Assembly (NCBI RefSeq): GCF_041361465.1
Contig: NZ_JBGKAC010000001.1
Coordinates: 744,001-808,000 of the forward strand
Source of the DNA: Halobaculum sp. MBLA0143
GTDB lineage: Archaea > Halobacteriota > Halobacteria > Halobacteriales > Haloferacaceae
Direction: 5' to 3'
Length of the DNA stretch: 64,000 nt
Shown here: in pieces, positions 1-64,000 of the stretch
Layout: every line of letters starts with the position of its first letter
How positions within the stretch are numbered: position 1 is the first letter of the stretch
Made by a program: the position numbers and the translations under genes
Notes under the pieces: generated by a model
Seen by the model: only the letters and a program-made list of their open reading frames with translations
Database searches by the model: none
Told to the model about the DNA's origin: nothing

Positions 1-383
1 TACGTCATGTCGTGGTTCTCCCGGGCGGTGTGCATGAAGTGGTTGCCACCGATCCCGTAGCCGTCGCCGTCACCGCCGGCGGCCACCACCTCTAGCTCCG
101 GGTTCGTCACCGCCGCCGCCCGAGCGACGGGCAGCGACCGACCGTGGATGGTGTGGAACCCGTAGCTGTCGAAGTAGCTGTTGAGCTTCCCGGAACACCC
201 GATCCCGGTCACGAGGAGTGCCTCCTCGGGTGTGCGGCCGACCTCCGGCATCGCACCCTTGAGGGCCTTCAGCACGCCGAAGTCACCACAGCCCGGACAC
301 CACGTCGGCTGAGGCTCGACCCCTGGCGTGTACTCTTCCTGCTCGATCTCGCGGTCGTCGTCGAATGCACTGAACGCGCTCAT
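1..383 (-). CDS. korB: 2-oxoacid:ferredoxin oxidoreductase beta subunit, partial
   Basis: N-terminal 127 residues of the thiamine-diphosphate-binding beta subunit of a pyruvate or 2-oxoglutarate:ferredoxin oxidoreductase, which decarboxylates a 2-oxoacid to an acyl-CoA and reduces ferredoxin. Visible are CPGCG near residue 30 (an iron-sulfur/TPP region motif), GIGCSGK, and the TPP-site motif GDGDGYGIGGNHFMH. The ATG at 381-383 follows the alpha-subunit stop by six bases, so the two are cotranscribed. The gene runs off the left edge, so its C-terminal half is not seen. Haloarchaea have both a pyruvate (Por) and a 2-oxoglutarate (Kor) version; the visible part does not settle which, so the symbol is provisional. 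Confidence 0.93.
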   Translation of the reverse strand, partial: MSAFSAFDDDREIEQEEYTPGVEPQPTWCPGCGDFGVLKALKGAMPEVGRTPEEALLVTGIGCSGKLNSYFDSYGFHTIHGRSLPVARAAAVTNPELEVVAAGGDGDGYGIGGNHFMHTARENHDMT

Positions 384-389
384 TGTAGA

Positions 390-2282
390 TCAGTCCCCTG
401 CAGCGGGAACGAACTTCGTCTCGTGGCCGGGGAGCTCCCCGTCCTCGACGATGCTTGTCTCGAACCCTTCGACGATCTCTGCCGGCTCGAACGGGTTGCC
501 GTTGTACTTCAACAGCGAGTGGAGCTTCTCTCCGAACCGCCCCAGCTCCTTCTGGGTGAGCCCCCGGAACTGTGCGGAGGCGTTCATCTCGACGACCATC
601 GCGTCCTCGACGGACGCGAGGAACTCGCTGACCTGGTCGACCGGGTACGGAGCGAGCTCGTTGACCGCCAGCGCCTTGACGCTGTGGCCCTGCTCGTTCA
701 ACCGATCGACCGCCTCCTCGACGGTCCCTTGCTGGCTCCCGAACGTGAGGATGCCGTACTCCGCCTCCTCCGGACCGTACGGCGCCAACAGCGAGTCGTC
801 GTCGAGATCGGCGCGGATCGCCGTCTCCTTCTCCAACCGCCGGTCCACCTGCGCGACCCGGTTGTCCGGGTCCTCGCTGATGTGGCCGGACGGGTTGTGT
901 TCGTTACCGGTGACGAGGTAGCGACCACCCTTCTGCCCCGGGATCGACCGCGGGCTCACGCCGTCGTCGACGTCGTGTTGGAAGCGGTGGAACTTCCCGT
1001 CCGGCGTGTGCGGCTCGTCTTCCAGCTCCGCCTCCGTGAGCGTCTTCCCGAGCGACGGGTTGGGCTCGCGGTCGAAGTGGCTCGCCGGGACGTTCGTCGA
1101 CTCGCCCGACAGCTTCTGGTCGTACACCAGGATCGTCGGGATCTGGTACTCGTAGGCGAGCTTGAACGCCCTACGGGCGTGGTCGTACGACTCTTGGACG
1201 GTGCCGGGCGCGAGCACGACTCGGTGGCTGTCGCCTTGGCTCGTGTACAGGACGTGCTCCAGGTCCCCCTGCTCCGGCTTCGTCGGCATCCCGGTGGAGG
1301 GGCCGGCGCGCATCGCCTCGACGAGCACGATCGGTGTCTCGGACATCTCCGCGAGCCCGAGCGGCTCCGACATCAGGGCGAAGCCACCGCCCGAGGAGCC
1401 GGACATCGCCTTCGCGCCGGCGTGGCTCGCACCGATGGCGAGTGCGGCCGCCGCAATCTCGTCTTCCACCTGCTCGGAGATCCCGCCCAACTGGGGCAGG
1501 TTCTGACTCATGATGGTGAACACCTCCGTCCACGGCGTCATCGGGTAGCCGGCGATGAACCGACAGCCCTCGTCGATAGCGCCGTAGGCGATGGCGTCCG
1601 ACCCGGACATGAGCACCTGTTCTTCCTCGTGTTCTCCCTCCGGAGCGGACACGTCGGGCGCGTCGGCGTCGTACTCCTCCTGGACGTGCTCGTAGCCGAG
1701 CTCCAACAGTTCGAGGTTCGGCTCCAGGATCTTCTCCGGCATCGCGTCCCGCATGAGCGCCTCGATGTACGAGAGATCCATCCCGGTGATGGCGGCCGTC
1801 ACGCCGACGCCGGCCGTGTTGCGCATGACCTCCCGTCCGTGTTCGCGGGCCATCGACCGCAGGTCCACGTCGTACACGTGCCAGTCGTTCTCCTCGACCC
1901 GTTGCTCGAAGTCCGGCACCTCGTCGGTGTCGACCAGTCCGGAGTCGTAGACGATCACGCCACCCTCGCGCAGATCGTCGAGGTTCTCCGACAGCGGTTT
2001 CACCTCCTCGTTGCCGTAGTACGCCTCCTCCTGGGGGTTCCGTGCGAAGGAGTCACCCAGCGCGAGGAGGAAGTTGTAGCCGTCTCCCCGGGACTTCACC
2101 GGGTCTGCGGACGCCCGTACCTCCACGTACGTGTGGCCACCGCGGATCCGCGAGGGATAGTGTCGGTGCGTGAACACGTTCAGCCCCGCGCGCATCAGCG
2201 ACTTGGCGAAGTTCTGGCTGGTCGAGGCGATCCCGTCGCCGGAGCCGCCAGCGACTCGCCAGATGAGTTCGTCGTCGGTCAT
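390..2282 (-). CDS. korA: 2-oxoacid:ferredoxin oxidoreductase alpha subunit
   Basis: Alpha subunit (630 residues) with the gamma domain fused at the N-terminus, as in haloarchaeal enzymes. The gamma part (about 1-190) begins with WRVAGGSGDGI and contains HRHYPSRIRGGHTY; the alpha part (about 215-590) contains GYPMTPWTE, GASHAGAKAMSGSSGGGF and the promoter-proximal pyrimidine-domain motif MRAGPSTGMPTK. It forms the heterodimer with the following beta subunit, six bases downstream. The open frame extends 71 codons further upstream, but homologues start at the sequence MTDDELIWR, so the ATG at 2280-2282 is chosen. Substrate (pyruvate versus 2-oxoglutarate) is not certain. Confidence 0.93.
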   Translation of the reverse strand: MTDDELIWRVAGGSGDGIASTSQNFAKSLMRAGLNVFTHRHYPSRIRGGHTYVEVRASADPVKSRGDGYNFLLALGDSFARNPQEEAYYGNEEVKPLSENLDDLREGGVIVYDSGLVDTDEVPDFEQRVEENDWHVYDVDLRSMAREHGREVMRNTAGVGVTAAITGMDLSYIEALMRDAMPEKILEPNLELLELGYEHVQEEYDADAPDVSAPEGEHEEEQVLMSGSDAIAYGAIDEGCRFIAGYPMTPWTEVFTIMSQNLPQLGGISEQVEDEIAAAALAIGASHAGAKAMSGSSGGGFALMSEPLGLAEMSETPIVLVEAMRAGPSTGMPTKPEQGDLEHVLYTSQGDSHRVVLAPGTVQESYDHARRAFKLAYEYQIPTILVYDQKLSGESTNVPASHFDREPNPSLGKTLTEAELEDEPHTPDGKFHRFQHDVDDGVSPRSIPGQKGGRYLVTGNEHNPSGHISEDPDNRVAQVDRRLEKETAIRADLDDDSLLAPYGPEEAEYGILTFGSQQGTVEEAVDRLNEQGHSVKALAVNELAPYPVDQVSEFLASVEDAMVVEMNASAQFRGLTQKELGRFGEKLHSLLKYNGNPFEPAEIVEGFETSIVEDGELPGHETKFVPAAGD

Positions 2283-2469
2283 AGTTGTTCCTGGCCTCAG
2301 TGAGGCCGTCAGCGATACTTGCCACCGACCGGTGAAATGACTTGCTATGGCTTCACAAGGAACGTTCGTGAGGGTTTCGGGGGTTTCGCCGAGTGCCCTG
2401 CGACAGTTACTTCTGCTCGTCTGTGCAACAGCATAGTAGTCAATACCGCTGTGTAATACGGCTAGAGCT

Positions 2470-2481
2470 AGAAAATAATAA
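2470..2481 (+). promoter_or_regulatory. TATA-like box of the protease gene
   Basis: The AT-rich run GAAAATAATAAG is centred about 31 bases before the ATG at 2507, the spacing expected for an archaeal promoter with a very short leader. The gene upstream (korA) is divergent. Confidence 0.55.
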
Positions 2482-2506
2482 GACGGGTGCGGCACCCCCG
2501 ACAGGT

Positions 2507-3634
2507 ATGCAGGAGTCCAACGACAGCGGTGTCAGTCGACGCGACGTGCTCGAACAGACCGGCGCGGCAGCGACCGCGCTCGCGGGCGTCGGGACCGTCC
2601 CAGCCGTCGCTGCGATAGGAGAACGGGAGACGACGATCACCACCCTCGCACAACGGGACGAAGCGCGCGGCACCGAGCGGGTGAGCAAGCGGTGGCTCCA
2701 ACAGACGAAGCGCGCGACCCGGGTGAAAGAACAGCTGATGAACGCCCACGAGGACAACGATGGTGTCCGGAGTATCGGGATCGTGTCGGCCGACCGGACC
2801 ATCGGTGATCTCCGTGCGGAGGCTGTGAGTGTGGAGGTAACAGACCCGGTTCACGCGCAGTCGATTCCGAGTTCGGTGGACGGGGTGCCTGTCGTTACCA
2901 ATATGGCCGGCCGGTCAGAACAGACCGGCGACGACTGTGCGAGTGACGACTACTGTCGAATCAACCCAGAGAGTATCTATGGTGGGCTGAGTGTGACGAC
3001 GATACATCAAGCGGGGACAATCGGATGCCGAGTGGTGTACAATGGAGCGTACCACATGCTATCTGCGAGACATACTTTTATTGACAAAAACAAAGATGGC
3101 TACTGTGAAGATAGTATCGATGTCTCAACCTGGCAACGCAATGGCACGACACTCGGATCAGCCGCAGCGGACTTCCGAAAACACGACGCAGCCCTCCTCC
3201 GGCTGAACGACGGAAACGAAGATACAGGCTACTCTAACGAGATGGTCAACGAGTCCGGCAAAGTTGTTGGTCGGGTGACTGAGAGCGGACTGAAGTACCT
3301 CAACGGTAACGACAGCGAAACTGTTCATAAACGGGCCCGGACTAGTGGTGCGCAGTCAGGGCAAGTCAAAGCAATTCAACTCACTAATCGCGACTGCCTA
3401 AGTGACCTCCCACTCATTGAGGGAGTCGTTCGATCCTCCACAGCACAACAGGACAAAGACTCCGGGAGTGTAGTGTACTACAGAGAGCCGCAGTCGTCAT
3501 CGACAGATCACCTGTACGTAGTCCACCTTGCAACGATAAGACGGTCTGACACCGGTTGGGCGGCCGGTTCGTCAGCGAACGATATGTACAACGATCAAGG
3601 TATCTGGTTCGGGGGTGAGCCGTATAGTGGATAA
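2507..3634 (+). CDS. Tat-secreted trypsin-like serine protease
   Basis: A 375-residue exported protein. Residues 1-36 form a twin-arginine signal (SRRDVL followed by an Ala/Gly/Val-rich stretch). Residues about 45-140 look like a propeptide region. The C-terminal part has the chymotrypsin-fold triad in the usual order: SARHTF (His189), HDAALLRL (Asp227) and DKDSGSVV (Ser319). Cysteines at 144, 150, 174, 200 and 297 could form disulfides outside the cell. The frame is open further upstream, but the ATG at 2507 begins the Tat signal and fits the promoter. The stop overlaps the start of the next gene by one base (TAATG), implying translational coupling to a membrane protein. The gene is AT-richer than its surroundings. 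The protease fold is inferred from motifs; the substrate is unknown. Confidence 0.75.
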   Translation: MQESNDSGVSRRDVLEQTGAAATALAGVGTVPAVAAIGERETTITTLAQRDEARGTERVSKRWLQQTKRATRVKEQLMNAHEDNDGVRSIGIVSADRTIGDLRAEAVSVEVTDPVHAQSIPSSVDGVPVVTNMAGRSEQTGDDCASDDYCRINPESIYGGLSVTTIHQAGTIGCRVVYNGAYHMLSARHTFIDKNKDGYCEDSIDVSTWQRNGTTLGSAAADFRKHDAALLRLNDGNEDTGYSNEMVNESGKVVGRVTESGLKYLNGNDSETVHKRARTSGAQSGQVKAIQLTNRDCLSDLPLIEGVVRSSTAQQDKDSGSVVYYREPQSSSTDHLYVVHLATIRRSDTGWAAGSSANDMYNDQGIWFGGEPYSG

Positions 3635-4458
3635 TGTCTGATAATTTGAACACACCAGACTGGCGGGCCGTCCCAGGCTTTGTTGTCTCTGCTATTATAA
3701 TCTTAATAGTCTTTATTGGCGCATACAATTCAATCAGTGGAGAAAACAGTGCGGTTGACTATCTACTTGGTGTGTACAGTATGGGAGACCAGTTCTGGAC
3801 ACTGTTCATGATGTCAGTTATGAGTATACTCACTACTTACTCAGTAAAAATTGAACGTCAAATCCCGCGCTACGCATTAGCCACTGCTGGTGGGATACTC
3901 GTCGTCACAGAGCTACGATTCGATATTAACGCATTTACAAAGATTATCATTTTTTTACTTTCAATATTTCTTTTATCATTACTGCTATTTGAAATCTACG
4001 AAAGCAAGAGAGATGAGACGAGCACAGACGTGGTTGAACTGACACCCCAGCGTTTGTTCGAGCTAGTAGCTCTTGTTTCTTGCATACTTCTTTCTGTAGG
4101 TGTAGTTACATCAGCTTTGTCAGTGCTGTTTGGGGCAAGTCCACTCCTCGGTGACCTGGCGGGATCTCGGATTGGAATCGTGTATTTTGTCGGTCCTGAG
4201 GAGGTCCACGATGAGGCGCGGAGTGTGTTCCGTGCTGTAATAGTTTCACTTGTGTTTGTTACTGTCGTTGCTGATGCAGTCCGAAACCGTGAGTTACAGT
4301 GGCTCTCAGTCGTGGCGCTCGTCGTCAGCATCGGTGGAACGAGCTTCTTCTGGTATTACACTTTCTGGACCGCGGCAGTCGCAGCAGCGGGCGCACTGCT
4401 CACCGTAATCGTCGTCGCGCTCGCGCTCGACGAGCGATCGGAAACCCATTCAGAGTGA
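3634..4458 (+). CDS. Eight-helix membrane protein, array copy 1
   Basis: A 274-residue integral membrane protein of no family I recognise. Hydrophobic segments lie near residues 13-31, 54-71, 79-95, 102-121, 144-167, 198-216, 222-241 and 245-265. Features shared with the three paralogues downstream are ELR[FY] at the end of helix 3, a loop with [YF]-x-x-G-x-[ED] followed by EA/ET before helix 6, and a C-terminal FFWYYTFWTA-x-VA-x-x-GALLTVIV block ending in a short acidic tail. It starts inside the stop codon of the protease gene, so the two products are probably made together. AT-rich, unlike the flanking housekeeping genes. Possible roles (inferred only) are inhibitor or immunity partner, sensor or anchor for the secreted protease. 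Confidence 0.85.
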   Translation: MSDNLNTPDWRAVPGFVVSAIIILIVFIGAYNSISGENSAVDYLLGVYSMGDQFWTLFMMSVMSILTTYSVKIERQIPRYALATAGGILVVTELRFDINAFTKIIIFLLSIFLLSLLLFEIYESKRDETSTDVVELTPQRLFELVALVSCILLSVGVVTSALSVLFGASPLLGDLAGSRIGIVYFVGPEEVHDEARSVFRAVIVSLVFVTVVADAVRNRELQWLSVVALVVSIGGTSFFWYYTFWTAAVAAAGALLTVIVVALALDERSETHSE

Positions 4459-4528
4459 CTCTTCCCCGCCTGATTATAAATACACAATTAGAACTAAGTT
4501 ATCCGGTATAACTATATCAGTAAGAACG

Positions 4529-4652
4529 TTACTACTCCCGCACAACAGGACGGAGCGCACCACTCGCTAGCGAGAAGGGCCAGCAGGACCCAATCGGAAT
4601 CATGTACAACGAACACGGCATCTGGTACGGAGGCGAACCATTCAGTGGATGA
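4529..4652 (+). pseudogene. Protease relic before array copy 2
   Basis: Remnant of a second protease gene. The last 17 codons survive in frame and read MYNEHGIWYGGEPFSG then TGA, matching MYNDQGIWFGGEPYSG at the end of the intact protease. The TGA at 4650-4652 overlaps the next ATG (4649-4651), reproducing the coupled junction of copy 1. Bases 4529-4560 resemble the segment coding for TTLAQRDEARG near the protease N-terminus. Everything between has been deleted, including the catalytic domain. Confidence 0.8.
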
Positions 4653-5476
4653 CGGGCGGCTCCCGTTGGTGGTCAGACCGACGAGCTGTCCCCGGCTTAG
4701 CCGTCGCTGTACTCATCGTGATGTTTGCTCTGCTCTCTCTGTTCTCTTTCCCCTCTTTCGGGAGAATGCCTGTGACTTACTTATTAGGCAACCCTTCAAG
4801 AAGCAATGCTTTCTGGATGATACTATTCTTACTGCTATTTGGAATATTTATTTCTTACTCACTAAGTGCTAGACGAAGATTCACCCGGTACACGCTGGCT
4901 GCCACAGGGACTGTTCTCACAGCCGCAGAACTTCGATACTTCGACGACGCGAGTGTCCAGATACTCGCTGTTCTAGTTTCTCTCTACCTCGTCTCTGTGC
5001 TCTCTTTCGAGGTCTTCGACGGCGAGGTGAGCCCAAGCGAGGAGCCCCTCGGACTTCCGCCGAGTAGTTTGTTCGAAGCTCTAGCAATTGTCGCTTGTGT
5101 CCTTCTCTTCGCGGGAGTCGCAGGGTCACTCCTGTCCGTGTTGTTGCTCGGAGAGAGCCCACTGCTCGGAAAGTTGGCGGGATCACCAGTCGCTGTCGTG
5201 TACCTCACTGGCTCTGACGCAGCCGCCTACGAAGCCCGAGTGCCGGTCCAGGCTGCTACTGTAGCGGTAATGTTCGTCGCCGTCGTCGCCGACGCGGTCA
5301 GACACTGCGAAGTGCGGTGGCTAACAGCTATTACTCTCGCCGTCGACATCGCTGGGATGATGTTCTTTTGGTACTATACATTTTGGACCGCGACCGTCGC
5401 AGCAGTGGGCGCACTGCTCACCGTGATCGTGCTTGCGCTCGTGCTCGACGAACGAACCGAGGCGACTCTGGACTGA
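4649..5476 (+). CDS. Eight-helix membrane protein, array copy 2
   Basis: A 275-residue paralogue of copy 1 with the same helix pattern and motifs: RRAVPG before helix 1, AELRY at helix 3, LLGKLAGSPVAVVYLTG in the loop after helix 5, and MMFFWYYTFWTATVA at the end. The ATG overlaps the stop of the protease relic just upstream. Helices 1-3 retain AT-rich codons, while the second half is closer to host composition, suggesting partial amelioration. No function is known. The intact frame beside a dead protease gene argues that the membrane protein is what selection keeps. Confidence 0.85.
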   Translation: MTGGSRWWSDRRAVPGLAVAVLIVMFALLSLFSFPSFGRMPVTYLLGNPSRSNAFWMILFLLLFGIFISYSLSARRRFTRYTLAATGTVLTAAELRYFDDASVQILAVLVSLYLVSVLSFEVFDGEVSPSEEPLGLPPSSLFEALAIVACVLLFAGVAGSLLSVLLLGESPLLGKLAGSPVAVVYLTGSDAAAYEARVPVQAATVAVMFVAVVADAVRHCEVRWLTAITLAVDIAGMMFFWYYTFWTATVAAVGALLTVIVLALVLDERTEATLD

Positions 5477-5523
5477 GTTTACTCTGTGCGGTTGCTAATG
5501 TGCAACAAATCTAAGTTGGCCGG

Positions 5524-5588
5524 CACAGACAGGTCTGCACAACCCGGGTGAAAACCAGGTGATGGACGCTCACGGGAACAGTGAGGGT
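5524..5588 (+). pseudogene. Protease relic before array copy 3
   Basis: About 65 bases resembling the protease segment at 2698-2771 that codes for TRVKEQLMNAHEDNDGV: both carry ACCCGGGTGAAA, then CAG-TGATG-ACGC-CACG in the same order. The copy is frameshifted and stops early. It abuts and slightly overlaps the start of copy 3. Here the surviving part is N-terminal, unlike the relics before copies 2 and 4. Confidence 0.65.
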
Positions 5589-6414
5589 GAATAACAACCT
5601 CGGCTGGAGATCACTTCCTGCAATCCTTGTAGCAACGGTTCCGATCTACTACTCCGTCTACACGTTGTCAAAACCCGTGAGAACAGTCACAAAGTTCTGG
5701 TATTTTTTTGAACCTGAGTCCCTGCCGGAGCATTTCTGGTCTCCTCTATTTCTACTCTTTTCAGGAGTTGCAGTTATATTCACTCAACAGGTCAGACATA
5801 GTCTCTCTCGACGCACGTTGGCCGTATCTGGTAGTGTAATTATTTCCGCTGAACTGCGGTATGCTCTTAGTGCAAGCGAACAAGCAACGTTTTTCACTTT
5901 ATTTGCCTTATTTATACCACTGTTTTTATCTACGGTTCTATACGAAGTCTCCAACAGTAGAGGTGTAGATACCGGTGGAGATCGACTTCACTTTCGTGGC
6001 AACACGACGCTTGGCCGAGTTGCGGTAGCTGCGTGTGTGCTCCTCGTCGGTGTGACTGTGTGCATTGCCATTTTAGTGCTCATAATTGAAACGCCCACAC
6101 TTTCGCCAGGGACAAGCGCATCTACCCCAGGGATTGCGTTTCTCGTTGGTGGACAGGAGGCGCAGGCTGAAACACGGATACAGTTCTGGGCCGTTGCTGT
6201 AGCCGTAGTATTCGTTGTCGTCGTCATTGACGCCACGCGATACCGCGAGATTCGGTGGCTCACGGTACTCGCACTCGTCGTCAACACGGGTGCCGTGACC
6301 TTCCTCTGGTACCCGAGCCTCTGGACCGCGACAGTCGCCACGGTCGGCGCGTTACTCACCGTGATCGTCGTCGCGCTCGTACTCGACGGGCGATCCGAAA
6401 CTACTCTGGATTGA
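5581..6414 (+). CDS. Eight-helix membrane protein, array copy 3
   Basis: A 277-residue paralogue of copies 1 and 2, with GWRSLPA before helix 1, AELRYAL at helix 3, GIAFLVGGQEAQAETR before helix 6 and a C-terminal WTATVATVGALLTVIVVALV block. The FFWYYTFW motif of copies 1 and 2 is changed to FLWYPSLW. The GTG at 5581 aligns best with the other copies; a second GTG at 5587 is also possible. It follows a short N-terminal relic of the protease gene. Helices 2-4 are markedly AT-rich. Function unknown. Confidence 0.83.
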   Translation: MRVNNNLGWRSLPAILVATVPIYYSVYTLSKPVRTVTKFWYFFEPESLPEHFWSPLFLLFSGVAVIFTQQVRHSLSRRTLAVSGSVIISAELRYALSASEQATFFTLFALFIPLFLSTVLYEVSNSRGVDTGGDRLHFRGNTTLGRVAVAACVLLVGVTVCIAILVLIIETPTLSPGTSASTPGIAFLVGGQEAQAETRIQFWAVAVAVVFVVVVIDATRYREIRWLTVLALVVNTGAVTFLWYPSLWTATVATVGALLTVIVVALVLDGRSETTLD

Positions 6415-6487
6415 GTTCCACACCACCTGGATATAAGTACGTAGCCAAGATCAATCACGCTCTACACAGCTAGACCACGGGGGCGGC

Positions 6488-6617
6488 TCCACTCTCGCAA
6501 CGCGAGACGAACTCCGGCACTCGTCGGCGGGGACGGCCAGCAGGACGCAATCGGCACCTCCGGAACAACACGTACGAAGATCAGGTGATCTCGTTTGATC
6601 AAAAGCAGTACAGCGGC
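6488..6617 (+). pseudogene. Protease relic before array copy 4
   Basis: Two fragments of the protease gene. Bases 6488-6520 can be read as STLATRDELRH, resembling TTLAQRDEARG. Bases 6564-6617 read NNTYEDQVISFDQKQYSG, which aligns without gaps to the protease ending NDMYNDQGIWFGGEPYSG with nine identities. The frames are no longer continuous and the stop has moved downstream (TAG at 6630-6632). The fragment junction GGCCAGCAGGAC-CAATCGG is shared with the relic before copy 2. Confidence 0.65.
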
Positions 6618-6624
6618 CGACAAG

Positions 6625-7455
6625 GTGGCTAGTGTCCGAAAGTACAGTCGACTACCGGCCATCGTCGTCGGCGGGGGTCTGATCGCTATCGCTCTCGTGA
6701 GCTGGTTTACACCCCTCAGATACCTCGGAGCGGGCACGTTCGCAACTGTCGAGTACCTTCTCGGAGTCAATGAGGCGGAGCCGTACTACTACCAATCGCT
6801 GGGGTACTTCCTGACCGGTGCCTCTGTGTGCTACGCTAGCTATCGAACTCGGACACTCCTACTCGGTGTACTGTCGGGAACAGGTGTCGTCTTCCTGCTC
6901 GGTGAACTACGATTCGGGGTTCAGTTGCTCTCCCTCGCAGGGCTCGGTGCTGTTCTAACGGGGACGGTGGGGCTGTTAGCACTCCTGTCTCGTTCCGACG
7001 GGCACAGTTCATCTCTCCCGAGCAGACTGGCTCGGCTCATCGATACTGATGTCCGTGAACCTGAACGCCTCGCCGGCTATTCGGCGTGTGTGGTGGTGTG
7101 CGTGGTCCTCGGTGCGTATACTGCCGTCGGAGACCCGTTCGCAGGTACAGCAGAGCCAGTACCGGCATTCCTCTATCTCACCGGCAAAGAGAGTGTCTAC
7201 GCTGAAGCCCAGGGCTCGTTTCGGACGGCAATCGCTCTCGGGTCGTTCGCGGCCTTCGTGGCGGACACGACGCGGCAGGGCGCAACTCGGTGGCTGGCGC
7301 TAACGGCAGTTGTGCTCAACCTCTCTGCTATCAGTGTCCTGTGGTTCTGGAACGCTCGGGGTCTCGCAGCTGCAATCGTCGGGGTGCTCGTCACCGTCGC
7401 CGCGGTCGGCGCAGCAACTAGAGGAGAGACGGAGCGCGAAGCTGCATCCCCCTGA
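6625..7455 (+). CDS. Eight-helix membrane protein, array copy 4
   Basis: The most divergent paralogue, 276 residues from the GTG at 6625; a TTG at 6595 would add ten residues that belong to the relic reading. Family marks are RLPAIVVGG before helix 1, GELRFGV at helix 3, PAFLYLTGKESVYAEAQGSFRT before helix 6 and a final pair of helices, but the FFWYYTFW motif is replaced by VLWFWNARG. Base composition is close to that of the host, so this may be the oldest copy. Function unknown. Confidence 0.82.
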   Translation: MASVRKYSRLPAIVVGGGLIAIALVSWFTPLRYLGAGTFATVEYLLGVNEAEPYYYQSLGYFLTGASVCYASYRTRTLLLGVLSGTGVVFLLGELRFGVQLLSLAGLGAVLTGTVGLLALLSRSDGHSSSLPSRLARLIDTDVREPERLAGYSACVVVCVVLGAYTAVGDPFAGTAEPVPAFLYLTGKESVYAEAQGSFRTAIALGSFAAFVADTTRQGATRWLALTAVVLNLSAISVLWFWNARGLAAAIVGVLVTVAAVGAATRGETEREAASP

Positions 7456-7508
7456 GCCGCCCCCGAGCCTCCCCAGCTTCAAGTACCATCCCGGGACCAC
7501 ACGCCCCG

Positions 7509-8228
7509 ATGGAGACACGACGGACGCTGAACGCGACGGTCGTCACCCTGCTCTTGCTGGCGGTGCCGGTCGGCGCCGCACAGTTCGGCACCGACACACG
7601 CACGACGGCCAACGAGCCGCCGCGGCCGGAGGCCGGGTTAGACCGGACCGTCACCGTCGGGACGACGGTGTACCTCGACGCCGGTGGGTCGACGGACCCG
7701 GACGGGACGATCGTCGACTACGAGTGGACGGTCACGCCGCCGGACGGCCAAGAGCGACAGCTGTCGACGACCGGCCCGTTGGCGCAGTTTACCCCGCAGA
7801 CGACCGGCCGGCACGCGGTTCGGGTCGTCGTGACGGACGACGACGGGGCAACCAGGACGGACACGGCGTTCCTCCAGGCGGTCGCCCCGCCGGAGACGGC
7901 GACACCGACGGCGACTGCGACGCCACAGTCCACCCAGCCTCCGACCCCGACCGCGACGACACCCCCGAACACGGAGCAGCCGGGCGAGCAGCCACCAACG
8001 GGAGCGACGCCGACGGCGACCCCGACCCCGGCACCGTCGTTGCTCCCCGGCGGTGGCGGCGGCGGACTGTTACCCTCTGGCCCGGCGCTCCCAGCCCCCG
8101 GGTGGAACGCGAGTGGGCCGCCGTCGGACAGAAAGAGGTTACTGCCGGCCGACCGAGCGGACCCGCATGGGCTCTCAGTCGTTCGAGACGACGACGGCGT
8201 TCGAGACGCTGCGGTGTGTCGACTGTGA
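7509..8228 (+). CDS. Secreted PKD-domain protein
   Basis: A 239-residue exported protein with a hydrophobic signal (residues 9-24, LNATVVTLLLLAVPVGAA), one PKD/Ig-like domain at about 35-115 (DAGGSTDPDGTIVDYEW and VTDDDGATRTD are the hallmark strands) and a Thr/Pro-rich linker at about 120-185, probably a glycosylated stalk, followed by LLPGGGGGG. PKD domains are extracellular binding modules. The last 20 codons overlap the start of threonine synthase in another frame, and the tail after residue 200 is polar and unlike a normal end, so a frameshift near 8060-8150 or a shorter real product is possible. Neighbours give no further clue. Confidence 0.65.
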   Translation: METRRTLNATVVTLLLLAVPVGAAQFGTDTRTTANEPPRPEAGLDRTVTVGTTVYLDAGGSTDPDGTIVDYEWTVTPPDGQERQLSTTGPLAQFTPQTTGRHAVRVVVTDDDGATRTDTAFLQAVAPPETATPTATATPQSTQPPTPTATTPPNTEQPGEQPPTGATPTATPTPAPSLLPGGGGGGLLPSGPALPAPGWNASGPPSDRKRLLPADRADPHGLSVVRDDDGVRDAAVCRL

Positions 8229-9387
8229 CGAACACCACGACCCGGCGGTCGTCACACACCAGTGTCCCGACTGCGGCGGGATCCTCGACCCGAGCTACGA
8301 CCTGTCGGGGGTAGAACTCACGGCCGAAGAACTGGCGACGCGGCCGTTCGACTCGATGTGGCGCTACGAGGAACTGCTCCCGTTCCCGCGGGAGACGGCG
8401 GTGTCACTGGGCGAGGGGGCGACCCCGTTGTTGGCGTGTCCGTCGCTCGCCGAGGAGATGGGGGTGGAGGCAGTGTACCTGAAAGACGAGGGACGCAACC
8501 CGACGGGGACGTTCAAGGACCGCGGCCAGAGCGCGGCCGTGACGGCCGCGGCGGGCCACGGCGCCGACAGCGTCGCGCTCAACTCCGCCGGCAACGCCGG
8601 TCAGGCGGCTGCCGCGTACGCCGCCCGAGCGGACCTGGCGGCACACGTGTTCCTCCCGGACCGCGCCGGCTTCACCCAGAAGGCGATGACGGAGATCCAC
8701 GGCGCCGACCTCCGGGTGGCCGACGGGGAGATCACGGACGCAGGCGACGCCTACTGGGAGACGACGGCGGCGGCGGACGAGGAGTGGTACTCCACGAAGA
8801 CGTTCGTGACACCGTACCGGCACGACGGCAAGAAGACGATGGGCCACGAGATCGCCGAACAGCTCGGCTTCGAGAGCCCGGACGCCGTCGTCTACCCTAC
8901 CGGGGGCGGCGTCGGACTACTCGGCGTCCACAAGGGCGTCGGAGAGTTCCGCGACCTCGGGCTCGTGGACGATCGACCGGCGCTGTACGCCGCGCAGGCA
9001 GAGGGGTGTGCGCCGGTGGTCGACGCCTGGGAGTCGGGGGCGACGCGCCACGAGGCGGTGCCAGCCACAGAGATCGACACCGCCTGCAACGGTATCGCAG
9101 TCCCGGACCCCGGTGCTTCGCCGCTCCTGTTGGACGCCATCGACGAGAGCGGGGGCGGCGCCGTCGCGACGCCGGACCGGGCGATCCTAGACGCCGCCGT
9201 CACCGTCGCACGGAGCGAGGGGATCGAGGTCGGAGCGACGTGTGCGGCCGCCGTCTCCGGTGCGTTCGAACTCGCCGAGCGGGGGGTGTTCGGGGACGAC
9301 GATACGGTGGTACTGCTCAACACCGGGGCCGGGAACAAGGACGTGGACACGCTGCGGGCTCACGTGGGTGAACGGGAGACCGCCTGA
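8167..9387 (+). CDS. thrC: Threonine synthase
   Basis: PLP-dependent enzyme of 406 residues that converts O-phosphohomoserine to threonine. An N-terminal zinc-ribbon (CVDC then CPDCGG, about residues 17-38) is typical of archaeal ThrC. The PLP lysine is Lys117 in NPTGTFKDRG; NSAGNAGQAAA binds the cofactor phosphate, and PTGGGVGLLG is the glycine loop. The open frame extends 38 codons upstream, but the ATG at 8167 begins the conserved N-terminus. It overlaps the 3' end of the PKD frame. A second, shorter enzyme of the same fold lies at 27437-28534. Confidence 0.92.
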   Translation: MGSQSFETTTAFETLRCVDCDEHHDPAVVTHQCPDCGGILDPSYDLSGVELTAEELATRPFDSMWRYEELLPFPRETAVSLGEGATPLLACPSLAEEMGVEAVYLKDEGRNPTGTFKDRGQSAAVTAAAGHGADSVALNSAGNAGQAAAAYAARADLAAHVFLPDRAGFTQKAMTEIHGADLRVADGEITDAGDAYWETTAAADEEWYSTKTFVTPYRHDGKKTMGHEIAEQLGFESPDAVVYPTGGGVGLLGVHKGVGEFRDLGLVDDRPALYAAQAEGCAPVVDAWESGATRHEAVPATEIDTACNGIAVPDPGASPLLLDAIDESGGGAVATPDRAILDAAVTVARSEGIEVGATCAAAVSGAFELAERGVFGDDDTVVLLNTGAGNKDVDTLRAHVGERETA

Positions 9388-9390
9388 CGC

Positions 9391-10188
9391 TCACTCGCGC
9401 CGATTCGGTACCCAGCCGGTGTTGGTCAGTCCGCCGTCGACGAGCAACGACTCGCCGGAGACGAAACTCGCCATATCGCTGGCCAGGAAGACGGCCGCGT
9501 CACCGATCTCTCCTGGCCGGCTGGTCCGGTCGAGCGGCGTGTGCGCCCAGAACTGTTCTTCGACCGAACTGTCGATCATTCCGGCGTCGGTCTCTGCCAT
9601 CGCCGTCTCCGTCAGCCCCGGCAGCACCGCGTTCACACGGATCTCCGGCCCGAGGTCCGCGGCCATACTGTAGGTGAACTGCTCGACTCCACCCTTCATG
9701 CCAGCGTACGGAACCTGATTGGCGTACCCTTCGACGCTCAGCGCACTCCCGACGTTGACGATCACGCCTTCTGTCCCGTCGGCCAACATCTTCGTCGCGG
9801 CGACCTTCGAGCCGTAGAACACGCCGTCGAGGAGGATCGACCGCGCCCGTTCGTACGCCTCGACGCTGGCCTCGTGGAACGGCCCGATGGGACCAGTGAC
9901 GCCCGCGTTGTTCACCATCGTGTCGACGCCGCCGAACTCGTCTGCCGCCTCGACGGCGGCGCGGAGATCGTCGATCTCGCGCACGTCACACTCGCAGTAG
10001 ACCGCCCCGGCGTCCGTCTCCGCCCGGACGAGTTCGGCCGTCGGCGTCTCCCCAGACCGTGGCTGCTCGCGCACGTCCGCCACCACCACGTCGGCTCCCT
10101 CCTCCGCGAACCGACGGGCCGTTGCCCTGCCGATGCCGCTCGCCGCACCGGTCACGACTGCCGTCCGATCTTCTAGTAGCTGTGACAT
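9391..10188 (-). CDS. SDR-family oxidoreductase
   Basis: Classical short-chain dehydrogenase/reductase of 265 residues. It has the nucleotide motif TGAASGIG (13-20), Asp after the second strand (VVADVR), NNAG at 93-96, and the catalytic Ser148, Tyr161 and Lys165 (YAGMK). The acidic residue after strand 2 favours NAD over NADP. The family includes 3-oxoacyl reductases and sugar or alcohol dehydrogenases; substrate cannot be read from sequence. It converges on thrC with only three bases between the stops. Confidence 0.9.
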   Translation of the reverse strand: MSQLLEDRTAVVTGAASGIGRATARRFAEEGADVVVADVREQPRSGETPTAELVRAETDAGAVYCECDVREIDDLRAAVEAADEFGGVDTMVNNAGVTGPIGPFHEASVEAYERARSILLDGVFYGSKVAATKMLADGTEGVIVNVGSALSVEGYANQVPYAGMKGGVEQFTYSMAADLGPEIRVNAVLPGLTETAMAETDAGMIDSSVEEQFWAHTPLDRTSRPGEIGDAAVFLASDMASFVSGESLLVDGGLTNTGWVPNRRE

Positions 10189-10207
10189 AGGTTGAGGTTG
10201 TTACTCG

Positions 10208-10221
10208 AGAATATAAAACCC
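10208..10221 (-). promoter_or_regulatory. TATA-like box of the SDR gene
   Basis: On the minus strand the run TTTTATATTCTC is centred about 27 bases before the ATG at 10188, the arrangement of a leaderless haloarchaeal transcript. Confidence 0.65.
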
Positions 10222-10483
10222 CGAATCCAGCTATCCGAACTGATATCTGGTGAACCTCGATCGAACGGTGGCTCGGGTGGTGGCCTCGTCAGAAGGGGCT
10301 CGGCGGGGGTAACTGCTCGTCATCGCCACCGTACCCACAGTCGACGACACCGACGCATAAACTCCCCGTGTCGTCGCGGTGTTAGTCCGTACACACCTGT
10401 GGCTCGTCGGTGTCAAGAAAGGAGCCGGTTCCGTCGTGAGACGGAGAACGTCGTTGTGTCCCGATGCCGCGAATCGAGCGACC

Positions 10484-10678
10484 TTACAGGCGAGTGAGGT
10501 CCTTCGCGCGCGGACCCTTCTCTGCCTGTTCGATCTCGAACTCGACTTCCTGGCCTTCCTCGAGGTCCGGACCACCGACGTCCTCCATGTGGAAGAACAC
10601 GTCCTCGTCCGAGTCCTCAGTCGAAATGAATCCGTAGCCGCCAGTGTCGTTGAAGAAGTCAACGGTTCCAGTCGCCAT
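10484..10678 (-). CDS. cspA: Cold-shock domain protein
   Basis: A 64-residue OB-fold nucleic-acid-binding protein. RNP1 appears as GGYGFIS and RNP2 as DVFFHME, followed by the acidic FEIEQAEKGPRAKDL. It is expected to bind single-stranded RNA and DNA as an RNA chaperone. The frame continues eight codons upstream, but the start at MATGTVDFF is the family start and lies about 30 bases from a TATA-like box. It stands alone as a single transcription unit. Confidence 0.95.
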   Translation of the reverse strand: MATGTVDFFNDTGGYGFISTEDSDEDVFFHMEDVGGPDLEEGQEVEFEIEQAEKGPRAKDLTRL

Positions 10679-10702
10679 TGCAACAGTACCGACAGCGCTC
10701 AC

Positions 10703-10713
10703 ATTGATAAACC
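10703..10713 (-). promoter_or_regulatory. TATA-like box of cspA
   Basis: On the minus strand GGTTTATCAAT is centred about 30 bases before the ATG at 10678, implying a leader of only a few bases. Confidence 0.55.
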
Positions 10714-11097
10714 TTGCGAAAGGCGCTGCTCACACGGCCAGACGCGTCGCCGCCAGCTCCCGTGTGCCGCCCAGAGACACCTCACGCGTGTCCGGCGAGG
10801 GGGGTGACGGGAGCACCTCTCTCCGCGTTCGCACGCGTACGAGAACGCCGCCGGGTCCCGGACAGGGTACACCAGCACCCCGCTCGTTTTCACTACTCGA
10901 CGGGAGAGGTCCCCACCGACGACCCCGTCGTAGCCCCGGCTCCGGTGGCGCCCCGGCAGGCGTGACGGGGACGGCTGTCTCTCTCACTCCGCCTCTGACA
11001 GTGGCGACGGCGAACCGCAGGGCTCGGTCACCTCCAGGCACGCCGGCCGTGTGGCCCCGGACACGACCCGAACCCGGTGGCGGCAGACGGAGCGTGC
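10714..11097. other. Intergenic stretch with no recognised gene
   Basis: Several overlapping frames stay open on both strands, but none has a recognisable start, domain or composition pattern, as expected for GC-rich noncoding DNA. No RNA structure was recognised. Confidence 0.5.
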
Positions 11098-11129
11098 GGG
11101 TTATGTCCCCAGCCCACCCACGGCCGACA

Positions 11130-11333
11130 GTGAGCGACACCGACGGCGACGCGAGGACCGACCGTACCGACGTGCCGACCGGCCCACGGATCAGGGACCG
11201 ACTCGTCTCCGGCGCCGCCGACAAGCCCGTGCTCGCCGTGTTCGTGATCGTCCTCGTCGTTCTCGCCGTCGGCTTCTTCCTCGCCGGCGTGGCCTTCGTC
11301 GTGACGTTCTTCGACCTCTCGCTCCCGGTCTAA
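11130..11333 (+). CDS. Small single-helix membrane protein
   Basis: A 67-residue protein with an acidic, polar N-terminus (about residues 1-30) and one strong helix, KPVLAVFVIVLVVLAVGFFL, followed by AGVAFVVTFF. The GTG at 11130 is chosen because GGTTATGTC at 11098-11106 would be a TATA-like box about 28 bases before it; an ATG at 11103 is the alternative and would overlap that box. It converges on the DUF371 gene with five bases between. Small proteins of this shape are frequent in haloarchaea, and no function can be assigned. Confidence 0.65.
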   Translation: MSDTDGDARTDRTDVPTGPRIRDRLVSGAADKPVLAVFVIVLVVLAVGFFLAGVAFVVTFFDLSLPV

Positions 11334-11338
11334 CCCGA

Positions 11339-11815
11339 CTACGGCGTCGACACTCGGAGCCGGAGCGTGAGCGCCGCCCCCTCGGACAGCGCCTCGACCG
11401 CCTCGCGGTCCAGATCCGCCGCCGCCCCGGACGCCTCCAGCATCACCGTCCGGTCGTCGACGTAGTCACTCGTCCGACACACCAGACTCCGGTCGCTGTC
11501 GAACGTTAGTCGCGGGTCCCCCCGGCCGACGGCCTGCCACGTCCGCTCGCCGACCGTGACAGTCGCCTCGATGCGGGCGTCCGTGGTCTGGCACGCCTCG
11601 ACGAACGCCGGGTCGAACGCCGCCGGACTGGCGTCCGCCTCGACCGCGAGGATACAGTCACCCGCGGGCGTCAGCCAGTCGTCCGTCGTCACCTCGAACG
11701 TACTCTCGTGTGCCGCAGTGACGTTCTCGTGACCGCTCGCCCGCACTACCTCCTCGTGGACCGTCTCCCCGTCCGGATCGTCGCGCTGACTGCTCACACC
11801 GGTCGTGATACGCAC
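11339..11815 (-). CDS. DUF371 family protein
   Basis: A 158-residue soluble protein. The family signature is present: ASGHENVTAAHESTFEVT followed by LTPAGDCILAVEAD. DUF371 is an archaeal family of unknown role, sometimes suggested to be nucleic-acid or translation related. The ATG at 11815 is used; a GTG six codons inside is possible. It lies just downstream of the DUF368 gene on the same strand with a 32-base gap, so it could be the distal gene of the aglB unit. Confidence 0.85.
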   Translation of the reverse strand: MRITTGVSSQRDDPDGETVHEEVVRASGHENVTAAHESTFEVTTDDWLTPAGDCILAVEADASPAAFDPAFVEACQTTDARIEATVTVGERTWQAVGRGDPRLTFDSDRSLVCRTSDYVDDRTVMLEASGAAADLDREAVEALSEGAALTLRLRVSTP

Positions 11816-11847
11816 GGAGACAAGTGTCCGACGGTCCCCCGCCGCGA

Positions 11848-12861
11848 CTACGCCAGTTCGACCTCGCCGGCGGCCCGGTCCAAGACGAGCACGAGCGCCG
11901 CTCCGACGACGGCTCCGCCGACGAAGACGGCGGCGACCTCCGGGCTCCAGGCCCGCCCAGCCTCTCGTAGCGCGTCCGTCGTCCCGGCGATCGGTGCCCG
12001 CAGCGCCCCGACGACGAGCCCGATCAGGAACGTCATCGTCGTCGTCTCGTCTCGGGCCAGCGCCCGCCTGACGACGTTCGCGACGGTGAACAGCCCGACG
12101 AACGCGCCGGCGACGAACACGACGACGGTCGTCCCCGGGGCGACGAGCGCCGCCGGATCCCCACCCTGGAGCACGGACAGGGCCGTCGCCCGGAACGTCT
12201 TCAGCGCGCCCGACAGCCGTTCGTACTGTCCGAGGATCACGAGAATCAGGCTCCCGGAGATTCCCGGCAGCAGCATCGCGCTCACGGCGAGTGTCCCCGC
12301 GAGCGCCGTCGCCGGCAGCGACGTACCGAGCGTCGCCCGGGCGCTGCCGGAGACGAGCGCCGCGACCGCGGCCCCGCCGACGAACGCGGCGACGTGACGC
12401 CGCCGCGCGAACGACACCGCGCTCCGCAACACCACGACGCTGGCCGCGATCAGCCCGAAGAAGCCGCCGAACGTGAGCGCCGGCGCCGTCGTCAGCGCCG
12501 TGTTCAACGACGGTACGACGATCAACACCGCCGTCACGACACCCAATCCCAGGGTGACGAGGAACGGCAGGTCGGCCTCCCGGAGCGTCTCGGCGAGGGC
12601 TCGCGGATCGCGCAGCTCTCCCAACAGCTCCCGTGCCAGTCCCGGGTCGACGGCGGAGACGGCGGCGACGAGCCGGTCGTAGATCCCCGTGATGAGGGCG
12701 ATCGTCCCGCCGGAGACGCCCGGCACGCCGTCTGCCGCTCCCATCGCGAGCCCGCGGAGGTACGTCCCCGGGAGCGACTCCGAGCGGTCGGCGACCGTCT
12801 CTTCGGCCGTCGCGCCCTCCGTCCGCACGCTCCCCGCCGCTTCGCCGCTGTCACCCGACAT
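11848..12861 (-). CDS. DUF368 polyprenyl-phosphate translocase-like protein
   Basis: A 337-residue polytopic membrane protein of the DUF368 family. The signature GAADGVPGVSGGTIALITGIY lies at about 40-60, and the repeat MLLPGISGSLILVILGQY at about 215-235; about nine helices are visible. Bacterial members (PopT) return undecaprenyl phosphate across the membrane. In archaea the likely substrate is dolichyl phosphate released on the outside by protein N-glycosylation. Its ATG shares a base with the aglB stop (TGATG); a GTG three bases upstream would give a four-base overlap. The coupling supports a role in lipid-carrier recycling, which is an inference. Confidence 0.85.
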   Translation of the reverse strand: MSGDSGEAAGSVRTEGATAEETVADRSESLPGTYLRGLAMGAADGVPGVSGGTIALITGIYDRLVAAVSAVDPGLARELLGELRDPRALAETLREADLPFLVTLGLGVVTAVLIVVPSLNTALTTAPALTFGGFFGLIAASVVVLRSAVSFARRRHVAAFVGGAAVAALVSGSARATLGTSLPATALAGTLAVSAMLLPGISGSLILVILGQYERLSGALKTFRATALSVLQGGDPAALVAPGTTVVVFVAGAFVGLFTVANVVRRALARDETTTMTFLIGLVVGALRAPIAGTTDALREAGRAWSPEVAAVFVGGAVVGAALVLVLDRAAGEVELA

Positions 12862-15800
12862 CACGGTGTGGCGGCAGTCTGTTCGCGGACGGCGGCTGCC
12901 GTCTCGGGCGCAACCACCGCGACAGTCTCGACCGCCGTCGGTGCGTCTCCGGCCGTCGTCGGACCGACGCGTCCGCCAGTCTCGTCGACGGTCACCTCGG
13001 TGCCGACGCTCCCGTTGGCAGTCGTCTCGTTACCGTTCGTCCCGTTGGCAGTCGTCTCGTTACTGCTCGTCCCATTACGAGCGCCTTCCGGCCGTTGGAG
13101 CACGGTCTCGGACAGCGTGACGGACACCTCGCCGTCGCCGGCGCCGTTCACGTCGGCCTCGGAGACGTTCACCCGCGCCTGGTTGCGGAGGACGTACGTG
13201 GACTCGTTGGTCCGCACGTCGCCGGCGATCTGGTAGGGACCGGTCGCGCGGACGCTGACGTTCGTGTAGCCGTTCTCGGGGCCGAACTCCGCGTAGCCGG
13301 TCGTGGAGTACGGCAGCGTGAACGAGAACTGGCCGTCGGCGTCGGCGGTCGTCTGCTGGCGGTAGACGAACGTCGAGGCGTTCCCGCGGGACGCCTCCGG
13401 GATACGCATCTGGACGCTGGCGGTCAGCGTCTCGTTGGGCGCCGCGCCGGTGCCGGTGACAGTCGCCCCGGGCACCCGCTCGAACGTCTTCACCCACGAC
13501 GGCGTGGTCTTGAACAGCCGCGAGGGGGACAGCCCGAGCGCCCGTGCCTCTCTGATTGCCCCGGTCTGGTAGCTCCGGGCGGAGAAGGCGGTCGTCTCGG
13601 AGGTGTCGACGAGACGGTAGTGTTCGAGCGCCGGCACCGGCTCGCGTGGGTACGCGCCGAAGCCGCCGATCTGTGCGGAGCCGTCGCGTTCCACGAACCG
13701 CTCGGCGGCGGTCACGTTGGGGAACGTCCGCAGCGCCGAGCTGTTCTCCGTGTTCCGGAGGAGCTTGATGTCGAACCCAGTCGACTGAATCTCCTCGTAG
13801 TCCATCACCAGGACCCGGTCACCGAACGGCGTCCGGACGACCGGCTCCGCCCGGCTCCCGTGGTAGGCGTACAGCCGAGTCACCTGGCTCTCGTAGAAGC
13901 GTTGCTTCTTCTCGAAGAAGGCACGTCTGGCACCCTGGTCCTGCCCGGAACTGACGTACACCGGGAACGTCTGGGTGACGCCGCTCTCGTTCGTCTGGCG
14001 GTAGAGGATGTCGTCTCGAGACAGGTTCCCCCGGTCGTAGAACAGGATCGGAGCGCCGAACTTCGCAGTGTTGCCCGCCCGCGTGATCGACGACATCTTG
14101 TAGTCGACCATCACGTACCGGGTCTGGTCGCCCTCCTCGCCGCGTTCCAGCAGCGCCGACTCGGCGGCCGACTCGTTGGGCGCGAGCAGGAAGTTCGCAG
14201 CCGCGGTGGCGCCCTGCTGGAACGGGTTGGCGTTCGGAATCCGCTCGCCACGGGTCGTGATCCAGTGACCGTAGTCCCACCACGACTGGACGCCGTAGGC
14301 GCCGTCGGAGTAGTCGAAGTCGGCGTCTCCCGGCCGTTCGTACTGGCCGTACAGCGCCATCTCCTCGCCGTCACCGCCGAAGGTGCCCTCCTCCGGAGTG
14401 TTGTCGGACAGCCAGTTCAGGCTCTCTTCCCACACGAGCGAGCCGGTCTTCGGTCTCGTCTCGCTGCTCTGGACGGCGTTCGGCGTCCGGACGTTCTGCG
14501 GGCCCAGCGTGAGCGGCACTGTCAACACCGGGACGAGAACGACCATGACGACGAGCGCGGCCGTGAGGACCTGGTACGTCTCTACGTCCGGCGCCTCCAC
14601 CCCGCTGTCCAAGTCGATGTCCACGAGCCCGAGAGCGAACCGGACGAAGTAGGCGTTGAACGCCGCCACTGCCACCGCGAGGTAGTAGTTGAACCGCACC
14701 TGCGTGAACGCCGCCATCGTCAGGAAGGCCGCCCAGACGAACAGGAACAACACCTCGGCGTCGTAGCGGATCCGGGCGGCGGCCGCGAACACGACTCCCG
14801 CGAGCACCAACACGCCCACGACCTGCGGCTGGAGGCCGAACAGTCCGACGATCCCGCCGAACACGTCCGGCACGCCGGGGACGTTGCCGGCGAACACGAA
14901 GGCGACGACGGCCGCGGCGACGCCGAGGAACTGGCGGTCGCCGTCGTCGTTCCGGCGGTACAACGGGAGCGCGAGCGCCACGACGGCACCGATCACGGCC
15001 GTCAGGAGGGCGAACCCGTACTGTGACAGCACGGCGTATGCTTCGCCTACCTGCTGGGCAGACCCGGAGTTGAGCCACGGTTGTGCCTCGCCGATGGTCC
15101 GGGTGGCGGCGTTGGCGTTGAAGCCGACGAACCGGAGGAGGTTCTGTTGGAGCAGCCCGAACGGAGTCACGTCGACGAACGCGACGAGCCCGACGGCGAC
15201 GGCGGAGGCACCGGCGACGACCGCCTGGAACCCGTTGTCGTCCACCCAGTCGTTGTCGAACGTCTTCGCCTCGAAGTACCGGGCCAGCCCGGCGAGCCCG
15301 ACGGCCGAGACGGCGACTGACAGCGCGAACGCCGGGTGGAGGAGGCCGAGCTTCGTCGGAGTGAACGTCGGGCCGTCGAACTTCACCAGCGCGACGAGTG
15401 CCGTGACGACCATCGACACGACGGCGACGAACGCGACGTGGTCCGGGGAGCGACGGCCGTAGTCCGACAGTACCTGGAGCACGAGGTACACCGCGAAGAT
15501 ACCGAGCAGGAGGATACCCGGAGGCCACGCCCAGAGGTACAGCCCCATGGCGACGCCGGCGATGGCGCTCCAGACGGCCGAACGACGGAGGCTGTCCCAG
15601 TCGCCGGCGGTGACGAGTTCCCAGATGGGGCGGTCCTCTTGCGCGACGGACAGGGCGACGACGATCCCGACGACCGCGAACGCCTGGAACAACGGCTCGA
15701 CACCGTTGTGGTCGGCGAACCCGACGAGCGTCCGACGGAGGAACGTCCCGGGCAGCAGGAGGAGGACGACGGCGCCGAACAGCCCCGCGACACGACCGGC

Positions 15801-16262
15801 GAGCCGCTTTCCGATCAGGTACGTGGGGATCGCAGTCAGAGCCCCCGCGACCGCCGGGGCGACGAGCAGGGTCTTGGCGACTAACTCCGCGGAGGGATCA
15901 CCGAGTCCGACGATCAGCGCGACCGTCGCCACGATCTGGTCGTACAGCGTGCCGAACTGGCCGACGTTGGTCCCCTTGGGGAAGTTCGTCCAGGGGTCGA
16001 AGGGCATGGTGAACGGCCAGTGCTCGACGACGTACTGGGTCGACCGGAGGTGGTACCAGGCGTCGTTGCCCGAGAAGTACACTTCGCCGTCACGGACGAA
16101 CCTGGAGTACGACCGGAGGCGTATCCACAACATCGTGGCGACGACGACCAGGAGCGCCGGGACCTCGAATCGGTCCCTGACGGCACCCAGGAGCGAGGCA
16201 ACACCGCCTGCGCCGACAGAGTCGGCCGGGGACTCCTCCTCACTCTCACTACCGTGACTCAT
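12861..16262 (-). CDS. aglB: Oligosaccharyltransferase AglB
   Basis: Membrane enzyme of 1133 residues that moves a dolichol-linked glycan to Asn in N-x-S/T sequons on the outer face. The N-terminal membrane half (to about 560) contains the first-loop acidic motif GNDAWYHLR (Asp67). The soluble half carries the catalytic WWDYG at 661-665, continuing GHWITTRGERIPNANPF. The C-terminus has a beta-rich region and a Thr/Asn-rich tail with several N-x-T sites. The frame stays open another 420 codons upstream through repeats, but the ATG at 16262 fits homologues and a TATA-like box 28 bases away. It overlaps the DUF368 gene. Targets nearby could include the pilin at 25514, which has several sequons. 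Confidence 0.95.
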   Translation of the reverse strand: MSHGSESEEESPADSVGAGGVASLLGAVRDRFEVPALLVVVATMLWIRLRSYSRFVRDGEVYFSGNDAWYHLRSTQYVVEHWPFTMPFDPWTNFPKGTNVGQFGTLYDQIVATVALIVGLGDPSAELVAKTLLVAPAVAGALTAIPTYLIGKRLAGRVAGLFGAVVLLLLPGTFLRRTLVGFADHNGVEPLFQAFAVVGIVVALSVAQEDRPIWELVTAGDWDSLRRSAVWSAIAGVAMGLYLWAWPPGILLLGIFAVYLVLQVLSDYGRRSPDHVAFVAVVSMVVTALVALVKFDGPTFTPTKLGLLHPAFALSVAVSAVGLAGLARYFEAKTFDNDWVDDNGFQAVVAGASAVAVGLVAFVDVTPFGLLQQNLLRFVGFNANAATRTIGEAQPWLNSGSAQQVGEAYAVLSQYGFALLTAVIGAVVALALPLYRRNDDGDRQFLGVAAAVVAFVFAGNVPGVPDVFGGIVGLFGLQPQVVGVLVLAGVVFAAAARIRYDAEVLFLFVWAAFLTMAAFTQVRFNYYLAVAVAAFNAYFVRFALGLVDIDLDSGVEAPDVETYQVLTAALVVMVVLVPVLTVPLTLGPQNVRTPNAVQSSETRPKTGSLVWEESLNWLSDNTPEEGTFGGDGEEMALYGQYERPGDADFDYSDGAYGVQSWWDYGHWITTRGERIPNANPFQQGATAAANFLLAPNESAAESALLERGEEGDQTRYVMVDYKMSSITRAGNTAKFGAPILFYDRGNLSRDDILYRQTNESGVTQTFPVYVSSGQDQGARRAFFEKKQRFYESQVTRLYAYHGSRAEPVVRTPFGDRVLVMDYEEIQSTGFDIKLLRNTENSSALRTFPNVTAAERFVERDGSAQIGGFGAYPREPVPALEHYRLVDTSETTAFSARSYQTGAIREARALGLSPSRLFKTTPSWVKTFERVPGATVTGTGAAPNETLTASVQMRIPEASRGNASTFVYRQQTTADADGQFSFTLPYSTTGYAEFGPENGYTNVSVRATGPYQIAGDVRTNESTYVLRNQARVNVSEADVNGAGDGEVSVTLSETVLQRPEGARNGTSSNETTANGTNGNETTANGSVGTEVTVDETGGRVGPTTAGDAPTAVETVAVVAPETAAAVREQTAATP

Positions 16263-16283
16263 TGTCACCACGAACCCCGAAAA

Positions 16284-16297
16284 CGGCAATAAGCCTT
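16284..16297 (-). promoter_or_regulatory. TATA-like box of aglB
   Basis: On the minus strand AAGGCTTATTGCCG is centred about 28 bases before the ATG at 16262, consistent with a leaderless transcript. The repeat tract lies upstream of it. Confidence 0.5.
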
Positions 16298-16525
16298 TTG
16301 ACCTCTCCGTGTCGCCGGAGTCGAAGCGACTGTGCCACCCCCTCGCGGGCGGGCACAGACGGGCCGGACTGACGACGACAGGGTTGAGGAGCCGCCGACA
16401 GCAGGTCAGACCACTACGAGAGGAGCACCAGAGGACCCGAGAGCAGGGTGAGAGAAAGTCACAGGCAGACGCGCACGCGGAGAGAGACGTGTCCCGAGGC
16501 ACTCTCGAAAACCCGGCCGTGCGGA

Positions 16526-16905
16526 GGTGGAGCGATGTGGAGTGGAGCAGAGACGGAGACAAAGTGGAGACGAACGGGAAGCAGAGCGGAGACGCAGGGG
16601 AGCAGAGATGGGAGCGGAGGCGAAGCGATGCGGAGAAGAGCAGAGGTGGAGGCAGAGACAGAGCGGAGACGCAGGGGAGCAGAGATGGGGGCGGAGGCGA
16701 AGCGATGCAGAAAAGAGCAGAGGTGGAGGCAGAGACAGAGCGATGCAGAAAAGAGCAGAGGTGGAGGCAGAGACAGAGCGATGCAGAAAAGAGCAGAGGT
16801 GGAGGTGGAGGCGGAGGCGAAGCGGTGCGGAGACGGAGCAATGTGGAGGAGAGCAGAAGCGGAGCGGGGGCGGAGGGGAGACGGAGTGGTGCGGAGGCGG
16901 AGCGG
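16526..16905. repeat. Purine-rich tandem repeats, 38- and 77-base periods
   Basis: The plus strand is almost all A and G. The unit GATGCAGAAAAGAGCAGAGG, extended to 38 bases, recurs at 16704, 16742 and 16780. A 77-base unit starting GCGGAGACGCAGGGGAGCAG recurs at 16586 and 16663, and degenerate copies continue on both sides. All six frames are open or nearly so, but the predicted peptides are low-complexity (Arg/Glu/Gly or Leu/Ser/Pro) and no start or domain is seen, so I treat it as noncoding. It lies between the aglB promoter and the terminator of the deacylase gene; the flanking bases 16298-16525 and 16906-16964 hold no gene. Confidence 0.8.
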
Positions 16906-16964
16906 CCGCGGTTGGCACTATCCCACAGTACGCGAGCGAGCGAAGCGAGCGAGCGCTTTTTAAT

Positions 16965-17024
16965 CGACATTTTTTCCTTGGCTGGGCGCGCGCAGCGCGC
17001 CCAGCTAAGGAGTGAAAAATGTCG
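16965..17024 (-). terminator. Long inverted repeat behind the deacylase gene
   Basis: An imperfect inverted repeat with arms of about 29 bases (CGACATTTTTTCCTTGGCTG against CAGCTAAGGAGTGAAAAATG plus flanks) and a GC-rich centre GCGCGCGCAGCGCGC. It begins two bases after the stop of the deacylase gene and ends in a T/A-rich arm, so it can act as a terminator on either strand. Next to it, 16931-16955 is a smaller palindrome built of GAGCGAAGCGAGC-type units followed by TTTTTAAT. Confidence 0.7.
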
Positions 17025-17025
17025 G

Positions 17026-17985
17026 TTAGTAGCCGTCCACGTCGGTCCCGACCGAACAGACGTACTCGCCGGTGGCGACCTGCGGGAGTCGGCGGCTGCG
17101 CCAGAAGATACCGTCGTCGTCGGCGGTGATTCGCCGCCGGACGCGGCCGAACGGGTCGGTGACGACGAACAGGTCGTCACCCCGGGAGACGCGGTCCCCG
17201 AGGTCACGCTCGAAGCGAACGAGCCCGCCGACGGGGGAGCCGTACTGGTCGAAGCCGGACACGCGGGTCTGGCGTTCGAGGTCGACAGTGCCGGGGAGGA
17301 AGTCGTAGTACCGGAGTACACGCTCCATGCCGACGACGCCGCGGTCGATGCTGTCGTGGTCCCAGCCGACGGCCCCGCCGAGCTCGGGGTCGATGGTGGG
17401 GACACCCTCGTCGGGGCCGGCGCGGGCCAGTTGGCCGTCCGGGCCCTTCTGGTCCAAGACGTAGCCGGCGCCGAACGCCTTCGCCAACTCCAGACACTCG
17501 CGGTGGAGTCGGTGGCGAGGACCACAACGGACGCGCACCTCGTCGATCATCCGGCTGGTGGAGCCCTGGTGGAGGTCGACGACGAGGTCGGCGTCGGCGG
17601 CGGCCTCGAAGGTGGCGGCGGCGATCCGCTCTGACGAGGTCCCGGTCTCGTCGCCGGGGTACGCACGATTCATCTTCGTGTCGTCGATGGGGTTCCGGTG
17701 TTCGGCCACCTGGAAGGCGTGGTAGTTGACGACCGCGACGACGAGAATTGTCCCGGAGATCTCCGTCGGGTCGAGCGTCGGCAGCAGCTGCGAGAGAACG
17801 CCGAGTCCGTTGAGTTCGTCACCGTCACTGACGGCCTGGACGTACAGTGTGTCACCGCCGTCGGCACCGTTGAGAACCGCGACCGGGAGCTCGACGGGGG
17901 AGCCGTCGCGGGTCTCACCGACCTCCAGCCGACCGGTGTCGAACGCCCCGGGAGCCGCGCTCGCGGTTCCGAGCGTGGTTGGCAT
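17026..17985 (-). CDS. Succinylglutamate desuccinylase/aspartoacylase family deacylase
   Basis: A 319-residue zinc-dependent deacylase of the AstE/AspA (M14-like) family. The family pattern is seen as NYHAF, then DDTKMNRAYPGD and DLHQGS, where His and Glu/Asp residues bind zinc. The C-terminal part (about 230-319) is beta-rich, with a biotinyl-like PVGGLVRFERDLGDRVSRGD segment as in this family. Substrate is an N-acyl amino acid or similar and cannot be told further. The frame extends upstream, but the ATG at 17985 gives the conserved start. It is divergent from the DUF92 gene and ends in a strong inverted repeat. Confidence 0.85.
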   Translation of the reverse strand: MPTTLGTASAAPGAFDTGRLEVGETRDGSPVELPVAVLNGADGGDTLYVQAVSDGDELNGLGVLSQLLPTLDPTEISGTILVVAVVNYHAFQVAEHRNPIDDTKMNRAYPGDETGTSSERIAAATFEAAADADLVVDLHQGSTSRMIDEVRVRCGPRHRLHRECLELAKAFGAGYVLDQKGPDGQLARAGPDEGVPTIDPELGGAVGWDHDSIDRGVVGMERVLRYYDFLPGTVDLERQTRVSGFDQYGSPVGGLVRFERDLGDRVSRGDDLFVVTDPFGRVRRRITADDDGIFWRSRRLPQVATGEYVCSVGTDVDGY

Positions 17986-18085
17986 TAGTGGACGGTCGGC
18001 TGCGTCCGTCTTTAGGGGTTCGGTACGCCACGCCCGCCAGGGGCGTGTCGGGAAGTTCAAGTGTGCGTCGGAGGTACGACGGTGC

Positions 18086-19468
18086 GTGAGACAGCAGCTC
18101 CGGCGGGCCGGGGGGTTCGCAGTCGTGGCGACGCTGGCGCTCGCGGCGCCGGCGCTGGGCCCGGCGGCGGCGGCACCGTTCGCCGCAGTGGCTCTGCTGG
18201 CGGCGTTCGTCGTCGACGACGGCTGGCTGTTCGAGCTGTTCGCTCGACCGGCCGACCGGAAACAGCGTCGCCTGAACGGGCTCGCGGGGTTCGCGCTCGC
18301 GGCCACCGGGCTGGCGGTGTTGACGGCGCTGCCGGAGGCGCCGATGCCGGTGCCGGTGTTCGCCGCTGCGGTGTGTACGCTCGCGTACGGTCGACTGGGT
18401 CGTCAGTTCGTCAGAGCGTCGACGAGCGACGAGTTCCTCACGACGGCGGCGTTCGTCGCCACCGGCTTCCTCGGCGGGACGGCCGTCCAGGCGGCCGTCG
18501 CGTTCGTGAGCCCGACCGCCAGCGACGCCGGACTGCCGACGTTCGCGTTCCTCGCAGTCGTCGGGGCGTTGGTCGCGGCGTTGCTCCGCTCCGTGTTGTT
18601 CGTCGACGACGACCCGCTCGTCGTCGTCGGCGTCGGGTTCCTGTTGTGGCTGTTCCAGGCGATCACGCCGTCAGTGACGCCCTCGGTCGTCGCCGCCGGA
18701 CTGGGCGTGACCGTGTTCCTCGGCTGGGTGTCGTACGCGCTCCAGACCGCGGACGTGCCGGGGATGCTGACTGGCGTGTTGCTCGGGCTCGTGACGGTCG
18801 TTCTCGGCGGAGTCGGGTGGTTCGCGGCGCTGATCTCCTTCTTCGGAATCGGCGGACTGGCGAGCAAGTTCCGGTACGACGACAAGCGGGAGCGCGGGGT
18901 CGCACAGGAGAACGAGGGCGCCCGTGGGACGAGCAACGTTCTCGGCAACGCCGCGGTCGCGCTGGTCTCAGTCGTCGCGTACGCCGCGGTGATCGAGGTG
19001 GAACTGGGCGCCTCGACCGTCGTCGGGTCGGTCGACCTCTCGACCGTGACCGTCTTCGGCGTCGGGCTGCCGACGCTGTGGGCGCTGGCGTTCGCGGGGT
19101 CGCTGGCGGCGGCGATGGCAGACACGCTGGCCTCGGAGGTGGGTGGACTGTTCGACGGCCCGCGGCTCGTCACGACGCTCCAACGGGTGGAGCCGGGGAC
19201 GGACGGGGCAGTGACGTGGCAGGGTGAACTGGCGGGTACCGTGGGTGCGGCGCTCGTGGCCGGATTGGCTGCGGGGACGATGCCAGTCGGCGGACCGACG
19301 ACACTCGTGGCCGTGATCGTCCTGGCGGCCGGTGTCGTCGGCATGACGGTCGACAGTCTCTGTGGCGCCGTGATCGAGGGCGACCTCGTCGGCAACGAGA
19401 CGGTGAACTTCCTCGCCACCGTCGCGGGCGCCATCACCGCCGTCGCCGCCTCCCTGGTGTTGATGTGA
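18086..19468 (+). CDS. DUF92 / VTE6-like membrane protein
   Basis: A 460-residue polytopic membrane protein. The C-terminal half has the DUF92 hallmarks GGLASKFRYDDKRERGVAQE, ARGTSNVLGN and MADTLASEVGGLF, ending with SLCGAVIEGD. Plant VTE6 is a phytyl-phosphate kinase, and archaeal members are thought to phosphorylate isoprenoid phosphates, so a role in polyprenyl or archaeal-lipid salvage is plausible but not shown. The first 200 residues add extra helices. The GTG at 18086 is chosen, as the frame before it is antisense to the deacylase. An acetyltransferase gene follows after 21 bases. Confidence 0.85.
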   Translation: MRQQLRRAGGFAVVATLALAAPALGPAAAAPFAAVALLAAFVVDDGWLFELFARPADRKQRRLNGLAGFALAATGLAVLTALPEAPMPVPVFAAAVCTLAYGRLGRQFVRASTSDEFLTTAAFVATGFLGGTAVQAAVAFVSPTASDAGLPTFAFLAVVGALVAALLRSVLFVDDDPLVVVGVGFLLWLFQAITPSVTPSVVAAGLGVTVFLGWVSYALQTADVPGMLTGVLLGLVTVVLGGVGWFAALISFFGIGGLASKFRYDDKRERGVAQENEGARGTSNVLGNAAVALVSVVAYAAVIEVELGASTVVGSVDLSTVTVFGVGLPTLWALAFAGSLAAAMADTLASEVGGLFDGPRLVTTLQRVEPGTDGAVTWQGELAGTVGAALVAGLAAGTMPVGGPTTLVAVIVLAAGVVGMTVDSLCGAVIEGDLVGNETVNFLATVAGAITAVAASLVLM

Positions 19469-19489
19469 CTCCGGCCCCTCCAGACGGGT

Positions 19490-19915
19490 GTGATCCGACC
19501 CGGGCGGCCGGCGGACGAGTCGGCACTGTCGTGCCTCCAGGGTTACCTCCGCGAACCGTCGCCGAAGCTGTTGTGTCACGGGCTCGCGACCGGAGACGTG
19601 TTCGTCTCTGTCGCCGAGGAGACGGTGGCCGGCTACGTGCTGCCGGTCGGGCGGGGTGACGGCGACCAGCACGTCGCGGAGTTGGTCGTCGCTCCCGCGC
19701 ACCGGCGCGAGGGGCGCGCGCGTCGGCTGTTGGAGCGAGTCCTGGCGACCAGCGAGCGGGTGACGCTGCTGGTCCACCCGGGCAACGACCCGGCACGGTC
19801 GCTGTACGAGTCACTCGGGTTCGAGTACGTCGCCCGCCGACCGGGGTTCTACGACGACGCGGACGCGTTGTTGGCGGCCCGGGAGCCGACGGATCAGGCG
19901 GTGTCACCGCGGTAG
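19490..19915 (+). CDS. GNAT-family acetyltransferase
   Basis: A 141-residue single-domain N-acetyltransferase resembling RimI. The motif A acetyl-CoA loop is seen in AELVVAPAHRREGRARRLLE (about 65-85), and motif B in NDPARSLYESLGFEYV (about 102-118). The GTG at 19490 begins the fold exactly (VIRPGRPADES). It follows DUF92 closely and its last 22 bases overlap the convergent VTT-domain gene. Acceptor substrate unknown. Confidence 0.85.
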   Translation: MIRPGRPADESALSCLQGYLREPSPKLLCHGLATGDVFVSVAEETVAGYVLPVGRGDGDQHVAELVVAPAHRREGRARRLLERVLATSERVTLLVHPGNDPARSLYESLGFEYVARRPGFYDDADALLAAREPTDQAVSPR

Positions 19916-20562
19916 TGGCGGTACGCCGGGGCGGCCGCCAGGAGGAGGCCGGCGACCGCCGCGGCGGCGACGAGCCGCGGGTCGAACGCGGCCGCGACGC
20001 CGGAGACGGCGAGTCGGTGGAGCGAGGCACCGGCGACGACCGCCCCGACGGCCCACGGCAGTTCACCCACGGCCGTTCCGGCGAGGTACGGCCAGAACGG
20101 GACGCCGGCGACGCCCGCCGCACCGGAGATCACGTCGGAGGGGAGCGGCGCGAGCCGAGCGACGACGGTCGACCGGAACGGGCCGGCGACGGACAACGCC
20201 CGGTCGCCGGCGGCGTCGACGCGGGCGACGGCCGTCGAGATCCGCCCGTCGCCGGCCAGTAACTCCGCACGCCCGCTCGCACCCAGGAGGTACGGCGGGA
20301 GACTCGTCAGCGTGAGGAGCCCGACGGCGGGAACGACCCCGGGGAGTCCGAGCCCGTAGCCGGCGACTGCAGACAGCAGTGTCGTCGGCCAGGCGAGGAA
20401 CGGTCGCACGACCGCCAGGAGTGTCAGTGCGACTACGAGCGCCGCCGGATCGTCCGCCAGTGCGTCGAGCCGGCTCAGCGCCGTCCCCGGGGCGACCGCC
20501 ACGGCTGCGACGGCGACGGCTCCGACGACGACCCCGAAGGCCAGGAGACGACGGCGCGACAC
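19894..20562 (-). CDS. VTT-domain (DedA/TVP38-like) membrane protein
   Basis: A 222-residue membrane protein with about six helices. The VTT signature is seen in two places: LLSAVAGYGLGLPGVVPAVG (about 65-85) and ARLAPLPSDVISGAAGVAGV with PFWPYLAGTAVGELPW (about 140-178), the Arg and Pro residues lying in re-entrant loops. Some DedA-family members carry undecaprenyl phosphate or phospholipids across membranes. It stands 42 bases downstream of the next minus-strand gene and overlaps the end of the acetyltransferase gene. Confidence 0.85.
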   Translation of the reverse strand: MSRRRLLAFGVVVGAVAVAAVAVAPGTALSRLDALADDPAALVVALTLLAVVRPFLAWPTTLLSAVAGYGLGLPGVVPAVGLLTLTSLPPYLLGASGRAELLAGDGRISTAVARVDAAGDRALSVAGPFRSTVVARLAPLPSDVISGAAGVAGVPFWPYLAGTAVGELPWAVGAVVAGASLHRLAVSGVAAAFDPRLVAAAAVAGLLLAAAPAYRHYRGDTA

Positions 20563-20604
20563 GGACCGAGACTCCGACTGGCAGCAGAATAAGTCCGGTG
20601 TTCG

Positions 20605-21474
20605 TCAAGCGTCGTCGTCGTCGGCCGTGTCGTTGCCCTCTACCGCCTCGTCGGTGTCGGCCGCGTCGTCGGGCCGAGAACCACGGTCCGTCGCGTCGTC
20701 GACGTCGGTACCGCCGACGGACGGCTCCCCCCAGGGGTCGTCGGCGTCGACCGGCGCGAGCGCGCGTCGCACGTCGTCCTCGTCGAAGTCGGCGTCGTGG
20801 AACGCCATGTTGAGTCGCTGCCAGCGGGCGCTGTGGTCCGGCTCCCCCTCCGGGCCGACGCGGGCGCCGCGGGTCTTGAAGAAGGCGGCGCCGCGGTCTC
20901 GCTCGCTCCCGGCGGCGGTGTGACCGTCGAAGACGGCGTCGAAGCGGCCGTCGGGCTCGAACTCGCCGACCGGGAAGTCGTGGGCGGGTTCCTCGTCGTC
21001 GGCGGCCGCGTCGGCGCGGATCTCGGCGACGTTCCGGAAGTACTCGTCGGCGTTGGACGCTTCCCGGGACGAGCGAGCCCGGGCACACGCCAGCGCGGCG
21101 TGGATCGCACACAGCCGCCCGCGCCACTCGCCCGGCTCCCACCGTTCGGTCGCCAGTTCCTCGTAGCGCTGGACGGTGAGCGCGACGCGTTGCCCGGCTC
21201 CGAGGTCTTCGACGACGAAGAGGTTGAGCCGGTCCCAGACGTTCCAGGCGAAGCCAGAACGGGCCAGCTCCCAGGCGGCCCACGCGGCCGTCTCCTCGTC
21301 GGAGCGCCGGACTGCCTTCTGGAGCAGGCTGGCGACGGTGTACCGGGAGAACCCGCCGTCCGTGTCGTCGGCGTCTTTCGGGTCGCCGAAGTCGTCCGTG
21401 TCGTCGGCGTCGGGCGAGCGATCGGAGAGTTCGCCGTCGGCGCCGATGGTGGCCTGTCTGTGGTCGTCGGTCAC
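20605..21474 (-). CDS. Conserved hypothetical protein, helical
   Basis: A 289-residue acidic soluble protein. The N-terminal 40 and C-terminal 60 residues are Asp-rich and likely unstructured. The core (about 42-230) is helical and begins ASLLQKAVRRSDEETAAWAAWELARSG, which resembles the C-terminal helical domain of RarA/MgsA-type clamp-loader ATPases, without any ATPase domain; later it has WQRLNMAFHDADFDEDDVRRAL. Haloarchaeal, role unknown. The similarity suggests contact with replication or repair proteins but is weak. Confidence 0.7.
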   Translation of the reverse strand: MTDDHRQATIGADGELSDRSPDADDTDDFGDPKDADDTDGGFSRYTVASLLQKAVRRSDEETAAWAAWELARSGFAWNVWDRLNLFVVEDLGAGQRVALTVQRYEELATERWEPGEWRGRLCAIHAALACARARSSREASNADEYFRNVAEIRADAAADDEEPAHDFPVGEFEPDGRFDAVFDGHTAAGSERDRGAAFFKTRGARVGPEGEPDHSARWQRLNMAFHDADFDEDDVRRALAPVDADDPWGEPSVGGTDVDDATDRGSRPDDAADTDEAVEGNDTADDDDA

Positions 21475-21587
21475 GGCGTCGGCTCCGACGTGGGTGGGGG
21501 AAAAGACTGTGATCGGGGTGTGTCGGGCTCCCGTACCCCGGTCGAATGAGAACGCTTAAGTTCGACTCGGCGGTTAGCTGTTCGTGT

Positions 21588-21661
21588 CCGCCCTTAGCTC
21601 AGACTGGTAGAGCAGCCGACTGTAGATCGGCTTGCCCCCCGTTCAAATCGGGGAGGGCGGA
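21588..21661 (+). tRNA. tRNA-Tyr (GTA)
   Basis: A cloverleaf folds cleanly. Acceptor CCGCCCT pairs with AGGGCGG; the D stem is GCTC/GAGC; the anticodon stem GCCGA/TCGGC holds CTGTAGA (anticodon GTA); the T stem is CCCCG/CGGGG with loop TTCAAAT; the discriminator is A. C1-G72 is the archaeal tyrosine identity pair. CCA is not encoded and no intron is seen. Confidence 0.95.
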
Positions 21662-21862
21662 TCTTCTCGACGAGCGAACGAAGTGAGCGAGGAGAGAGAT
21701 CCAACCGACCCGATTTGAACAGGGAGCGAAGCGAGCGAAGCGAGCGGAGTGACCGAGTTCAAATCGGGGAGGGCAGAGCGGTGCGGACGAACAGACGAGC
21801 GGAGCGAGCGAAGCGAGCGGAGTGACCGAGTTCGAATCGGGGAGGGCGGATCTCCTCGACGG
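21638..21862 (+). repeat. Inverted and direct copies of the tRNA-Tyr 3' end
   Basis: The T-arm, acceptor and following bases of tRNA-Tyr (21638-21669) form an inverted repeat with 21691-21724, separated by a GAGCGAACGAAGTGAGCGAG spacer. Two more direct copies of GTTCAAATCGGGGAGGGC, or the same with GTTCGAAT, start at 21757 and 21830, each preceded by a spacer of GAGCGAAGCGAGC units. The copies lack D and anticodon arms, so they are not tRNA genes. Bases 21863-22261 hold no other feature I can name. Confidence 0.8.
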
Positions 21863-22261
21863 CCGGCTCGGAGCCGAGTGAACTCGCACCCTCGTACGAT
21901 CTCGTCTCGACTGGTCCGTGTCGAACAGAGTGTGAGCCGTGTGTGACCACCGTTGTGCGTCTCCGTACACATTAACACATTTGGAGATCAGATACCCCCA
22001 ACACACGTTCACTCGACTTCTGTTCTGGCAGTGTAAACGAGATTACCGGAGTCCGAGAACTGGTCGAACGGTCGCCTGTCGACACGTCGAGCCGATTAGG
22101 TCGAGCAATACGGTTCGAACCACTCTCTTGAACAGGACGAGAGCAGAGCAATTAGCCAGAGAGGACTCTCAATCACCCCACAACAAGTTGGGTGTAACCG
22201 AACAGACAGACGCGTCTGACCCAGCAACCGGTTGTAGGGCGGACGCGACGAGAGATCAACA

Positions 22262-22917
22262 ATGCAACGACGAGAGTTCATCGTAGGTTTGGGATCGCTT
22301 GCGGCCGGCACGGCCGCTGCGACTGGTACAGGTGCGTTCACTAGTGTCAGCGCGGAGCGTTCCATCGCGGTCGACGTGGCGCACGACACGAACGCCCTCC
22401 TCGGGCTCGCGGCCGCCGATCCCCCAACGCCGACGCGTTCGTCACCGACACTGGCGGCACCGTCGGTATCGACGTGGCGAACACCGACGCCGGCGGTCAA
22501 GGTGTCAACAGGGACGCCGCTACCGCCATCGACAACCTGTTCGTCGTCACAAATCGAGGCACCAGCGACGTGTTCGCCATCATCAGGGACGACACGTCCA
22601 CGACCGCTAACGGCGCCTTCTACGCGCAGGTCGCCGGCGAGCGGATCCTGTTCCAAGACGGCAACCGGTCGAGTGGCACGTTCCTCGACTCGGAGCTGTC
22701 GACCGTCCTGAAGATTCCGGTCGGCGAGTCCGTCACCGTCGGCCTCGAACAGGACGAACCGAACACCGGGAGCGGTTACGGGGGGAGCTTCGCCGTCGTC
22801 GCGGCCGACAACCTGGCCGACGTCGGAGACGAGACGGCAATCGACGCGGACGGCAGGTTCGGCCCGGGCAGGGGACAGGACCTCAGGGCGTTGGACGGCA
22901 CCCGGCTCGACCCGTAA
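22262..22917 (+). pseudogene. Frameshifted DUF1102-like Tat-exported surface protein
   Basis: The frame begins MQRREFIVGLGSLAAGTAAA with GTGAFTSVSAERS, the start of a haloarchaeal family of exported surface-type proteins (DUF1102-like). After residue 53 (AAADP) the original frame turns to nonsense while the rest of the family sequence continues one frame over: NADAFVTDTGGTVGIDVANT through RDAATAIDNLFVVTNRGTSD to the stop at 22917. One base is missing at or near the CCCCC run at 22421-22425; restoring it gives about 218 residues. It is a true pseudogene, a slippery phase-variable run, or a sequencing error. Confidence 0.75.
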
Positions 22918-23527
22918 CCGTCGTCGGGTCGGTCGTCCGTCGCCCGATCACTCACCCGGCGTCGGGGGGTGATCCGTGGTCGGTCTGTGTTCTGCAGTTC
23001 GGTGGCGTGACTACACTCTCGAACCTCAGTATCTCTCGGTCGACACCCCACTCGTCGTCCCCGACGGTGGCTCGAACCGTCCGACGCACTCACTCGGGAC
23101 TCGCGTCCGTCTGCCGTCCGCCGGACTCCTGTTCGATCACAGGCCTCTGCTAGCCCGTGAAGGAGAACGCCTGCGCCCTGTGGAGACCGTCCTGCACCGC
23201 TCGGACGACAGTGAGCCTGCTCTCGACCGGCGTGGAGCCGTCGTCGTCGTCTCGCCAGAGCCGATTCTCGTACGGTGCGACCAGTGAGGTCGTGAGATTA
23301 GTGCGGTCTCCTCTCCACACTAGCGAACGAGGTGCTCGGGGGTACCTGTGAGTTCGTACGGCCCTCTCAGAAGCGTCGTCTCACGTCCTGGGGGGGAGGG
23401 TGCCACCCCGGAGACGTGAGTAGCGTGATCGGTCGGTCGACCGACGCCGTCTCGTTCGACCGCGGCGCACGCGGCGGGACCGCGGTCGATCGGTACGCTC
23501 GTGTCTGACTCCGGACGGGTCGCCGCG
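22918..23527. other. Intergenic stretch with no recognised gene
   Basis: A 103-codon open frame at 22976-23287 has no start context, domain or haloarchaeal codon pattern and reads as low-quality Arg/Ser-rich peptide. No RNA or repeat was recognised. Confidence 0.45.
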
Positions 23528-24034
23528 TCAGGCCCGTCCGTTGAGCGGACAGAGGAAGAAGTTCGGGGGGCCGAAGCCGGGGCGGCCGAGTGTCACCTCG
23601 ACGAAGTCGGCCGACACGACACGTTCACTGGAGGCGAACGGGCCGTCCTCCGCGACCGCGGCGCGGAACGCCTCGACGTCAGTCACCTCGGCCGAGAAGT
23701 GCGTCCACTGTCCGCCGTTCCAGCTCCGTTCGCCCGGCGAGGACTTCGAGACGAACGGGGACCCCTGCGCACCGACCGACCCCACGATCGGTGCCGAGCC
23801 GTCGTGGAGGAAGTAGATCGGGTCGTCCGGATCCGGCTGCTCGTCCAGTGTCTTCACTACGTTCGTCCGGAACAACGTGCCGTCCGCCCAGACGCGGCCG
23901 AACTGCTTGCCGTTGTTCCCGTTGTCGCCTTCGTTGCCGCCACGGTTTCCGGCCGCTGCGGTGCCGGCGACACCGACTGTCGCCGCCAGCGTTGCTCCCG
24001 TCTTCAGGACTCGTCGTCGTGTTCGTCTCTCCAT
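23528..24034 (-). CDS. Tat-exported hypothetical protein
   Basis: A 168-residue protein with a clear twin-arginine signal: RRTRRRVLKTGATLAATVGV then AGTAAAG (residues 3-30). A Gly/Asn-rich linker follows (NRGGNEGDNGNNGKQ), then a small compact domain (about 45-168) rich in aromatic residues and with one cysteine. I recognise no family. It stands alone; bases 24035-24498 upstream show no further gene. Confidence 0.7.
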   Translation of the reverse strand: MERRTRRRVLKTGATLAATVGVAGTAAAGNRGGNEGDNGNNGKQFGRVWADGTLFRTNVVKTLDEQPDPDDPIYFLHDGSAPIVGSVGAQGSPFVSKSSPGERSWNGGQWTHFSAEVTDVEAFRAAVAEDGPFASSERVVSADFVEVTLGRPGFGPPNFFLCPLNGRA

Positions 24035-24498
24035 GGTATCCGAGGCGTCTGCCTCGTCTCACGGGCGTGGATCCAACAGTAAACTCGTTTTTCGAACTCC
24101 CACCCAATTTCGGGTCGAGTTCACGCGGGATTCGTCCGGGTCCGTGACGACTCTCCCGCTCGTTTCGGGTGAGTCGACACGTACACAACCGCCGAACGAC
24201 CGCCGCGCGCCGAGGGGTACAGTTGCACAAAATAGTAGCTGTCGTCCGGAGGGAGACGAGACACACCCGAGGTCGTCGGGGCTGGTGTGGCCTCTCCGTC
24301 CACGTCGGTGCACGAACTGCTCGAGACAGTATCCGTGGGCCTACCCAAGTCTCTCGAAGGCGTCGTCTCCGCGTCGTGCGAGAGCCCTACTGTTTCCCGT
24401 GTGCGACGAGCCCTCGACTGTCGTCTCCACGAACCCACGCCGGCGGTGAGACACCCGAGCGCCTGGCCCGGTATCGGCCTGTCTCCCCACCGCAGTCC

Positions 24499-24582
24499 TC
24501 GTTCGAATCGGGTAGGGTGGACCTCTTCGACGAACGAGCGAAGCGAGTGAGGAGAGACGTTCGACCGACCCGACTCGAACGG
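24499..24582. repeat. Orphan tRNA-tail palindrome
   Basis: An inverted repeat with arms of about 32 bases: CGTTCGAATCGGGTAGGGTG onward against the complement of a right arm ending CGACCCGACTCGAACG. The spacer GACGAACGAGCGAAGCGAGT is the same type as beside tRNA-Tyr. Each arm begins with a T-arm sequence (GTTCGAATC), but no tRNA gene is present here. It lies in the 608-base gap 24035-24642, which otherwise holds nothing I can name. Confidence 0.75.
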
Positions 24583-24642
24583 GGGGCCGAGCGGGCGGAG
24601 GAACCGAGTCCGGGCCGGGGGACAGCGGGAGAGAGGGCTCGG

Positions 24643-25110
24643 TCACTCCACCGACTGCACGAAGTCCACCTGCTTCGGCCGGAACCCCGAGTCCCGGTAG
24701 AACCGCCGCGCACCGTCGTTGTCCCACTCGCAGGAGACCTCCAGCAGATCACAGCCGCGCTCTCGGGCTATCTCGCGGACCCGCTCCACCACGGCCGTGC
24801 CGTGACCCTGGCCGCGAACCCCTTCCTCGACGTAGAGATTCACGATTCGGAGCCGCCCAGCGTCGCTCCAGGCGGCGTGATCGTTCTCGGCGAGGCTACA
24901 GAACCCGATCGTCTCGCCGTCGTGGACGACGAGGTAGTCGGTGTTGGTCTCGCTGTCGAGGTTGTCGCGGAACCAGTCGTCGGGCACCTCGTCGGGCTCC
25001 GTGTAGACGAGGTCGTTCAGCTCGTCGTACGCCTCCATCTCGACGGCGAGGTCGTACCACAGTTCGACGAGCGTGTCGAGGTCCGCCGCGGTCGCTTCGA
25101 CGAGTCTCAC
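24643..25110 (-). CDS. GNAT-family acetyltransferase
   Basis: A 155-residue acetyltransferase. Motif A is LRIVNLYVEEGVRGQGHGTA (about 85-105, with the acetyl-CoA loop GVRGQGHG), and motif B is CEWDNDGARRFYRDSGFRPK. The GTG at 25110 starts the fold (VRLVEATAADLDTLVEL); the longer open frame upstream is spurious. Substrate unknown. The gene stands alone, divergent from the pilin gene after a 400-base gap. Confidence 0.88.
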   Translation of the reverse strand: MRLVEATAADLDTLVELWYDLAVEMEAYDELNDLVYTEPDEVPDDWFRDNLDSETNTDYLVVHDGETIGFCSLAENDHAAWSDAGRLRIVNLYVEEGVRGQGHGTAVVERVREIARERGCDLLEVSCEWDNDGARRFYRDSGFRPKQVDFVQSVE

Positions 25111-25386
25111 ACACGAGTGTCCGAGTCGTCGGTGTTCAAGATGTGTGTGGGACGTGACCACACGTCGACCCGCGTGGTCGCGGCGACGACCGCGACGGCC
25201 GTCGTCGCGACGCACGGGGGCGTCGGCTCGTCGCTCACAACCCGACGAGGAGACGGCTCGAATGCGTGCCCTGCGAGCCAGTCGCTCCGAAACGTCCCGC
25301 ACCGCGGAGCGACGTGAGAGGTCGACGGGTGCGACCGGATCGACGCGGTCGAAGCCGCTACTTCCCCGCGTGGGTGTCGGTGTCAC

Positions 25387-25400
25387 AAAAACCATTTAAG
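25387..25400 (+). promoter_or_regulatory. Likely TATA-like box of the pilin gene
   Basis: AAAACCATTTAAG is the only clear TATA-like run in the 403-base gap before the pilin gene. It would give a leader of about 90 bases, unusual for a haloarchaeal gene. The rest of the gap (25111-25386) shows no gene. Confidence 0.45.
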
Positions 25401-25513
25401 TCGGGGCGATCCAACTATTATCGACAAGTGACCGGAGGGGGGTCGTCGCGCTGGGGGGACACCGGATTGACCGGACACGCGACGACCGTCACTTCCGTGT
25501 CGGTTGGAAACCA

Positions 25514-25942
25514 ATGATACAGCAACTCAGAAACTGGACGGACGACTCGGACCGCGCGGTCAGCCCGGTAATCGGCGTGATCCTGATGGTGGCGATCACG
25601 GTGATCCTGGCTGCCGTCATCGGCAGCTTCGTGCTCGGAATCGGCGGCGACTTAGAACAGCCGCCACAGTCGCAGTTGAGCGTGTCGGCAACGGAGAACG
25701 CATCTGGCAACCTGAACGTCACCATCGCACACGACGGTGGTGACACGCTCACCGGAGACAATCTCCGGGTGATCGTCGAGAACTCGTCGTACTTCAGCCA
25801 AGACGGCACAGCGGACCTCGAGGTCGGTGATCAACAGACGATCGGCACAAATAAGAGCGCGATTCCGAGTGAGGTGAACGTCCGGATCGTCCACCTTCCC
25901 TCCGACAGTCTGCTCGTGGACACGAGCGTCAGAGTCGAGTGA
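25514..25942 (+). CDS. Type IV pilin
   Basis: A 142-residue PilA-like pilin. The N-terminus has the archaeal class III signal: a short charged leader, then DRAVSPVIGVILMVAITVIL, the hydrophobic assembly helix, where a prepilin peptidase cuts before the helix. The C-terminal domain is a small beta-rich head containing the sequons NAS, NVT, NSS and NKS, which AglB could glycosylate. It would function in surface adhesion or biofilm pili. No other pilus genes lie beside it, so it uses a biosynthesis system encoded elsewhere. Confidence 0.9.
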   Translation: MIQQLRNWTDDSDRAVSPVIGVILMVAITVILAAVIGSFVLGIGGDLEQPPQSQLSVSATENASGNLNVTIAHDGGDTLTGDNLRVIVENSSYFSQDGTADLEVGDQQTIGTNKSAIPSEVNVRIVHLPSDSLLVDTSVRVE

Positions 25943-25987
25943 CGCCCGAACGAGGGGCCTAAATCCACGCCGGCCTTCGGGGCCGAT

Positions 25988-27337
25988 GTGACAGACTACA
26001 ACGTTCTCTTGGTGATCGCGGACAGTCTCAGAGCCGCGAACACCTCCGCCCTGGGCTACCGACGAGAGACGACGCCGTTCCTCTCGGCGTTCGCGTCGGA
26101 GGCGACGGTGTACACGCAGGCCCGGGCGCCGAGCAACTGGACGGTGCCGAGTCACGTCTCGATGTTCACTGGCCACGACGCGGCGGCCCACGAGTTCGAG
26201 ATCACGGACCGGTTCCGACTCGGCCACACGATCTGGGAGGAGCTGGCCGAGCGGGGGTACGACACCGGACTGTTCTCGGACAACCCGTTCTTGACGGCCC
26301 ACGAGAGCGGGCTGGATCGCCCGTTCCAGACGGCCGAGGGGACCCCGGAGTCGTGGGACGAGACGTACGACACGGGCGGCAGCCTGGGCGACTGGCCGAA
26401 CGGGTTCTACTACGCGGATCGGCTGCTGGAGTGGGCAGACGGGCGCGACCGGTGGGCGGCGTGTCTGAACCTGATGGACACCCACCGACCGTACGAGCCC
26501 CGGGCGGCGTACGACGAGTGGAGCGACGACCGGGTGCGGGCGCTCCAAGAGGAGATGGGGTACAAGTGGCACTGGGAGTTCCTCGCCGGCGAGGTGTCGC
26601 TGGGGTTCGCGTCGTTGTTGGAGGCGATCTACGACGGTGGGGTGCGGCAGGCGGACGCGATCTTCGAGCAGTTGCTCGCCGGGCTGGACGACGCCGGGAC
26701 GCTGGAGGACACCCTCGTCGTGTTCACGTCGGACCACGGCGAGGGACTGGGAGAGGCGACGGCTCTGGAGTCGGAGCCGCCGGCGGTGAGCCACCGGCTC
26801 GGTACCCACGACAATCTGTTTCACGTTCCGTTGGTAGTGCGGGCGCCGGGCCAGCGGCGCGGGCGTCGAGTAGACGACCTGGCGACGCTGACGGCGTTCC
26901 CCGACGCCGTGCGAGCGTTGGCGCTGGGGGAGGCTCCGGTCGACGGCGGGGCGTTCGTCGCCGACGACGGGGTCGCGCTGGCGTCACAGCGACCGATCAC
27001 GGCCGCGATGCGCGAGGAGGCGGAACGGATCTGTGGGTCGGCGACCCCGTACGCCCGACGAGCGGACGTGGTGTACGAGGATCGCCCGGGCGACGCGGTG
27101 GTCAAACGGGCCCGGTGGGGGCCGGACGGCTACGAGACGCTCCGTCGGGGGCGACGGGAGGCGACGGACCGGGGAGAGATCGACGGCGACCGGGTCGTCG
27201 CGGCACGCGACGACCACCGCGGGTCGTCGGTGACGCTGGGGGAGCCGTTAGACGAGATCACCGAGTTCGCCGACGCCTCCGACAACGAGTTCGCCGAGGG
27301 GTTAGACGAGCGGTTGGACGCACTGGGCTACCGCTGA
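25988..27337 (+). CDS. Sulfatase-family (alkaline phosphatase superfamily) hydrolase
   Basis: A 449-residue enzyme of the sulfatase/phosphatase superfamily. Metal-site elements are VIADSLRAANTSALGY (Asp12 and Ser) at the start, the nucleophile region NWTVPSHVSMFTGH (about 49-62, with Thr or Ser where sulfatases have Cys/Ser), and FTSDHGEGLGE (about 243-253, the Asp-His metal pair). Members in archaea are linked to sulfated or phosphorylated glycans of the surface. No signal peptide is seen, so it acts in the cytoplasm. The GTG at 25988 lies 45 bases after the pilin stop. Confidence 0.85.
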   Translation: MTDYNVLLVIADSLRAANTSALGYRRETTPFLSAFASEATVYTQARAPSNWTVPSHVSMFTGHDAAAHEFEITDRFRLGHTIWEELAERGYDTGLFSDNPFLTAHESGLDRPFQTAEGTPESWDETYDTGGSLGDWPNGFYYADRLLEWADGRDRWAACLNLMDTHRPYEPRAAYDEWSDDRVRALQEEMGYKWHWEFLAGEVSLGFASLLEAIYDGGVRQADAIFEQLLAGLDDAGTLEDTLVVFTSDHGEGLGEATALESEPPAVSHRLGTHDNLFHVPLVVRAPGQRRGRRVDDLATLTAFPDAVRALALGEAPVDGGAFVADDGVALASQRPITAAMREEAERICGSATPYARRADVVYEDRPGDAVVKRARWGPDGYETLRRGRREATDRGEIDGDRVVAARDDHRGSSVTLGEPLDEITEFADASDNEFAEGLDERLDALGYR

Positions 27338-27436
27338 CGTCGACCGGCCGACGGGGCGCCCGCCGACGTCGACTGACCGGTGGAGACTCGCCGACCGGAC
27401 CGACACCTACTGGTCGCTGCGGGGACGAGCGGGCGT

Positions 27437-28534
27437 GTGACCGACGACACGCTCGCGCGACTCGTCTGCCCGGAGTGTGAGCGGGAGTACCGCGACAGGT
27501 GGCGGTGTCGCTGTGGTGCGCCGCTGTCGTACGCCGAGCCGCCGACGGCGCTTGCCCGCGAGGCCGGCGACCCGCCCGACACGGCCGGCCACCCCGGGCT
27601 GTGGCGCTACGAGTCGCTGCTCCCGGAGTCCCCGCTGGTGACGCTCGGCGAGGGCGGGACCCCGCTCGTCGCGGCACCGGCGTGGGACGCACAGTTCAAG
27701 CTGGAGTACGTGTTCCCGACGGCCAGCTTCAAGGACCGTGGAGCGACGGCGACGCTGTCGCGCGCGGCGGCGCTGGGTGTCGATCACGTGGTGGAAGACT
27801 CCTCGGGCAACGCCGGCGCGGCAGTGGCGACGTACGCCGCCCGGGCTGGAATCGACGCCGAGGTGTACGTCCCGGCGGACGTGAAGCCGTCGAAGCTGAC
27901 GGCGATCCGACGAGCCGGCGCAGCGCCCGTCCGGGTGGAGGGGAGCCGCGGCGACGTGACGGACGCCTGTGTCGAGGCGGTGGAGACCGGCGACGCCTGG
28001 TACGCCAGCCACGCCTGGCGACCGTCGTTCCTGGCCGGGACCGCGACGGTCGCGTACGAGATCGCGGCCCAGCGCGACTGGACGGCGCCCGACGCCGTCG
28101 TCGTCCCGTTGGGTCACGGCACCCTGTTTCTGGGGGCGTACTACGGCTTCCAGGCGCTCCTGGCCGCCGGGTGGATCGAGGAGCTCCCGCGTCTCTTTGC
28201 GGCGCAGGCGGCCGGTACGGCGCCGGTCGTCGCCGACAGAGCCGGGGCGACGGCCGCGGCCGGCGACAACGACCTCGCGGATGGGATCCAGATCGCCGAC
28301 CCGGTGCGGCGGGCGGAGATCCACACTGCGCTCCGAGAGACGGACGGTGACGCCGTCGCCGTGTCCGGCGAGACCGTCGAGACGGAGCTGGACCGGCTCG
28401 GCCAGGCGGGGTTCTACACGGAGCCGACGTGTGCGACCGCACCGGCCGCGCTCCGACAGTTCCGCCAGCGGGGCGTCCTCGCGCCCGACGCCGACGTGGT
28501 CGTCCCGCTCACCGGGTCCGGACTGAAAACGTGA
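27437..28534 (+). CDS. Threonine synthase-like PLP enzyme
   Basis: A 365-residue fold-type II PLP enzyme. It keeps an N-terminal zinc-ribbon-like start (CPEC ... CRCGAPL), the PLP lysine at Lys99 in PTASFKDRG, and the phosphate loop DSSGNAGAAVATY. It is shorter than ThrC at 8167, lacks the NPTGT element before the lysine (PTAS instead), and its glycine loop is PLGHGTLFLG. It may act on a related amino-acid substrate or be a second threonine synthase. The GTG at 27437 is 100 bases after the sulfatase gene. Confidence 0.85.
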   Translation: MTDDTLARLVCPECEREYRDRWRCRCGAPLSYAEPPTALAREAGDPPDTAGHPGLWRYESLLPESPLVTLGEGGTPLVAAPAWDAQFKLEYVFPTASFKDRGATATLSRAAALGVDHVVEDSSGNAGAAVATYAARAGIDAEVYVPADVKPSKLTAIRRAGAAPVRVEGSRGDVTDACVEAVETGDAWYASHAWRPSFLAGTATVAYEIAAQRDWTAPDAVVVPLGHGTLFLGAYYGFQALLAAGWIEELPRLFAAQAAGTAPVVADRAGATAAAGDNDLADGIQIADPVRRAEIHTALRETDGDAVAVSGETVETELDRLGQAGFYTEPTCATAPAALRQFRQRGVLAPDADVVVPLTGSGLKT

Positions 28535-28679
28535 CCCACCCAGGCCCGCCGCTGTCGTCCGGCAGCCGTCACCCCCCGGTGCGTCGGTAGTCGAAGATCC
28601 CAGCCTCCAGAGTCGGTTTCGTACCGGAGTTGTTCTCACTGATCTGCCGTGAAACGGGCTGTAGAGCCTCCGAGACTCA

Positions 28680-28708
28680 CTATCACGATAGTTCGACTAT
28701 CGTCGTGA
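28680..28708 (+). promoter_or_regulatory. Palindromic operator of the winged-helix gene
   Basis: The imperfect palindrome TATCACGATAG-TTCGA-CTATCGTCGTGA (one extra base in the right arm) lies immediately upstream of a TATA-like run TAGTTTTACG at 28711-28720, which is about 34 bases before the ATG at 28749. This is the place where a dimeric repressor would block assembly of the basal factors, probably autoregulation. Bases 28535-28679 hold no other feature. Confidence 0.6.
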
Positions 28709-28748
28709 GGTAGTTTTACGTGTGTCGAAGCCATGGTGGCGTGTACGA

Positions 28749-29015
28749 ATGCACACGGCACACGCGAGTCACACGGGGGAGTCGGGCGAGGAGTCGGTGA
28801 ACGCTGTCGCACCCGAGAGCGTCACCGTCCCGGACACGGTCTCGTCGCCGCGCGCGAAGCTCGTCTACCTGTACCTGGCGACACACGGGCCCGTGACGGA
28901 GTCGGAGCTGTGTGAGGGGCTCGACATGAAACTGATCTCGTTGTACAGCGTCCTCGGGACACTCCGAGACGCCGACCTGGTGGTCCGTGACGACGGACGG
29001 TACGCTCTGGTGTGA
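28749..29015 (+). CDS. Small winged-helix DNA-binding protein
   Basis: An 88-residue protein whose C-terminal two thirds form one winged helix-turn-helix: RAKLVYLYLATHGPVTESEL (helices 1-2), CEGLDMKLISLYSVLGTLRD (recognition helix), and ADLVVRDDGRYAL (wing). It resembles single-domain TrmB/MarR-like haloarchaeal regulators. The ATG at 28749 is preferred because the TATA-like box at about 28715 would otherwise lie beside a GTG at 28722. The palindrome upstream suggests it binds its own promoter. It converges on a 28-codon membrane gene. Confidence 0.75.
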   Translation: MHTAHASHTGESGEESVNAVAPESVTVPDTVSSPRAKLVYLYLATHGPVTESELCEGLDMKLISLYSVLGTLRDADLVVRDDGRYALV

Positions 29016-29020
29016 CGCGA

Positions 29021-29107
29021 CTACAGGAGGCTGATGGCGACGCCGATCAGTAACAACAGGAAGAACACCACGACCACTCCGAGGAAGAACCTGTCTGCGC
29101 CCTCCAT
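29021..29107 (-). CDS. 28-residue membrane microprotein
   Basis: A 29-codon frame on the minus strand from the ATG at 29105-29107 to the TAG at 29021-29023. The product begins MEGADRFFLG and then is one continuous helix, VVVVFFLLLLIGVAISLL. The short charged head plus single transmembrane helix and clean start and stop resemble tiny haloarchaeal membrane proteins. It ends five bases from the stop of the winged-helix gene. Function unknown. Confidence 0.6.
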   Translation of the reverse strand: MEGADRFFLGVVVVFFLLLLIGVAISLL

Positions 29108-29209
29108 ACGCTAGACGTGTCCGGGACGAGCCAAAAGCGTTCACCGTCGTGCCACGGCCCGGTGACGGCACCACGGAATCCTCTTGTCGGTGGCACCGGA
29201 GACTCCGGC

Positions 29210-29785
29210 GTGACACAACTGGAACTCGACTGGGTGCGCGAACGACGCGCGGCCTACGAGCGTGCCTACCCGGACGTACCGTCCGAGACCCGCGAGATCG
29301 AGGTGTCTGCCGAGGAGTTCGCCGACTACGAGCGGGTGGAGCCGTACCGCGGCAGCGCCCACGTCTGGGTCGTCCGCGACCCCGAGGACGCACCGCCCAC
29401 CTCCCCCTCGACGGACGAGGAGCCGGACGACCGCCCGCGGGTGCTCCTGTTGTTCCCGCGTGGTGAGCGAGAGTACTGGGGTATCCCCGGCGGCGGAATC
29501 GAGCCCGGCGAGGATCACGAGACCGCAGCCGTCCGCGAGGTGCGCGAGGAGACCGGCGTCGACTGTGACCCGAGTGACCCCTGGCTCGTCCTCCACCGCA
29601 TCTGGTCGGTCCCCGACACGGACGACGCCAGCCACTCGCTGCACCTGTTCTACCGCGGGACGTACGCCGGCGGCGAGATCTCGGTCCAGCCGGGCGAGGC
29701 GAACGGCGCCGCGTGGTTCGCAACGCTGCCGGCGCGCCGCGGCGAGTTCGTCGACCGGCGCGCCACAGAGTGGCCGCCGGAGTGA
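29210..29785 (+). CDS. Nudix hydrolase
   Basis: A 191-residue Nudix-fold pyrophosphohydrolase. The full Nudix box is present (GGGIEPGEDHETAAVREVRE followed by ETGVD, about residues 98-121, matching G-x5-E-x7-R-E-x2-E-E-x-G). The N-terminal 60 residues are an extra helical and acidic segment, common in haloarchaeal members. Substrate could be a nucleotide or other nucleoside diphosphate compound. The GTG at 29210 is chosen because it begins the family sequence VTQLELDWVRERRAAYE. It converges on the GH97 gene with ten bases between. Confidence 0.88.
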   Translation: MTQLELDWVRERRAAYERAYPDVPSETREIEVSAEEFADYERVEPYRGSAHVWVVRDPEDAPPTSPSTDEEPDDRPRVLLLFPRGEREYWGIPGGGIEPGEDHETAAVREVREETGVDCDPSDPWLVLHRIWSVPDTDDASHSLHLFYRGTYAGGEISVQPGEANGAAWFATLPARRGEFVDRRATEWPPE

Positions 29786-29795
29786 GCCGTCCCAG

Positions 29796-32534
29796 TCAGG
29801 ACGGCCGGATCCGCATCGCCGTCCCGCCGCCGGCGGCCATCGAGATTGTCACCGTGTCGCCGGCCCCGACGCCGTACTCCGAGACGGACACCTCGTCCGG
29901 CGCTGTCTCCACGTCCGTCCCCGGCGCGTCGGCGTACTCCGTCACCGTCCAGCCGCCGACGGGCGACAGGAAGTCCAACGACACCGTCACGTCGCGGGCG
30001 TTCCCGTCCGTCATCGCCCCGAGGTACCACTCGTCGCCCGACCGCCTGGCCGTGACGACGTAGTCGCCGATTCCGGCGTCGACGACCCGGGTCTCGTCCC
30101 AGTCTGTCGGCACCGCCTCCACGAAGTCGAACGCCGGCACCGTGTCGTAGTTCTCTCGACTCGGGTCCACGTCGCCGAAGTTCGCCGCGACCGGCGACTC
30201 CCCGCCGGGGGCGCTCACGCCGACCGCGTCTAGATTGAACCCGCCGACGTCGTACGCGTTCAGCTTCACCGCGACCGTGTTGTCGCCCGCTTGGAGGTCG
30301 ACCGACACCGTGTGGATCTGCCAGTCGTCCCAGTAGCTCGTGAACGGCGGCCGCAGTGGTTGCTCCGCCCCGTCGACGACGAGCGTCGCCTCCGGTCCGT
30401 CGTCCGTGACGACCTGCCTGTTCTGCTCGGCGTCGGCCGCGTACCGGAGGTGGAGGTCGTACGTCCCCGCGCTCGGCACGCTGACGGCGAACGACACCGT
30501 CGCCCCGTCCGGCTCGCGGCTCGGGTCGATCGGGACGTAGTTCCCGCCGTAGCAGTTCCGCCACTGGTCTGCCGTGATCATCCCGTCCAGTTCCCCGGCG
30601 GGCGCCTGGACGAACTCGCCGACGGACAGCGTCGGCGACACGTACGCCTCGATCCGGTCGGCCGCCATCTGGAGCCCGGCGAGGTACGTCGGGTACATCG
30701 CCAACTGCTTGGCGAGCGTGCTCTGGACTCGACTGGGGTCGTTGTCCTCGAACGTCAGATCGAAGATCCCGGGCTGGTAGCTCGTCGGCCCCGCGAGCAT
30801 CCGCGTGAACGGCAGCGTGACGTGGTGCTCCCGCCCCACGTCCGCGCCCAGTTCGCCGAAGCCGTCGTACTCCTGCGCCTTCACCACCTCCCGTGCCGCC
30901 ACGTTCGGGTACGTCCGGATCTCACCCGTCGGCGGCAGCCCCTCGTGGATCTCCAGCATCTGCCGGTTGGCGGCCGCCTCCCGCATCACCAGCCTGTGGT
31001 GGTTGACGGACCGCTGACAGTGCTGGGTGTGGCTCGCGGTCGCGCCGCTCCCCTCGAACCCCAAGCCGGGATCTTTCACGTAGCCGTTCTTGATCGACCT
31101 GATCCCCGCCGCCTCGTACTCGGGGAAGATCCCCCGGTCGATCTCGTCTTCGTAGGTGACGACGTTGCCCGCCGTCTCGTTGTGGATCGTCAGTTCCACG
31201 GACTCCGAGAGGCCGGCGCCGTAGTCCGTCACCGTCGACACGTCGAAGTCCGGGTAGGAGTCGTCGACGCCCATCTGGAACCCCGTGCCGTCGCCGGGGT
31301 ACGTCGACCACCCTTCGTTCCACCCCTCCACGAGGACGCTGTCGATCCCGTGCTCGCTCGCGAACTTCATGTACCGCTTCGTCCGCTCCGTCCGGGCGCC
31401 GTGGATGTACTTCGCCGGGTTCTGGCCCGCGCTCGACAGCGCCGTGTCCGACCGGTACTCCCAGTTGGCGCTGCCGGCGATCATCATCCACCAGACGCCG
31501 ACGTACTTCCGGGCGTCCAGCCACGAGGTGTCGACACTCCCGTCCGCGGCCGTCGGGAACGCCGACTCGTCCAACGGCGACGCCAACAACGGAATCAGCT
31601 GTGACTCCACCAACTCCCCCGGCGTGTCGCCGATCTGGATCGTCCGCCAGGGCGTCCGGTGGGGCGCCGTCGCCTTCACCGACGACCCGTCCGGCAACGG
31701 CGCCAGCTCCACCGCCATCCGCTCGCTGCCGGAGCCGGACTTCGACGCCAGCGACATCTTCGCGTAGTCGTCCAGATCCGACTCGTGGACGCTCAGGTAC
31801 GTCCCGTCGTTCGTCCGCATCGTCAACGGCGTGTGTGCGCCCCGTTGGACGTAGTTGTCGTTCGGCCGCGTCGACGACCCGCCCGCGGGGATCTCACTCA
31901 GCCGCGACTCCGTGTACTCCTGCTCGTACCGGGGGTTCACCCACTCGTTCTCGATCCACCAGGACGTGTAGTCGCCCGCGAAGTTGAACTCCGTCGTCTC
32001 GCTGTCGATCGTGAACGACCCGAACTCCTCGTCGAACACGACCCTGAACCCCAGTCCGTCGTCGAACACCCGCGCCTCGAAGTTCACCGAACGCCCCGGG
32101 CCGTTCGTCTCCGCCAGCCCGACACGGAGGTAGCTGTACTCCTCAGACACCGTGTCGTAGGCCCCCCACTCCGGCTCCCACGTCTCCGTGACCGTCCCGC
32201 GTTCTGTCCCGGTCACCGTCACGTCTGGACCCGTGGAGAAGATCCCCGTCCCGAACGTCGACTGCCCCGCGAAGGTGAACCCCACCGGCGACGGGTCGAC
32301 GTGCGTCGCCCCCTCGTACGCCACCTCGTACTCCGGCACTCCCGAGGTCGCGTCGAGGGTCAGTTCGATCGACCCGTCCGGCGACGTGACCTGCTGTACG
32401 TCCCCGTCGTCACCGTTCGTCACCTGCGCCGCGACGGACTCCGGCACCGTCAGCGAGTACGCCGACGCCGCCAGTAGCCCCGAGAGCCCCCCCAAGAACC
32501 CTCGTCTGTCCAGCCGCCTGTCGTTGTCTGACAT
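29796..32534 (-). CDS. Secreted GH97-family glycoside hydrolase
   Basis: A 912-residue exported glycosidase. The Tat signal is RLDRRGFLGGLSGLLAASAY (residues 7-26). The N-terminal beta-sandwich (about 45-320) and the catalytic barrel follow, the latter with KYVGVWWMM, GIDSVLVEGWNEGWS and EIHEGLPPTGEIRTYPN, features of family 97 (alpha-glucosidases and alpha-galactosidases). Between the barrel and the C-terminal sheet sits an inserted carbohydrate-binding module (about 675-800, VSVPSAGTYDLHLRYA ... WQIHTVSVDLQAGDNTV), like CBM6/CBM35. It would work on alpha-linked oligosaccharides outside the cell. Calcium or general acid Glu assignments were not attempted. Confidence 0.85.
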   Translation of the reverse strand: MSDNDRRLDRRGFLGGLSGLLAASAYSLTVPESVAAQVTNGDDGDVQQVTSPDGSIELTLDATSGVPEYEVAYEGATHVDPSPVGFTFAGQSTFGTGIFSTGPDVTVTGTERGTVTETWEPEWGAYDTVSEEYSYLRVGLAETNGPGRSVNFEARVFDDGLGFRVVFDEEFGSFTIDSETTEFNFAGDYTSWWIENEWVNPRYEQEYTESRLSEIPAGGSSTRPNDNYVQRGAHTPLTMRTNDGTYLSVHESDLDDYAKMSLASKSGSGSERMAVELAPLPDGSSVKATAPHRTPWRTIQIGDTPGELVESQLIPLLASPLDESAFPTAADGSVDTSWLDARKYVGVWWMMIAGSANWEYRSDTALSSAGQNPAKYIHGARTERTKRYMKFASEHGIDSVLVEGWNEGWSTYPGDGTGFQMGVDDSYPDFDVSTVTDYGAGLSESVELTIHNETAGNVVTYEDEIDRGIFPEYEAAGIRSIKNGYVKDPGLGFEGSGATASHTQHCQRSVNHHRLVMREAAANRQMLEIHEGLPPTGEIRTYPNVAAREVVKAQEYDGFGELGADVGREHHVTLPFTRMLAGPTSYQPGIFDLTFEDNDPSRVQSTLAKQLAMYPTYLAGLQMAADRIEAYVSPTLSVGEFVQAPAGELDGMITADQWRNCYGGNYVPIDPSREPDGATVSFAVSVPSAGTYDLHLRYAADAEQNRQVVTDDGPEATLVVDGAEQPLRPPFTSYWDDWQIHTVSVDLQAGDNTVAVKLNAYDVGGFNLDAVGVSAPGGESPVAANFGDVDPSRENYDTVPAFDFVEAVPTDWDETRVVDAGIGDYVVTARRSGDEWYLGAMTDGNARDVTVSLDFLSPVGGWTVTEYADAPGTDVETAPDEVSVSEYGVGAGDTVTISMAAGGGTAMRIRPS

Positions 32535-32685
32535 CCGTGTTCGCCACTCTAGCTCGTAACCGTGTAAATCTTATGCGAAAAGGTTGGGATTACGTTCGGG
32601 TTCGGGTGTAGTTGTTTGCGACGGACGTTCGTTGATCTGTGCGTGTCGCCGGCGAGGGGTGATCTGCAGAGATTACAGGGCTGCC

Positions 32686-32700
32686 GAAAGGTATTTAAAT
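32686..32700 (+). promoter_or_regulatory. TATA-like box of the 32721 gene
   Basis: CGAAAGGTATTTAAAT combines a BRE-like purine run and a TATA-like box centred 25 bases before the ATG at 32721, so the transcript is probably leaderless. Confidence 0.65.
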
Positions 32701-32720
32701 TGCCCCCCGCGCCTAGAGGC

Positions 32721-33362
32721 ATGGTTATTCCAGACCCAGTGATCGCAACGAAAGAGGAAGTAGACGCTGCTGCCCTCGGAGGAGGGGAATCTGACGTAGG
32801 AGGATTCACCGTAGTGACAACTACGGCTGGTCTCCTCCTCTCAGGCCCTGCCGGTGCAGTGGTCGGGAGCATTGCGGGAGCCGTCCTCGAGAATCTCGGT
32901 GACGGTGAAGACAGCGAGGAACACGACAAGATCCTCGCCCGCGCCCTGACTGCCCTCAACGAGAGTGCAAGCGAATCAGCGAGGCTCCGGGTTCAGCATC
33001 TCGACGACGAGGACACGACCGATCTCGACTCTGTCGAAGAGAGCGAGACGACGTACAACGTCTTCGAGGGTGTGGATGGATACCCGGATATTACTTACAC
33101 AGATCCAGGTGGTCCGACCGGAAATCTCGCCGTCGAAGTGGAACACAGCAGGAAACTCACCGCCGATCCTAAACACGTAGTCGATCAGCTACAGAAGTAT
33201 CGGGGCGATGGCTGCTCGACGGTGCTTGTCGTGGAGGCTGGCGCGGCGAGTGATGCCCACGATTGGCTTGTTGAGCGTGACGAGGTCCCGTCGCGGACGT
33301 ACGTCGCCGAAGGCCCTGCTCTCGGTCGATTCGTGCGAACGCCTGTCGAGGAATTTCGGTAA
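32721..33362 (+). CDS. Hypothetical protein with nuclease-like C-terminal region
   Basis: A 213-residue protein of no recognised family. Residues 25-60 are Gly/Ala-rich and hydrophobic (FTVVTTTAGLLLSGPAGAVV), resembling a membrane-seeking or glycine-zipper hairpin. The C-terminal half contains YPDITYTDPGGPTGNLAVEV and EHSRKL, then QLQKYRGDGCSTVLVVEAG, a layout like PD-(D/E)XK nucleases in which PD and E-x-E are followed by a helix carrying Gln. The last Lys is replaced by Glu, so catalysis is uncertain. AT-richer than neighbours. It lies between the GH97 gene and the repeats behind tRNA-Val, a position typical of accessory DNA. Confidence 0.6.
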   Translation: MVIPDPVIATKEEVDAAALGGGESDVGGFTVVTTTAGLLLSGPAGAVVGSIAGAVLENLGDGEDSEEHDKILARALTALNESASESARLRVQHLDDEDTTDLDSVEESETTYNVFEGVDGYPDITYTDPGGPTGNLAVEVEHSRKLTADPKHVVDQLQKYRGDGCSTVLVVEAGAASDAHDWLVERDEVPSRTYVAEGPALGRFVRTPVEEFR

Positions 33363-33429
33363 CTGCCGACGACCCGACAGGAGCAGATCTCGAACTCACC
33401 CACTCCACTTGGTCGCTCCCCGCTCAAAT

Positions 33430-33615
33430 TTCGCTGTCGGGGTGGATTCGAACCTCGGTCGTTCCGCTCACTCCGTTCGCTCCACTCCCTGGTTCGAATC
33501 TGCCCACCCACTTCGATACCACGGACGCCTCGCTCCACTCGCGGGTCGCTTCGCTTCCCGCTCGCGTCGCTCACCGTTGCGAGGTATCAGAAGTGGGTTG
33601 GGGCGGATTCGAACC
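33430..33615 (-). repeat. Inverted and direct copies of the tRNA-Val 3' end
   Basis: The T-arm and acceptor of tRNA-Val plus flanking TGATACC (33583-33615) are an inverted repeat of 33490-33520 (TGGTTCGAATCTGCCCACCC then ACTTCGATACC). The spacer is built of GAGCG/AAGCGA-type units. A further direct copy, GGTGGATTCGAACC, lies at about 33441-33454. This is the same arrangement as beside tRNA-Tyr at 21638. Confidence 0.75.
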
Positions 33616-33668
33616 GCCGGCCTCCTCCATGTCAAGGAGGTGTCATAACCGGACTAGACTACCAACCC
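33594..33668 (-). tRNA. tRNA-Val (GAC)
   Basis: A 75-base cloverleaf on the minus strand. Acceptor GGGTTGG pairs with CCAACCC; the anticodon stem CCTCC/GGAGG holds TTGACAT (anticodon GAC); the T stem is GGCGG/CCGCC with loop TTCGAAT; the discriminator is A. No intron and no encoded CCA. Confidence 0.95.
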
Positions 33669-33746
33669 GGGCCGTCTCTGACGCACCCAGACGTACCGCC
33701 GATACCCATTTCAATCCGTCGATTGCAGACGACACCCCGCCGCCCG

Positions 33747-34937
33747 CTACGACTCCGCGGCCAGCGACAGCTCCACGACGAACGCCGCGCCGCCGAGGTC
33801 GCTGTCCTCCACCCACACCTCGCCGCCGTACTCCGCGGTCAACACGTCGACGAGGTACAGCCCGACCCCGGTGTCGCTGCTGGACGACCCCGGCGGCGCC
33901 CGGTCGAACAGCCCGACACGCTGCTCCTCGGACACCCCGGGCCCGTCGTCGGCGACGGTCACGCGGACGAGTCCCTCCGACTCGTCTACCGTCGTCCGGA
34001 CGGACACGGTCGGGTCGTCGTCGTTGTGCTGGACGGCGTTGTTGAGGAGGTTGCCGAACACCGACGACAGCATGTGGTTGGCCGACACCGTCGCGTCCGA
34101 GGGCGACGGCGCGTCGACGGACACGTCCGGGTACGACGACACCAGTTTTCGGAGCTCTTCGTCCAGAACTCCGTCGAGGTCCACCGGCTCCGTCTCCAGG
34201 CTCCCGTCGCCGGTGATGCTCTCCAACAACGGCTCTACCGTCTCCGTGATCTCGATGGCGTGTTCCACGTTCGACAACGCCGTCTCGAACGACTCCGTCG
34301 CCTCCGGGCTGGCGTCGTCCATCCCCATCCGGATCGTCCCGCGAGCGATGTTCATGTCGTTGCGGATGTCGTGGTGGAGGATACGGGTGAGGATCTCCAG
34401 CTCCTCCGTCCGGGCGGCCAGCCGTCGCTCGTTCTTCTTGCGCTCGATGGCGTACCGGATCGTCCGCGCCAGGAGCTCCCCGTCGAACTCACCTTTGACC
34501 AGGAAGTCCTGGGCACCACGCCGAACCGCCTCCACGCCGAAGTCGCGGTCGTTCAGCCCCGTCATCACGATGATCGGGAGGTCGCTCCGCAGTTCGAGCA
34601 CGGCGTCCAACGTCTCCTCGCCGCGACTGTCCGGCAACATCAGATCGAGCAGGACGATGTCGACTTCGTCGCCGTCCAGCCGCGACTCCGCGTCGGCCAG
34701 TCGGCTGACGTGGTCGATCTCGAAGTTGCGCGACACCGCTCCGCCGGCGCTGACGATCCCGCCTTTCATCTGGAGCAGTTCGCGGATCAGCCGGGCGTCG
34801 CCGTCGTTGTCCTCGATCAACAGGATCGTCACCGGCGCCTCACCGGGTGGCTCCCCCGTCACCTCCGTGTTCGTCTCTGTACGGTCGCCGTCTCGCCGTC
34901 TCGTGCCCCCTCCGGGGGTCTGATCGTTCGAGCGCAT
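33747..34937 (-). CDS. Receiver-linked histidine kinase
   Basis: A 396-residue signalling protein. Residues 1-35 are polar. A receiver domain follows (about 36-160), with DNDGD acidic pocket, phospho-acceptor Asp in IVLLDLMLP, and MTG and K (LVKGEF) at the end. A dimerisation helix with the H-box ILHHDIRNDMNIARG and an HATPase domain (N-box FGNLLNNAVQHND, G1 DDGPGVSE, G2 SDTGVGLYLV) complete it. Receiver-first kinases like this sit in haloarchaeal phosphorelays. It is the last gene of a tight three-gene run, two bases after the response regulator. Confidence 0.9.
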   Translation of the reverse strand: MRSNDQTPGGGTRRRDGDRTETNTEVTGEPPGEAPVTILLIEDNDGDARLIRELLQMKGGIVSAGGAVSRNFEIDHVSRLADAESRLDGDEVDIVLLDLMLPDSRGEETLDAVLELRSDLPIIVMTGLNDRDFGVEAVRRGAQDFLVKGEFDGELLARTIRYAIERKKNERRLAARTEELEILTRILHHDIRNDMNIARGTIRMGMDDASPEATESFETALSNVEHAIEITETVEPLLESITGDGSLETEPVDLDGVLDEELRKLVSSYPDVSVDAPSPSDATVSANHMLSSVFGNLLNNAVQHNDDDPTVSVRTTVDESEGLVRVTVADDGPGVSEEQRVGLFDRAPPGSSSSDTGVGLYLVDVLTAEYGGEVWVEDSDLGGAAFVVELSLAAES

Positions 34938-34939
34938 CG

Positions 34940-35377
34940 TTACGGTGGGAGTCTCACCGTCGAGAGCCAGAACCGCTCGATCTGCCGTGCGACTTCGACG
35001 AAGTCGTCCACGTCCGCCGGCTTCTCGACGTAAGCGTTCGCGTGTCTGTCGTAGCTCGCCCGCACGTCGGCGTCGGCCGTCGAACTCGTCAACACGATCA
35101 CCGGGAGTCGCCGCAGCTCCGGGTCCGACTTCAGCTCCTCCAGCACCTCCGTGCCGTGGAGCCGCGGGAGATCTAGGTCCAACAACACCAGATCCGGCCC
35201 CGGATCCGACTCCGACCCCCGGAGCCGCTCGACGGCCGCCTTGCCGTCTTTCACCACTTGGAGATCGTGTGAGATCCCCACCTCCTCCAGGGCCAGCTCC
35301 GTCAGCCGCACGTCGCCGGGGTTGTCCTCCACGAGGAGGATGTCGATGTGACCCGTGACGTGCTCGGCGTCCGTCAC
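34940..35377 (-). CDS. Single-domain response regulator
   Basis: A 145-residue stand-alone receiver. The acidic pair is in LLVEDNPGD, the phosphorylated Asp in LVLLDLDLPRLHG, Thr in VLTSST, and Lys in YVEKPAD; there is no output domain. Such proteins pass phosphate between kinases or act on partners. The GTG at 35377 overlaps the end of the upstream kinase by four bases (GTGA), and the following receiver-kinase begins two bases after its stop, so the three are one operon. Confidence 0.92.
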   Translation of the reverse strand: MTDAEHVTGHIDILLVEDNPGDVRLTELALEEVGISHDLQVVKDGKAAVERLRGSESDPGPDLVLLDLDLPRLHGTEVLEELKSDPELRRLPVIVLTSSTADADVRASYDRHANAYVEKPADVDDFVEVARQIERFWLSTVRLPP

Positions 35378-36855
35378 GGCTCTGCCCCCTCGGCGGTCAC
35401 GGTCGGATCTTCGACCGGCTCGCCCGGCTCCCGCTTCGGGAACGACGCGAAGAACGTCGACCCCTCGCCGACGGTCGACTCCACCCAGATCTCCCCGCCG
35501 TGACGCTCCACGATCTTCCGACAGACCGCCAACCCGATGCCGGTGCCGGACTCGTCGCTCCGGTCGTCCAACCGATTGAACACCTCGAAGACGGCGTCTC
35601 GTTGGGACTCCGGGATACCGACCCCGTCGTCTTCCACCGCGAGCGTCCACTCGTCGCCCCGGTCGGCCGCCGAGACGTGGATCTGTGGCGTCGACTCGCT
35701 GTACTTGATCGCGTTGGCGACCAGGTTCTGCAACAGCATCCGCACCTGGTTCCGGTCGGCCACGAGCGTCGGCAACGGGTCCGCCGTCACCGTCGCACCC
35801 GTGTCGTCGATCCTGACGGCCAGGTCGTCACGCACCTCGTCGACCACCGTCTCCAGGTCCGTCTCGACCATCGGGTCGCCGTCCGTGTCGACCCGAGAGT
35901 ACTCCAGGAGTCCGTCGATCATCGCGCCCATCCGCTTTGCCCCGTCGACCGCGAAGTCCATGAACTCTCGGGCGTCCTCGTCCAGTTCGTCGCCGTAGCG
36001 GCTCTCCAACAGCTGGACGTAGCTCGTCACCATCCGTAGCGGCTCCTTCAGGTCGTGTGAGGCGACGTACGCGAACTGTTCGAGCCGTTCGTTCGACTCC
36101 TCCAGCTTCTCGACGGTCGCCTCCAGCTTCTGTTGGGCCCGCACTCGGTCCGTCACGTCTCGAGCGGTGAACTGGAACATCGGCGGCTCCCCCGGAATCT
36201 CCGCGGGGACGAAGATCGCGGAGAAGTGCTCGCCGTCGACGGTGTCCTCCAGCCGTGTCGGCTCGCCCGTCTCCAACGCCTCCCGGCCGGCCTCCACGCG
36301 CCGGCGAGCGACGGCCTCGTCGTACAGGTCGAACAGGCTCGTGCCGACCAGCGCCGACTGCGCCGCGTCGTGAGCCGCCGCCATCGCCGGGTTCGCCGTC
36401 TGGATCACCCCGTCGCGGTCGACGTACGCCAACAGCTCCGGCGTGTTGTCGAACAACAGTTCGTACTTCTGTTCCGTCTGCCGTTGCTGGACGGCGTTGA
36501 CGATGCGGTTCTGTAGCTCCTGGAAGCGTTCGTCCTCGCCGCCCTTCCGGACGTAGCCGGTCACGCCCGAGGCGATGGCCTCGCTGGCGATAGCCTCGCT
36601 CCCCTCTCCCGTCACGAGGAAGAACGGCTGATCGTGACCGTCCTCGCGGATCGACCGCAGCAGCTCCACCCCGTCCATCTCCGGCATCTGGTAGTCGCTC
36701 ACGACACAGTGGATCGCCCCCCTGGCGACGATCCGCCGCGCAACCGACGGGTCCGTCGTCACCCGCGTCCGGATTTCCTCGTGGCTCGACAGCGCCTCCG
36801 CGACGTGATTGGCGAAGAACTCGCTGTCGTCTACCACCAACACCTGCAAGTCCAT
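35374..36855 (-). CDS. Receiver-PAS-histidine kinase
   Basis: A 493-residue soluble hybrid kinase. An N-terminal receiver (1-125; VVDDSEF, Asp in VVSDYQMPEMDG, Lys in YVRKGG) is followed by a PAS domain (about 130-245), a coiled coil, HisKA with FAYVASHDLKEPLRMV, and HATPase (N-box LLQNLVANAIKYSE, G1 EDDGVGIPES, G2 GTGIGLAV). PAS could bind a small ligand or cofactor; none can be told. It is first in a three-gene unit. The ATG at 36855 lies about 32 bases from a TATA-like box. Confidence 0.92.
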   Translation of the reverse strand: MDLQVLVVDDSEFFANHVAEALSSHEEIRTRVTTDPSVARRIVARGAIHCVVSDYQMPEMDGVELLRSIREDGHDQPFFLVTGEGSEAIASEAIASGVTGYVRKGGEDERFQELQNRIVNAVQQRQTEQKYELLFDNTPELLAYVDRDGVIQTANPAMAAAHDAAQSALVGTSLFDLYDEAVARRRVEAGREALETGEPTRLEDTVDGEHFSAIFVPAEIPGEPPMFQFTARDVTDRVRAQQKLEATVEKLEESNERLEQFAYVASHDLKEPLRMVTSYVQLLESRYGDELDEDAREFMDFAVDGAKRMGAMIDGLLEYSRVDTDGDPMVETDLETVVDEVRDDLAVRIDDTGATVTADPLPTLVADRNQVRMLLQNLVANAIKYSESTPQIHVSAADRGDEWTLAVEDDGVGIPESQRDAVFEVFNRLDDRSDESGTGIGLAVCRKIVERHGGEIWVESTVGEGSTFFASFPKREPGEPVEDPTVTAEGAEP

Positions 36856-36880
36856 TCGATAGCCTACGGTGTCGGACGCG

Positions 36881-36892
36881 CGGGTATAAGTG
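36881..36892 (-). promoter_or_regulatory. TATA-like box of the receiver-kinase operon
   Basis: On the minus strand CACTTATACCCG is centred about 32 bases before the ATG at 36855, so the three-gene run has its own promoter, separate from the transducer gene upstream. Confidence 0.6.
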
Positions 36893-36948
36893 CTTCCGAT
36901 TCTCCAACGCCGATCCTGTCGGAACCCAACGACGACGGCGACGGCGGC

Positions 36949-38538
36949 TCAGCGACCGCCGGCCGCCGTCACCTCCCCGGTGTCGAACGCCGCCGCCAGG
37001 TCGTCCAGTTCCTGGGCCCGCTCGGCCAGTCGCTCCACCTCGGTCCCGACGCTCGACAGCGACGACGACTGCTGGTCTGCGGCCGTAGACACCGTCTCCG
37101 CCTCTGCGGCGGTCTCCTCGACGACTGCCGACACGTCCTCTACCGTCCCGACGACGGCCTGCGCCCTGTCGGCCTGTTCGTCCGTCGCCGTCGCGATAGA
37201 CTGGAGCCCCTCGTCCACCTCCGCCACGGAGTCGACGACCGCCTCGAACGCCTCGAACGCCTCTGTCACCGTCTCCCGGCCGGTCTCCACTCGTTCCCGG
37301 GTCTCGGCCACGTCCGCGACGGCCGCGTCCGTCGACGCCTCCACGTCCGCGACCAGGTCCGCCGCCCGGGTCGTCGCCTCCCGAGTCTCCGTCGCCAACT
37401 CCTTCACCTCGTCTGCGATGACGGCGAACCCGTCGCTGCCGTCGCCCGTCGCGCGTGCCGCCTCTACCGAGGCGTTCAACGCGAGCGTGTTCGTCTGCTC
37501 TGCCACGTCGTCGATCAGCTCGACGATCTCGCCGATTCGGGCGACGTTCTCGGCCAACTCCCGGTTCGCCGTCTCCGTCGCCTCCGTGTGGTCGACGACC
37601 GCGGACATCTCCGTCGCGGCCGTCTCCGCCAGTTCCACGCCGCGTTCACCCTGGCGGGCGACCGTCTCCGACTGGTCGGCGATCTCGTCTGTGGTCGCCG
37701 TCACCTCCTCGACAGTCGCCGACAGTGCCGACAGCTCGTTCGTCGCGTCCGCCAGGTCCGTCGACTGGCTCGCCGCGCCGTCGGAGATCTCGCTCACGGA
37801 GGCCGCCACCTCCGCGGCCGCCGTCTCCACCTCGCCGATGCCGTCGTCGGCGTCGGCGCTGGCGTCCGCGACCGCCTCCGCGACCGCCTCCACCCGACCG
37901 ACCGTCTCCGACAGCCGCGCGAGAGCGTCGTTGACCGCCGTCGCAACCTCCCGCATCGCCTCGTCGTCCGCGTCCGTGTCCAGCCGCACCGTCAGGTCGC
38001 CGTCGGCGACGGCCGACAGCCGCTCGGCGTACGCCGCCGCCCGTTCCTCCAGCCGCCGGGACCGTCGGCGTGACTCCTCGCGGGCCTCCGTCGCGCGCTC
38101 CCGTGCCGCCTCGGCCTCCTGGATGCTCTCCCCCAGCGAGTCGGCCATCCGTTCGAAGGCGTCGAACAACACCCCGATCTCGTCCGGACGCGTCACGGCG
38201 AACCCGGCGTCGTACTGTCCCTCGTCGACCGCCCGGACCTCTCGTGTCGTCCGAACGACCACCCAGTACAGCTCACAGTACGCCATGAACCCCGTGAAGA
38301 TCGTCACCGTCGAGAAGACGAGAGCGGCGGTCAACACGTCGTCGACGAACAACACTGCCGCCCCCGGCCCGATCACGACCACGGCCGACGCGAGGACGAA
38401 CAGCCGCACGGCGAAGTTCCGCCTGATCACCTCCGGGTAGTACGGCTCCACGTCGACGGCGAACTGTCCGACCGCGAGGAGAATCCGCGCTGTGAGCCCC
38501 GCCTCCCCCGGCGTGGCTCCGTCTTGTGTCTCTGACAC
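36949..38538 (-). CDS. HAMP-domain methyl-accepting transducer
   Basis: A 529-residue haloarchaeal transducer. Two adjacent membrane helices (about 40-85, FAVRLFVLASAVVVIGP and LVFSTVTIFTGFMAYCELYW) are followed by a HAMP domain, a coiled coil and the signalling domain, whose hairpin tip reads VAEQTNTLALNASVEAARAT with GDGFAVIADEVKEL. There is no external sensor domain, so it probably senses through the membrane or a partner. The GTG at 38538 fits a TATA-like box at 38572-38583; a TTG at 38562 would lie upstream of the predicted transcript start. It drives CheA or, given its neighbours, may link to the kinases downstream. Confidence 0.88.
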   Translation of the reverse strand: MSETQDGATPGEAGLTARILLAVGQFAVDVEPYYPEVIRRNFAVRLFVLASAVVVIGPGAAVLFVDDVLTAALVFSTVTIFTGFMAYCELYWVVVRTTREVRAVDEGQYDAGFAVTRPDEIGVLFDAFERMADSLGESIQEAEAARERATEAREESRRRSRRLEERAAAYAERLSAVADGDLTVRLDTDADDEAMREVATAVNDALARLSETVGRVEAVAEAVADASADADDGIGEVETAAAEVAASVSEISDGAASQSTDLADATNELSALSATVEEVTATTDEIADQSETVARQGERGVELAETAATEMSAVVDHTEATETANRELAENVARIGEIVELIDDVAEQTNTLALNASVEAARATGDGSDGFAVIADEVKELATETREATTRAADLVADVEASTDAAVADVAETRERVETGRETVTEAFEAFEAVVDSVAEVDEGLQSIATATDEQADRAQAVVGTVEDVSAVVEETAAEAETVSTAADQQSSSLSSVGTEVERLAERAQELDDLAAAFDTGEVTAAGGR

Positions 38539-38571
38539 GGTGGTAGCTCCGATATCGATCAACTGAATCGG

Positions 38572-38583
38572 TCTGATAAAGGA
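38572..38583 (-). promoter_or_regulatory. TATA-like box of the transducer gene
   Basis: On the minus strand CCTTTATCAGAC lies about 39 bases before the GTG at 38538, giving a transcript start a little before that codon and excluding the TTG at 38562 as the start. Confidence 0.5.
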
Positions 38584-38667
38584 CTGACGGTAGTCGGGTT
38601 CGTCCCCACACTCTCACCCGACCCCGGAACCATAGACTTAGGTAGCGGGCGCTCCCCGTGTTTCCGG

Positions 38668-38958
38668 ATGCCGATTCAAAAGCGCTGGAGCAAGGCGACG
38701 GTCGAAAAGGTCCGCGAGCGTGTCCCCGAAGGGAAGGGGGTGTACGAACTGAAGTCGTTCGGCGAACTCGTGTTCGTCGGCTACAGCCGCTTCCTCCGTG
38801 ACAGCCTCGCCGCAGTCGTCGAACGGCAGACGCCCAACTACTTTCGGTTCCAGACGGTGTCGTTCCCGGCAGAGGCCCGTCGGGTCGCCCGCCGGCACTA
38901 CGACCGGTACGCCGAGACGAACGGAGAGCCACCACGGTGGAACCCGAGTCGCCCGTAG
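38668..38958 (+). CDS. DUF7508-like, GIY-YIG-related small protein
   Basis: A 96-residue protein beginning MPIQKRWSKATVEKVRER, then GKGVYELKSFGELVFVGYS and FLRDSLAAVVERQTPNYFRF. The pair VYEL and VFVGYS resembles the two strands of the GIY-YIG nuclease fold, but the catalytic Tyr-Arg-Glu set is not complete. It is a conserved small haloarchaeal family, probably DUF7508, with no known role. The start ATG is clear, and it converges on the sensor kinase gene. Confidence 0.75.
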   Translation: MPIQKRWSKATVEKVRERVPEGKGVYELKSFGELVFVGYSRFLRDSLAAVVERQTPNYFRFQTVSFPAEARRVARRHYDRYAETNGEPPRWNPSRP

Positions 38959-39001
38959 ACGACCGGCGTCGACTCGACTCCGTCGACCTCGACGGACGGA
39001 C

Positions 39002-40138
39002 TCACTCCGCCTCCGGGAGCGTCAGCTCTACGACCGTCCCTCTGGGTTCGTTGTCCGACAGGCTCACCGAGCCGCCGTAGCCGGACACGAGCGTGTCGAC
39101 GAGGTACAGCCCCATTCCGGAGCCGTCGCCCACCTCTGGCTCCAACGCGTTGCCGTCGAATCGGTCGGGAACCCCCGGGCCGTCGTCGGCGACCCGCAGG
39201 TGGATCCAGTCGTCGTCCGTCTCCGCCGTGACGGTCACGTTCACGACCTCGCGGTCGTGGTGCTCGACCGCGTTCGACAACACGTTCTCCACGACCGCCG
39301 GCAGCAGGTCGTCCGCCAACGCCGACAGCTCCGGGTCCACGTCCGTGGTCACGGACAGCCCGTCGTGACTCCCCTCCATGATGGACGCCTGCTCGACCAC
39401 GACGGCCCGCAGCGGGACGGCCTCGCGGCTCCGGTCGTCGCTGACGGCGTCGACCGCGACGGACACGTCCGACAACAGCTCCAAGACGGCGTCCAACTGC
39501 GTCTCGATCGTCGCGCGCTGGTGCTCGTCCACGTCCGTCGCCCCCTCCAGCAGGAGATCCAGCCGGCCGTCGATCACGTTCACGCGGTTGCGGACGTTGT
39601 GACGGACGAGCGAGTGGAGAGTGACGAGCCGCTCGCAGTCGGCCGGCGCGGGCCCGTCGGTCACTACCCGGCCGCCGTCGCCGATCACCCCACCGCCGAG
39701 CACGCCGTCGCCGTGGCGTCCGACCGGGACGGACGGCAGCCACAGCGCCGTCAGGACGACCCCGACGAGCCCGGCGTCCGTCCCGGTCGCCACGAGCAGG
39801 AACACCGCCGTCTCGAAGTCCGGCAGCGTCCCCAGCGTCGTCGGCACCGCGACCACGACTGTCGTCGTCGCCACGACCGCCGCGGCCGCCGCCCCGACAC
39901 CGACCCGCCAGACCGCCTCGGGACCGAACGCGTCCGTCGACAGCCAGTACGCGGTGTACAGGTGACCGACGGCCGCGACGGCCAGGAGAGACGCCTCGGG
40001 CGGGAGCGCCGCCGTCGGCCGGGCGACGACTGCACCCGCGACTTCGAACAGACAGTAGACCGCGGTGACGACGCCCACGACGGCGAACAGCCTGGGCGTC
40101 ACTACCTCACGGTCGAACGTACGTTCCGGAACCGACAT
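39002..40138 (-). CDS. Membrane sensor histidine kinase
   Basis: A 378-residue kinase. The N-terminal 145 residues hold about four or five hydrophobic helices, a membrane sensor unit without a large external domain. The catalytic part has an H-box-like SLVRHNVRNRVNVIDG, an N-box VVENVLSNAVEHHD, G1 VADDGPGVPD and G2 GSGMGLYLVDTLV. The H-box R-H-N-x-R-N is typical of haloarchaeal kinases of the HisKA_7TM group. The gene is divergent and stands alone; AT-rich bases at 40148-40165 (TTATTAATTATACC) are its likely promoter. Its response regulator is not adjacent. Confidence 0.88.
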   Translation of the reverse strand: MSVPERTFDREVVTPRLFAVVGVVTAVYCLFEVAGAVVARPTAALPPEASLLAVAAVGHLYTAYWLSTDAFGPEAVWRVGVGAAAAAVVATTTVVVAVPTTLGTLPDFETAVFLLVATGTDAGLVGVVLTALWLPSVPVGRHGDGVLGGGVIGDGGRVVTDGPAPADCERLVTLHSLVRHNVRNRVNVIDGRLDLLLEGATDVDEHQRATIETQLDAVLELLSDVSVAVDAVSDDRSREAVPLRAVVVEQASIMEGSHDGLSVTTDVDPELSALADDLLPAVVENVLSNAVEHHDREVVNVTVTAETDDDWIHLRVADDGPGVPDRFDGNALEPEVGDGSGMGLYLVDTLVSGYGGSVSLSDNEPRGTVVELTLPEAE

Positions 40139-40269
40139 CTCGGTATGAGAACTAGTGCTGTTATTAATTATACCTTCCGGTCACGCGAACCGCGAGACTG
40201 TTGGTTTTGCGAGCGAACGACTAAAACGCGCAAATCGCCGTCGAGAGAGCCGCTCGGCGACGGCTCGGT

Positions 40270-40464
40270 TCACTCCTCGCGTTGCTCCGACAGGGTCTCC
40301 CACACTTCGGCGCAGCCACAGCCCGCGTCGACCCCGTCGAGGTGGTCGTCGACTCGTTCCTCCGTCTCCGATTCCCCGTCCGTCTCGTCAGTCTCGGTGG
40401 TCTCCGGCTCTGGCTCCGGGTCCGGGTCTGTCGCGTCCGCCTCCTCGGCACGCGTCTCGCTCAC
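40270..40464 (-). CDS. Small acidic CxC protein
   Basis: A 64-residue protein with a Glu/Asp/Thr-rich N-terminal stretch and a conserved end, DDHLDGVDAGCGCAEVWETL then SEQREE. The last 28 residues match a frequent small haloarchaeal family of unknown role with a Cys pair (CGC here). The GTG at 40464 is used; ORFs extending further upstream are antisense noise. It is followed by the sensor kinase gene on the same strand after 130 bases. Confidence 0.65.
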   Translation of the reverse strand: MSETRAEEADATDPDPEPEPETTETDETDGESETEERVDDHLDGVDAGCGCAEVWETLSEQREE

Positions 40465-40736
40465 TGTCGTGCCTCTCTCTCGTCGAGTGCGAACAGTTCT
40501 GGAGCGACGTCCGCGGAGACGTGTTCGGTCGGGTTCTGTGTCTGTCTCACGAGACTCCCCACGGCCGGGGCCGGTATCAAGCCACGGACGGCCCCGAATC
40601 TGGCCGTGACAATCTGGAACCAGCAGCAGTTGCTGGTTCCTGCGACCCGGCTGACGGCGACGATCCGGGGACGGCATCCCAGTCGGGTGCCTGTGACGTG
40701 TCACTGCTGACGCCCGGGCTTGCAGGCACCGGACGA

Positions 40737-41153
40737 GTGAAACCCCGGCAGGACAGTCGTTGGAACGTGACAGCCGCACTGCGCGTGCTCGACGACGGCG
40801 CCTGGCTCTCCGTGGCCGACAGCCGTGCGGTCGGTGTCGGTGAACTGTGGCGTGTCTCCGGGTTCTGCGGGTGCCGTCCGGCCGACCTCGTCGTCGAAGG
40901 GTTCACCGAGGTCGGCGTCGACGGTCGGACGATCGAGGTGCGCGCGTACGGCACCTGCATCCAGTGTGACACCGAGGGAGCGACCGACTGGCTCCCGGTC
41001 GGCCGGCTCGTCGACAGGGACACGCCACGGCGGGAAGCGGGCGAACGCGGCGTCTTCCAGGAGCTCGCGCGGTCTGCGCCCGCTGCCGGCGCCGGCTCCC
41101 GGGGTGCCCGCGAGTTACCGGCAAACCGTGCATTTTCGTCGGAGAACCCGTAA
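40737..41153 (+). CDS. Zinc-finger-like hypothetical protein
   Basis: A 138-residue protein. A core of about 60 residues has four cysteines in two pairs: GFCGCRPADLVVEG and YGTCIQCDTEGATDWLPVG, which suggests a zinc-binding fold. The N-terminus is WNVTAALRVLDDGAWLSVADS. It resembles a haloarchaeal family with no assigned function. The GTG at 40737 begins the conserved part; earlier start codons lie in low-quality sequence. It precedes the nitrite/sulfite reductase gene by 50 bases and may be functionally tied to it. Confidence 0.65.
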   Translation: MKPRQDSRWNVTAALRVLDDGAWLSVADSRAVGVGELWRVSGFCGCRPADLVVEGFTEVGVDGRTIEVRAYGTCIQCDTEGATDWLPVGRLVDRDTPRREAGERGVFQELARSAPAAGAGSRGARELPANRAFSSENP

Positions 41154-41203
41154 CGATTAGTGGAGTCTGTCACCTTTAGGAAGAGGCGGTCTTCACAGTT
41201 CGT

Positions 41204-43030
41204 ATGCCAACTGACGTAGAGAACTGGAAGTCGGAAGTGTACGGTCAGGAGATCCGCGACCACCTGATGGAGTTCGCCGAGGAGGGGTGGGAGTCGATCC
41301 CGGACGACGAACACGACGCCTGGTTCGAGCGGTTCAAGTGGTGGGGGCTGTACCACCAGCGATCCGGTCAGGAGAGCTACTTCATGATGCGGATCGGCAC
41401 GCCGAACGGCGTGCTGGAGCCGGGACAACTGGAGGTCGTCGGCGAGATCGCCGACGAGTACGCCCGCGGCCCGGCCGACAACCCGGAGTTCGGCGCCGCG
41501 TACGCCGACTTCACGACCCGACAGTCGATCCAGCTCCACTGGATCCGGCTGTCGGACGTGCCGGAGATCTTCGAGAAGCTGGAGGCCAACGGGCTCACGA
41601 CACAGCAGGCGTGTGGCGACTCCTGGCGCAACATCGTCGGCTGCCCGGTCGCCGGCAAGGACGCACAGGAGGTCGTCGACGCCCTGCCGGTCGCAGAGCA
41701 GCTCAACGAGCAGTTCAAGGGCAACGAAGATCACGCCAACCTCCCGCGGAAGTGGAAGGTGTCCGTGACGGGCTGCCGCGAGGGCTGTGGCCAGGGTGAC
41801 ATCAACGACCTCGCGCTGGAGCCGGCCGAGAAGAACGGCGAGATGGGGTTCAACGTCCGGGTCGGCGGCGGTCTCTCGCGCAACGAGCCGCGACTGGCCC
41901 GCGACCTAGACGTGTTCGTCACGCCCGACGAGGCCGAGGAGGTGTCTGGCGCGCTGTCCGCGTTGTTCCGCGAGTACGGCGACCGCGAAGACCGCTACAA
42001 CGCTCGGATGAAGTTCCTCGTCGACGAGTGGGGCGTCGAGGAGATCCGCGACACGCTGGAGTCGGAGTTCCTGGACCGCGAGCTGCCGTCGGCGGGCGAG
42101 GACCTGCGCGACCAGTACACGTACAACGCCGGGCGGGCGCCGGACGCCGACGCGAACGGCACTGGTGCCGTCGCCGACGGCGGCGTCGCGGCACAGTACC
42201 CGGGCGGCGACCACGACCACGTCGGCGTCCACCCGCAGGGCGACGACAACTTCTACGTCGGGCTGAACGTGCTCGTCGGCCGGATGGGGTCCGACGACGT
42301 GTTGGAGCTGGCCGACCTCGCAGACGAGTACGGCAGCGGGGAGGTGCGGCTCACCCAGCGCCAGAACGTGATCGTGACGGACGTGTCCGAGTCCGACCTC
42401 GACGAGTTCCTCGCGGAGCCGTTGCTCGACGACTACGCGCCGGACCCGCACCCGTTCATGCGCGGCTCCATCGCGTGCACCGGGACGGAGTTCTGTTCGC
42501 TGTCCATCGTGGAGACGAAGAACCGCCAGGTTCGGTACGCGCGGTGGCTCAAGGAGAACGTCGACCTGCCCGAGGGGGTCGAGGAGTTCCACATCCACCT
42601 CTCCGGCTGTACGGCGTCGTGTGCCCAGCCGCAGATCGCGGACGTGAGTCTCCGCGGAATGAAGACCCGGAAGAACGGCGAGGCGGTGGAGGCACTGGAC
42701 GTCGGGCTCGGCGGCGGGCTCGGCGAGGACCCCCGCTTTGCCGACTGGGTGGCCCAGCGCATCCCGGCCGACGAGGTGCCGGGCGCCATCTCGAACCTCC
42801 TCGCGGCGTTCGACGACGCCCGCGAGGACGGGGAGAGCTTCCGCGACTTCGTCGAGCAGACCGACGAGGAGACGCTCGGGGAGATGATCCAGCCGGAGGA
42901 GACGGACTACGACGACCCGTACATGCACAACACGAAGCTGACGTGGTACCCGTACGCCGACGAAGACGAGATGGACGACGGACCGGCGCCGGTCGGCTCC
43001 GACGAGTACCCGGTCGAGGCGGACGACTGA
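41204..43030 (+). CDS. nirA: Ferredoxin-dependent nitrite/sulfite reductase
   Basis: A 608-residue siroheme and [4Fe-4S] enzyme that reduces nitrite to ammonia (or sulfite to sulfide) in the cytoplasm. Two repeated nitrite/sulfite reductase half-domains are seen, with the cluster cysteines Cys425, Cys431 (CTGTEFC), Cys469 and Cys473 (SGCTASCAQP) in the C-terminal half. The first half has TTRQSIQLHWIRLSDV and a Cys-rich VTGCREGCGQGD motif. Haloarchaeal assimilatory NirA is of this kind; sulfite use cannot be excluded. A DUF6360-type gene starts one base after the stop. Confidence 0.92.
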   Translation: MPTDVENWKSEVYGQEIRDHLMEFAEEGWESIPDDEHDAWFERFKWWGLYHQRSGQESYFMMRIGTPNGVLEPGQLEVVGEIADEYARGPADNPEFGAAYADFTTRQSIQLHWIRLSDVPEIFEKLEANGLTTQQACGDSWRNIVGCPVAGKDAQEVVDALPVAEQLNEQFKGNEDHANLPRKWKVSVTGCREGCGQGDINDLALEPAEKNGEMGFNVRVGGGLSRNEPRLARDLDVFVTPDEAEEVSGALSALFREYGDREDRYNARMKFLVDEWGVEEIRDTLESEFLDRELPSAGEDLRDQYTYNAGRAPDADANGTGAVADGGVAAQYPGGDHDHVGVHPQGDDNFYVGLNVLVGRMGSDDVLELADLADEYGSGEVRLTQRQNVIVTDVSESDLDEFLAEPLLDDYAPDPHPFMRGSIACTGTEFCSLSIVETKNRQVRYARWLKENVDLPEGVEEFHIHLSGCTASCAQPQIADVSLRGMKTRKNGEAVEALDVGLGGGLGEDPRFADWVAQRIPADEVPGAISNLLAAFDDAREDGESFRDFVEQTDEETLGEMIQPEETDYDDPYMHNTKLTWYPYADEDEMDDGPAPVGSDEYPVEADD

Positions 43031-43031
43031 C

Positions 43032-43442
43032 GTGCCCGACCGACTGCTCCGGGTGAACGCCTACACGACGCTGGACATGGCGTCCGTCACGACGCTCCAG
43101 CGCCGCGCCGACGGCACGGACGGCGACCACTCGGCGGCCGACACGGAGTCGCTGGGCGTCGTCAACGCGACCGCCGACCGTCGAGCCCCCGACGAGATCC
43201 GGCTGGAGGTGGAGGCGGACCACACGGAGACCGGACTGCCCGCCCACGCCGAACGCGTCCACCTCGCGCCCGACGAGGCCGAGGAACTGGCGGCCGCGCT
43301 GGAACGACACGCGGGGCGTGTGCGAGACGCGAACGAGGAGGCAGACGCGGACGACGACTCGGAGACGGACGCGGACGACGACTCGGAGACGGACACGGAC
43401 GACGACTCGGAGACGGACACGGACGACGCGTCGACGGCGTAG
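43032..43442 (+). CDS. DUF6360-like small protein with acidic repeats
   Basis: A 136-residue protein starting MPDRLLRVNAYTTLDMASVT from the GTG at 43032. Residues 1-95 form a compact domain typical of DUF6360, found beside nitrite/sulfite reductase in haloarchaea. The C-terminus is a tail of four near-identical units of eight residues (DDDSETDT), a disordered acidic extension. The start lies one base after the nirA stop, so it is translationally coupled and probably assists that enzyme. Confidence 0.8.
   Translation: MPDRLLRVNAYTTLDMASVTTLQRRADGTDGDHSAADTESLGVVNATADRRAPDEIRLEVEADHTETGLPAHAERVHLAPDEAEELAAALERHAGRVRDANEEADADDDSETDADDDSETDTDDDSETDTDDASTA
43343..43430 (+). repeat. 24-base tandem repeat coding an acidic tail
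   Basis: About three and a half copies of GACGCGGACGACGACTCGGA plus GACG (24 bases), differing only in GCG/ACG. They keep frame and encode repeated DDDSETDT. Slippage would alter tail length in multiples of eight residues. Confidence 0.85.
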
Positions 43443-43688
43443 TCCCGCGTTCCGGGAGCCGTCCCGACGGCGTCGGAAGCCGGCGACGACTCTTGTGTCC
43501 CCGTCCCCACAGTGGGTACGTGGCCGGCGGCGAGGCGGCTGGTGACTCCGGCGGGGTGGCCCACCCTACCTCGTCCGTTCGCCGCGGCCACGGTTCACCG
43601 TGTGTGCGTGCTAGCTGCGGACCCGGAGACGCCCGCGCGAGCCGGTCGCATCGAACTTCCTATCACCCCGGCGTGCGTACTCGAACAC

Positions 43689-44168
43689 GTGAAACTGGAG
43701 ACACTCCACCCACGGGTCAGGCTGGTGTGGGTGGCCAGCACCCTGGTGTCGGCCGGGCTCCTCGCGGGGTTCGGGTTCGTCGGCGACAGACTCGGCGTCG
43801 AACTCCCCGTCGGACCGTCGCCGCTCGTCCTGTTCGGCGCGGTGGCGACCCTGGTCGGACTGCTCGGGATCGTGTTCGCCGTCCTGCGCTACCGGGTGTG
43901 GGGGTACGAGATCAGAGACGACTCGCTGTACCTGGTGCGAGGGGTGCTCACTCGCCGGGTGTCGTCCGTCCCGTTCGTCCGGGTCCAACACGTCGACACG
44001 CGCCGCGGGCCGGTCGAGCGGGCCGTCGGCCTCGCCAGCGTGGTCGTGTACACCGCCGGCTCCCGCGGCGCCGACATCACGGTGCCGGGGCTGACGCCGG
44101 ACCGCGCCACGCAGCTCCGCGAGCGTCTGCGCGAACTGGCCGCCGAGAGCGAGTACGACGCCGTCTGA
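43689..44168 (+). CDS. PH-domain membrane protein, YdbS-like
   Basis: A 159-residue membrane protein with two helices (about 13-30 and 43-63) followed by one bacterial PH (DUF304) domain, seen in YRVWGYEIRDDSLYLVRGVL and FVRVQHVDTRRGPVERAVGL. It forms a pair with the larger PH-domain gene four bases downstream, as YdbS and YdbT do in Bacillus. The GTG at 43689 begins the family sequence MKLETLHPRVRLVW. The 246-base gap before it (43443-43688) shows no other gene. Confidence 0.85.
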   Translation: MKLETLHPRVRLVWVASTLVSAGLLAGFGFVGDRLGVELPVGPSPLVLFGAVATLVGLLGIVFAVLRYRVWGYEIRDDSLYLVRGVLTRRVSSVPFVRVQHVDTRRGPVERAVGLASVVVYTAGSRGADITVPGLTPDRATQLRERLRELAAESEYDAV

Positions 44169-44172
44169 CCCC

Positions 44173-46005
44173 ATGCGACGACTCCACTCCCGGTCGGCCG
44201 CGATCGACGCGCTCCAGGGCGGCGTCCAGCTCGGGTCGGCGGCGTTGTTCGGCGCCTTCTTCCTCGCCAACCAGGCGGACCTGTTGCCGTTCAGTGTCGC
44301 CCTCCTGTTGGCGCCGCTCGGGTTCCTCCTGGGGGCCGGCTACCAGGTGGCGTACTACTACCGGTTCGGCTACGAGCTGACGGCCGACGAGCTGATCGTG
44401 GAGAGCGGCGTGATCGGCCGCCAGCGCCGCGAGATCCCGCTCGAACGGATTCAGAACGTGGACGTGAGCCGGCCGGCGCTCAAGCGCGCGCTCGGGCTGG
44501 CGGTCGTGGCGTTCGAGACCGCCGGCGGCTCCGGTACGGAGGCGAGTTTAGACGCCGTCTCCCCGGAGGAGGCCGACCGACTCCAACGCGAGGTCGGACC
44601 CCGCGCCCGTCGCCGCCGGGAGCGCGCCGAGGGGGGCGAGCAGACGGCCGAAGACGAGCCCCCGGTCGAAGAGCAGGTCGTGTACGAGATCTCCGACCAC
44701 GAGCTGCGGGTGTTGAGCGCCGTCTCCTTCCGGCCGGGAGCGTTCGCGGTGCCGTTCGTCGGCATCCCGTTCGGGGGTGACGAGGCGACGACCCGGGCGC
44801 TGCGGTTCGTCGGAATCGACCTCCGCGCGGGGGTCCGCGAGCTGGCGACGCTGAACCCGGTGACGCTCGCAACCGGCGCGATCGGTGCGGTCCTCGCGTA
44901 CCTGTTGGCCGTCTGGCTCGTCAGTGTCGTCCTGACGTACCTCCAGTACTACGGCTTCCGGCTGGAGCGGGCCGGCGACGAGCTCCGGTACGAGCGCGGG
45001 CTCGTCGGGCGGTACTCCGGAACGATCCCGCTGGGGAAGGTGCAGACGGTGACGGTCGGCGAGAACGTGCTGATGCGGCGGCTGGGCTACGCCGCACTGG
45101 CGGTGGAGACGGCCGGCTACGCCCCGGGCTCCAACGGGAGCGGCGGCTCGGAGACGACGGTCCCGCTCGGGACCCGGTCGCACGTGTTGGAGCTCGCACG
45201 AGAGGTGTTGGCCGCCAGCGACGACACCGGTCGCTACGAGGCCGGCGAGGGGTTCGACGAGTCGACGGACAGCGGGCCGGTCGTGGATCCGGCGTTCCAA
45301 CGGCCGGCAGACCGCGCCAAGCGCCGCTACGTTCGGCGGTACCTGATCGGGCTGGGCGTGCTCGCGCTCGCGGCGTTCGGGCTCGCGCAGGTGACGGCGC
45401 TGCCGGCGGTCGCGGCCGCGACGCCGTTCGCGCTGGCGCCGGTGACGCCGCTGGCCGCCCGGCTGAAGTGGCGGAACCGCGGCTACCACGAGACGGAGTG
45501 GTCGCTCGTCACCCGCGAGGGGTTCTGGCGTCGTCACACCCGGATCGTCCCGGCGTTCCGGCTCCAGACGGTGATCCTCACGCGGACGCTGTTCCAGCGT
45601 CGGTGGGACCTGGCGAGCGTCACGGCCGACACGGCCAGCTCCGCGAGTGTGATCGGGAGTGACGCCACCGTCCACGACGTAGACCCGGAGCGGGCGGAGT
45701 CGATCCGGGTCGCGTTGTTGGAGCGACTCGACGGCTCGCTGGCGGAGCGACGCCACGCTGCCCGACAGCGTGCCGTCGCCCGCGCGACCGCCGGCGGCAG
45801 CGAGACGGGCGACGACGGCGGGACGGAGCAGTCGGCGGAGGCGGCCGACCCGTCCGTCCGGGAGACGGACGCGTCGACCGACCGCGACCCGGTCCGCGAG
45901 GGCCCAGTCGCGGACACAGACGAGACGGAGTTCGAGTGGGCCGACGAGCCGTCGCCGGACGGCGACGCCCGCAACGGCCACCACCCGGACGACGGGACGG
46001 ACTGA
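44173..46005 (+). CDS. PH-domain membrane protein, YdbT-like
   Basis: A 610-residue membrane protein with three PH (DUF304) modules, each preceded by a helix pair: FGYELTADELIVESGVIGRQ, YGFRLERAGDELRYERGLVG and RGYHETEWSLVTREGFWRRH. The pattern R-I/L-Q-x-V after each is conserved (LERIQNVDV, LGKVQTVTV, FRLQTVIL). A long acidic disordered tail (about 525-610) ends the protein. With the preceding gene it is the equivalent of YdbS-YdbT, which in Bacillus is linked to resistance to some peptide antibiotics; the archaeal role is unknown. Confidence 0.88.
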   Translation: MRRLHSRSAAIDALQGGVQLGSAALFGAFFLANQADLLPFSVALLLAPLGFLLGAGYQVAYYYRFGYELTADELIVESGVIGRQRREIPLERIQNVDVSRPALKRALGLAVVAFETAGGSGTEASLDAVSPEEADRLQREVGPRARRRRERAEGGEQTAEDEPPVEEQVVYEISDHELRVLSAVSFRPGAFAVPFVGIPFGGDEATTRALRFVGIDLRAGVRELATLNPVTLATGAIGAVLAYLLAVWLVSVVLTYLQYYGFRLERAGDELRYERGLVGRYSGTIPLGKVQTVTVGENVLMRRLGYAALAVETAGYAPGSNGSGGSETTVPLGTRSHVLELAREVLAASDDTGRYEAGEGFDESTDSGPVVDPAFQRPADRAKRRYVRRYLIGLGVLALAAFGLAQVTALPAVAAATPFALAPVTPLAARLKWRNRGYHETEWSLVTREGFWRRHTRIVPAFRLQTVILTRTLFQRRWDLASVTADTASSASVIGSDATVHDVDPERAESIRVALLERLDGSLAERRHAARQRAVARATAGGSETGDDGGTEQSAEAADPSVRETDASTDRDPVREGPVADTDETEFEWADEPSPDGDARNGHHPDDGTD

Positions 46006-46016
46006 TCTCCCGGTCG

Positions 46017-47237
46017 TCAGTCCGTCAACAACGTATTAGTGGCGTCCGGGACGACCAACACGTCGTCGCCGGCGGTGATCGCGTCGGTCGCGGTCGGCGC
46101 GGATCCGAGGAGACACGACTCCACCAGATCCGGGCACTCGGCGTCGGTCACCCACACGTCCGTCTCGCGGAGGACTCGCGCGAGGACGAACGCCCGTTGT
46201 GCGCCCGGTGGGTAGCCGTCCGCGAGCGACTCGTACAGCGCGTCGGCGGAGTCCGCGGCGGTGAGGCGGTCGACGAACCGGCGTTCACCGGTGCCCTCGC
46301 CGGCCCCCTCGGGGAGCCGCGCCGGGAGGACGAGTCGGCCGTCGGGCGCGAGCGGATTCCGGTCGCCCAAGGCGACGTACGTCGCCGCCCGCGAGGCCTG
46401 GTAGAGGTTGGTCGCCTTCGACGGTGGGACGCCGGCGACGACGGCGTCGTAGTCGCCGTCGACGGAGACGGACAGCGCCTCGCGGGCCTGGCCGGCCAGT
46501 TCGCGCACGACGGCGCGGGGCCGGCCGGCGGCGACGCCGAGGACGCCCGCGGGGCCGTGGGTCACGTCGAGCGCGAACGTCGGGCCGGCGAGGTCGCCCG
46601 CGCGGTCGAGGAACGACCGGAACGGGTTCCCGTCGAGCCGGCCGAGCCGGACGCCCGGCTCCGAGAGGAGTTCGGGACCGTGGGTGTGCCGGATAAGCGG
46701 CTCGTCGCCGGCACCGACGACGACCGTCTTCGCGCCGCCGGAGAAGCCGGCGTACTGGTGTGGCTCGACGGTGCCGGTGGCGAGGACGGCGTCGGCGGCC
46801 GCGACCGTCTCGTGGACGCGGACGGGGACGCCGTCGACGCGGCCGACCTCGACGGTCGCGTCCGGGTCGTGGTTGACGGCCAACGGGGCGAACTCACCGA
46901 ACGCCGCCGACAGCTCCTCGTCGGTCATCGGGCGGTGGAGCCCCAGCCCGACGACGACGGTGACGGCCGAGCGCTCGACCGGCAGCCGGTCGAGCAACGC
47001 CGCGAGCAACGTCTCGTCGGGTGTCGCCCGCGTGCCGTCCGTGACGACGATCGCCACCTCGTCGTCTGAGTCGACGACTCGCTCGACGGGCGGGCCGTGC
47101 GGGTCCGCCAGCGCGCGCTCGCTCGCCTCGCGGACGTCGACCGGGTCGCCGCCCGGCGGCTCCGCGACCGTCGTGGTCCAGTTCGTCGGCCGGAGTCGGA
47201 GCCGCCCGTCGCCCAACGGCACCGTTGTCTCTGTCAC
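46017..47237 (-). CDS. larA: Lactate racemase-type protein (LarA family)
   Basis: A 406-residue member of the nickel-pincer racemase family. The key residues of LarA are present in order: GLGLHRPM (His101), VEPHQYAGFSGGAKTV (His160, Lys170) and RHTHGPEL (His184/186). LarA interconverts L- and D-lactate with a nickel-pincer nucleotide cofactor made by LarBCE; those genes are not in the window. Homologues can act on other 2-hydroxyacids, so the substrate is not certain. It converges on the PH-domain gene and is divergent from a transducer. Confidence 0.85.
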   Translation of the reverse strand: MTETTVPLGDGRLRLRPTNWTTTVAEPPGGDPVDVREASERALADPHGPPVERVVDSDDEVAIVVTDGTRATPDETLLAALLDRLPVERSAVTVVVGLGLHRPMTDEELSAAFGEFAPLAVNHDPDATVEVGRVDGVPVRVHETVAAADAVLATGTVEPHQYAGFSGGAKTVVVGAGDEPLIRHTHGPELLSEPGVRLGRLDGNPFRSFLDRAGDLAGPTFALDVTHGPAGVLGVAAGRPRAVVRELAGQAREALSVSVDGDYDAVVAGVPPSKATNLYQASRAATYVALGDRNPLAPDGRLVLPARLPEGAGEGTGERRFVDRLTAADSADALYESLADGYPPGAQRAFVLARVLRETDVWVTDAECPDLVESCLLGSAPTATDAITAGDDVLVVPDATNTLLTD

Positions 47238-47388
47238 TCCCCGACGTTCGGCCGGTTCCGTGTAAAATCCCGGTGAGACATCCCGGCATTCTATTTACAG
47301 AGGCACGGTTGTCGAATCGTGTAGTTACCGGAAATGAAAACTGTCCCCGGTCATTTTTTGTGCGAGTAGTCGAACGCTCCGACGACAG

Positions 47389-48843
47389 ATGTCCGAGAGC
47401 ACGGCACCGGGCGCAGTCGGTCGGGAGGTCGATGAGTCACCACGCCCGCGTTCGGAGCACGCCGATTCGTTGTACAGTGTCGAAGGGGCCGTCGAACGAA
47501 CGGAGACGGAGCGACTCCCGGAGGTGGTCGCCGCGCTGTCCGGCGGGAGCCACGGGCTCGGGGGTGGCGACGACCGTGCGCTCGCGTCGGCGGTCGTCTC
47601 CCCGTACGCGACGACAGAGCCGGCGTACGACGACGCCTGGGAGCGGGTTCGAGAGTCCGGTGGCTCTGTCGTCGACTACCTAGAGCTCCACGCGGCCGTC
47701 CTGGAGGGTGTCGTCGCCGAGACGCTGTCGGCGGCGGACGTGGACGAGGAGACGGCGACGGAGCTGGAGTCACAGCTCCGCGCGAGCGTTCGGACGACCC
47801 GCGAGAGCCTCAAGCGGCCGCTCGTCGCCCAGGGCCGGACGGACGGCGCCGCCGAAGAGGCGACCGACCTCCAGGAGACGGACGGCGAGACCCCGGGCGC
47901 GGACGAGGCCGCCGACGGGGAGCCGGCAGACGAGACCGACGCCGAGCCGGAAGGAGAAGCGGAGGAAGACGACTTCGACTTCGACTTCGAGGCACTGGGT
48001 GACTCTATCGAGGATCTCCAGATGTCGGCCACGGACATGTCCGACCGGATCGGCACCGTGAACGACATCCTCGCGGATCAGTCGGACGCCATCGGCACGG
48101 TACGCGGCGAGGTCGACTCGTTGTCCGCGACGACGGAGGAGATCGCCTCCTCCACGAGTCGGGTGAACCAACAGGCCGACAGGGCAGAGCAGTTGGCAGT
48201 CGAGGGGGTGGAGGCGGCCGAAGACACCGTCGACCGCATCGAGACGGTCGGGGAGAAACACGAGTCCGTCGTCGACGACGTGGACGAACTGGAGAACCAG
48301 GTGGACGAGATCGACGGTGTCGTCGACGTGATCAACGACATCGCCGACCAGACGAACATCATCGCGCTCAACGCCTCCATCGAGGCGGCCCGCGCGGGCG
48401 AGGCCGGCGACGGGTTCGCGGTCGTCGCAGACGAGGTGAAGGAACTCGCGGAGTCGACGAAGGCCCGGACGACGGACATCGAGGAGACGGTCACCTCGAT
48501 CAAGTCCGACACGGAGACGACGGTGGAGAACCTCCAACAGGCCAGCGAGGAGATCCGCGACGCCACCGAACGGGTCGACGAGATGATCGACACGCTCGAA
48601 GAGATCGCACAGGCGACTCAGGAGGCGTCCGACGGCGTCGAGGAGGTGTCTCGCGCCACGGACGAACAGGCCGCCTCCGCCGAGGAGGTCGCCTCGATGG
48701 TCGCCGACTCCGCCGACAACATCGCGGAGATCTCCGACGAGATGGACACGATCAGCGCATCCAACGAGATGTTCGAGATGGTGATCGACGACGCGCTCGA
48801 CACCGTCCGCGAGGCACAGGACGCGACCGCCGACGCCGACTGA
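47389..48843 (+). CDS. Soluble methyl-accepting transducer
   Basis: A 484-residue cytoplasmic transducer without membrane helices. The N-terminal about 140 residues are an unassigned helical sensor region (AGVAE-like HAAVLEGVVAETLSAADVD), followed by a Glu/Asp-rich linker (about 150-190) and a long coiled-coil signalling domain with the hairpin IADQTNIIALNASIEAARAG then GDGFAVVADEVKEL. Soluble haloarchaeal transducers sense internal signals such as redox state or amino acids. The ATG at 47389 follows an AT-rich stretch (CATTTTTTGTG) about 45 bases upstream. No Che genes lie nearby. Confidence 0.88.
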   Translation: MSESTAPGAVGREVDESPRPRSEHADSLYSVEGAVERTETERLPEVVAALSGGSHGLGGGDDRALASAVVSPYATTEPAYDDAWERVRESGGSVVDYLELHAAVLEGVVAETLSAADVDEETATELESQLRASVRTTRESLKRPLVAQGRTDGAAEEATDLQETDGETPGADEAADGEPADETDAEPEGEAEEDDFDFDFEALGDSIEDLQMSATDMSDRIGTVNDILADQSDAIGTVRGEVDSLSATTEEIASSTSRVNQQADRAEQLAVEGVEAAEDTVDRIETVGEKHESVVDDVDELENQVDEIDGVVDVINDIADQTNIIALNASIEAARAGEAGDGFAVVADEVKELAESTKARTTDIEETVTSIKSDTETTVENLQQASEEIRDATERVDEMIDTLEEIAQATQEASDGVEEVSRATDEQAASAEEVASMVADSADNIAEISDEMDTISASNEMFEMVIDDALDTVREAQDATADAD

Positions 48844-48849
48844 CGCCGC

Positions 48850-49548
48850 TCAGTCGCTCGCTCGTTCTCCCGTCTCTGTCGGCTCCAACAACGACGGGTC
48901 GTCGTTCGCGGGGCTGTTGACCGCAGTCGACACGGGGTAGGCGTGCATCCCCGTGTCGTCGTACGGCTCGAACAACGTCGACTCGTCGGCGCCGGACAGC
49001 CAGTCGGCCTCTCGCTCGGGGGGCAGGATCACGGCCATCCGGTGGTGGAGGTCTGCGACGAGGTCGTTCGGCTCCGTCGTCACGACGGCGAAGGTCTCGA
49101 TCGGGTCGTCGTCCACGTCGGTCCCGTCTGCGCCGAAGTCGGCCAGTCCCGCCTGTCGCGTCGGCGGCTGCCACCGTTCGTAGATCCCCGCCATGGCGAA
49201 CGGGCGGTCGTCCTCGAAGGCGACGCGGTGGGGCTGCTTGCCGGCTCCCGTCTCCGTCCACTCGTAGAAGCCGGTCGCGGGGACGAGACAGCGTCGGGAC
49301 TCGTAGGCGTCGGCGAACGACCGTTTCTCGGCGACCGTCTCCGCCCGGGCGTTGATGAGGTCGAACGACTCGTCGGCCCACGACGGGGTGAACCCCCACT
49401 CCATTCGGCGACACTCCCCGCCGTCCGTGACGACCGGGAGCTCCTGACCGGGAGCGCAGTTGTACCGGGGCTCGAACTCGCCGAAGTCGACGCCGAATCG
49501 GTCCGTCAGTCTCGCCGGCTCCGTGTGGAGTGAGTACCGTCCGCACAT
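48850..49548 (-). CDS. SRAP (HMCES/YedK-like) abasic-site protein
   Basis: A 232-residue protein beginning MCGRYSL. Cys2, exposed after removal of Met, crosslinks to abasic sites in single-stranded DNA in this family, protecting them. Other family marks are NARAETVAEKRSF, LVPATGFYEW (Glu of the active site) and LHHRMAVIL (His). The ATG at 49548 is fixed by the need for Cys at position 2; the longer frame is spurious. It converges on the transducer gene with six bases between. Confidence 0.92.
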   Translation of the reverse strand: MCGRYSLHTEPARLTDRFGVDFGEFEPRYNCAPGQELPVVTDGGECRRMEWGFTPSWADESFDLINARAETVAEKRSFADAYESRRCLVPATGFYEWTETGAGKQPHRVAFEDDRPFAMAGIYERWQPPTRQAGLADFGADGTDVDDDPIETFAVVTTEPNDLVADLHHRMAVILPPEREADWLSGADESTLFEPYDDTGMHAYPVSTAVNSPANDDPSLLEPTETGERASD

Positions 49549-49674
49549 CGGTGTCGTCTCCTCTCGGGGCCAGCGAGGCAAGTAGGTGTGGGTCTCGTGG
49601 GCCGGGTCCTCGCCGCGTCGCCGGCCGGACGTGGACCCACAACCCTCACGGCGGCCACGGACGGACGGAGAGAT

Positions 49675-49959
49675 ATGCCCGCGGAACTGGCGGAGAAGAC
49701 GGACCGGTACGGGGAGATGCTCGCAGACGCGCTGGCGGCCGCAGAGATCGCGGTGCCGGCGGACACGCCCGCCCACGACGCCGCCCGGGAGGTGCGGGAG
49801 ATGGCCGTCGCGTACCTGGACGACGGGGAACACTTCCGGGCGGCGGACGACCCGGTGAACGCGCTGGCGTCGTTCTCGTACGGCTACGGCTGGCTGGACT
49901 GTGGCGTTCGGCTGGGACTGTTCGACGTGCCGGAGGAGACGGAGCTGTTCACGGTCTGA
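49675..49959 (+). CDS. DUF357 family protein
   Basis: A 94-residue helical protein with the DUF357 pattern: ELAEKTDRYGEMLADALAAA, REMAVAYLDDGEHFRAADDP and VNALASFSYGYGWLDCGVRLG. The repeats of paired helices suggest a small bundle. DUF357 is an archaeal family of unknown role. The ATG at 49675 fits the family start. The gene is single and divergent from the SRAP gene. Confidence 0.88.
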   Translation: MPAELAEKTDRYGEMLADALAAAEIAVPADTPAHDAAREVREMAVAYLDDGEHFRAADDPVNALASFSYGYGWLDCGVRLGLFDVPEETELFTV

Positions 49960-49996
49960 GCGGCACGCGACTCGGGGCCGACGAGTGTCGTGGCCG

Positions 49997-50302
49997 TCAC
50001 CGCCGACCGCGGACGTGGTCGCTCGTGTCCACCTCGATGTCCAGCTTCTCCGTGCCGCGGATCCACGAGAGGTAGCCCGACAGCCGGTCGGCGTCGCGGA
50101 GCGCGTCGATCGTGTCGAAGTCCGCTCGGAGTTCCTCGTTGGTGAACGTGGCGTGGATCTGGTCGTGACAGGGGCGACACAGTGTCACGGTGGGACTCGT
50201 CTCCCGTTCCTCCGGCCGGAGGTGGTGTTCCTGGATCGCCTGGGAGTCGCGCCGGACGGCGTTCGGGAACACGCGCCGACAGAGCGCACAGGTGACCGAC
50301 AT
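49997..50302 (-). CDS. HNH-motif protein
   Basis: A 101-residue protein with two Cys pairs and a His pair: TCALC near the start, EHHLRPEE (the HNH His residues), and LCRPCHDQIHATF, which together form a zinc-stabilised HNH nuclease fold. A C-terminal 40 residues follow. Haloarchaea carry many single-domain HNH proteins whose substrate is unknown. It lies just upstream of nothing on its strand and near the MFS gene (44 bases). Confidence 0.85.
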   Translation of the reverse strand: MSVTCALCRRVFPNAVRRDSQAIQEHHLRPEERETSPTVTLCRPCHDQIHATFTNEELRADFDTIDALRDADRLSGYLSWIRGTEKLDIEVDTSDHVRGRR

Positions 50303-50345
50303 CGACGGGACAGAGGGGTCGCAGACGGTTGAACGGTACGGCGGG

Positions 50346-51533
50346 CTACAGGTCCAACGAGAGGAGGGCGTTGGCGGCGAGGACGACCAGACACGCGAGC
50401 AACACGACGACGACGCTGCCGAAGGCGACGACCCAGCCGGCCCGCTCCGCGAGCGTGCCGACGACGACGCTCCCGGGGGCCGCGGCGAACATGTAGACGG
50501 TGCGGACGAGCCCGAAGCCGTAGCCGCGTTCCTCCGCCGACAGCTGGTCCATGAACCGAGCCTGGACGGGGCCGGGCCAGGAGATACCCACTCCGAGAAC
50601 CCCGGCGCCGACGAACAACGCCGGACGGCCGGGGGCCAACAGGAGGACGGACAGCCCGGCCGCGGTCAGGGTGACGCTGGCGGCGATGGCGAAGTCACGC
50701 GAGATCCGGTCGGACAGCCGGCCGGCGACGGGCTGTGCCAGCGAGGAGAGCCCGAACACGCCGCCGAACACGAGACCGGCGGCGGTGGGGTCGATCCCGG
50801 TGCGGTGTTGGACGAGAAACGTCGGGAACAACGAGGAGAACGCCTGGAACGTGAAGCTGACCGCGATCGCGACGACAGTCGTGTAGGCGACGCTCGGTCG
50901 GGTCACGAGCGTCCGCAGTTGCTCGAGGTCGACGGCGGCACGCAGCGACCGGTCGGGGTTGGCCGGCGGGACCCGTGGGAGCAGGGCGACGGAGGCGGCG
51001 AGCACGGGCAGCGTGACGAGCGTGCCGGCGGCGACGGCGACCCGCCAGCCGAACGTCTCGCCGAGGAACCCCCCGACGGCGGGGTAGACGACACCCGCGA
51101 GCGCCCCGCCGGCCGTCAGCGCCCCCAAGGCTCCGCCGGCGTCGTCGAACAACCGAGACAGGAGTGAGGAGGCGGGCGAGAAGAACAGCCCGGCGCCGGC
51201 GCCGAGCACGACGGTGAACAGTGCGTACACGGGCAGCGAGGGGGCCAGCGCGACGAGGGTCGTCCCGAGGGCGGCGCCGCCGAGACCGACGAACAGGAGC
51301 CGACGCTCGCCGAACCGGTCCGCGAGCACGCCGCTGGGGAACTGGAACAGAGCGTACGTCGCCCACATCAGCGTGAGCGCGAGCCCGACGGTGGACTCGC
51401 TCGCGTCCAGGTCGGCGATGACGAACGGGACGACCGGACTCAGGAGGAACCGTGCGCCCAACTGTGTGAAGTTCCCGCCGGAGACGACAGCGAGGACTGT
51501 GCGACGCGACTCGACGCCCGACGACTGGGACAC
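50346..51533 (-). CDS. MFS transporter
   Basis: A 395-residue major-facilitator transporter with twelve predicted helices. The loop motif between helices 2 and 3 is GVLADRFGERRLLF, and its repeat in the second half is GRLSDRISRDF. The GTG at 51533 is selected since VSQSSGVESRRTVLAVVSGG leads directly into helix 1. Substrate is unknown. The gap upstream (51534-51891) has no other gene apart from the promoter of the next one. Confidence 0.88.
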   Translation of the reverse strand: MSQSSGVESRRTVLAVVSGGNFTQLGARFLLSPVVPFVIADLDASESTVGLALTLMWATYALFQFPSGVLADRFGERRLLFVGLGGAALGTTLVALAPSLPVYALFTVVLGAGAGLFFSPASSLLSRLFDDAGGALGALTAGGALAGVVYPAVGGFLGETFGWRVAVAAGTLVTLPVLAASVALLPRVPPANPDRSLRAAVDLEQLRTLVTRPSVAYTTVVAIAVSFTFQAFSSLFPTFLVQHRTGIDPTAAGLVFGGVFGLSSLAQPVAGRLSDRISRDFAIAASVTLTAAGLSVLLLAPGRPALFVGAGVLGVGISWPGPVQARFMDQLSAEERGYGFGLVRTVYMFAAAPGSVVVGTLAERAGWVVAFGSVVVVLLACLVVLAANALLSLDL

Positions 51534-51821
51534 GCTTCCCCGGAGGAGACGGATGGGCCTGAACCGTCCCCCCTGGGCAACACTGACCGCCACCGCAGCC
51601 CGAGACCGACGGCTGTGTGCGTCGTGTGAACGTCTCAGAGACGGGTGGGGTCCGTGGCTCGACCACACTGCTGCAGGCGCCGACCCGTGTCACTCCCGGT
51701 CGGAGCGGTCTCGTGTCTGTATCACACGACCACACCAGGAAAGAACTCTGGCGCCTCCGGCCGTTCGACCGTTCATCCCCCCAGAAAAAGTTCCGAGACA
51801 CAGGAACAGAAACCATTATCA

Positions 51822-51862
51822 ATTTCAACCGTTTCGGCTTGAAAATCCGATAGTATTAAATT
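51822..51862 (+). promoter_or_regulatory. Palindrome and TATA-like box of the tbsP-like gene
   Basis: ATTTCAA and TTGAAAAT (51822-51828 and 51839-51846) form a palindrome with a ten-base spacer directly upstream of the TATA-like run TAGTATTAAAT (51851-51861). The ATG of the regulator gene is at 51892. The position suits an activator or autoregulator site. Confidence 0.5.
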
Positions 51863-51891
51863 CTCTCGGCCCTTCAGACCAATTTGGGAAG

Positions 51892-52710
51892 ATGGTATCG
51901 AATTTACGAGGCGACGACAGACGCGCAGCCATCGAAGCTATCCTGGGGACAATCCACGGCGACGTGCTGCTGGTTGACCCGTCGATCGAGGCGTTCCGCG
52001 CACTCGTCGACTACGGGGTCGAGACGGACGACGAACTGCCGGCGATCAGCGTGCTCGCTCGCGAGGACGTGTTGAAGGACGTGCGCGACGACTTCCTCGT
52101 CGCGTCGGACGCGGCCGACCTCGTGGAGTCGGAGACGCTGGAGCTCCGGGTCCTGGAGGGTGTCGTCGAGAACACGTTGTTCGTCGGCGAGTCGGACCTG
52201 TACGCGCTCGTGCCGGCCTCCGACTCCGTCGCCGGGCTGACGGCCGACGACGAGGCGTTCATCGCGGACGCCTACGAGACGTTCCGCGACCGGTTCGACG
52301 CCGCCGAGGCGTTCGACCTCCGCACGCCGGGGCTCACTCGCGTCCGCCGGACGATGGAAGACTCCATCGGCCCGGACGCCCGGGCCGACTTCGACGCAGT
52401 GTTGGGCTCCCTGGAGGCCGCCCGCGGCAACGGTGACGGGCTAGACGAGGTGACCATCTCGTTGCTCGTCGCCGCGAAGAACGAGGCGCTGCTGTACGAC
52501 ATCTCCAAGTGGGGCGAGGACATCGGAATCGCCAGCAAGGCGACGTTCTCCCGCACGAAGACGGAGTTGGAGGACATGGGCATCATCGACACCGAGAAGG
52601 TGCCCATCGACGTCGGGCGGCCGCGGCTCCGCCTGAAGTTCGCCGACGGCCCGCTGGCGGAGGCGGACGGCAGCGAACTCGCCAGCGTCGCACAGAAGGT
52701 CCTCAACTGA
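51892..52710 (+). CDS. tbsP: TbsP-like transcriptional regulator
   Basis: A 272-residue protein of the DUF5821/TbsP family. The N-terminal 150 residues contain VLLVDPSIEAFRALVDYGVE and LELRVLEGVVENTLFVGESD, a regulatory fold; the C-terminal part has a winged helix, ISLLVAAKNEALLYDISKWG then ATFSRTKTELEDMGIIDTEK. In Haloferax TbsP acts with TrmB in controlling glucose metabolism. Similarity is by recall and the target here is unknown. The ATG at 51892 is chosen because the frame upstream covers noncoding sequence and the promoter. Confidence 0.75.
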   Translation: MVSNLRGDDRRAAIEAILGTIHGDVLLVDPSIEAFRALVDYGVETDDELPAISVLAREDVLKDVRDDFLVASDAADLVESETLELRVLEGVVENTLFVGESDLYALVPASDSVAGLTADDEAFIADAYETFRDRFDAAEAFDLRTPGLTRVRRTMEDSIGPDARADFDAVLGSLEAARGNGDGLDEVTISLLVAAKNEALLYDISKWGEDIGIASKATFSRTKTELEDMGIIDTEKVPIDVGRPRLRLKFADGPLAEADGSELASVAQKVLN

Positions 52711-52819
52711 CGACGGCCCGAGGTCGCCCCGCCGTGGGAGCGGGTCCGACTTCGTCTGCCGTCGCTGGGAGCGGGACGTACCCACAAACGCCTTAAGAGC
52801 CGCCCGTGGAGTGGTGGGT

Positions 52820-53164
52820 ATGGCCGACGGAACACTCCTCCAGTTCGCACTCGACCCACAGCAGTTGGGACTGGAACTCGGAACGGGCGCGGCTATCGGT
52901 GGGATCACCGGCTTCGCCGCCAAGAAGATCGCCAAACTGATCGCCGTGCTGGTCGGGTTGGAGGTCGCGTTGTTCAAATTCCTGGAATCGCGTGGGTTCG
53001 TCACCGTCAACTGGGAGAAGTTCGGCAGCTTCGCACAGGGGCTGGCGAAGGACGGCGGCGCCACCGGCGCGGAGAGCGTCCCGTTCCTCAACACCATCCT
53101 CTCTACGTTGTCCGTCTCCGCCGGCTTCACCGGCGGCTTCATGGTCGGCTTCCGGAAGGGATAG
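52820..53164 (+). CDS. FUN14-family small membrane protein
   Basis: A 114-residue protein with the FUN14 layout: two helices with glycine faces, LELGTGAAIGGITGFAAKKI and NTILSTLSVSAGFTGGFMVG, ending GFRKG. The middle (about 55-80) is a soluble hairpin with WEKFGSFAQGLAKD. The family is widespread in haloarchaea and mitochondria, with no known archaeal role. The ATG at 52820 is preferred to a GTG nine bases upstream. It converges on SBDS with three bases between. Confidence 0.85.
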   Translation: MADGTLLQFALDPQQLGLELGTGAAIGGITGFAAKKIAKLIAVLVGLEVALFKFLESRGFVTVNWEKFGSFAQGLAKDGGATGAESVPFLNTILSTLSVSAGFTGGFMVGFRKG

Positions 53165-53167
53165 TCG

Positions 53168-53893
53168 CTACCGCGTGCTGATGTCGTCTTCGTCCTTGAC
53201 GACCCGTGTCTCGGCTTCCCCGCTGGACACCTCGTTCACGAGGTCGTAGAAGTCGTCTTGGAGCCCGGCGGGGAACCGAACCACGCCCACCCAGGAGCCG
53301 TCCGACTGCCACTCCTCTCGTTCCAACTCGCCGAACTCCCGGATCTTCGCCTGGCCGCTGCCGGCGTACTCCGGCGGGAGCTGACACGCCATCGTCACCT
53401 CGTCGAACCGGATCGGGATGATCGGCCGCAACACGTCCAGCGCCTCGTCCACCTGGCTCTCGACGGGCTCCATCGGGTCGACGGTGAACCCACCCTCCTC
53501 TAACGCTCGCTCGATCCGCTCGGGCGGGTGCGGGGCGTCGTCCATCTGCGGGTTGACCGCGTTCCGGGTGATCGTGTTCACCAACTGCTTGTGCTTCTGT
53601 TCTTGCATCTCGCGGCGTTGCTCGGCCGTGATCTGGATCTCCCCGTCTTCGACCACCTGCGGGACGATCTCCAACGGCTCCGTCGTGCCGAACACCTCCT
53701 CCAGGTCGGACTCCGCCGGCCGGTCGCCACGAGAGGCGTTCTCGAAGACGTCCTCGGCGGCGATTACGTCCTCCAGCTCTCCGTCGAACTCTCCGCGCTG
53801 AATGGCGAGTGCCGCGTCCGGGTCGATCAACACCTCGAACCGTGCGCCGTGTGACTCCAGCCGTGCGGTGACGGCCTCGTCGAGTGAGATCAT
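53168..53893 (-). CDS. sbds: Ribosome assembly factor SBDS
   Basis: A 241-residue homologue of SBDS/Sdo1, which releases eIF6/aIF6 from the new large ribosomal subunit. The three-domain layout is intact: a FYSH domain (about 1-92, FEVLIDPDAALAIQRGEFDG), a helical middle (about 93-165) with NTITRNAVNP, and a ferredoxin-like C-terminal domain. The ATG at 53893 lies 26 bases from a strong TATA-like box. Gene order in other archaea puts SBDS near exosome and proteasome genes; here it is alone. Confidence 0.95.
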   Translation of the reverse strand: MISLDEAVTARLESHGARFEVLIDPDAALAIQRGEFDGELEDVIAAEDVFENASRGDRPAESDLEEVFGTTEPLEIVPQVVEDGEIQITAEQRREMQEQKHKQLVNTITRNAVNPQMDDAPHPPERIERALEEGGFTVDPMEPVESQVDEALDVLRPIIPIRFDEVTMACQLPPEYAGSGQAKIREFGELEREEWQSDGSWVGVVRFPAGLQDDFYDLVNEVSSGEAETRVVKDEDDISTR

Positions 53894-53913
53894 GTGCTGG
53901 CTATTGCGCCCCC

Positions 53914-53924
53914 GTATATAAAAT
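53914..53924 (-). promoter_or_regulatory. TATA-like box of sbds
   Basis: On the minus strand ATTTTATATAC is centred about 26 bases before the ATG at 53893, indicating a leaderless transcript. Confidence 0.7.
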
Positions 53925-53990
53925 ACTGTTATGAGGTGGCACTCGGTGTCAGTCCGAAACACAAAAGAAAACTAATCATATAGTGATGTT

Positions 53991-54644
53991 ATGAACGAAC
54001 TGATTAACTTGGTTCGGCCAAGCGAACACCCACTGCTGTATTTTGTTTTCTTGACATCTGTCGTCTTCGGAACAGTCGCTTCCGATATGTTCTACGAAAC
54101 TCCAGAGAGTGTGATTATCACGAAAGGAGAGTACGAGGCTGAAGTTCCGGGATATCTGGAGGCAATGCTCGTCTACCCGTTCTCGTATGTTTTTATAATC
54201 CCGTTCGTTTCACTGAGTGTAGTTCTATTCACTTCTGTCAACGCCGCTAGTGTTAAGGCTATCGTTGGGACTGATCCTGCACCTGTTGTGCTGGATCTCC
54301 TGATATATGTGCTGACTCCAATATTCGCTGTTACACTGTACTCAACTAGCAAGACTCTGTCAAACTTCTTTAGATGGATAAGTAGTAACATTCCAGTATC
54401 GTTCTACAGGGTAGATGATTCAGAGAGAATCTTGGCCTTCACCGTCACGTCGCTTTTTCTCTTCGCGACTCTCATCGTGTCTCTTGAACCTATTACAAAT
54501 AAAAATCTGGATGCCAGTGTGTTATCGTACGTAGTGAGCTACATTCTCTCCATTGTGTTCATCTCTCATCTGCTTACACTGATTGCCACTTCCGCCAGCT
54601 CCCTATGGAAGAGGATCACCGAAACGGACCAACCTACCGAGTGA
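53991..54644 (+). CDS. AT-rich orphan membrane protein
   Basis: A 217-residue membrane protein with about five helices (roughly 14-33, 57-80, 100-118, 148-165 and 178-202). It has many Ser, Asn, Ile and Phe residues and AT-rich codons, in sharp contrast with SBDS and moaC on either side. I recognise no family, and it shows no clear similarity to the membrane proteins at 3634-7455. It is a single gene that converges on moaC with two bases between. A recently acquired accessory gene seems likely. Confidence 0.75.
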   Translation: MNELINLVRPSEHPLLYFVFLTSVVFGTVASDMFYETPESVIITKGEYEAEVPGYLEAMLVYPFSYVFIIPFVSLSVVLFTSVNAASVKAIVGTDPAPVVLDLLIYVLTPIFAVTLYSTSKTLSNFFRWISSNIPVSFYRVDDSERILAFTVTSLFLFATLIVSLEPITNKNLDASVLSYVVSYILSIVFISHLLTLIATSASSLWKRITETDQPTE

Positions 54645-54646
54645 AC

Positions 54647-55150
54647 TCAATACTGCTTCACCTTTTCCACAATCTCCACCCCACCAATCTCCGTGTCGTA
54701 CCCACCGTCCACCCCTTTCTCGGCCGACTTCACCATGTCCAACACCGTCGCCAGCCCCGTCGTCACACCCTGGACGGCCTCCATCTCGCAGCCGGTCTGC
54801 CCGGTCGTCGCAACCGTCACTGCGAGCACGATCCGGTCGTCGTGGACCTCGAAGTCCGTCTCCACGTCGCCGATGGGAATCTGGTGACACATGGGGATCG
54901 TCTCCCAGGTGTGTTTCACCGCCCGGATCGCGGCGATCCGGGCCGTCGTCAACACGTCGCCTTTCCCCACCTCGTCGGCCCGCACCGCCGCGACGGTCGA
55001 CTCCCGGAGTCTGATCTCCCCGCGGGCCGTCGCCCGACGGTCGCTGTCCGGCTTGGCCGTCACGTCCACCATCTGCGCGTCCCCGTCGGCGGTGTGGGTG
55101 AGCGTGGGGTCGTCGGAGTCCCCTTCGCTCTCGTCACCGTCGTCGCTCAC
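54647..55150 (-). CDS. moaC: Cyclic pyranopterin monophosphate synthase MoaC
   Basis: A 167-residue MoaC, which forms cyclic pyranopterin monophosphate from the MoaA product in molybdopterin synthesis. Signatures are MCHQIPIGDVETDFEV (His and catalytic loop), TTGQTGCEMEAVQGVTT and LDMVKSAEK. The first 20 residues are a haloarchaeal acidic extension. The GTG at 55150 overlaps the stop of the NAD(P)HX repair gene by four bases (GTGA), so the two are one operon. Confidence 0.93.
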   Translation of the reverse strand: MSDDGDESEGDSDDPTLTHTADGDAQMVDVTAKPDSDRRATARGEIRLRESTVAAVRADEVGKGDVLTTARIAAIRAVKHTWETIPMCHQIPIGDVETDFEVHDDRIVLAVTVATTGQTGCEMEAVQGVTTGLATVLDMVKSAEKGVDGGYDTEIGGVEIVEKVKQY

Positions 55151-56661
55151 GCGTCCACCTCCTCGTCGCGCAGCGCGGTCGGCAGTTCGTCGATCAGGTC
55201 CGTCGCCGCCAGCCCGTCGCCGGACGCCGCGTGAGCGGCGTCGCCGGCCCGGCCGTTCGCCCACGCGGCCAGCGCCGCCGCCCGCGTCGGCGCCAGCACG
55301 GCCGCGAGTGCGCCCGTCACCCCTGCGAGCACGTCCCCGGTGCCGCCGACGGTCATCCCGGGGTTCCCCGTCCGGGAGCGTCGTGTCGTCTCCCCGTCCG
55401 AGATCACGTCGACCGGCCCCTTCACCAGCAGCGTCGCCGCCGGGGACAGCCCCGCCGCGAACGCCTCGACTGCGGTCGCCCGCGCGTCTGCGTCCCCGTC
55501 CGGGTCGCCGCCCATCCGGGCGAACTCACCGCGGTGTGGCGTACAGATCAGCCGCGCGTCCGTCTCCAGGTCCGGGACGACCCGCAGCGCGTCCGCGTCG
55601 ACGACGGCCGTCCCGTCGTACGCCCCGAGGAACGACTCGACGGCCGCGAGCGTCTCCTCGTCGGCACCCAGCCCCGGCCCGACGACGACCGTGTCGCTCC
55701 CGGCCGCCAGCTCGTGGAGTCGGTCGACGTGCTCCGGCCGGAGTCGGTCGCCCGACAGCGACCGGACGATCAGCGACTCGTCGAACCCCTGGACCGCTCC
55801 AGCGACGGCGGACGGCACCGCGACCCGGACGAGATCCCCGCCCGCCCGGATCGCCGCCCGCGCCGCGAGCGTCGGCGCGCCGGCGTACGGCCCGCCGCCG
55901 ACGACGAGCACCTCCCCGTTGTCGCCTTTGTGGCTGTCCGAGGCTCGCGTTAGCGGCCGGAGGTCGCCCGGGCCGACGACCCGTTCTGCCGCCGGCGGGA
56001 TGCCGATGTCCGCGACTGTCAGGTCGAACGCGCCGCGGTCCGCGAGTTCCGTCAGTCCGGGCTTCGCGTCGTGGAACGTCACCACGCTGTCGGCGTCGAC
56101 GAACGCCGACCGAGTCGCCGTCGGATCACCGGCCACGACGGCCTCGGCGTCCGCGTCGCCGCCGGCGACACAGCCCGTGTCCGCGTCCACGCCCGAGGGC
56201 ACGTCGACGGCAACGACCGGCGCGTCCGCCTCGGAGACCACCCGCGCGACCGTCGCCGCCGGCTCCCGGAGCGCGCCGGTCACGCCCGTCCCGAGCATCG
56301 CGTCCACGATCAGGTCCGGGTCCCCGAGTTCGAACCCACTGCTGTCTCGACAGGTCGTCGTCTCGACGCCGGTGGCTTCCAGGGCGGCCCAGTTGTCGCG
56401 GGCGATCTCCGTCCGGATCGTCGCCGGCCGTCCCAGAAGCTCGACGCTCACGTCGTACGCCGAGAGGAACCGCGCGGCGACGAGGGCGTCGCCGCCGTTG
56501 TTCCCCCGGCCACAGAGTAGTCGCACGCTCGCGCCCGGCTCGCACCGCTCGCGGACGGCCCGCGCGACGGCGTTGCCGCTGGACTCCATCAGCTTCGCTC
56601 GTGGGACGCCGAGCGCGGCCGCGTTCCGGTCGACCTCCGCCATCCTGGCTGCGGTGAGCAT
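55147..56661 (-). CDS. nnrD: Bifunctional NAD(P)HX epimerase/dehydratase
   Basis: A 504-residue repair enzyme fusing two domains. The N-terminal epimerase (about 1-210, YjeF_N) has CGRGNNGGDALVAARFL; the C-terminal ADP-dependent dehydratase (about 225-500, YjeF_C) has GDNGEVLVVGGG, CTPHRGEFARM and GNPGMTVGGTGDVLAG. Together they rescue hydrated NADH and NADPH in the cytoplasm. The ATG at 56661 is chosen because the frame upstream is not conserved. It overlaps moaC by four bases. Confidence 0.93.
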   Translation of the reverse strand: MLTAARMAEVDRNAAALGVPRAKLMESSGNAVARAVRERCEPGASVRLLCGRGNNGGDALVAARFLSAYDVSVELLGRPATIRTEIARDNWAALEATGVETTTCRDSSGFELGDPDLIVDAMLGTGVTGALREPAATVARVVSEADAPVVAVDVPSGVDADTGCVAGGDADAEAVVAGDPTATRSAFVDADSVVTFHDAKPGLTELADRGAFDLTVADIGIPPAAERVVGPGDLRPLTRASDSHKGDNGEVLVVGGGPYAGAPTLAARAAIRAGGDLVRVAVPSAVAGAVQGFDESLIVRSLSGDRLRPEHVDRLHELAAGSDTVVVGPGLGADEETLAAVESFLGAYDGTAVVDADALRVVPDLETDARLICTPHRGEFARMGGDPDGDADARATAVEAFAAGLSPAATLLVKGPVDVISDGETTRRSRTGNPGMTVGGTGDVLAGVTGALAAVLAPTRAAALAAWANGRAGDAAHAASGDGLAATDLIDELPTALRDEEVDA

Positions 56662-56762
56662 CGGGGCGACGTTCGGCCGCGGCGGGGTAAGGGGTTGCGG
56701 GAGTGACACACACCACGCCGCGTTCACAAGGCTTGAACCCGCCCGCCGACTCCTGTCTCACA

Positions 56763-57971
56763 GTGACCCGCCGTCTCTTCACCGCGCTGTGTGGGCTGGT
56801 GTTCCTCGTCAACTTCGGCCGCGTGGCGTTCGCCCCGCTCGTGCCGGAGTTCCAGCGCAGCCTCGGGCTGTCGCCGGCGGCGGTCGGCTCCGTCACCACG
56901 CTCGTGTGGGTCGGGACGGCGCTGCCGCGCATCCCCGTCGGCTACCTCCTCACGAGGGTGCGCCGCGAACGGGTCGTCCTCGCCACCGGGGTGTCGCTGA
57001 CGCTCGCGGCGGCGTTCACCGCCCGGGCGGAGAGCCTCGTGGCGCTCCAGGCCGGCTCGCTCGCGGTGGGGCTGTCCACCGGCGGTTACTTCGTCGCCGC
57101 GATCCCGCTGATCGGGGCGTTGTACCCCGACCAGACGGGCCGGATGGTCGGGATCCACGGCACCGCCAGCCAGATCGCGCCGGTGGTCGCGCCGGCGGCG
57201 GTCGTGTTCGCGGTCGCACAGCTGGGCGACTGGCGGCTCGTGTTCTGGGCGCTCGCGGCGACCGCGACGGGGCTCACGGTCGCCCTGCTGTGGGTGTTCC
57301 GGGAGCAGTCGGAGCCAGTCGGCGGCGCGCCGGAGCGCGACTTCCGGACGGCGCTCGGCCGGTGGCGGGTGATCGCCGCCGGGCTGGCGTTCGTCGTCGC
57401 CGCGGGCTTCGTCTGGCAGGGGACGTTCAACTTCTACGTCAGCTACCTCACGGCGAAGGGGCTGAGCCAGGAGGCCGCGAACGGAGTACTGACGCTCACG
57501 TTCGCCGCCGGCGTGCCGGCGTTCTGGCTGGGCGGACGGCTCGCCGACCGACTGCCGAACGTGCCGTACCTCGTCGGCATCAACGCCGTGTTCGTCGCGT
57601 CGTTGCTGACGCTGACAGCCGTCGACTCCCTGCTCGTGATCGCGGCTGTCTCGGTCGTGCTCGGGCTGGCGGCCCACTCGTTGTTCCCCGCGGTCGACAC
57701 GTACATGCTGTCGGCGCTGCCGCCGGCCGGCCGGGCGAGCGCGTACGCCGTGTTCAGCGGCGTCGCACTCCTGTTGGAGTCCGGCGGCAGCGGCGCCGTC
57801 GGCGCGCTCGTGGACGCCGGCGTCGCCTTCGAGACGGCCTACCGGGCGCTGGGCGGCGGCGTGGCCGTCGTCACCGTCTTCGTCGCCGTGCTGTACGCCG
57901 GCGGTCGGGTGCCGCTCCCGGGCTGGTGGTCGGACGCCGAGGCTGCCGCCGACGGCGGACACCGGGAGTGA
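56763..57971 (+). CDS. MFS transporter
   Basis: A 402-residue major-facilitator transporter with twelve helices. Its first loop reads [15 protein letters not shown] (a variant of the G-x-L-x-D-R motif without the Asp), and the second half has [13 protein letters not shown]. The GTG at 56763 follows the gap after the divergent nnrD gene. It lies 79 bases upstream of the GH32 fructosidase gene on the same strand, so it may import a fructose-containing sugar, though the family is too wide to say. Confidence 0.88.
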
Positions 57972-58050
57972 CCCGTCGTCACGAGCAGTCACCGCCGGGA
58001 GTGACCCGTCGTCGGAACCCTTTCGGCGACTCACCCGGAACGGTAACGAG

Positions 58051-60327
58051 ATGGACACGGAACGAACGCGGGGGCTCGGCGCCGTCCGGCTGGCCGTCCT
58101 GACGGACGGCACTGTCGGCCCGGCCGTCCGTCGGGCGGCGAGCCGTGTCGCCGACGCCGACCCCGTTCCGCTCGCGTCGCTGGCCGACGGCGCGGCGTTG
58201 GCCGACTACGACGCCGTCTGGTGGCACCGGGAGGAGCCGTTGGCGACGGAGACGTGGTCGCTCCTGTCGCCGGCCGACGGGGAGCCGGACCCGAGCGCTC
58301 CGGACGACCCGGAGACGGCGGCCGCCTTCGAGGCCGTCTCCGACCGACTCCGCGGGTTCGTCGCCGACGGCGGCGGCCTCTTGTTGTCGGCACACGCCCT
58401 GACGGCGGTGCCGGCGCTGGGGTTCGACCCGGTCGGCCCGGACGCCGTCGGCACGGACGAACCGGAGCGACCGACCGGCTACCGCCCGACTGCCGTCGCG
58501 CACGACCACCCACTGTTCGACGGGCTGGGCGACCGGGTGACGGTCGCCGGCGCGGGCGTCCCGGCGCCGTTCGCCCGCTACGAGGCGGTGTTGCCCGAGC
58601 GGGGGGCAGTGTTGGCCTCTGCCCACTACGGCGACGAGGACGACTACCGCGGCAAGGTGGCCGTCGAGTGGCGACTGGGTGACGGCGCCGTCCTCGGCCT
58701 CGGGGGCTCCCTGTCGCCCGGGGCCGGCGACGGCCACGACCGCACCCGCCGACGACTCCTCGCCAACGCCGTCACGGCGCTCGCCCGCGACGACGCGCTG
58801 CCGCCAGCCGACCGCGCAGGAGACGACGTCGAGAGCGTCGACGGCGCGGACGGCGACGACACGACGACGACCGACACCGAGACCGTCCGCCCGCCCGGTC
58901 GCCCGGTGACACCCGCGGGGTTCCAGCGGCTCCGCGACCGGCTGGCCGACGACCACCACCGCCCCGCCTACCACTTCGCCCCGCCGGCGAACTGGCTCAA
59001 CGACCCGAACGGGCTGATCCGGTGGAACGGGACGTACCACCTGTTCTACCAGTACAACCCCGCCGGACCGTTCCACGACACGATCCACTGGGGCCACGCC
59101 GTCAGCGACGACCTGCTCCGCTGGGAAGACCGGCCGGTCGCGCTGTCGCCGGACCCGGACGGCCCGGACCGGGACGGCTGTTGGTCCGGTTGTGCCGTCT
59201 CCGACGGCGGGACGGCGACGCTGTTGTACACCGGTGGCCGGGGACGCGAACAGCTCCCGTGTCTCGCCGTCGCCGCCGACGACGGACTGGACGGCTGGCG
59301 GAAGGACCCGGACAACCCGATCATCGACTCGGCGCCGGAGACGCTGGCGGTCACCCGCTCGCCCGACTGGGAGGCGGAGTTCCGCGACCACTGTGTCTGG
59401 CGGGCGGACGGGCGGTGGTACCAACTGATCGGCTCCGGCGTCGCCGACGGTCGCGGCGCAGCCCTGCTGTACGAGAGCGACGACCTCCGGGAGTGGGAGT
59501 ACGTCGGCCCGTTGCTGGTGGGCGAGGGACCACGCGGCGCCCCGGTGTGGGAGTGTCCGGAGCTGTTGCGGTTCGGCGACGGCGGCTCGTTGTTGCACGT
59601 CTCCGACGAGGACCGCGTCGCCTTCTTCTTCGGACGGGCGGACCTGGAGACGCCCGCCTTCCGGGTGCGGGAGCGTGGCCTGCTGGACCACGGCGACTTC
59701 TACGCGCCACAGTCGCTGTGGGACGACGAGCACGACCGTTACCTCACCTGGGGGTGGATCCCGGAGACCCGCGACGAGCCCGCACAGTGGGACGCGGGCT
59801 GGTCCGGGCTGCTGTCGCTCCCGCGAGTGGTGACGCCTGCCGTCGATCACGTCCGACAGGAGCCGGCCGCGGAGGTGGAGCGGCTCCGGGCCGAGCGGCT
59901 GGCGGGCGTCGAGACGACGCTGACGGACGGCGACTACGAGCGACTCTGCCGGGGGGCTGCGGTGGAGGTGGCGGCGACGGTCGAACTGGACGGCGCCAAC
60001 GAGGCCGGGCTCGTCGTCGCGGAGTCGGTCGCGGGCGCCGAACGGACGCCCGTCCGGTACACCGGCGACGAGGTCGTCGTCGACCGGACGGCGTCCGGCG
60101 ACGACGGGGCGACGGAGTCGCTGTCGATGCCCGTCGACGACGGCCCGTTGGAGCTCCGGGCGTTCCTCGACGGCTCCGTGTTGGAGCTGTTCGCCGACCA
60201 ACGGCGGTGTCTCACGGCGCGGCTCTACCCCAGCGCCGACAGCGACCGGCTGTCCGTGTTCGCCCGCGGCGGCGCGGCGACGGTGACGGCCGACGCCTGG
60301 CGGCTGACCGACGTGTGGCGGGAGTGA
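58051..60327 (+). CDS. GH32 fructosidase with extra N-terminal domain
   Basis: A 758-residue enzyme. The C-terminal 460 residues are GH32 (beta-fructosidase: sucrose, levan or inulin): WLNDPNG at 315-321 carries the nucleophile Asp, FRDHCVW stands for the RDP motif, and VWECPEL holds the acid/base Glu501. A beta-sandwich follows. The first about 260 residues form a Rossmann-like or amidotransferase-like domain ([35 protein letters not shown]), as in DUF4960 at the ends of some Bacteroides GH32 proteins. No signal peptide is seen, so it acts inside the cell, presumably on sugar taken up by the neighbouring MFS protein. Confidence 0.88.
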
Positions 60328-60334
60328 CGACAGC

Positions 60335-60754
60335 CTACAACGCCGTCGATTCTCCCGCCAGCACCCGGTAGCTGTCCAACGTGCCCGCCATCGACGGGGC
60401 CGACTCGTCGTCGTGACGCTGCGTCCCGTAGTCCATCCACCGGCCGCCGGTGTAGCTGAACATCCGGAAGCCGACCGTCGTCTCGACGACCACGTCGATC
60501 ACCGCGTCGTCCGGGTCGTCCGCGCCGACGGCCGCCGACCGAACGCCCGTCCCGTGGTCCATCACCCAGACGGCGACCGGGTCGTCGTCGGGCGAGAGCA
60601 GTTCTGTCGGGTCCAGCGCCTCTCGACGGTCGCTCGCGTCGGGTGCGTCGTCGCTCGCGTCGCTCGACTCGGGCGCGTCGCCCAGGAGCGCCGCCGCCTC
60701 CGTCTCCGACAACGGTCGGTCCGGCCACTCGGACGCGGGTTCTGGTTCGTCCAC
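60335..60754 (-). CDS. Hypothetical protein, paralogue A
   Basis: A 139-residue soluble acidic protein. After EWPDRPLSETEAAALLGD comes a disordered acidic stretch (about 25-60), then a small beta domain with VAVWVMDHGTGV, DAVIDVVVETTVGFRMFSYT and GGRWMDYG. The domain and the end ...SYRVLAG match the next gene upstream on the strand (paralogue B), so these are duplicates. No family is recognised. The GTG at 60754 aligns with the start of paralogue B. It converges on the GH32 gene. Confidence 0.65.
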   Translation of the reverse strand: MDEPEPASEWPDRPLSETEAAALLGDAPESSDASDDAPDASDRREALDPTELLSPDDDPVAVWVMDHGTGVRSAAVGADDPDDAVIDVVVETTVGFRMFSYTGGRWMDYGTQRHDDESAPSMAGTLDSYRVLAGESTAL

Positions 60755-60800
60755 GCCGGAGCCACGGCCGCGAGGGGAATGTGGCTTGTGCCCCACCCCG

Positions 60801-61130
60801 TCACAACACCTCGGAGTGGCCAGAGAGCACGCGGTACGCCGACAGCGAGTCGCCGGCGACGACCTCGTGGACGGCCGCCGTCGTCCGCCAGCCGGAGTCG
60901 AGCCACCGACCGCCGGTGTAGGTGTACGCTCTGATCTCCGCGTCCGTCTCCAGCACCACGTCTACGACGGCCTCGTGGGGCGTGTCGTCCGGGACCAGCC
61001 GAACCCGGACACTGTCCTCGTAGTCCAACACCCAGACGCCTCTGGCGTCGGCCCGCTCGTACACCGCCTCCGCCTCCGCCGGCGTCACCGGCCGGTCCGG
61101 CCAGGCGCGTGCCGGCTGTGTCTCCGCCAC
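60801..61130 (-). CDS. Hypothetical protein, paralogue B
   Basis: A 109-residue paralogue of the adjacent gene. It shares WPDRPVTPAEAEAVYE, GVWVLDYEDSVRV, EAVVDVVLETDAEIRAYTYT, GGRWLDSG and SLSAYRVLSGHS. It lacks the long acidic insert. The GTG at 61130 is used since homology begins there; the open frame continues upstream without similarity. Cotranscribed with paralogue A after 46 bases. Function unknown. Confidence 0.65.
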   Translation of the reverse strand: MAETQPARAWPDRPVTPAEAEAVYERADARGVWVLDYEDSVRVRLVPDDTPHEAVVDVVLETDAEIRAYTYTGGRWLDSGWRTTAAVHEVVAGDSLSAYRVLSGHSEVL

Positions 61131-61246
61131 GGGGGGCTTCTGTCCCGGACGAGTATCATTGCTCTCTATCCGAGAGAGTAAAACCGACACTGTGGTCGTC
61201 GATCACGCCGAGCTGGCGTCGACTCACGCAGCGACGGCGTCGGCCG

Positions 61247-61849
61247 TCACGCGGCGTCGTCGACCCACTCGGTCACGACGGCCGCGAGGTGCTCGTGGCC
61301 CGCCTCGTTCGGGTGGACCCCGTCCGTCGTGCGGTCGTGCCACGCCTCGACCGGCCGGGCGACGGCGCGGTGGTCGGCGACCGTCGCGTGGATCGCGTCG
61401 TCGTACAGCAACGACCGCCCCGGCTGGGCGTCGTCGAAGCCGACGCCGCCAGTGACGGACAGCAGTGGGACGACCCCGAGAAAGCCGTGCCAGCCGACTG
61501 CGTCGTGGTTCGCGAGCGTCCGGTCCAGCTCCGCGGCGGCGTGCCGAAACTCCCCTTCCGACACTCGGGGCGCGCCGTCCGACAGCTGTGCGTCGTTGTG
61601 TCCGGCGTGAACGACGACACACAGCCGCGGCTCGGCCGTGTCGACGGCCGCGACCGTCTCGGCCAGGTGCTCCTCGACCGTCTCCGCGTGCTCGGCAAGC
61701 GTCGTCGCGGTCGACCCGAACCGGTGCACCGAGGTGCCCGACAGCGCGTCACACTCGGAGAGCCGGCTCGGCCACCCCGTCGCGTCCGTGTAGCTGCCCG
61801 CCGCGACACTGTCACCGAGAACGGCCAGCGCGTCGAAGGAACTGCTCAC
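61247..61849 (-). CDS. SGNH/GDSL-family hydrolase
   Basis: A 200-residue esterase-type hydrolase. Block I is VLGDSVAAGS (nucleophile Ser14), block III is VHAGHND (oxyanion Asn), and block V is DGVHPNEAGHEHL (catalytic Asp and His). The fold is complete for this family; no signal is present, so it is cytoplasmic. It could act on acyl esters or acetylated sugars. The GTG at 61849 lies 48 bases from the NmrA-like gene on the same strand. Confidence 0.88.
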   Translation of the reverse strand: MSSSFDALAVLGDSVAAGSYTDATGWPSRLSECDALSGTSVHRFGSTATTLAEHAETVEEHLAETVAAVDTAEPRLCVVVHAGHNDAQLSDGAPRVSEGEFRHAAAELDRTLANHDAVGWHGFLGVVPLLSVTGGVGFDDAQPGRSLLYDDAIHATVADHRAVARPVEAWHDRTTDGVHPNEAGHEHLAAVVTEWVDDAA

Positions 61850-61897
61850 GGTCTCCCGAGGCGGGCGAGCGGCTTGGCGCTTGCGTCGTGTGTCGGC

Positions 61898-62638
61898 TCA
61901 GACGACCTGGACGGGCACGTCCGTCCCGTCCGGTCGCCGGGGGAGTCGCCAGTCCACGTCGACGGCCCGATCCGGGAACGACGGGGTCGACACCACCTCG
62001 AACGTGCGGTCGGCGGCCGCGGGTGTGGTCGCCGCCGCCGCCAGCAGCCGAGCCACGTCCGCCCGCGACACCGTCCCCCACAGCTTCGCCCCGGGGTCGG
62101 CGACGGTGACATCGTCCGTCCGCGGACTGCCCGTGAGCACGCCCGGTCGGAGAATCGTGTGACGCACGTCCGCGTCCCGGAGCGCAGCCTCCGCGTCCGC
62201 CTTCGCGGCTTGGACCGGGCCGATGGCGGCCTCGAACACGGCCGCCAACGGACTCGCCGGCTCGTCGCCGACACCCAGCGCCGACTCCAGGACGACGGTG
62301 TCGACGTCGGTCGCCTCTGCGGCCGCGACGAGCGTCCGGTTCCCCTCCCCGTCGACGTACGGCCCGCCGGCGTGGACCTGCGTCGCGGCGGTGCCGACCG
62401 TGGAGAAGACGGCGTCGACGCCCGCCAGCGCCATCTCCAACCCGTCCGGGTCGAGTAGGTCGTCGACGAACACCTCGTCTGCGCCGAGCGCGTGCAACGA
62501 CTCCCCGTTCGCCGAGTCGCGGGTGAGCGTGACCAGCGTCTCCACCCGGGGGGCGAGCAGTTCCGTCAGGGCGCGTCCGGTCGCCCCGGTCGCCCCGGCG
62601 ACGAACGCGGTGTCGAGCCGTGTCGTCTGGTCTGTCAC
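61898..62638 (-). CDS. NmrA-like NAD(P)-binding protein
   Basis: A 246-residue atypical SDR. The nucleotide motif is FVAGATGATGRALTELL (about 12-28), followed by VDAVFSTVGTAATQVH and HTILRPGVLTGSP (Arg-Pro region of the family). The catalytic Tyr-x-x-x-Lys of SDRs is not evident, as expected for NmrA/NAD(P)-sensing members. Its role may be redox sensing or isomerase activity; it is not assigned. The GTG at 62638 is used. Confidence 0.8.
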   Translation of the reverse strand: MTDQTTRLDTAFVAGATGATGRALTELLAPRVETLVTLTRDSANGESLHALGADEVFVDDLLDPDGLEMALAGVDAVFSTVGTAATQVHAGGPYVDGEGNRTLVAAAEATDVDTVVLESALGVGDEPASPLAAVFEAAIGPVQAAKADAEAALRDADVRHTILRPGVLTGSPRTDDVTVADPGAKLWGTVSRADVARLLAAAATTPAAADRTFEVVSTPSFPDRAVDVDWRLPRRPDGTDVPVQVV

Positions 62639-62734
62639 GGCCCCGTCTCGGGGGCCCGCGCCCGTGAAGGGTCCGGTCCGTCACGGGGGCTCGGGCACCG
62701 ACGGTCACAAGCCCACCGCGCCCCTCGACGGAGT

Positions 62735-63400
62735 ATGGTGCGACGGTCCGGGCGCTTCCGCGTCTACCGCGTCGTGGAGTCGGTGCCACACTACAACCTC
62801 CAACGGGTCGACGAGCCCCGGCTGTACACCGTCTACAGCTCCGGCTACGACCCGGACCGGCAGGCGGCCGTCGACGACCTCCGGACGGGAACGCTCGTGG
62901 ACGCGACGCTGACGGGCGACCCGGACGACGAGACGGAGCCGTGGCGGCTGGCGGCCGTCGAGCACGACGAGGCGGCCAGCGTCGAGACGGCGTTCGCCGT
63001 CGACGTCGACCCACCGGCGGTCGCCGTCGACGCCTGGGGGTCCGAGCCCGGGGCGACTGAGCCGATCTGTCGGACGCTGACGGAGGACGGGGAGCCGGTC
63101 GGCGCCTGTTGTGTCCAGCCCCGCGAGCCGTTGCCCAACGACGCGTTCGTCCCGAACGTGCTGACGGGGCTGCTCCCGTTGGAGTCGGAGCTGACGGCCG
63201 TCCCCGGCGTCGACGAACCGGCCGCGGAGGCGGTGTTTCTCGACCCGGACCCGCCGTCGGCGACGAGCTACGACGCCCCGTTCGGGGTGCTGTTGTTGTT
63301 CACCGCGGCCGCGACGGAACTGCCCGACCGGTTCCGGGAACGGTACGACCTCCCGCGCGGGAGCGACACTCGGCCGGCGTTCGACCCGTACGCGCCCTGA
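62735..63400 (+). CDS. Conserved haloarchaeal protein, DUF6663-like
   Basis: A 221-residue soluble protein beginning MVRRSGRFRVYRVVESVPHY. The N-terminal about 85 residues are a small beta-barrel-like segment (FRVYRVVES, LYTVYSSGYD, GTLVDATLTGDPDD, WRLAAVEHDE), which recalls the DUF6663 family. The rest has ICRTLTEDGEPVGACCVQPR and a long acidic-hydrophobic end, FGVLLLFTAAATELPDRFRE. The ATG at 62735 begins the conserved sequence. Function unknown. Confidence 0.65.
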   Translation: MVRRSGRFRVYRVVESVPHYNLQRVDEPRLYTVYSSGYDPDRQAAVDDLRTGTLVDATLTGDPDDETEPWRLAAVEHDEAASVETAFAVDVDPPAVAVDAWGSEPGATEPICRTLTEDGEPVGACCVQPREPLPNDAFVPNVLTGLLPLESELTAVPGVDEPAAEAVFLDPDPPSATSYDAPFGVLLLFTAAATELPDRFRERYDLPRGSDTRPAFDPYAP

Positions 63401-63446
63401 CCCGCGTTTCGACCGACTTATTCCCGCGACGACACACCCCAACGGC

Positions 63447-63905
63447 ATGAGCATCACGACGACGGTCGCGTACGCGCTCCACACGGTGTTCGCAGGGGTG
63501 TGGACCGGCGCGGTCGTGTTCACGACGTGGAAGCTCCTGCCGTTGGCGGCCGACAGCGACCTCTCGCCGGCCGTGCTCCGAGGAGCCGCCGGCGGGCTGT
63601 CGGTGTTCTCGCGGACGAGCGCGGTGGTGTTGCCGGCGACGGGGTTGTGGATGATCTGGACGCAGTACGGCGGGCTCTCCGGGCTGACCGTCCCGCCGCG
63701 GGGCCACGCCGTCCTGACGATGGTCGTCCTCTGGCTCCTGATGACCGGGATGACGGAGGCGGGCGCGGCGCGCATCCGCGAGGCGGCGGACGCGGGGAAG
63801 GTGCGGACCGCGGCCCGCGAGTCCGGGCGGTTCCTGAAGGCCGCGAGCGCAGCCGGCGTCGTCACCCTCCTCCTCGGCGGCTACCTCGCGGCGCCGCCGC
63901 TGTAA
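63447..63905 (+). CDS. CopD-like four-helix membrane protein
   Basis: A 152-residue protein with four helices (about 5-28, 50-70, 88-103 and 128-148). The start MSITTTVAYALHTVFAGVWT with GAVVFTTW recalls the CopD/DUF2269-type membrane proteins that bind heme or copper through His residues; only one His is seen near the start, in ALHTVFAGVW. Haloarchaea have similar small transporters of unknown cargo. It follows the conserved gene by 46 bases. Confidence 0.7.
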   Translation: MSITTTVAYALHTVFAGVWTGAVVFTTWKLLPLAADSDLSPAVLRGAAGGLSVFSRTSAVVLPATGLWMIWTQYGGLSGLTVPPRGHAVLTMVVLWLLMTGMTEAGAARIREAADAGKVRTAARESGRFLKAASAAGVVTLLLGGYLAAPPL

Positions 63906-63947
63906 CTCGTCGCCACGTTCACCACGGGGGGGCGCGAACGCCCGGCC

Positions 63948-64000
63948 GTGATCGACGGCGACCAGACGGTAGACGAGAGTCTGGTGCGGTTCGTGCGGGC
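63948..64000 (+). CDS. Start of a gene cut by the right edge
   Basis: A GTG at 63948 opens a frame, VIDGDQTVDESLVRFVRA, that is still open at the window end. The acidic composition fits a haloarchaeal gene, but only 17 codons are visible. The start and product are uncertain. Confidence 0.3.
   Translation, partial: MIDGDQTVDESLVRFVR

What the first reader, a model, noticed from the sequence alone, without database searches (positions are those of the whole stretch)
2507..7455. Tandem array of four eight-helix membrane proteins headed by a secreted protease
One intact Tat-exported trypsin-like protease gene (triad His189, Asp227, Ser319) is joined by a TAATG overlap to an eight-helix membrane protein. 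Three more copies of the membrane gene follow in tandem, each preceded by a degraded piece of the protease gene. The membrane frames are intact and diverged; the protease copies are dead. This asymmetry is what one sees in toxin-immunity arrays, where orphan immunity genes are kept and the toxin is lost. A secreted lytic or maturation protease with a membrane inhibitor, a halocin-like contest system, or a protease-sensor pair are the main hypotheses. The island is AT-rich and looks transferred. I know of no description of such an array.
Basis: partly seen in the sequence, partly recalled or inferred. Interest (0 to 1): 0.92.

Follow-up and report, generated by a model that had tools for sequence, protein, structure and literature searches.

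The report
Secreted archaeal protease with membrane-guard array
A salt-loving archaeon carries a gene for an exported trypsin-like protease followed by four related membrane-protein genes, three of them sitting behind remnants of lost protease genes, a pattern that recurs elsewhere and most resembles an undescribed toxin-and-immunity system in archaea, though no function has been tested.

Summary
Window 2507-3634 encodes an intact Tat-exported chymotrypsin-fold protease (His189/Asp227/Ser319 conserved; predicted fold closest to plant NAL1, then alpha-lytic protease). Four eight-helix membrane proteins of one family follow. All three extra copies sit behind statistically secure protease remnants. 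The pattern is not unique. Six closely related proteases exist in three of four genomes of the genus, and each is followed by a membrane gene of this family; six of twelve full-length membrane copies lack a protease, one in another genome behind a 47-codon protease relic. The membrane family was found nowhere else in 391 Halobacteria except weak half-length matches. Orphan frames stayed open where neutral drift would have broken them, membrane proteins change faster than their proteases, and neighbouring copies share a recombination-homogenised 3' block, as in T7SS immunity strings. A second protease locus in this genome has the same architecture with an unrelated 2-TM family; at the same site a sister genome keeps two 2-TM genes and no protease. 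Best explanation (about 0.5): secreted protease effector plus membrane immunity, with orphan immunity genes retained. Killing, inhibition and binding are untested; a protease-cofactor or sensor pair is the main rival.

The parts
2507..3634 (+). Intact Tat-exported NAL1-like/chymotrypsin-fold serine protease (375 aa): Tat signal, N-terminal domain about 40-135, catalytic domain about 155-372, triad H189/D227/S319
   Evidence: invariant RR, H, DSG; pLDDT 82, pTM 0.83; NAL1 Z 23.2 over 291 aa; SGPB Z 18.7, alpha-lytic protease Z 18.6
3634..4458 (+). M1, eight-TM membrane protein, 274 aa, overlapping the protease stop (TAATG); cognate partner of the intact protease
4596..4649 (+). Protease relic 1: C-terminal 18 codons (GIMYNEHGIWYGGEPFSG, 12 of the last 16 residues identical) ending at the M2 start
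   Evidence: z 12.4; score 78, 0/2000 shuffles
4561..4597 (+). 37-bp stretch shared with 6518-6554 (same relative place before M2 and M4); origin unclear, may belong to the relics
   Evidence: relic-vs-relic; repeat D5
4649..5476 (+). M2, orphan eight-TM membrane protein, 275 aa
   Evidence: neutral-decay simulation
5542..5589 (+). Protease relic 2: N-terminal piece (codons about 69-86, one 1-nt gap) running into the M3 start
   Evidence: z 14.5
5581..6414 (+). M3, orphan eight-TM membrane protein, 277 aa (GTG start; exact start uncertain)
6564..6617 (+). Protease relic 3: C-terminal 18 codons (NNTYEDQVISFDQKQYSG) at the M4 start
   Evidence: score 42; 0/2000 shuffles; 0/279 control windows; DNA alone not significant
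6595..7455 (+). M4, most diverged orphan membrane protein, 286 aa from TTG 6595 (start uncertain)
4300..4455 (+). 3' homology block of M1 (last 52 codons; counterparts about 5318-5473 in M2 and 6256-6411 in M3), homogenised also at fourfold-degenerate sites
   Evidence: p = 0.0005, 0.003, 0.0025

Best explanation
A polymorphic effector-immunity module. SHOWN: an intact exported serine protease gene is immediately followed by a polytopic membrane protein gene; the pair recurs; extra membrane copies without a protease are retained, in two genomes behind protease relics; the copies have a homogenised 3' block. INFERRED: the protease is exported folded through Tat and acts outside the cell on surface proteins of related cells (for instance the S-layer), or on a secreted precursor. 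The membrane protein protects the producer, probably by capturing or blocking its cognate protease at the outer face of its own membrane. Orphan copies are kept because they protect against proteases of other strains. New pairs arrive by transfer or duplication and recombine through the membrane gene's 3' block and the protease gene, leaving displaced membrane genes with protease stubs.
For: (1) 6 of 6 close proteases (E 1e-105 to 1e-118 against the family profile) are directly followed by a family member, gap -1 to 15 nt. (2) 6 of 12 full-length membrane copies are orphans, all in loci that also hold an intact pair; relics before M2, M3, M4 and M_57a. (3) Orphan frames are intact at 25-54% identity; neutral drift of 0.3 substitutions per site leaves under 3% stop-free. 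Orphan M_36b against M_55 of another genome: dN 0.42, dS 1.18. (4) Membrane genes change faster than their partners: P_35/P_37 dN 0.143 at dS 0.77, cognate M_35/M_37a dN 0.298 at dS 0.89; P_36/P_57 61% identity, their membrane partners 21%. (5) Adjacent copies share a 3' block at fourfold sites (five pairs, p 0.0005-0.005), pairs from different loci do not (p 0.26, 0.99); T7SS tipC immunity strings have such end blocks and recombine there (PMC9484751). (6) Orphan M_36b is closest to M_55, the partner of a protease in a sister genome (54%). (7) Independent replicate: locus C1:276-287 kb, another NAL1-like protease between two tandem pairs of an unrelated 2-TM family; the same site in G391 has two 2-TM genes and no protease.
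Against: No activity, inhibition, binding or expression data. Orphans M_36b and M_37b, and the upstream 2-TM pair, have no detectable protease relic, so they may be plain duplications. Most distant NAL1-like proteases have no adjacent multi-TM gene (49 of 59). The membrane fold matches nothing clearly, so an inhibitory role has no structural precedent. The pairing rests on three genomes of one genus. dS is near saturation for several pairs.
Confidence: 0.5

Rival explanations
1. Protease with its own membrane cofactor or anchor: the membrane protein is needed to fold, hold or activate the protease at the cell surface (housekeeping or nutritional proteolysis); extra membrane copies are duplicates with partner specificity for proteases elsewhere in the genome (four close proteases, nine membrane copies).
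For: Immediate downstream gene with conserved short spacing in all six pairs; four close proteases scattered in one genome could use extra copies.
Against: Does not explain repeated loss of the protease with retention of the membrane gene, the faster evolution of the membrane gene, or replacement by an unrelated 2-TM family in the same role. Most members of the protease superfamily do without such a partner.
Confidence: 0.2
2. Protease-sensor pair: the protease cleaves the external loops of the membrane protein (or a third protein) and the membrane protein signals or gates transport; paralogues are a sensor family.
For: The charge pattern of M1 suggests N-in/C-in topology with two larger external loops carrying the YLLG and YFVG motifs (sequence and helices; inference); diversity of the loops.
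Against: No signalling domain, no conserved intracellular motif or adjacent regulator; sensors without their protease would be useless unless other proteases serve them.
Confidence: 0.13
3. No conflict function: tandem duplication of a two-gene operon with protease decay, membrane copies drifting under weak constraint.
For: Arrays lie in AT-rich, variable sites; some orphans lack relics; membrane dN/dS is higher than that of the protease.
Against: Six orphan frames intact where neutral drift would introduce stops; dN/dS well below 1; the pattern repeats in two genomes and with a second membrane family.
Confidence: 0.12
4. Protease-precursor antagonism: the protease itself is harmless and activates an antimicrobial precursor (as halolysin HlyR4 does with HFX_0892); the membrane protein gives immunity to the released peptide.
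For: Precedent in haloarchaea: an extracellular serine protease releases an antimicrobial peptide from a secreted precursor (PMC12893001).
Against: No candidate precursor is encoded in the unit; the published protease is a halolysin and no relation to this family was shown. It would not explain why each membrane gene pairs with its own protease.
Confidence: 0.05

Closest known systems
T7SS immunity-gene strings (esaG, tsaI in Staphylococcus; tipC in Streptococcus), PMC9484751
   Same: One toxin gene followed by a string of non-identical immunity paralogues; TipC is membrane-bound and faces outward; homology blocks at gene ends with a variable centre; recombination between tandem copies. Here: 3' block and variable remainder.
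   Different: Bacterial, delivered by T7SS, no protease toxin; here archaeal, Tat-exported, no delivery machine seen. No sequence relation was tested or found.
Polymorphic toxin systems (PMC3482391)
   Same: Effector next to cognate immunity, orphan immunity genes, displacement by recombination.
   Different: No multidomain delivery architecture here; no known immunity family is matched; classical systems are rare in archaea.
NAL1 (NARROW LEAF 1) plant serine protease; alpha-lytic protease / SGPB (bacterial S1)
   Same: Predicted fold: NAL1 Z 23.2 over 291 aa including part of the N-terminal region; SGPB Z 18.7 over 178 aa.
   Different: About 16-20% identity; exported by Tat; no Pfam or NCBIfam assignment for the window protein; distant members score weakly to Trypsin_2, below its cut-off.
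HlyR4 / HFX_0892 synergistic antagonism in Haloferax mediterranei (PMC12893001)
   Same: Haloarchaeal antagonism that depends on a secreted serine protease.
   Different: A halolysin acting on a precursor from another strain; no immunity array.
VARTIG modules of Thermococcales (PMC8416519)
   Same: Archaeal hypervariable module proposed to act like a polymorphic toxin system.
   Different: Ig-domain proteins, no protease, no polytopic membrane array.

Membership tests
Chymotrypsin-fold (PA clan, S1-like) serine peptidase | His-Asp-Ser triad with GDSGG-like motif | tested here: met
   H189, D318-S319-G320 invariant, D227 at least 90%, in 26 homologues; in the window protein the motif reads KDSGS
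Chymotrypsin-fold (PA clan, S1-like) serine peptidase | Double beta-barrel fold | tested here: met
   Model pLDDT 82; SGPB Z 18.7 over 178 aa, alpha-lytic protease Z 18.6 over 183 aa
Chymotrypsin-fold (PA clan, S1-like) serine peptidase | Proteolytic activity | not testable with these tools
   needs enzyme assay
NAL1 family | Same domain organisation as NAL1 (region before and within the protease core) | tested here: inconclusive
   NAL1 is the top structural match, residues 60-375 aligned (Z 23.2), but only about 17% identity and no sequence-level family match
Toxin-immunity (polymorphic toxin-like) module | Effector and immunity genes adjacent in a fixed order | tested here: met
   6 of 6 close pairs, gap -1 to 15 nt
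Toxin-immunity (polymorphic toxin-like) module | Orphan putative-immunity genes retained where the effector is broken or absent | tested here: met
   relics at M2, M3, M4 and in L057; orphan frames intact
Toxin-immunity (polymorphic toxin-like) module | Effector is toxic and the partner neutralises it specifically | not testable with these tools
   needs expression and co-culture tests
Classical polymorphic toxin system | Conserved N-terminal trafficking part with exchangeable C-terminal toxin domain | tested here: not met
   The proteases are homologous along their whole length; identity varies along the gene but there is no domain exchange
Tandem immunity strings of T7SS type | Homology block at gene ends with recombination between tandem copies | tested here: met
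   3' block at fourfold sites in five adjacent pairs, p 0.0005-0.005, absent in cross-locus pairs; no breakpoint analysis was done
Tandem immunity strings of T7SS type | Linked T7SS and homologous toxin/immunity proteins | not tested
   not searched for specifically; no Pfam, NCBIfam or PADLOC match for the members
Known anti-phage defence system | Match to a PADLOC family | tested here: not met
   no match for any of the five proteins at E up to 1

The most novel reading that the evidence does not exclude
Haloarchaea use exported NAL1-like proteases as weapons against relatives, each guarded by an interchangeable, rapidly evolving family of membrane immunity proteins (8-TM here, 2-TM at a second locus), with orphan immunity arrays built by cassette displacement: an archaeal interference system with no described counterpart.
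Probability: 0.4. Interest if true: 0.85.

Novelty: new variant of a known kind. Interest (0 to 1): 0.62.

Why it matters
Archaeal antagonism is known from few molecular systems, and classical immunity families are largely absent from archaea (PMC3482391). If confirmed, this would give a genetically simple protease-immunity pair, with natural orphan immunity genes as built-in specificity tests. It would also supply functions for two unassigned membrane families and for a protease superfamily found in 161 of 391 Halobacteria genomes but labelled 'hypothetical protein' in all six plasmid records matched.

Tried and rejected
Pfam, NCBIfam, PHROGs and PADLOC: nothing significant for either protein; PDB sequence search of the protease: nothing. 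Membrane model against the PDB: only middling helical-bundle matches (best Z 9.4 to part of SUR1), which I do not interpret. Internal duplication of the membrane protein: only a weak signal (hhalign P 0.0026 and 0.046), left open. Viral origin: no protease relative in viral contigs or phages (queried with P_37). Plasmids: only 24-28% protease relatives, no membrane relative. A lipoprotein as the general partner of distant proteases: several have a Tat lipoprotein neighbour but these lipoproteins are common and the adjacency was not tested against a control. Empty site for the window island: not recoverable, because the flanking genes are not adjacent in G173. Scan of viral contigs with the membrane alignment was not possible.
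Full report
WHERE IT IS. The window is part of a haloarchaeal genome of 3.58 Mb in two contigs (G000:C1:744001-808000). The array lies at 2507-7455, between a 2-oxoacid:ferredoxin oxidoreductase-like gene (minus strand; DNA homology to sister genomes on that side ends at window 2376) and a PKD-like/threonine-synthase block (names of flanking genes from general knowledge of the sequences, not from a family search). GC falls to 43-59% against about 61-70% upstream and 66-72% downstream. In the congener G173 the two flanks are about 260 kb apart, so no empty site can be reconstructed.

THE PROTEASE. 375 aa with a twin-arginine signal. No database family is matched, but its AlphaFold2 model is good (pLDDT 82, pTM 0.83). 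It matches plant NAL1 over residues 60-375 (Z 23.2, 291 aligned, 3.9 A) and the bacterial S1 proteases SGPB and alpha-lytic protease over the catalytic domain (Z about 18.7). In 26 homologues the Tat arginines, His189 and Asp318-Ser319-Gly320 are invariant and Asp227 nearly so. The superfamily is common: 161 of 391 Halobacteria genomes, 58 of 86 genera.

THE MEMBRANE FAMILY. M1-M4 are homologous. M1 is modelled with eight long helices (pLDDT 74); no known fold stands out. A profile search finds nine copies in this genome, two full-length and one partial in G345 (an uncultured Halobacteria MAG), one in G391, none in G173. In 391 Halobacteria and in 170 genomes of the family nothing else is found but weak half-length matches, several of them to a 145-aa 4-TM protein type.

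PAIRING. Six proteases form a tight subfamily in this genus. All six are followed immediately by a membrane-family gene: the window; own genome C1:2716067-2717230, C2:115368-116519, C1:1626928-1628085; G345:C354; G391:C248. Twelve full-length membrane genes exist; six are paired and six are orphans (M2, M3, M4; M_36b; M_37b; M_57a). All orphans lie in loci that also hold an intact pair. Names such as P_36 or M_36b refer to loci L035, L036, L037, L055 and L057.

RELICS. Remnants of the protease gene precede M2 (C-terminal, 49 bp, z 12), M3 (N-terminal, 49 columns, z 14.5) and, in G345, M_57a (about 110 bp, 47 codons, z 16). The relic before M4 is not significant as DNA but is as protein: the terminal 18 residues align without gaps right at the M4 start, 0 of 2000 shuffles and 0 of 279 control windows reaching the score. 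No relic was found before M_36b or M_37b. In relic 1 about half of the base differences are silent and the amino-acid changes are conservative (D/E, Q/H, F/Y, Y/F), as if that copy diverged as a working protease before it was deleted (reading of the alignment).

SELECTION AND RECOMBINATION. Orphan reading frames survive at divergences where simulated neutral drift would break nearly all of them (substitutions only, no indels). The two most similar pairs show dN 0.143 (protease) and 0.298 (membrane) at similar dS of 0.77-0.89, so the membrane partner changes faster but is constrained. For P_36/P_57 the proteases are 61% identical and their partners 21%. In five comparisons of adjacent copies (M1/M2, M1/M3, M2/M3, M_36a/M_36b, M_57a/M_57b) the last 52 codons are more alike even at fourfold-degenerate sites (p 0.0005 to 0.005). 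Cross-locus pairs (p 0.26, 0.99), a copy 2.7 kb away (p 0.23) and M1/M4 (p 0.37) do not show this. That points to recombination or gene conversion through the 3' end within arrays. Orphan M_36b is closest to M_55, the partner of a protease in another genome (54%).

AN INDEPENDENT REPLICATE. Elsewhere in this genome (C1:276000-287000, L108) another member of the protease superfamily is followed, without a gap, by two overlapping genes for about 100-aa 2-TM proteins, and preceded by a second such pair without a protease (A_up 3657-3971, B_up 3968-4267; A 5796-6101, B 6098-6391; A/A_up 56%, B/B_up 72% identity). At the syntenic site in G391 (both flanks aligned, 79-90% identity at the outer ends) there are two 2-TM genes and no protease or relic. 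In G396 a relative of this 2-TM family follows a NAL1-like protease. Whether the protease was lost in G391 or gained here is not known. Across the wider superfamily a multi-TM gene directly downstream is modestly enriched: 10 of 59 proteases outside the six pairs against 30 of 394 control genes (p 0.023), 16 of 65 overall (p 1.5e-4). The downstream proteins differ between loci.

MECHANISM. I favour an exported protease effector guarded by a membrane immunity protein, with orphan immunity genes retained (0.5). Shown: adjacency, relics, retention of orphans, faster evolution of the membrane partner, 3' homogenisation, and repetition with a second membrane family. Inferred: that the protease harms other cells, that the membrane protein blocks it, that orphans protect against foreign proteases, and that recombination displaces old immunity genes. 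A protease with a membrane cofactor or anchor (0.2), a sensor pair (0.13) and neutral duplication with decay (0.12) explain less of this, chiefly the repeated loss of only the protease.

COMPARISON. The closest analogue is the T7SS immunity strings (esaG, tsaI, tipC), where paralogues recombine through conserved blocks at the gene ends and TipC is membrane-bound and outward-facing (PMC9484751). This is a likeness of architecture and evolution, not of sequence. Membership in classical polymorphic toxin systems fails on domain exchange. A haloarchaeal antagonism that depends on a secreted serine protease has been reported (PMC12893001), but with a halolysin and a separate precursor. Five of the eight literature searches looked for an archaeal protease-immunity system; none returned a description of such an array. 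Only open-licence papers are held.

Noticed in passing
L108 (own genome C1:276000-287000): Second locus with the same logic: NAL1-like protease between two tandem pairs of 2-TM genes; syntenic G391 site has the 2-TM genes but no protease.
   Followed up: yes
L109 5040-5690 (own genome C1:1069911-1070213 region): Further degraded NAL1-like protease gene with a broken N-terminus and no multi-TM neighbour seen.
   Followed up: no
L017 2765-3379, L018 2630-3328, L020 2739-3320, L021 2615-3340, L022 2545-3216: Several distant NAL1-like proteases have an adjacent Tat lipoprotein gene; these fall into at least two homologous groups and might be another kind of surface partner. Adjacency not tested against a control.
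   Followed up: partly
L007, L008, L009, L010: Nearly the same protease occurs in genomes of three genera and two families, one of them on a plasmid record of Halobacterium sp. DL1 and another match on halophilic archaeon DL31, suggesting recent transfer.
   Followed up: no
L042 1504-1941, L043 1453-1890, L044 about 1597-1863: Small 4-TM haloarchaeal proteins with an IDYLLG motif match about half of the eight-TM family; the latter may be an internal duplication of such a protein.
   Followed up: partly
window 16501-17000: Strong local GC skew (0.44) and AT skew (0.52) in one 500-bp stretch, out of line with its surroundings.
   Followed up: no
L056 6-914 (G345:C90): Partial further member of the eight-TM family at a contig start; its upstream context is missing.
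   Followed up: no

Follow-up and report, generated by a model that had tools for sequence, protein, structure and literature searches.

A DUF368/PopT-type transporter gene linked to aglB in haloarchaea: a probable recycler of dolichyl phosphate in N-glycosylation

The window analyzed here, i.e., the whole stretch of 64,000 nucleotides from Halobaculum sp. MBLA0143, harbors on its minus strand the gene for the oligosaccharyltransferase AglB, which runs directly into a gene for a protein of the DUF368 family. The features of the locus are as follows.

12861..16262, minus strand: aglB, archaeal oligosaccharyltransferase, 1133 aa; start ATG at 16262, stop TGA at 12863-12861
11848..12861, minus strand: DUF368 / PopT-type polyprenyl-phosphate transporter (PF04018), 337 aa from ATG at 12861 or 338 aa from GTG at 12864
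12861..12864, minus strand: stop/start overlap GTGA-TG, 1 base with the ATG start and 4 bases with the GTG start
16288..16293, minus strand: candidate TATA-like element CTTATT, recognized by eye, 26-31 bases upstream of the aglB ATG

Around position 12861, the minus strand reads ...ACACCGTGATGTCGGGTGAC..., with GTGATG as the junction. The final base of the aglB stop codon TGA is the first base of the DUF368 ATG (12861), and an in-frame GTG at 12864, three bases before this ATG, offers an alternative four-base GTGA overlap. Both arrangements had been described in the initial annotation, and re-reading of the sequence confirmed them exactly, including their coordinates; both types, of one and of four bases, recur at the aglB/DUF368 junctions of other genera. 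The genome contains a single PF04018 gene. The CTTATT element, judged by eye, is compatible with a possible leaderless aglB-DUF368 transcript, while the promoter and terminator scan employed a bacterial sigma-70 model, which is uninformative on archaeal promoters. Purine-rich imperfect tandem repeats with units of 77 and 38 bases occupy positions 16566-16905 of the window, some 300 bases upstream from the aglB start codon.

The 1133-aa protein matches the Pfam families STT3 (PF02516, 9.7e-26), AglB_core (PF22627, 1.3e-18), and AglB_L1 (PF18079, 8.2e-16) and contains the WWDYG motif as QSWWDYGHW, so that the STT3 membrane part, the core, and the motif by which AglB membership is judged are all present. 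The 337-aa protein scores 196 bits against PF04018 (cut-off 26; 9.4e-58) and covers profile positions 1-230 of 246; this family, earlier named DUF368, is now described in Pfam as "undecaprenyl phosphate translocase-like." Each half of the protein carries one of two PG-V/I-SG motifs, whose residues P47, G48, S50, and G51 as well as P199, G200, S202, and G203 are invariant in 40 archaeal sequences. An AlphaFold2 model (mean pLDDT 89.4, pTM 0.84) is all-helical, and its helices are broken at both motifs (H30-44/H51-57 and H182-197/H203-209). A two-fold inverted repeat with two re-entrant loops has been described for models of PopT (PMC10216114). No solved structural relative was found by profile search, and a Foldseek search with the model returned nothing meaningful (best E 0.5). 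The top VIA-align match, a ZIP transporter with Z 8.2, lies within the range expected of helical bundles and was discarded. Taken together, the sequence features and the confidently predicted model would fit the role of a polyprenyl-phosphate transporter.

The adjacency survey proposed in the initial annotation was performed with 79 genomes of the class Halobacteria, representing 42 genera and nine families, from which the loci were fetched and both genes called. A profile search detected PF04018 in 78/79 genomes, and Pfam detected STT3 in 77/79; in the remaining two, AglB was found near DUF368 with the protein from the window as query. DUF368 directly follows aglB on the same strand in 53 of the 79 genomes, belonging to 27/42 genera and 8/9 families, and is separated from it by one or two genes in three more. 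The latter include locus L084 with an AglM-like UDP-glucose dehydrogenase between the two genes and locus L085, assigned to the genus Haloferax through its sister genome G076, where such an AglM-like dehydrogenase and an AglF-like nucleotidyltransferase intervene. Among the 53 direct pairs, 17 overlap, 3 abut, 17 are separated by 2-6 bases, and 16 by 27-152 bases, i.e., the spacing is at most 6 bases (overlaps included) in 37 of them. As judged by family code, direct or near linkage is found in 27/30 genomes of f1, 10/10 of f2, and all 8 of f6-f9, and in a minority of f3 and f4. The same pair occurs in a second collection, namely in Haloferax mucosum, Halolamina salifodinae, Halorubrum coriense, Halorhabdus amylolytica, Halostagnicola, Haladaptatus salinisoli, Haloglomus irregulare, and Natrinema ejinorense. 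By our own estimate for about 3000 genes, same-strand direct adjacency would arise by chance in about 1 in 6000 genomes, compared with the 53/79 observed, and the pairing is thus far beyond chance. Note that the genome counts are not independent because of kinship; what carries the argument is retention, replacement, and the second lineage treated below.

A view on the flanks of the 53 linked loci shows two glycosyltransferase-like clusters on the aglB side in 15/27 and 13/27 genera, respectively, and a Wzx-like protein in 11/27, all named by eye, while beyond DUF368 no neighbor was found in more than nine genera and the genes mostly lie on the opposite strand. All other neighbors turn over far more than the aglB-DUF368 pair, which is a stable unit. 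Since nothing widespread lies beyond DUF368 and the shared neighbors are all on the aglB side, DUF368 closes the agl cluster. Two other genes located 2-4 kb from aglB in the window may be concerned with isoprenoid phosphates, coding for a DUF92 membrane protein (PF01940; 18002-19468, plus strand), whose family includes the plant phytyl-phosphate kinase VTE6, and for a VTT/DedA-family protein (19894-20562, minus strand); neither is prominent as a conserved aglB neighbor in the other genera of the 53 linked loci. The window also contains four consecutive genes for membrane proteins of 274-286 aa (3634-7455, plus strand), which are seemingly tandem paralogues; the three that were tested gave no Pfam match.

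The history of the linkage was followed with a DUF368 tree of 102 rows and a quick tree of AglB. Linked DUF368 genes are found at the base of the tree and in every haloarchaeal family that has the gene, which indicates that the linkage is likely ancestral, with a single origin within the Halobacteria. Twenty-two of the 26 unlinked rows form one derived clade (100/98). Because AglB tracks the families, with linked and unlinked genomes intermixed, while the unlinked DUF368 genes form a derived clade, it is DUF368 that has been replaced, and not the pair; a joint loss of both genes as a cassette was rejected on the same grounds. Three genomes (G005, G025, and G044) carry a linked copy together with a derived unlinked one. 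Family f4 displays the loss in place: five of its genomes (G005, G020, G043, G057, and G071) have a gene with a weak CHAT-domain match behind DUF368 and facing it, and in four others (G004, G032, G034, and G062) this gene faces aglB directly, DUF368 being gone in place; all four of these hold an unlinked DUF368 copy. In genome G029, DUF368 still lies beside the weak-CHAT gene, and aglB is found elsewhere. The weak-CHAT gene itself, coding for a 700-aa protein (L124:2400-4496 and relatives in f4), is a recurrent convergent neighbor of either aglB or DUF368. Where the linked copy is missing, an unlinked DUF368 is present in every genome but one, G021 (120 contigs, 98% complete), which contains AglB and gave no DUF368 match, as the sole such case among the 79. 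The function of DUF368 thus seems hard to lose in haloarchaea.

A second association occurs in the Thermoplasmata, where PF04018 was detected in 9 of 59 genomes; seven of these nine also contain STT3, and in six of the seven both genes belong to one run (PRPP synthase-STT3-AMMECR1-pyrC-DUF368-phosphatase; L236-L240 and L191), in which the names of the genes between STT3 and DUF368 were assigned by eye in the first locus. The DUF368 proteins of the Thermoplasmata and those of the haloarchaea fall into different clades, with unlinked methanogen genes closer to the former, so that the association with STT3 arose at least two times. With two housekeeping genes intervening, the linkage could belong to a general gene run, and it is weaker evidence than the haloarchaeal overlap.

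The view beyond these groups restricts the idea. No adjacency to STT3 was seen in the 21 non-haloarchaeal DUF368 genomes of the phylum survey, and DUF368 of methanogens is surrounded by unrelated metabolic genes. Three genomes of family f27 have DUF368 about 12-14 kb from STT3, in two cases beside uracil genes, which was judged incidental. Of 20 checked genomes of the phylum that lack DUF368, 17 contain STT3, as do the model archaea M. jannaschii, S. acidocaldarius, and M. acetivorans, which were used as controls. With so many AglB-bearing archaea devoid of DUF368, the initial designation of the protein as "the missing archaeal dolichyl-phosphate recycling flippase" is too broad, and DedA/VTT proteins or something else must serve in those species. 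DedA/VTT proteins were detected in 17 of 18 genomes checked, and haloarchaea hold 1-5 VTT proteins, a redundancy that may mask the effect of a DUF368 deletion. Genome G100 (family f13, genus g62) contains STT3 and gave no match to either DUF368 or VTT/DedA, which implies a further route of carrier return there, or none.

Genetic evidence from V. cholerae and S. aureus establishes a part for DUF368 proteins in the recycling of undecaprenyl phosphate, as the initial annotation had presumed (PMC9876793). In the same study, a V. cholerae mutant in the DUF368 gene VCA0040 was complemented, at least in part, by HVO_RS12060 of Haloferax volcanii. The aglB gene of H. volcanii is HVO_RS12050 (PMC5131992, PMC7749143), with aglF, aglI, and aglG at tags 12035-12045; as judged from the tag numbers, the complementing gene lies two tags from aglB within the agl cluster, which fits the arrangement in L085. 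This match of locus tags would join the published complementation to the aglB linkage. Sit et al. (PMC9876793) raised in general terms that the family may transport polyprenyl phosphates more widely, among them dolichol phosphate, and Roney and Rudner 2022 (doi 10.1038/s41586-022-05587-z), as described in PMC10216114, used synteny and chose the name polyprenyl-phosphate transporter. The DUF368 gene is therefore a member of an already named family and the idea is partly known; that synteny work may already report the linkage to aglB. What this study adds is how widespread the linkage is by count, how old it is, and how it has been replaced, together with the cases of DUF368 lost in place, the gene run of the Thermoplasmata, and the correspondence in locus tags with the complementing gene.

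The archaeal N-glycans characterized by 2015 were mostly assembled on dolichyl monophosphate, according to PMC4476749, and transfer by AglB would thus leave dolichyl phosphate outside. Among the archaeal N-glycosylation papers examined, none names a protein for its return after transfer.

We regard it as probable that the DUF368 protein is a PopT-type transporter working together with AglB, which returns the released dolichyl phosphate to the inside. On the outer side of the membrane, AglB would hand the glycan over from dolichyl phosphate to protein, leaving the carrier facing outward, and the DUF368 protein would bring it to the inner face, where cytoplasmic glycosyltransferases could reload it; co-translation from the overlapping frames may keep carrier release and return in step. 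In this view, dolichyl phosphate is the presumed substrate, outside to inside the presumed direction, and AglB the presumed source of the need. For the wider claim that haloarchaea and, separately, a lineage of Thermoplasmata have coupled PopT genetically to the oligosaccharyltransferase as a dedicated carrier-return module of N-glycosylation, we see the chances as evenly balanced; if it holds, archaea would have gained their first assigned transporter for the recycling of dolichyl phosphate. The initial reading of the overlap as pointing to a recycler holds insofar as the linkage is ancient and kept across haloarchaea, HVO_RS12060 complements the bacterial mutant, and the Thermoplasmata show a run of their own, but an overlap alone is no proof of function.

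A protein that brings dolichyl phosphate back from all its outward uses, i.e., from AglB as the main source and also from dolichyl-phosphate-mannose via AglS-type enzymes, from exopolysaccharide, and from other glycans, would agree with the retention of DUF368, even when unlinked, in all genomes but one, and with the uses of dolichyl phosphate outside AglB described for AglD/AglR/AglS (PMC3871713) and AepG (PMC9943897). We consider this unlikely, as aglB, and none of the other users of dolichyl phosphate, is the linked partner, and the adjacency goes back to the ancestor and is tight time and again; this reading overlaps with the preferred one and departs from it in specificity alone. Less probable still is a role in flipping the charged carrier, glycan-dolichyl phosphate, outward or in moving another lipid, a reading left room by a predicted fold that has no solved relative from which to argue. 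The outward flippase roles are already assigned to AglR and Agl15 (PMC3871713) and to Agl29 (PMC11980604), a Wzx-like gene occurs in the same clusters, and the bacterial members act on the bare phosphate, with the Haloferax member complementing such a mutant (PMC9876793).

The turnover of neighbors on both flanks while the pair stayed, the recurrence of overlaps and short gaps, the fact that DUF368 was deleted in place in genomes that hold another copy, and the linkage of the same two families in the Thermoplasmata all argue against a pair that persisted by chance without a functional tie, with DUF368 contributing to tolerance of salt or pH by other means. The single origin in the Halobacteria, whose genomes are not independent counts, and the high-salt role suggested by Sit et al. 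(PMC9876793) speak for such a historical relic, which we nevertheless hold to be very improbable.

A conserved overlapping neighbor of aglB with a known bacterial job renders the question of carrier return testable by genetics, and carrier return would help to explain why nearly all halophiles, which rely on N-glycans for their surface layer, have retained DUF368.

The locus resembles the published agl clusters of Hfx. volcanii, Hbt. salinarum, and Hrr. lacusprofundi, in which aglB is likewise accompanied by glycosyltransferase and Wzx-like genes on one side. The Hbt. salinarum cluster VNG1048G-VNG1068G ends at aglB (VNG1068G; PMC4335974) and that of Hrr. lacusprofundi, Hlac_1062-1075, at aglB (Hlac_1062; PMC10384203), with no DUF368 named beyond either. 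As DUF368 closes the agl cluster and the published clusters stop at aglB, the gene may have been missed by the boundary drawn. The UptA/DedA transporters of undecaprenyl phosphate (VTT, PF09335) have the same proposed job in bacteria, but belong to another Pfam family and show no linkage to aglB across haloarchaea. The closest likeness is to the PopT/DUF368 proteins VCA0040 of Vibrio cholerae, SAOUHSC_00846 of Staphylococcus aureus, and HVO_RS12060, with which the protein shares the Pfam family, the twin PG-x-SG motifs, and the predicted all-helical fold with broken helices. Compared with the bacterial members, the haloarchaeal proteins form a separate clade with aglB as genetic partner, and their carrier would be dolichyl rather than undecaprenyl phosphate.
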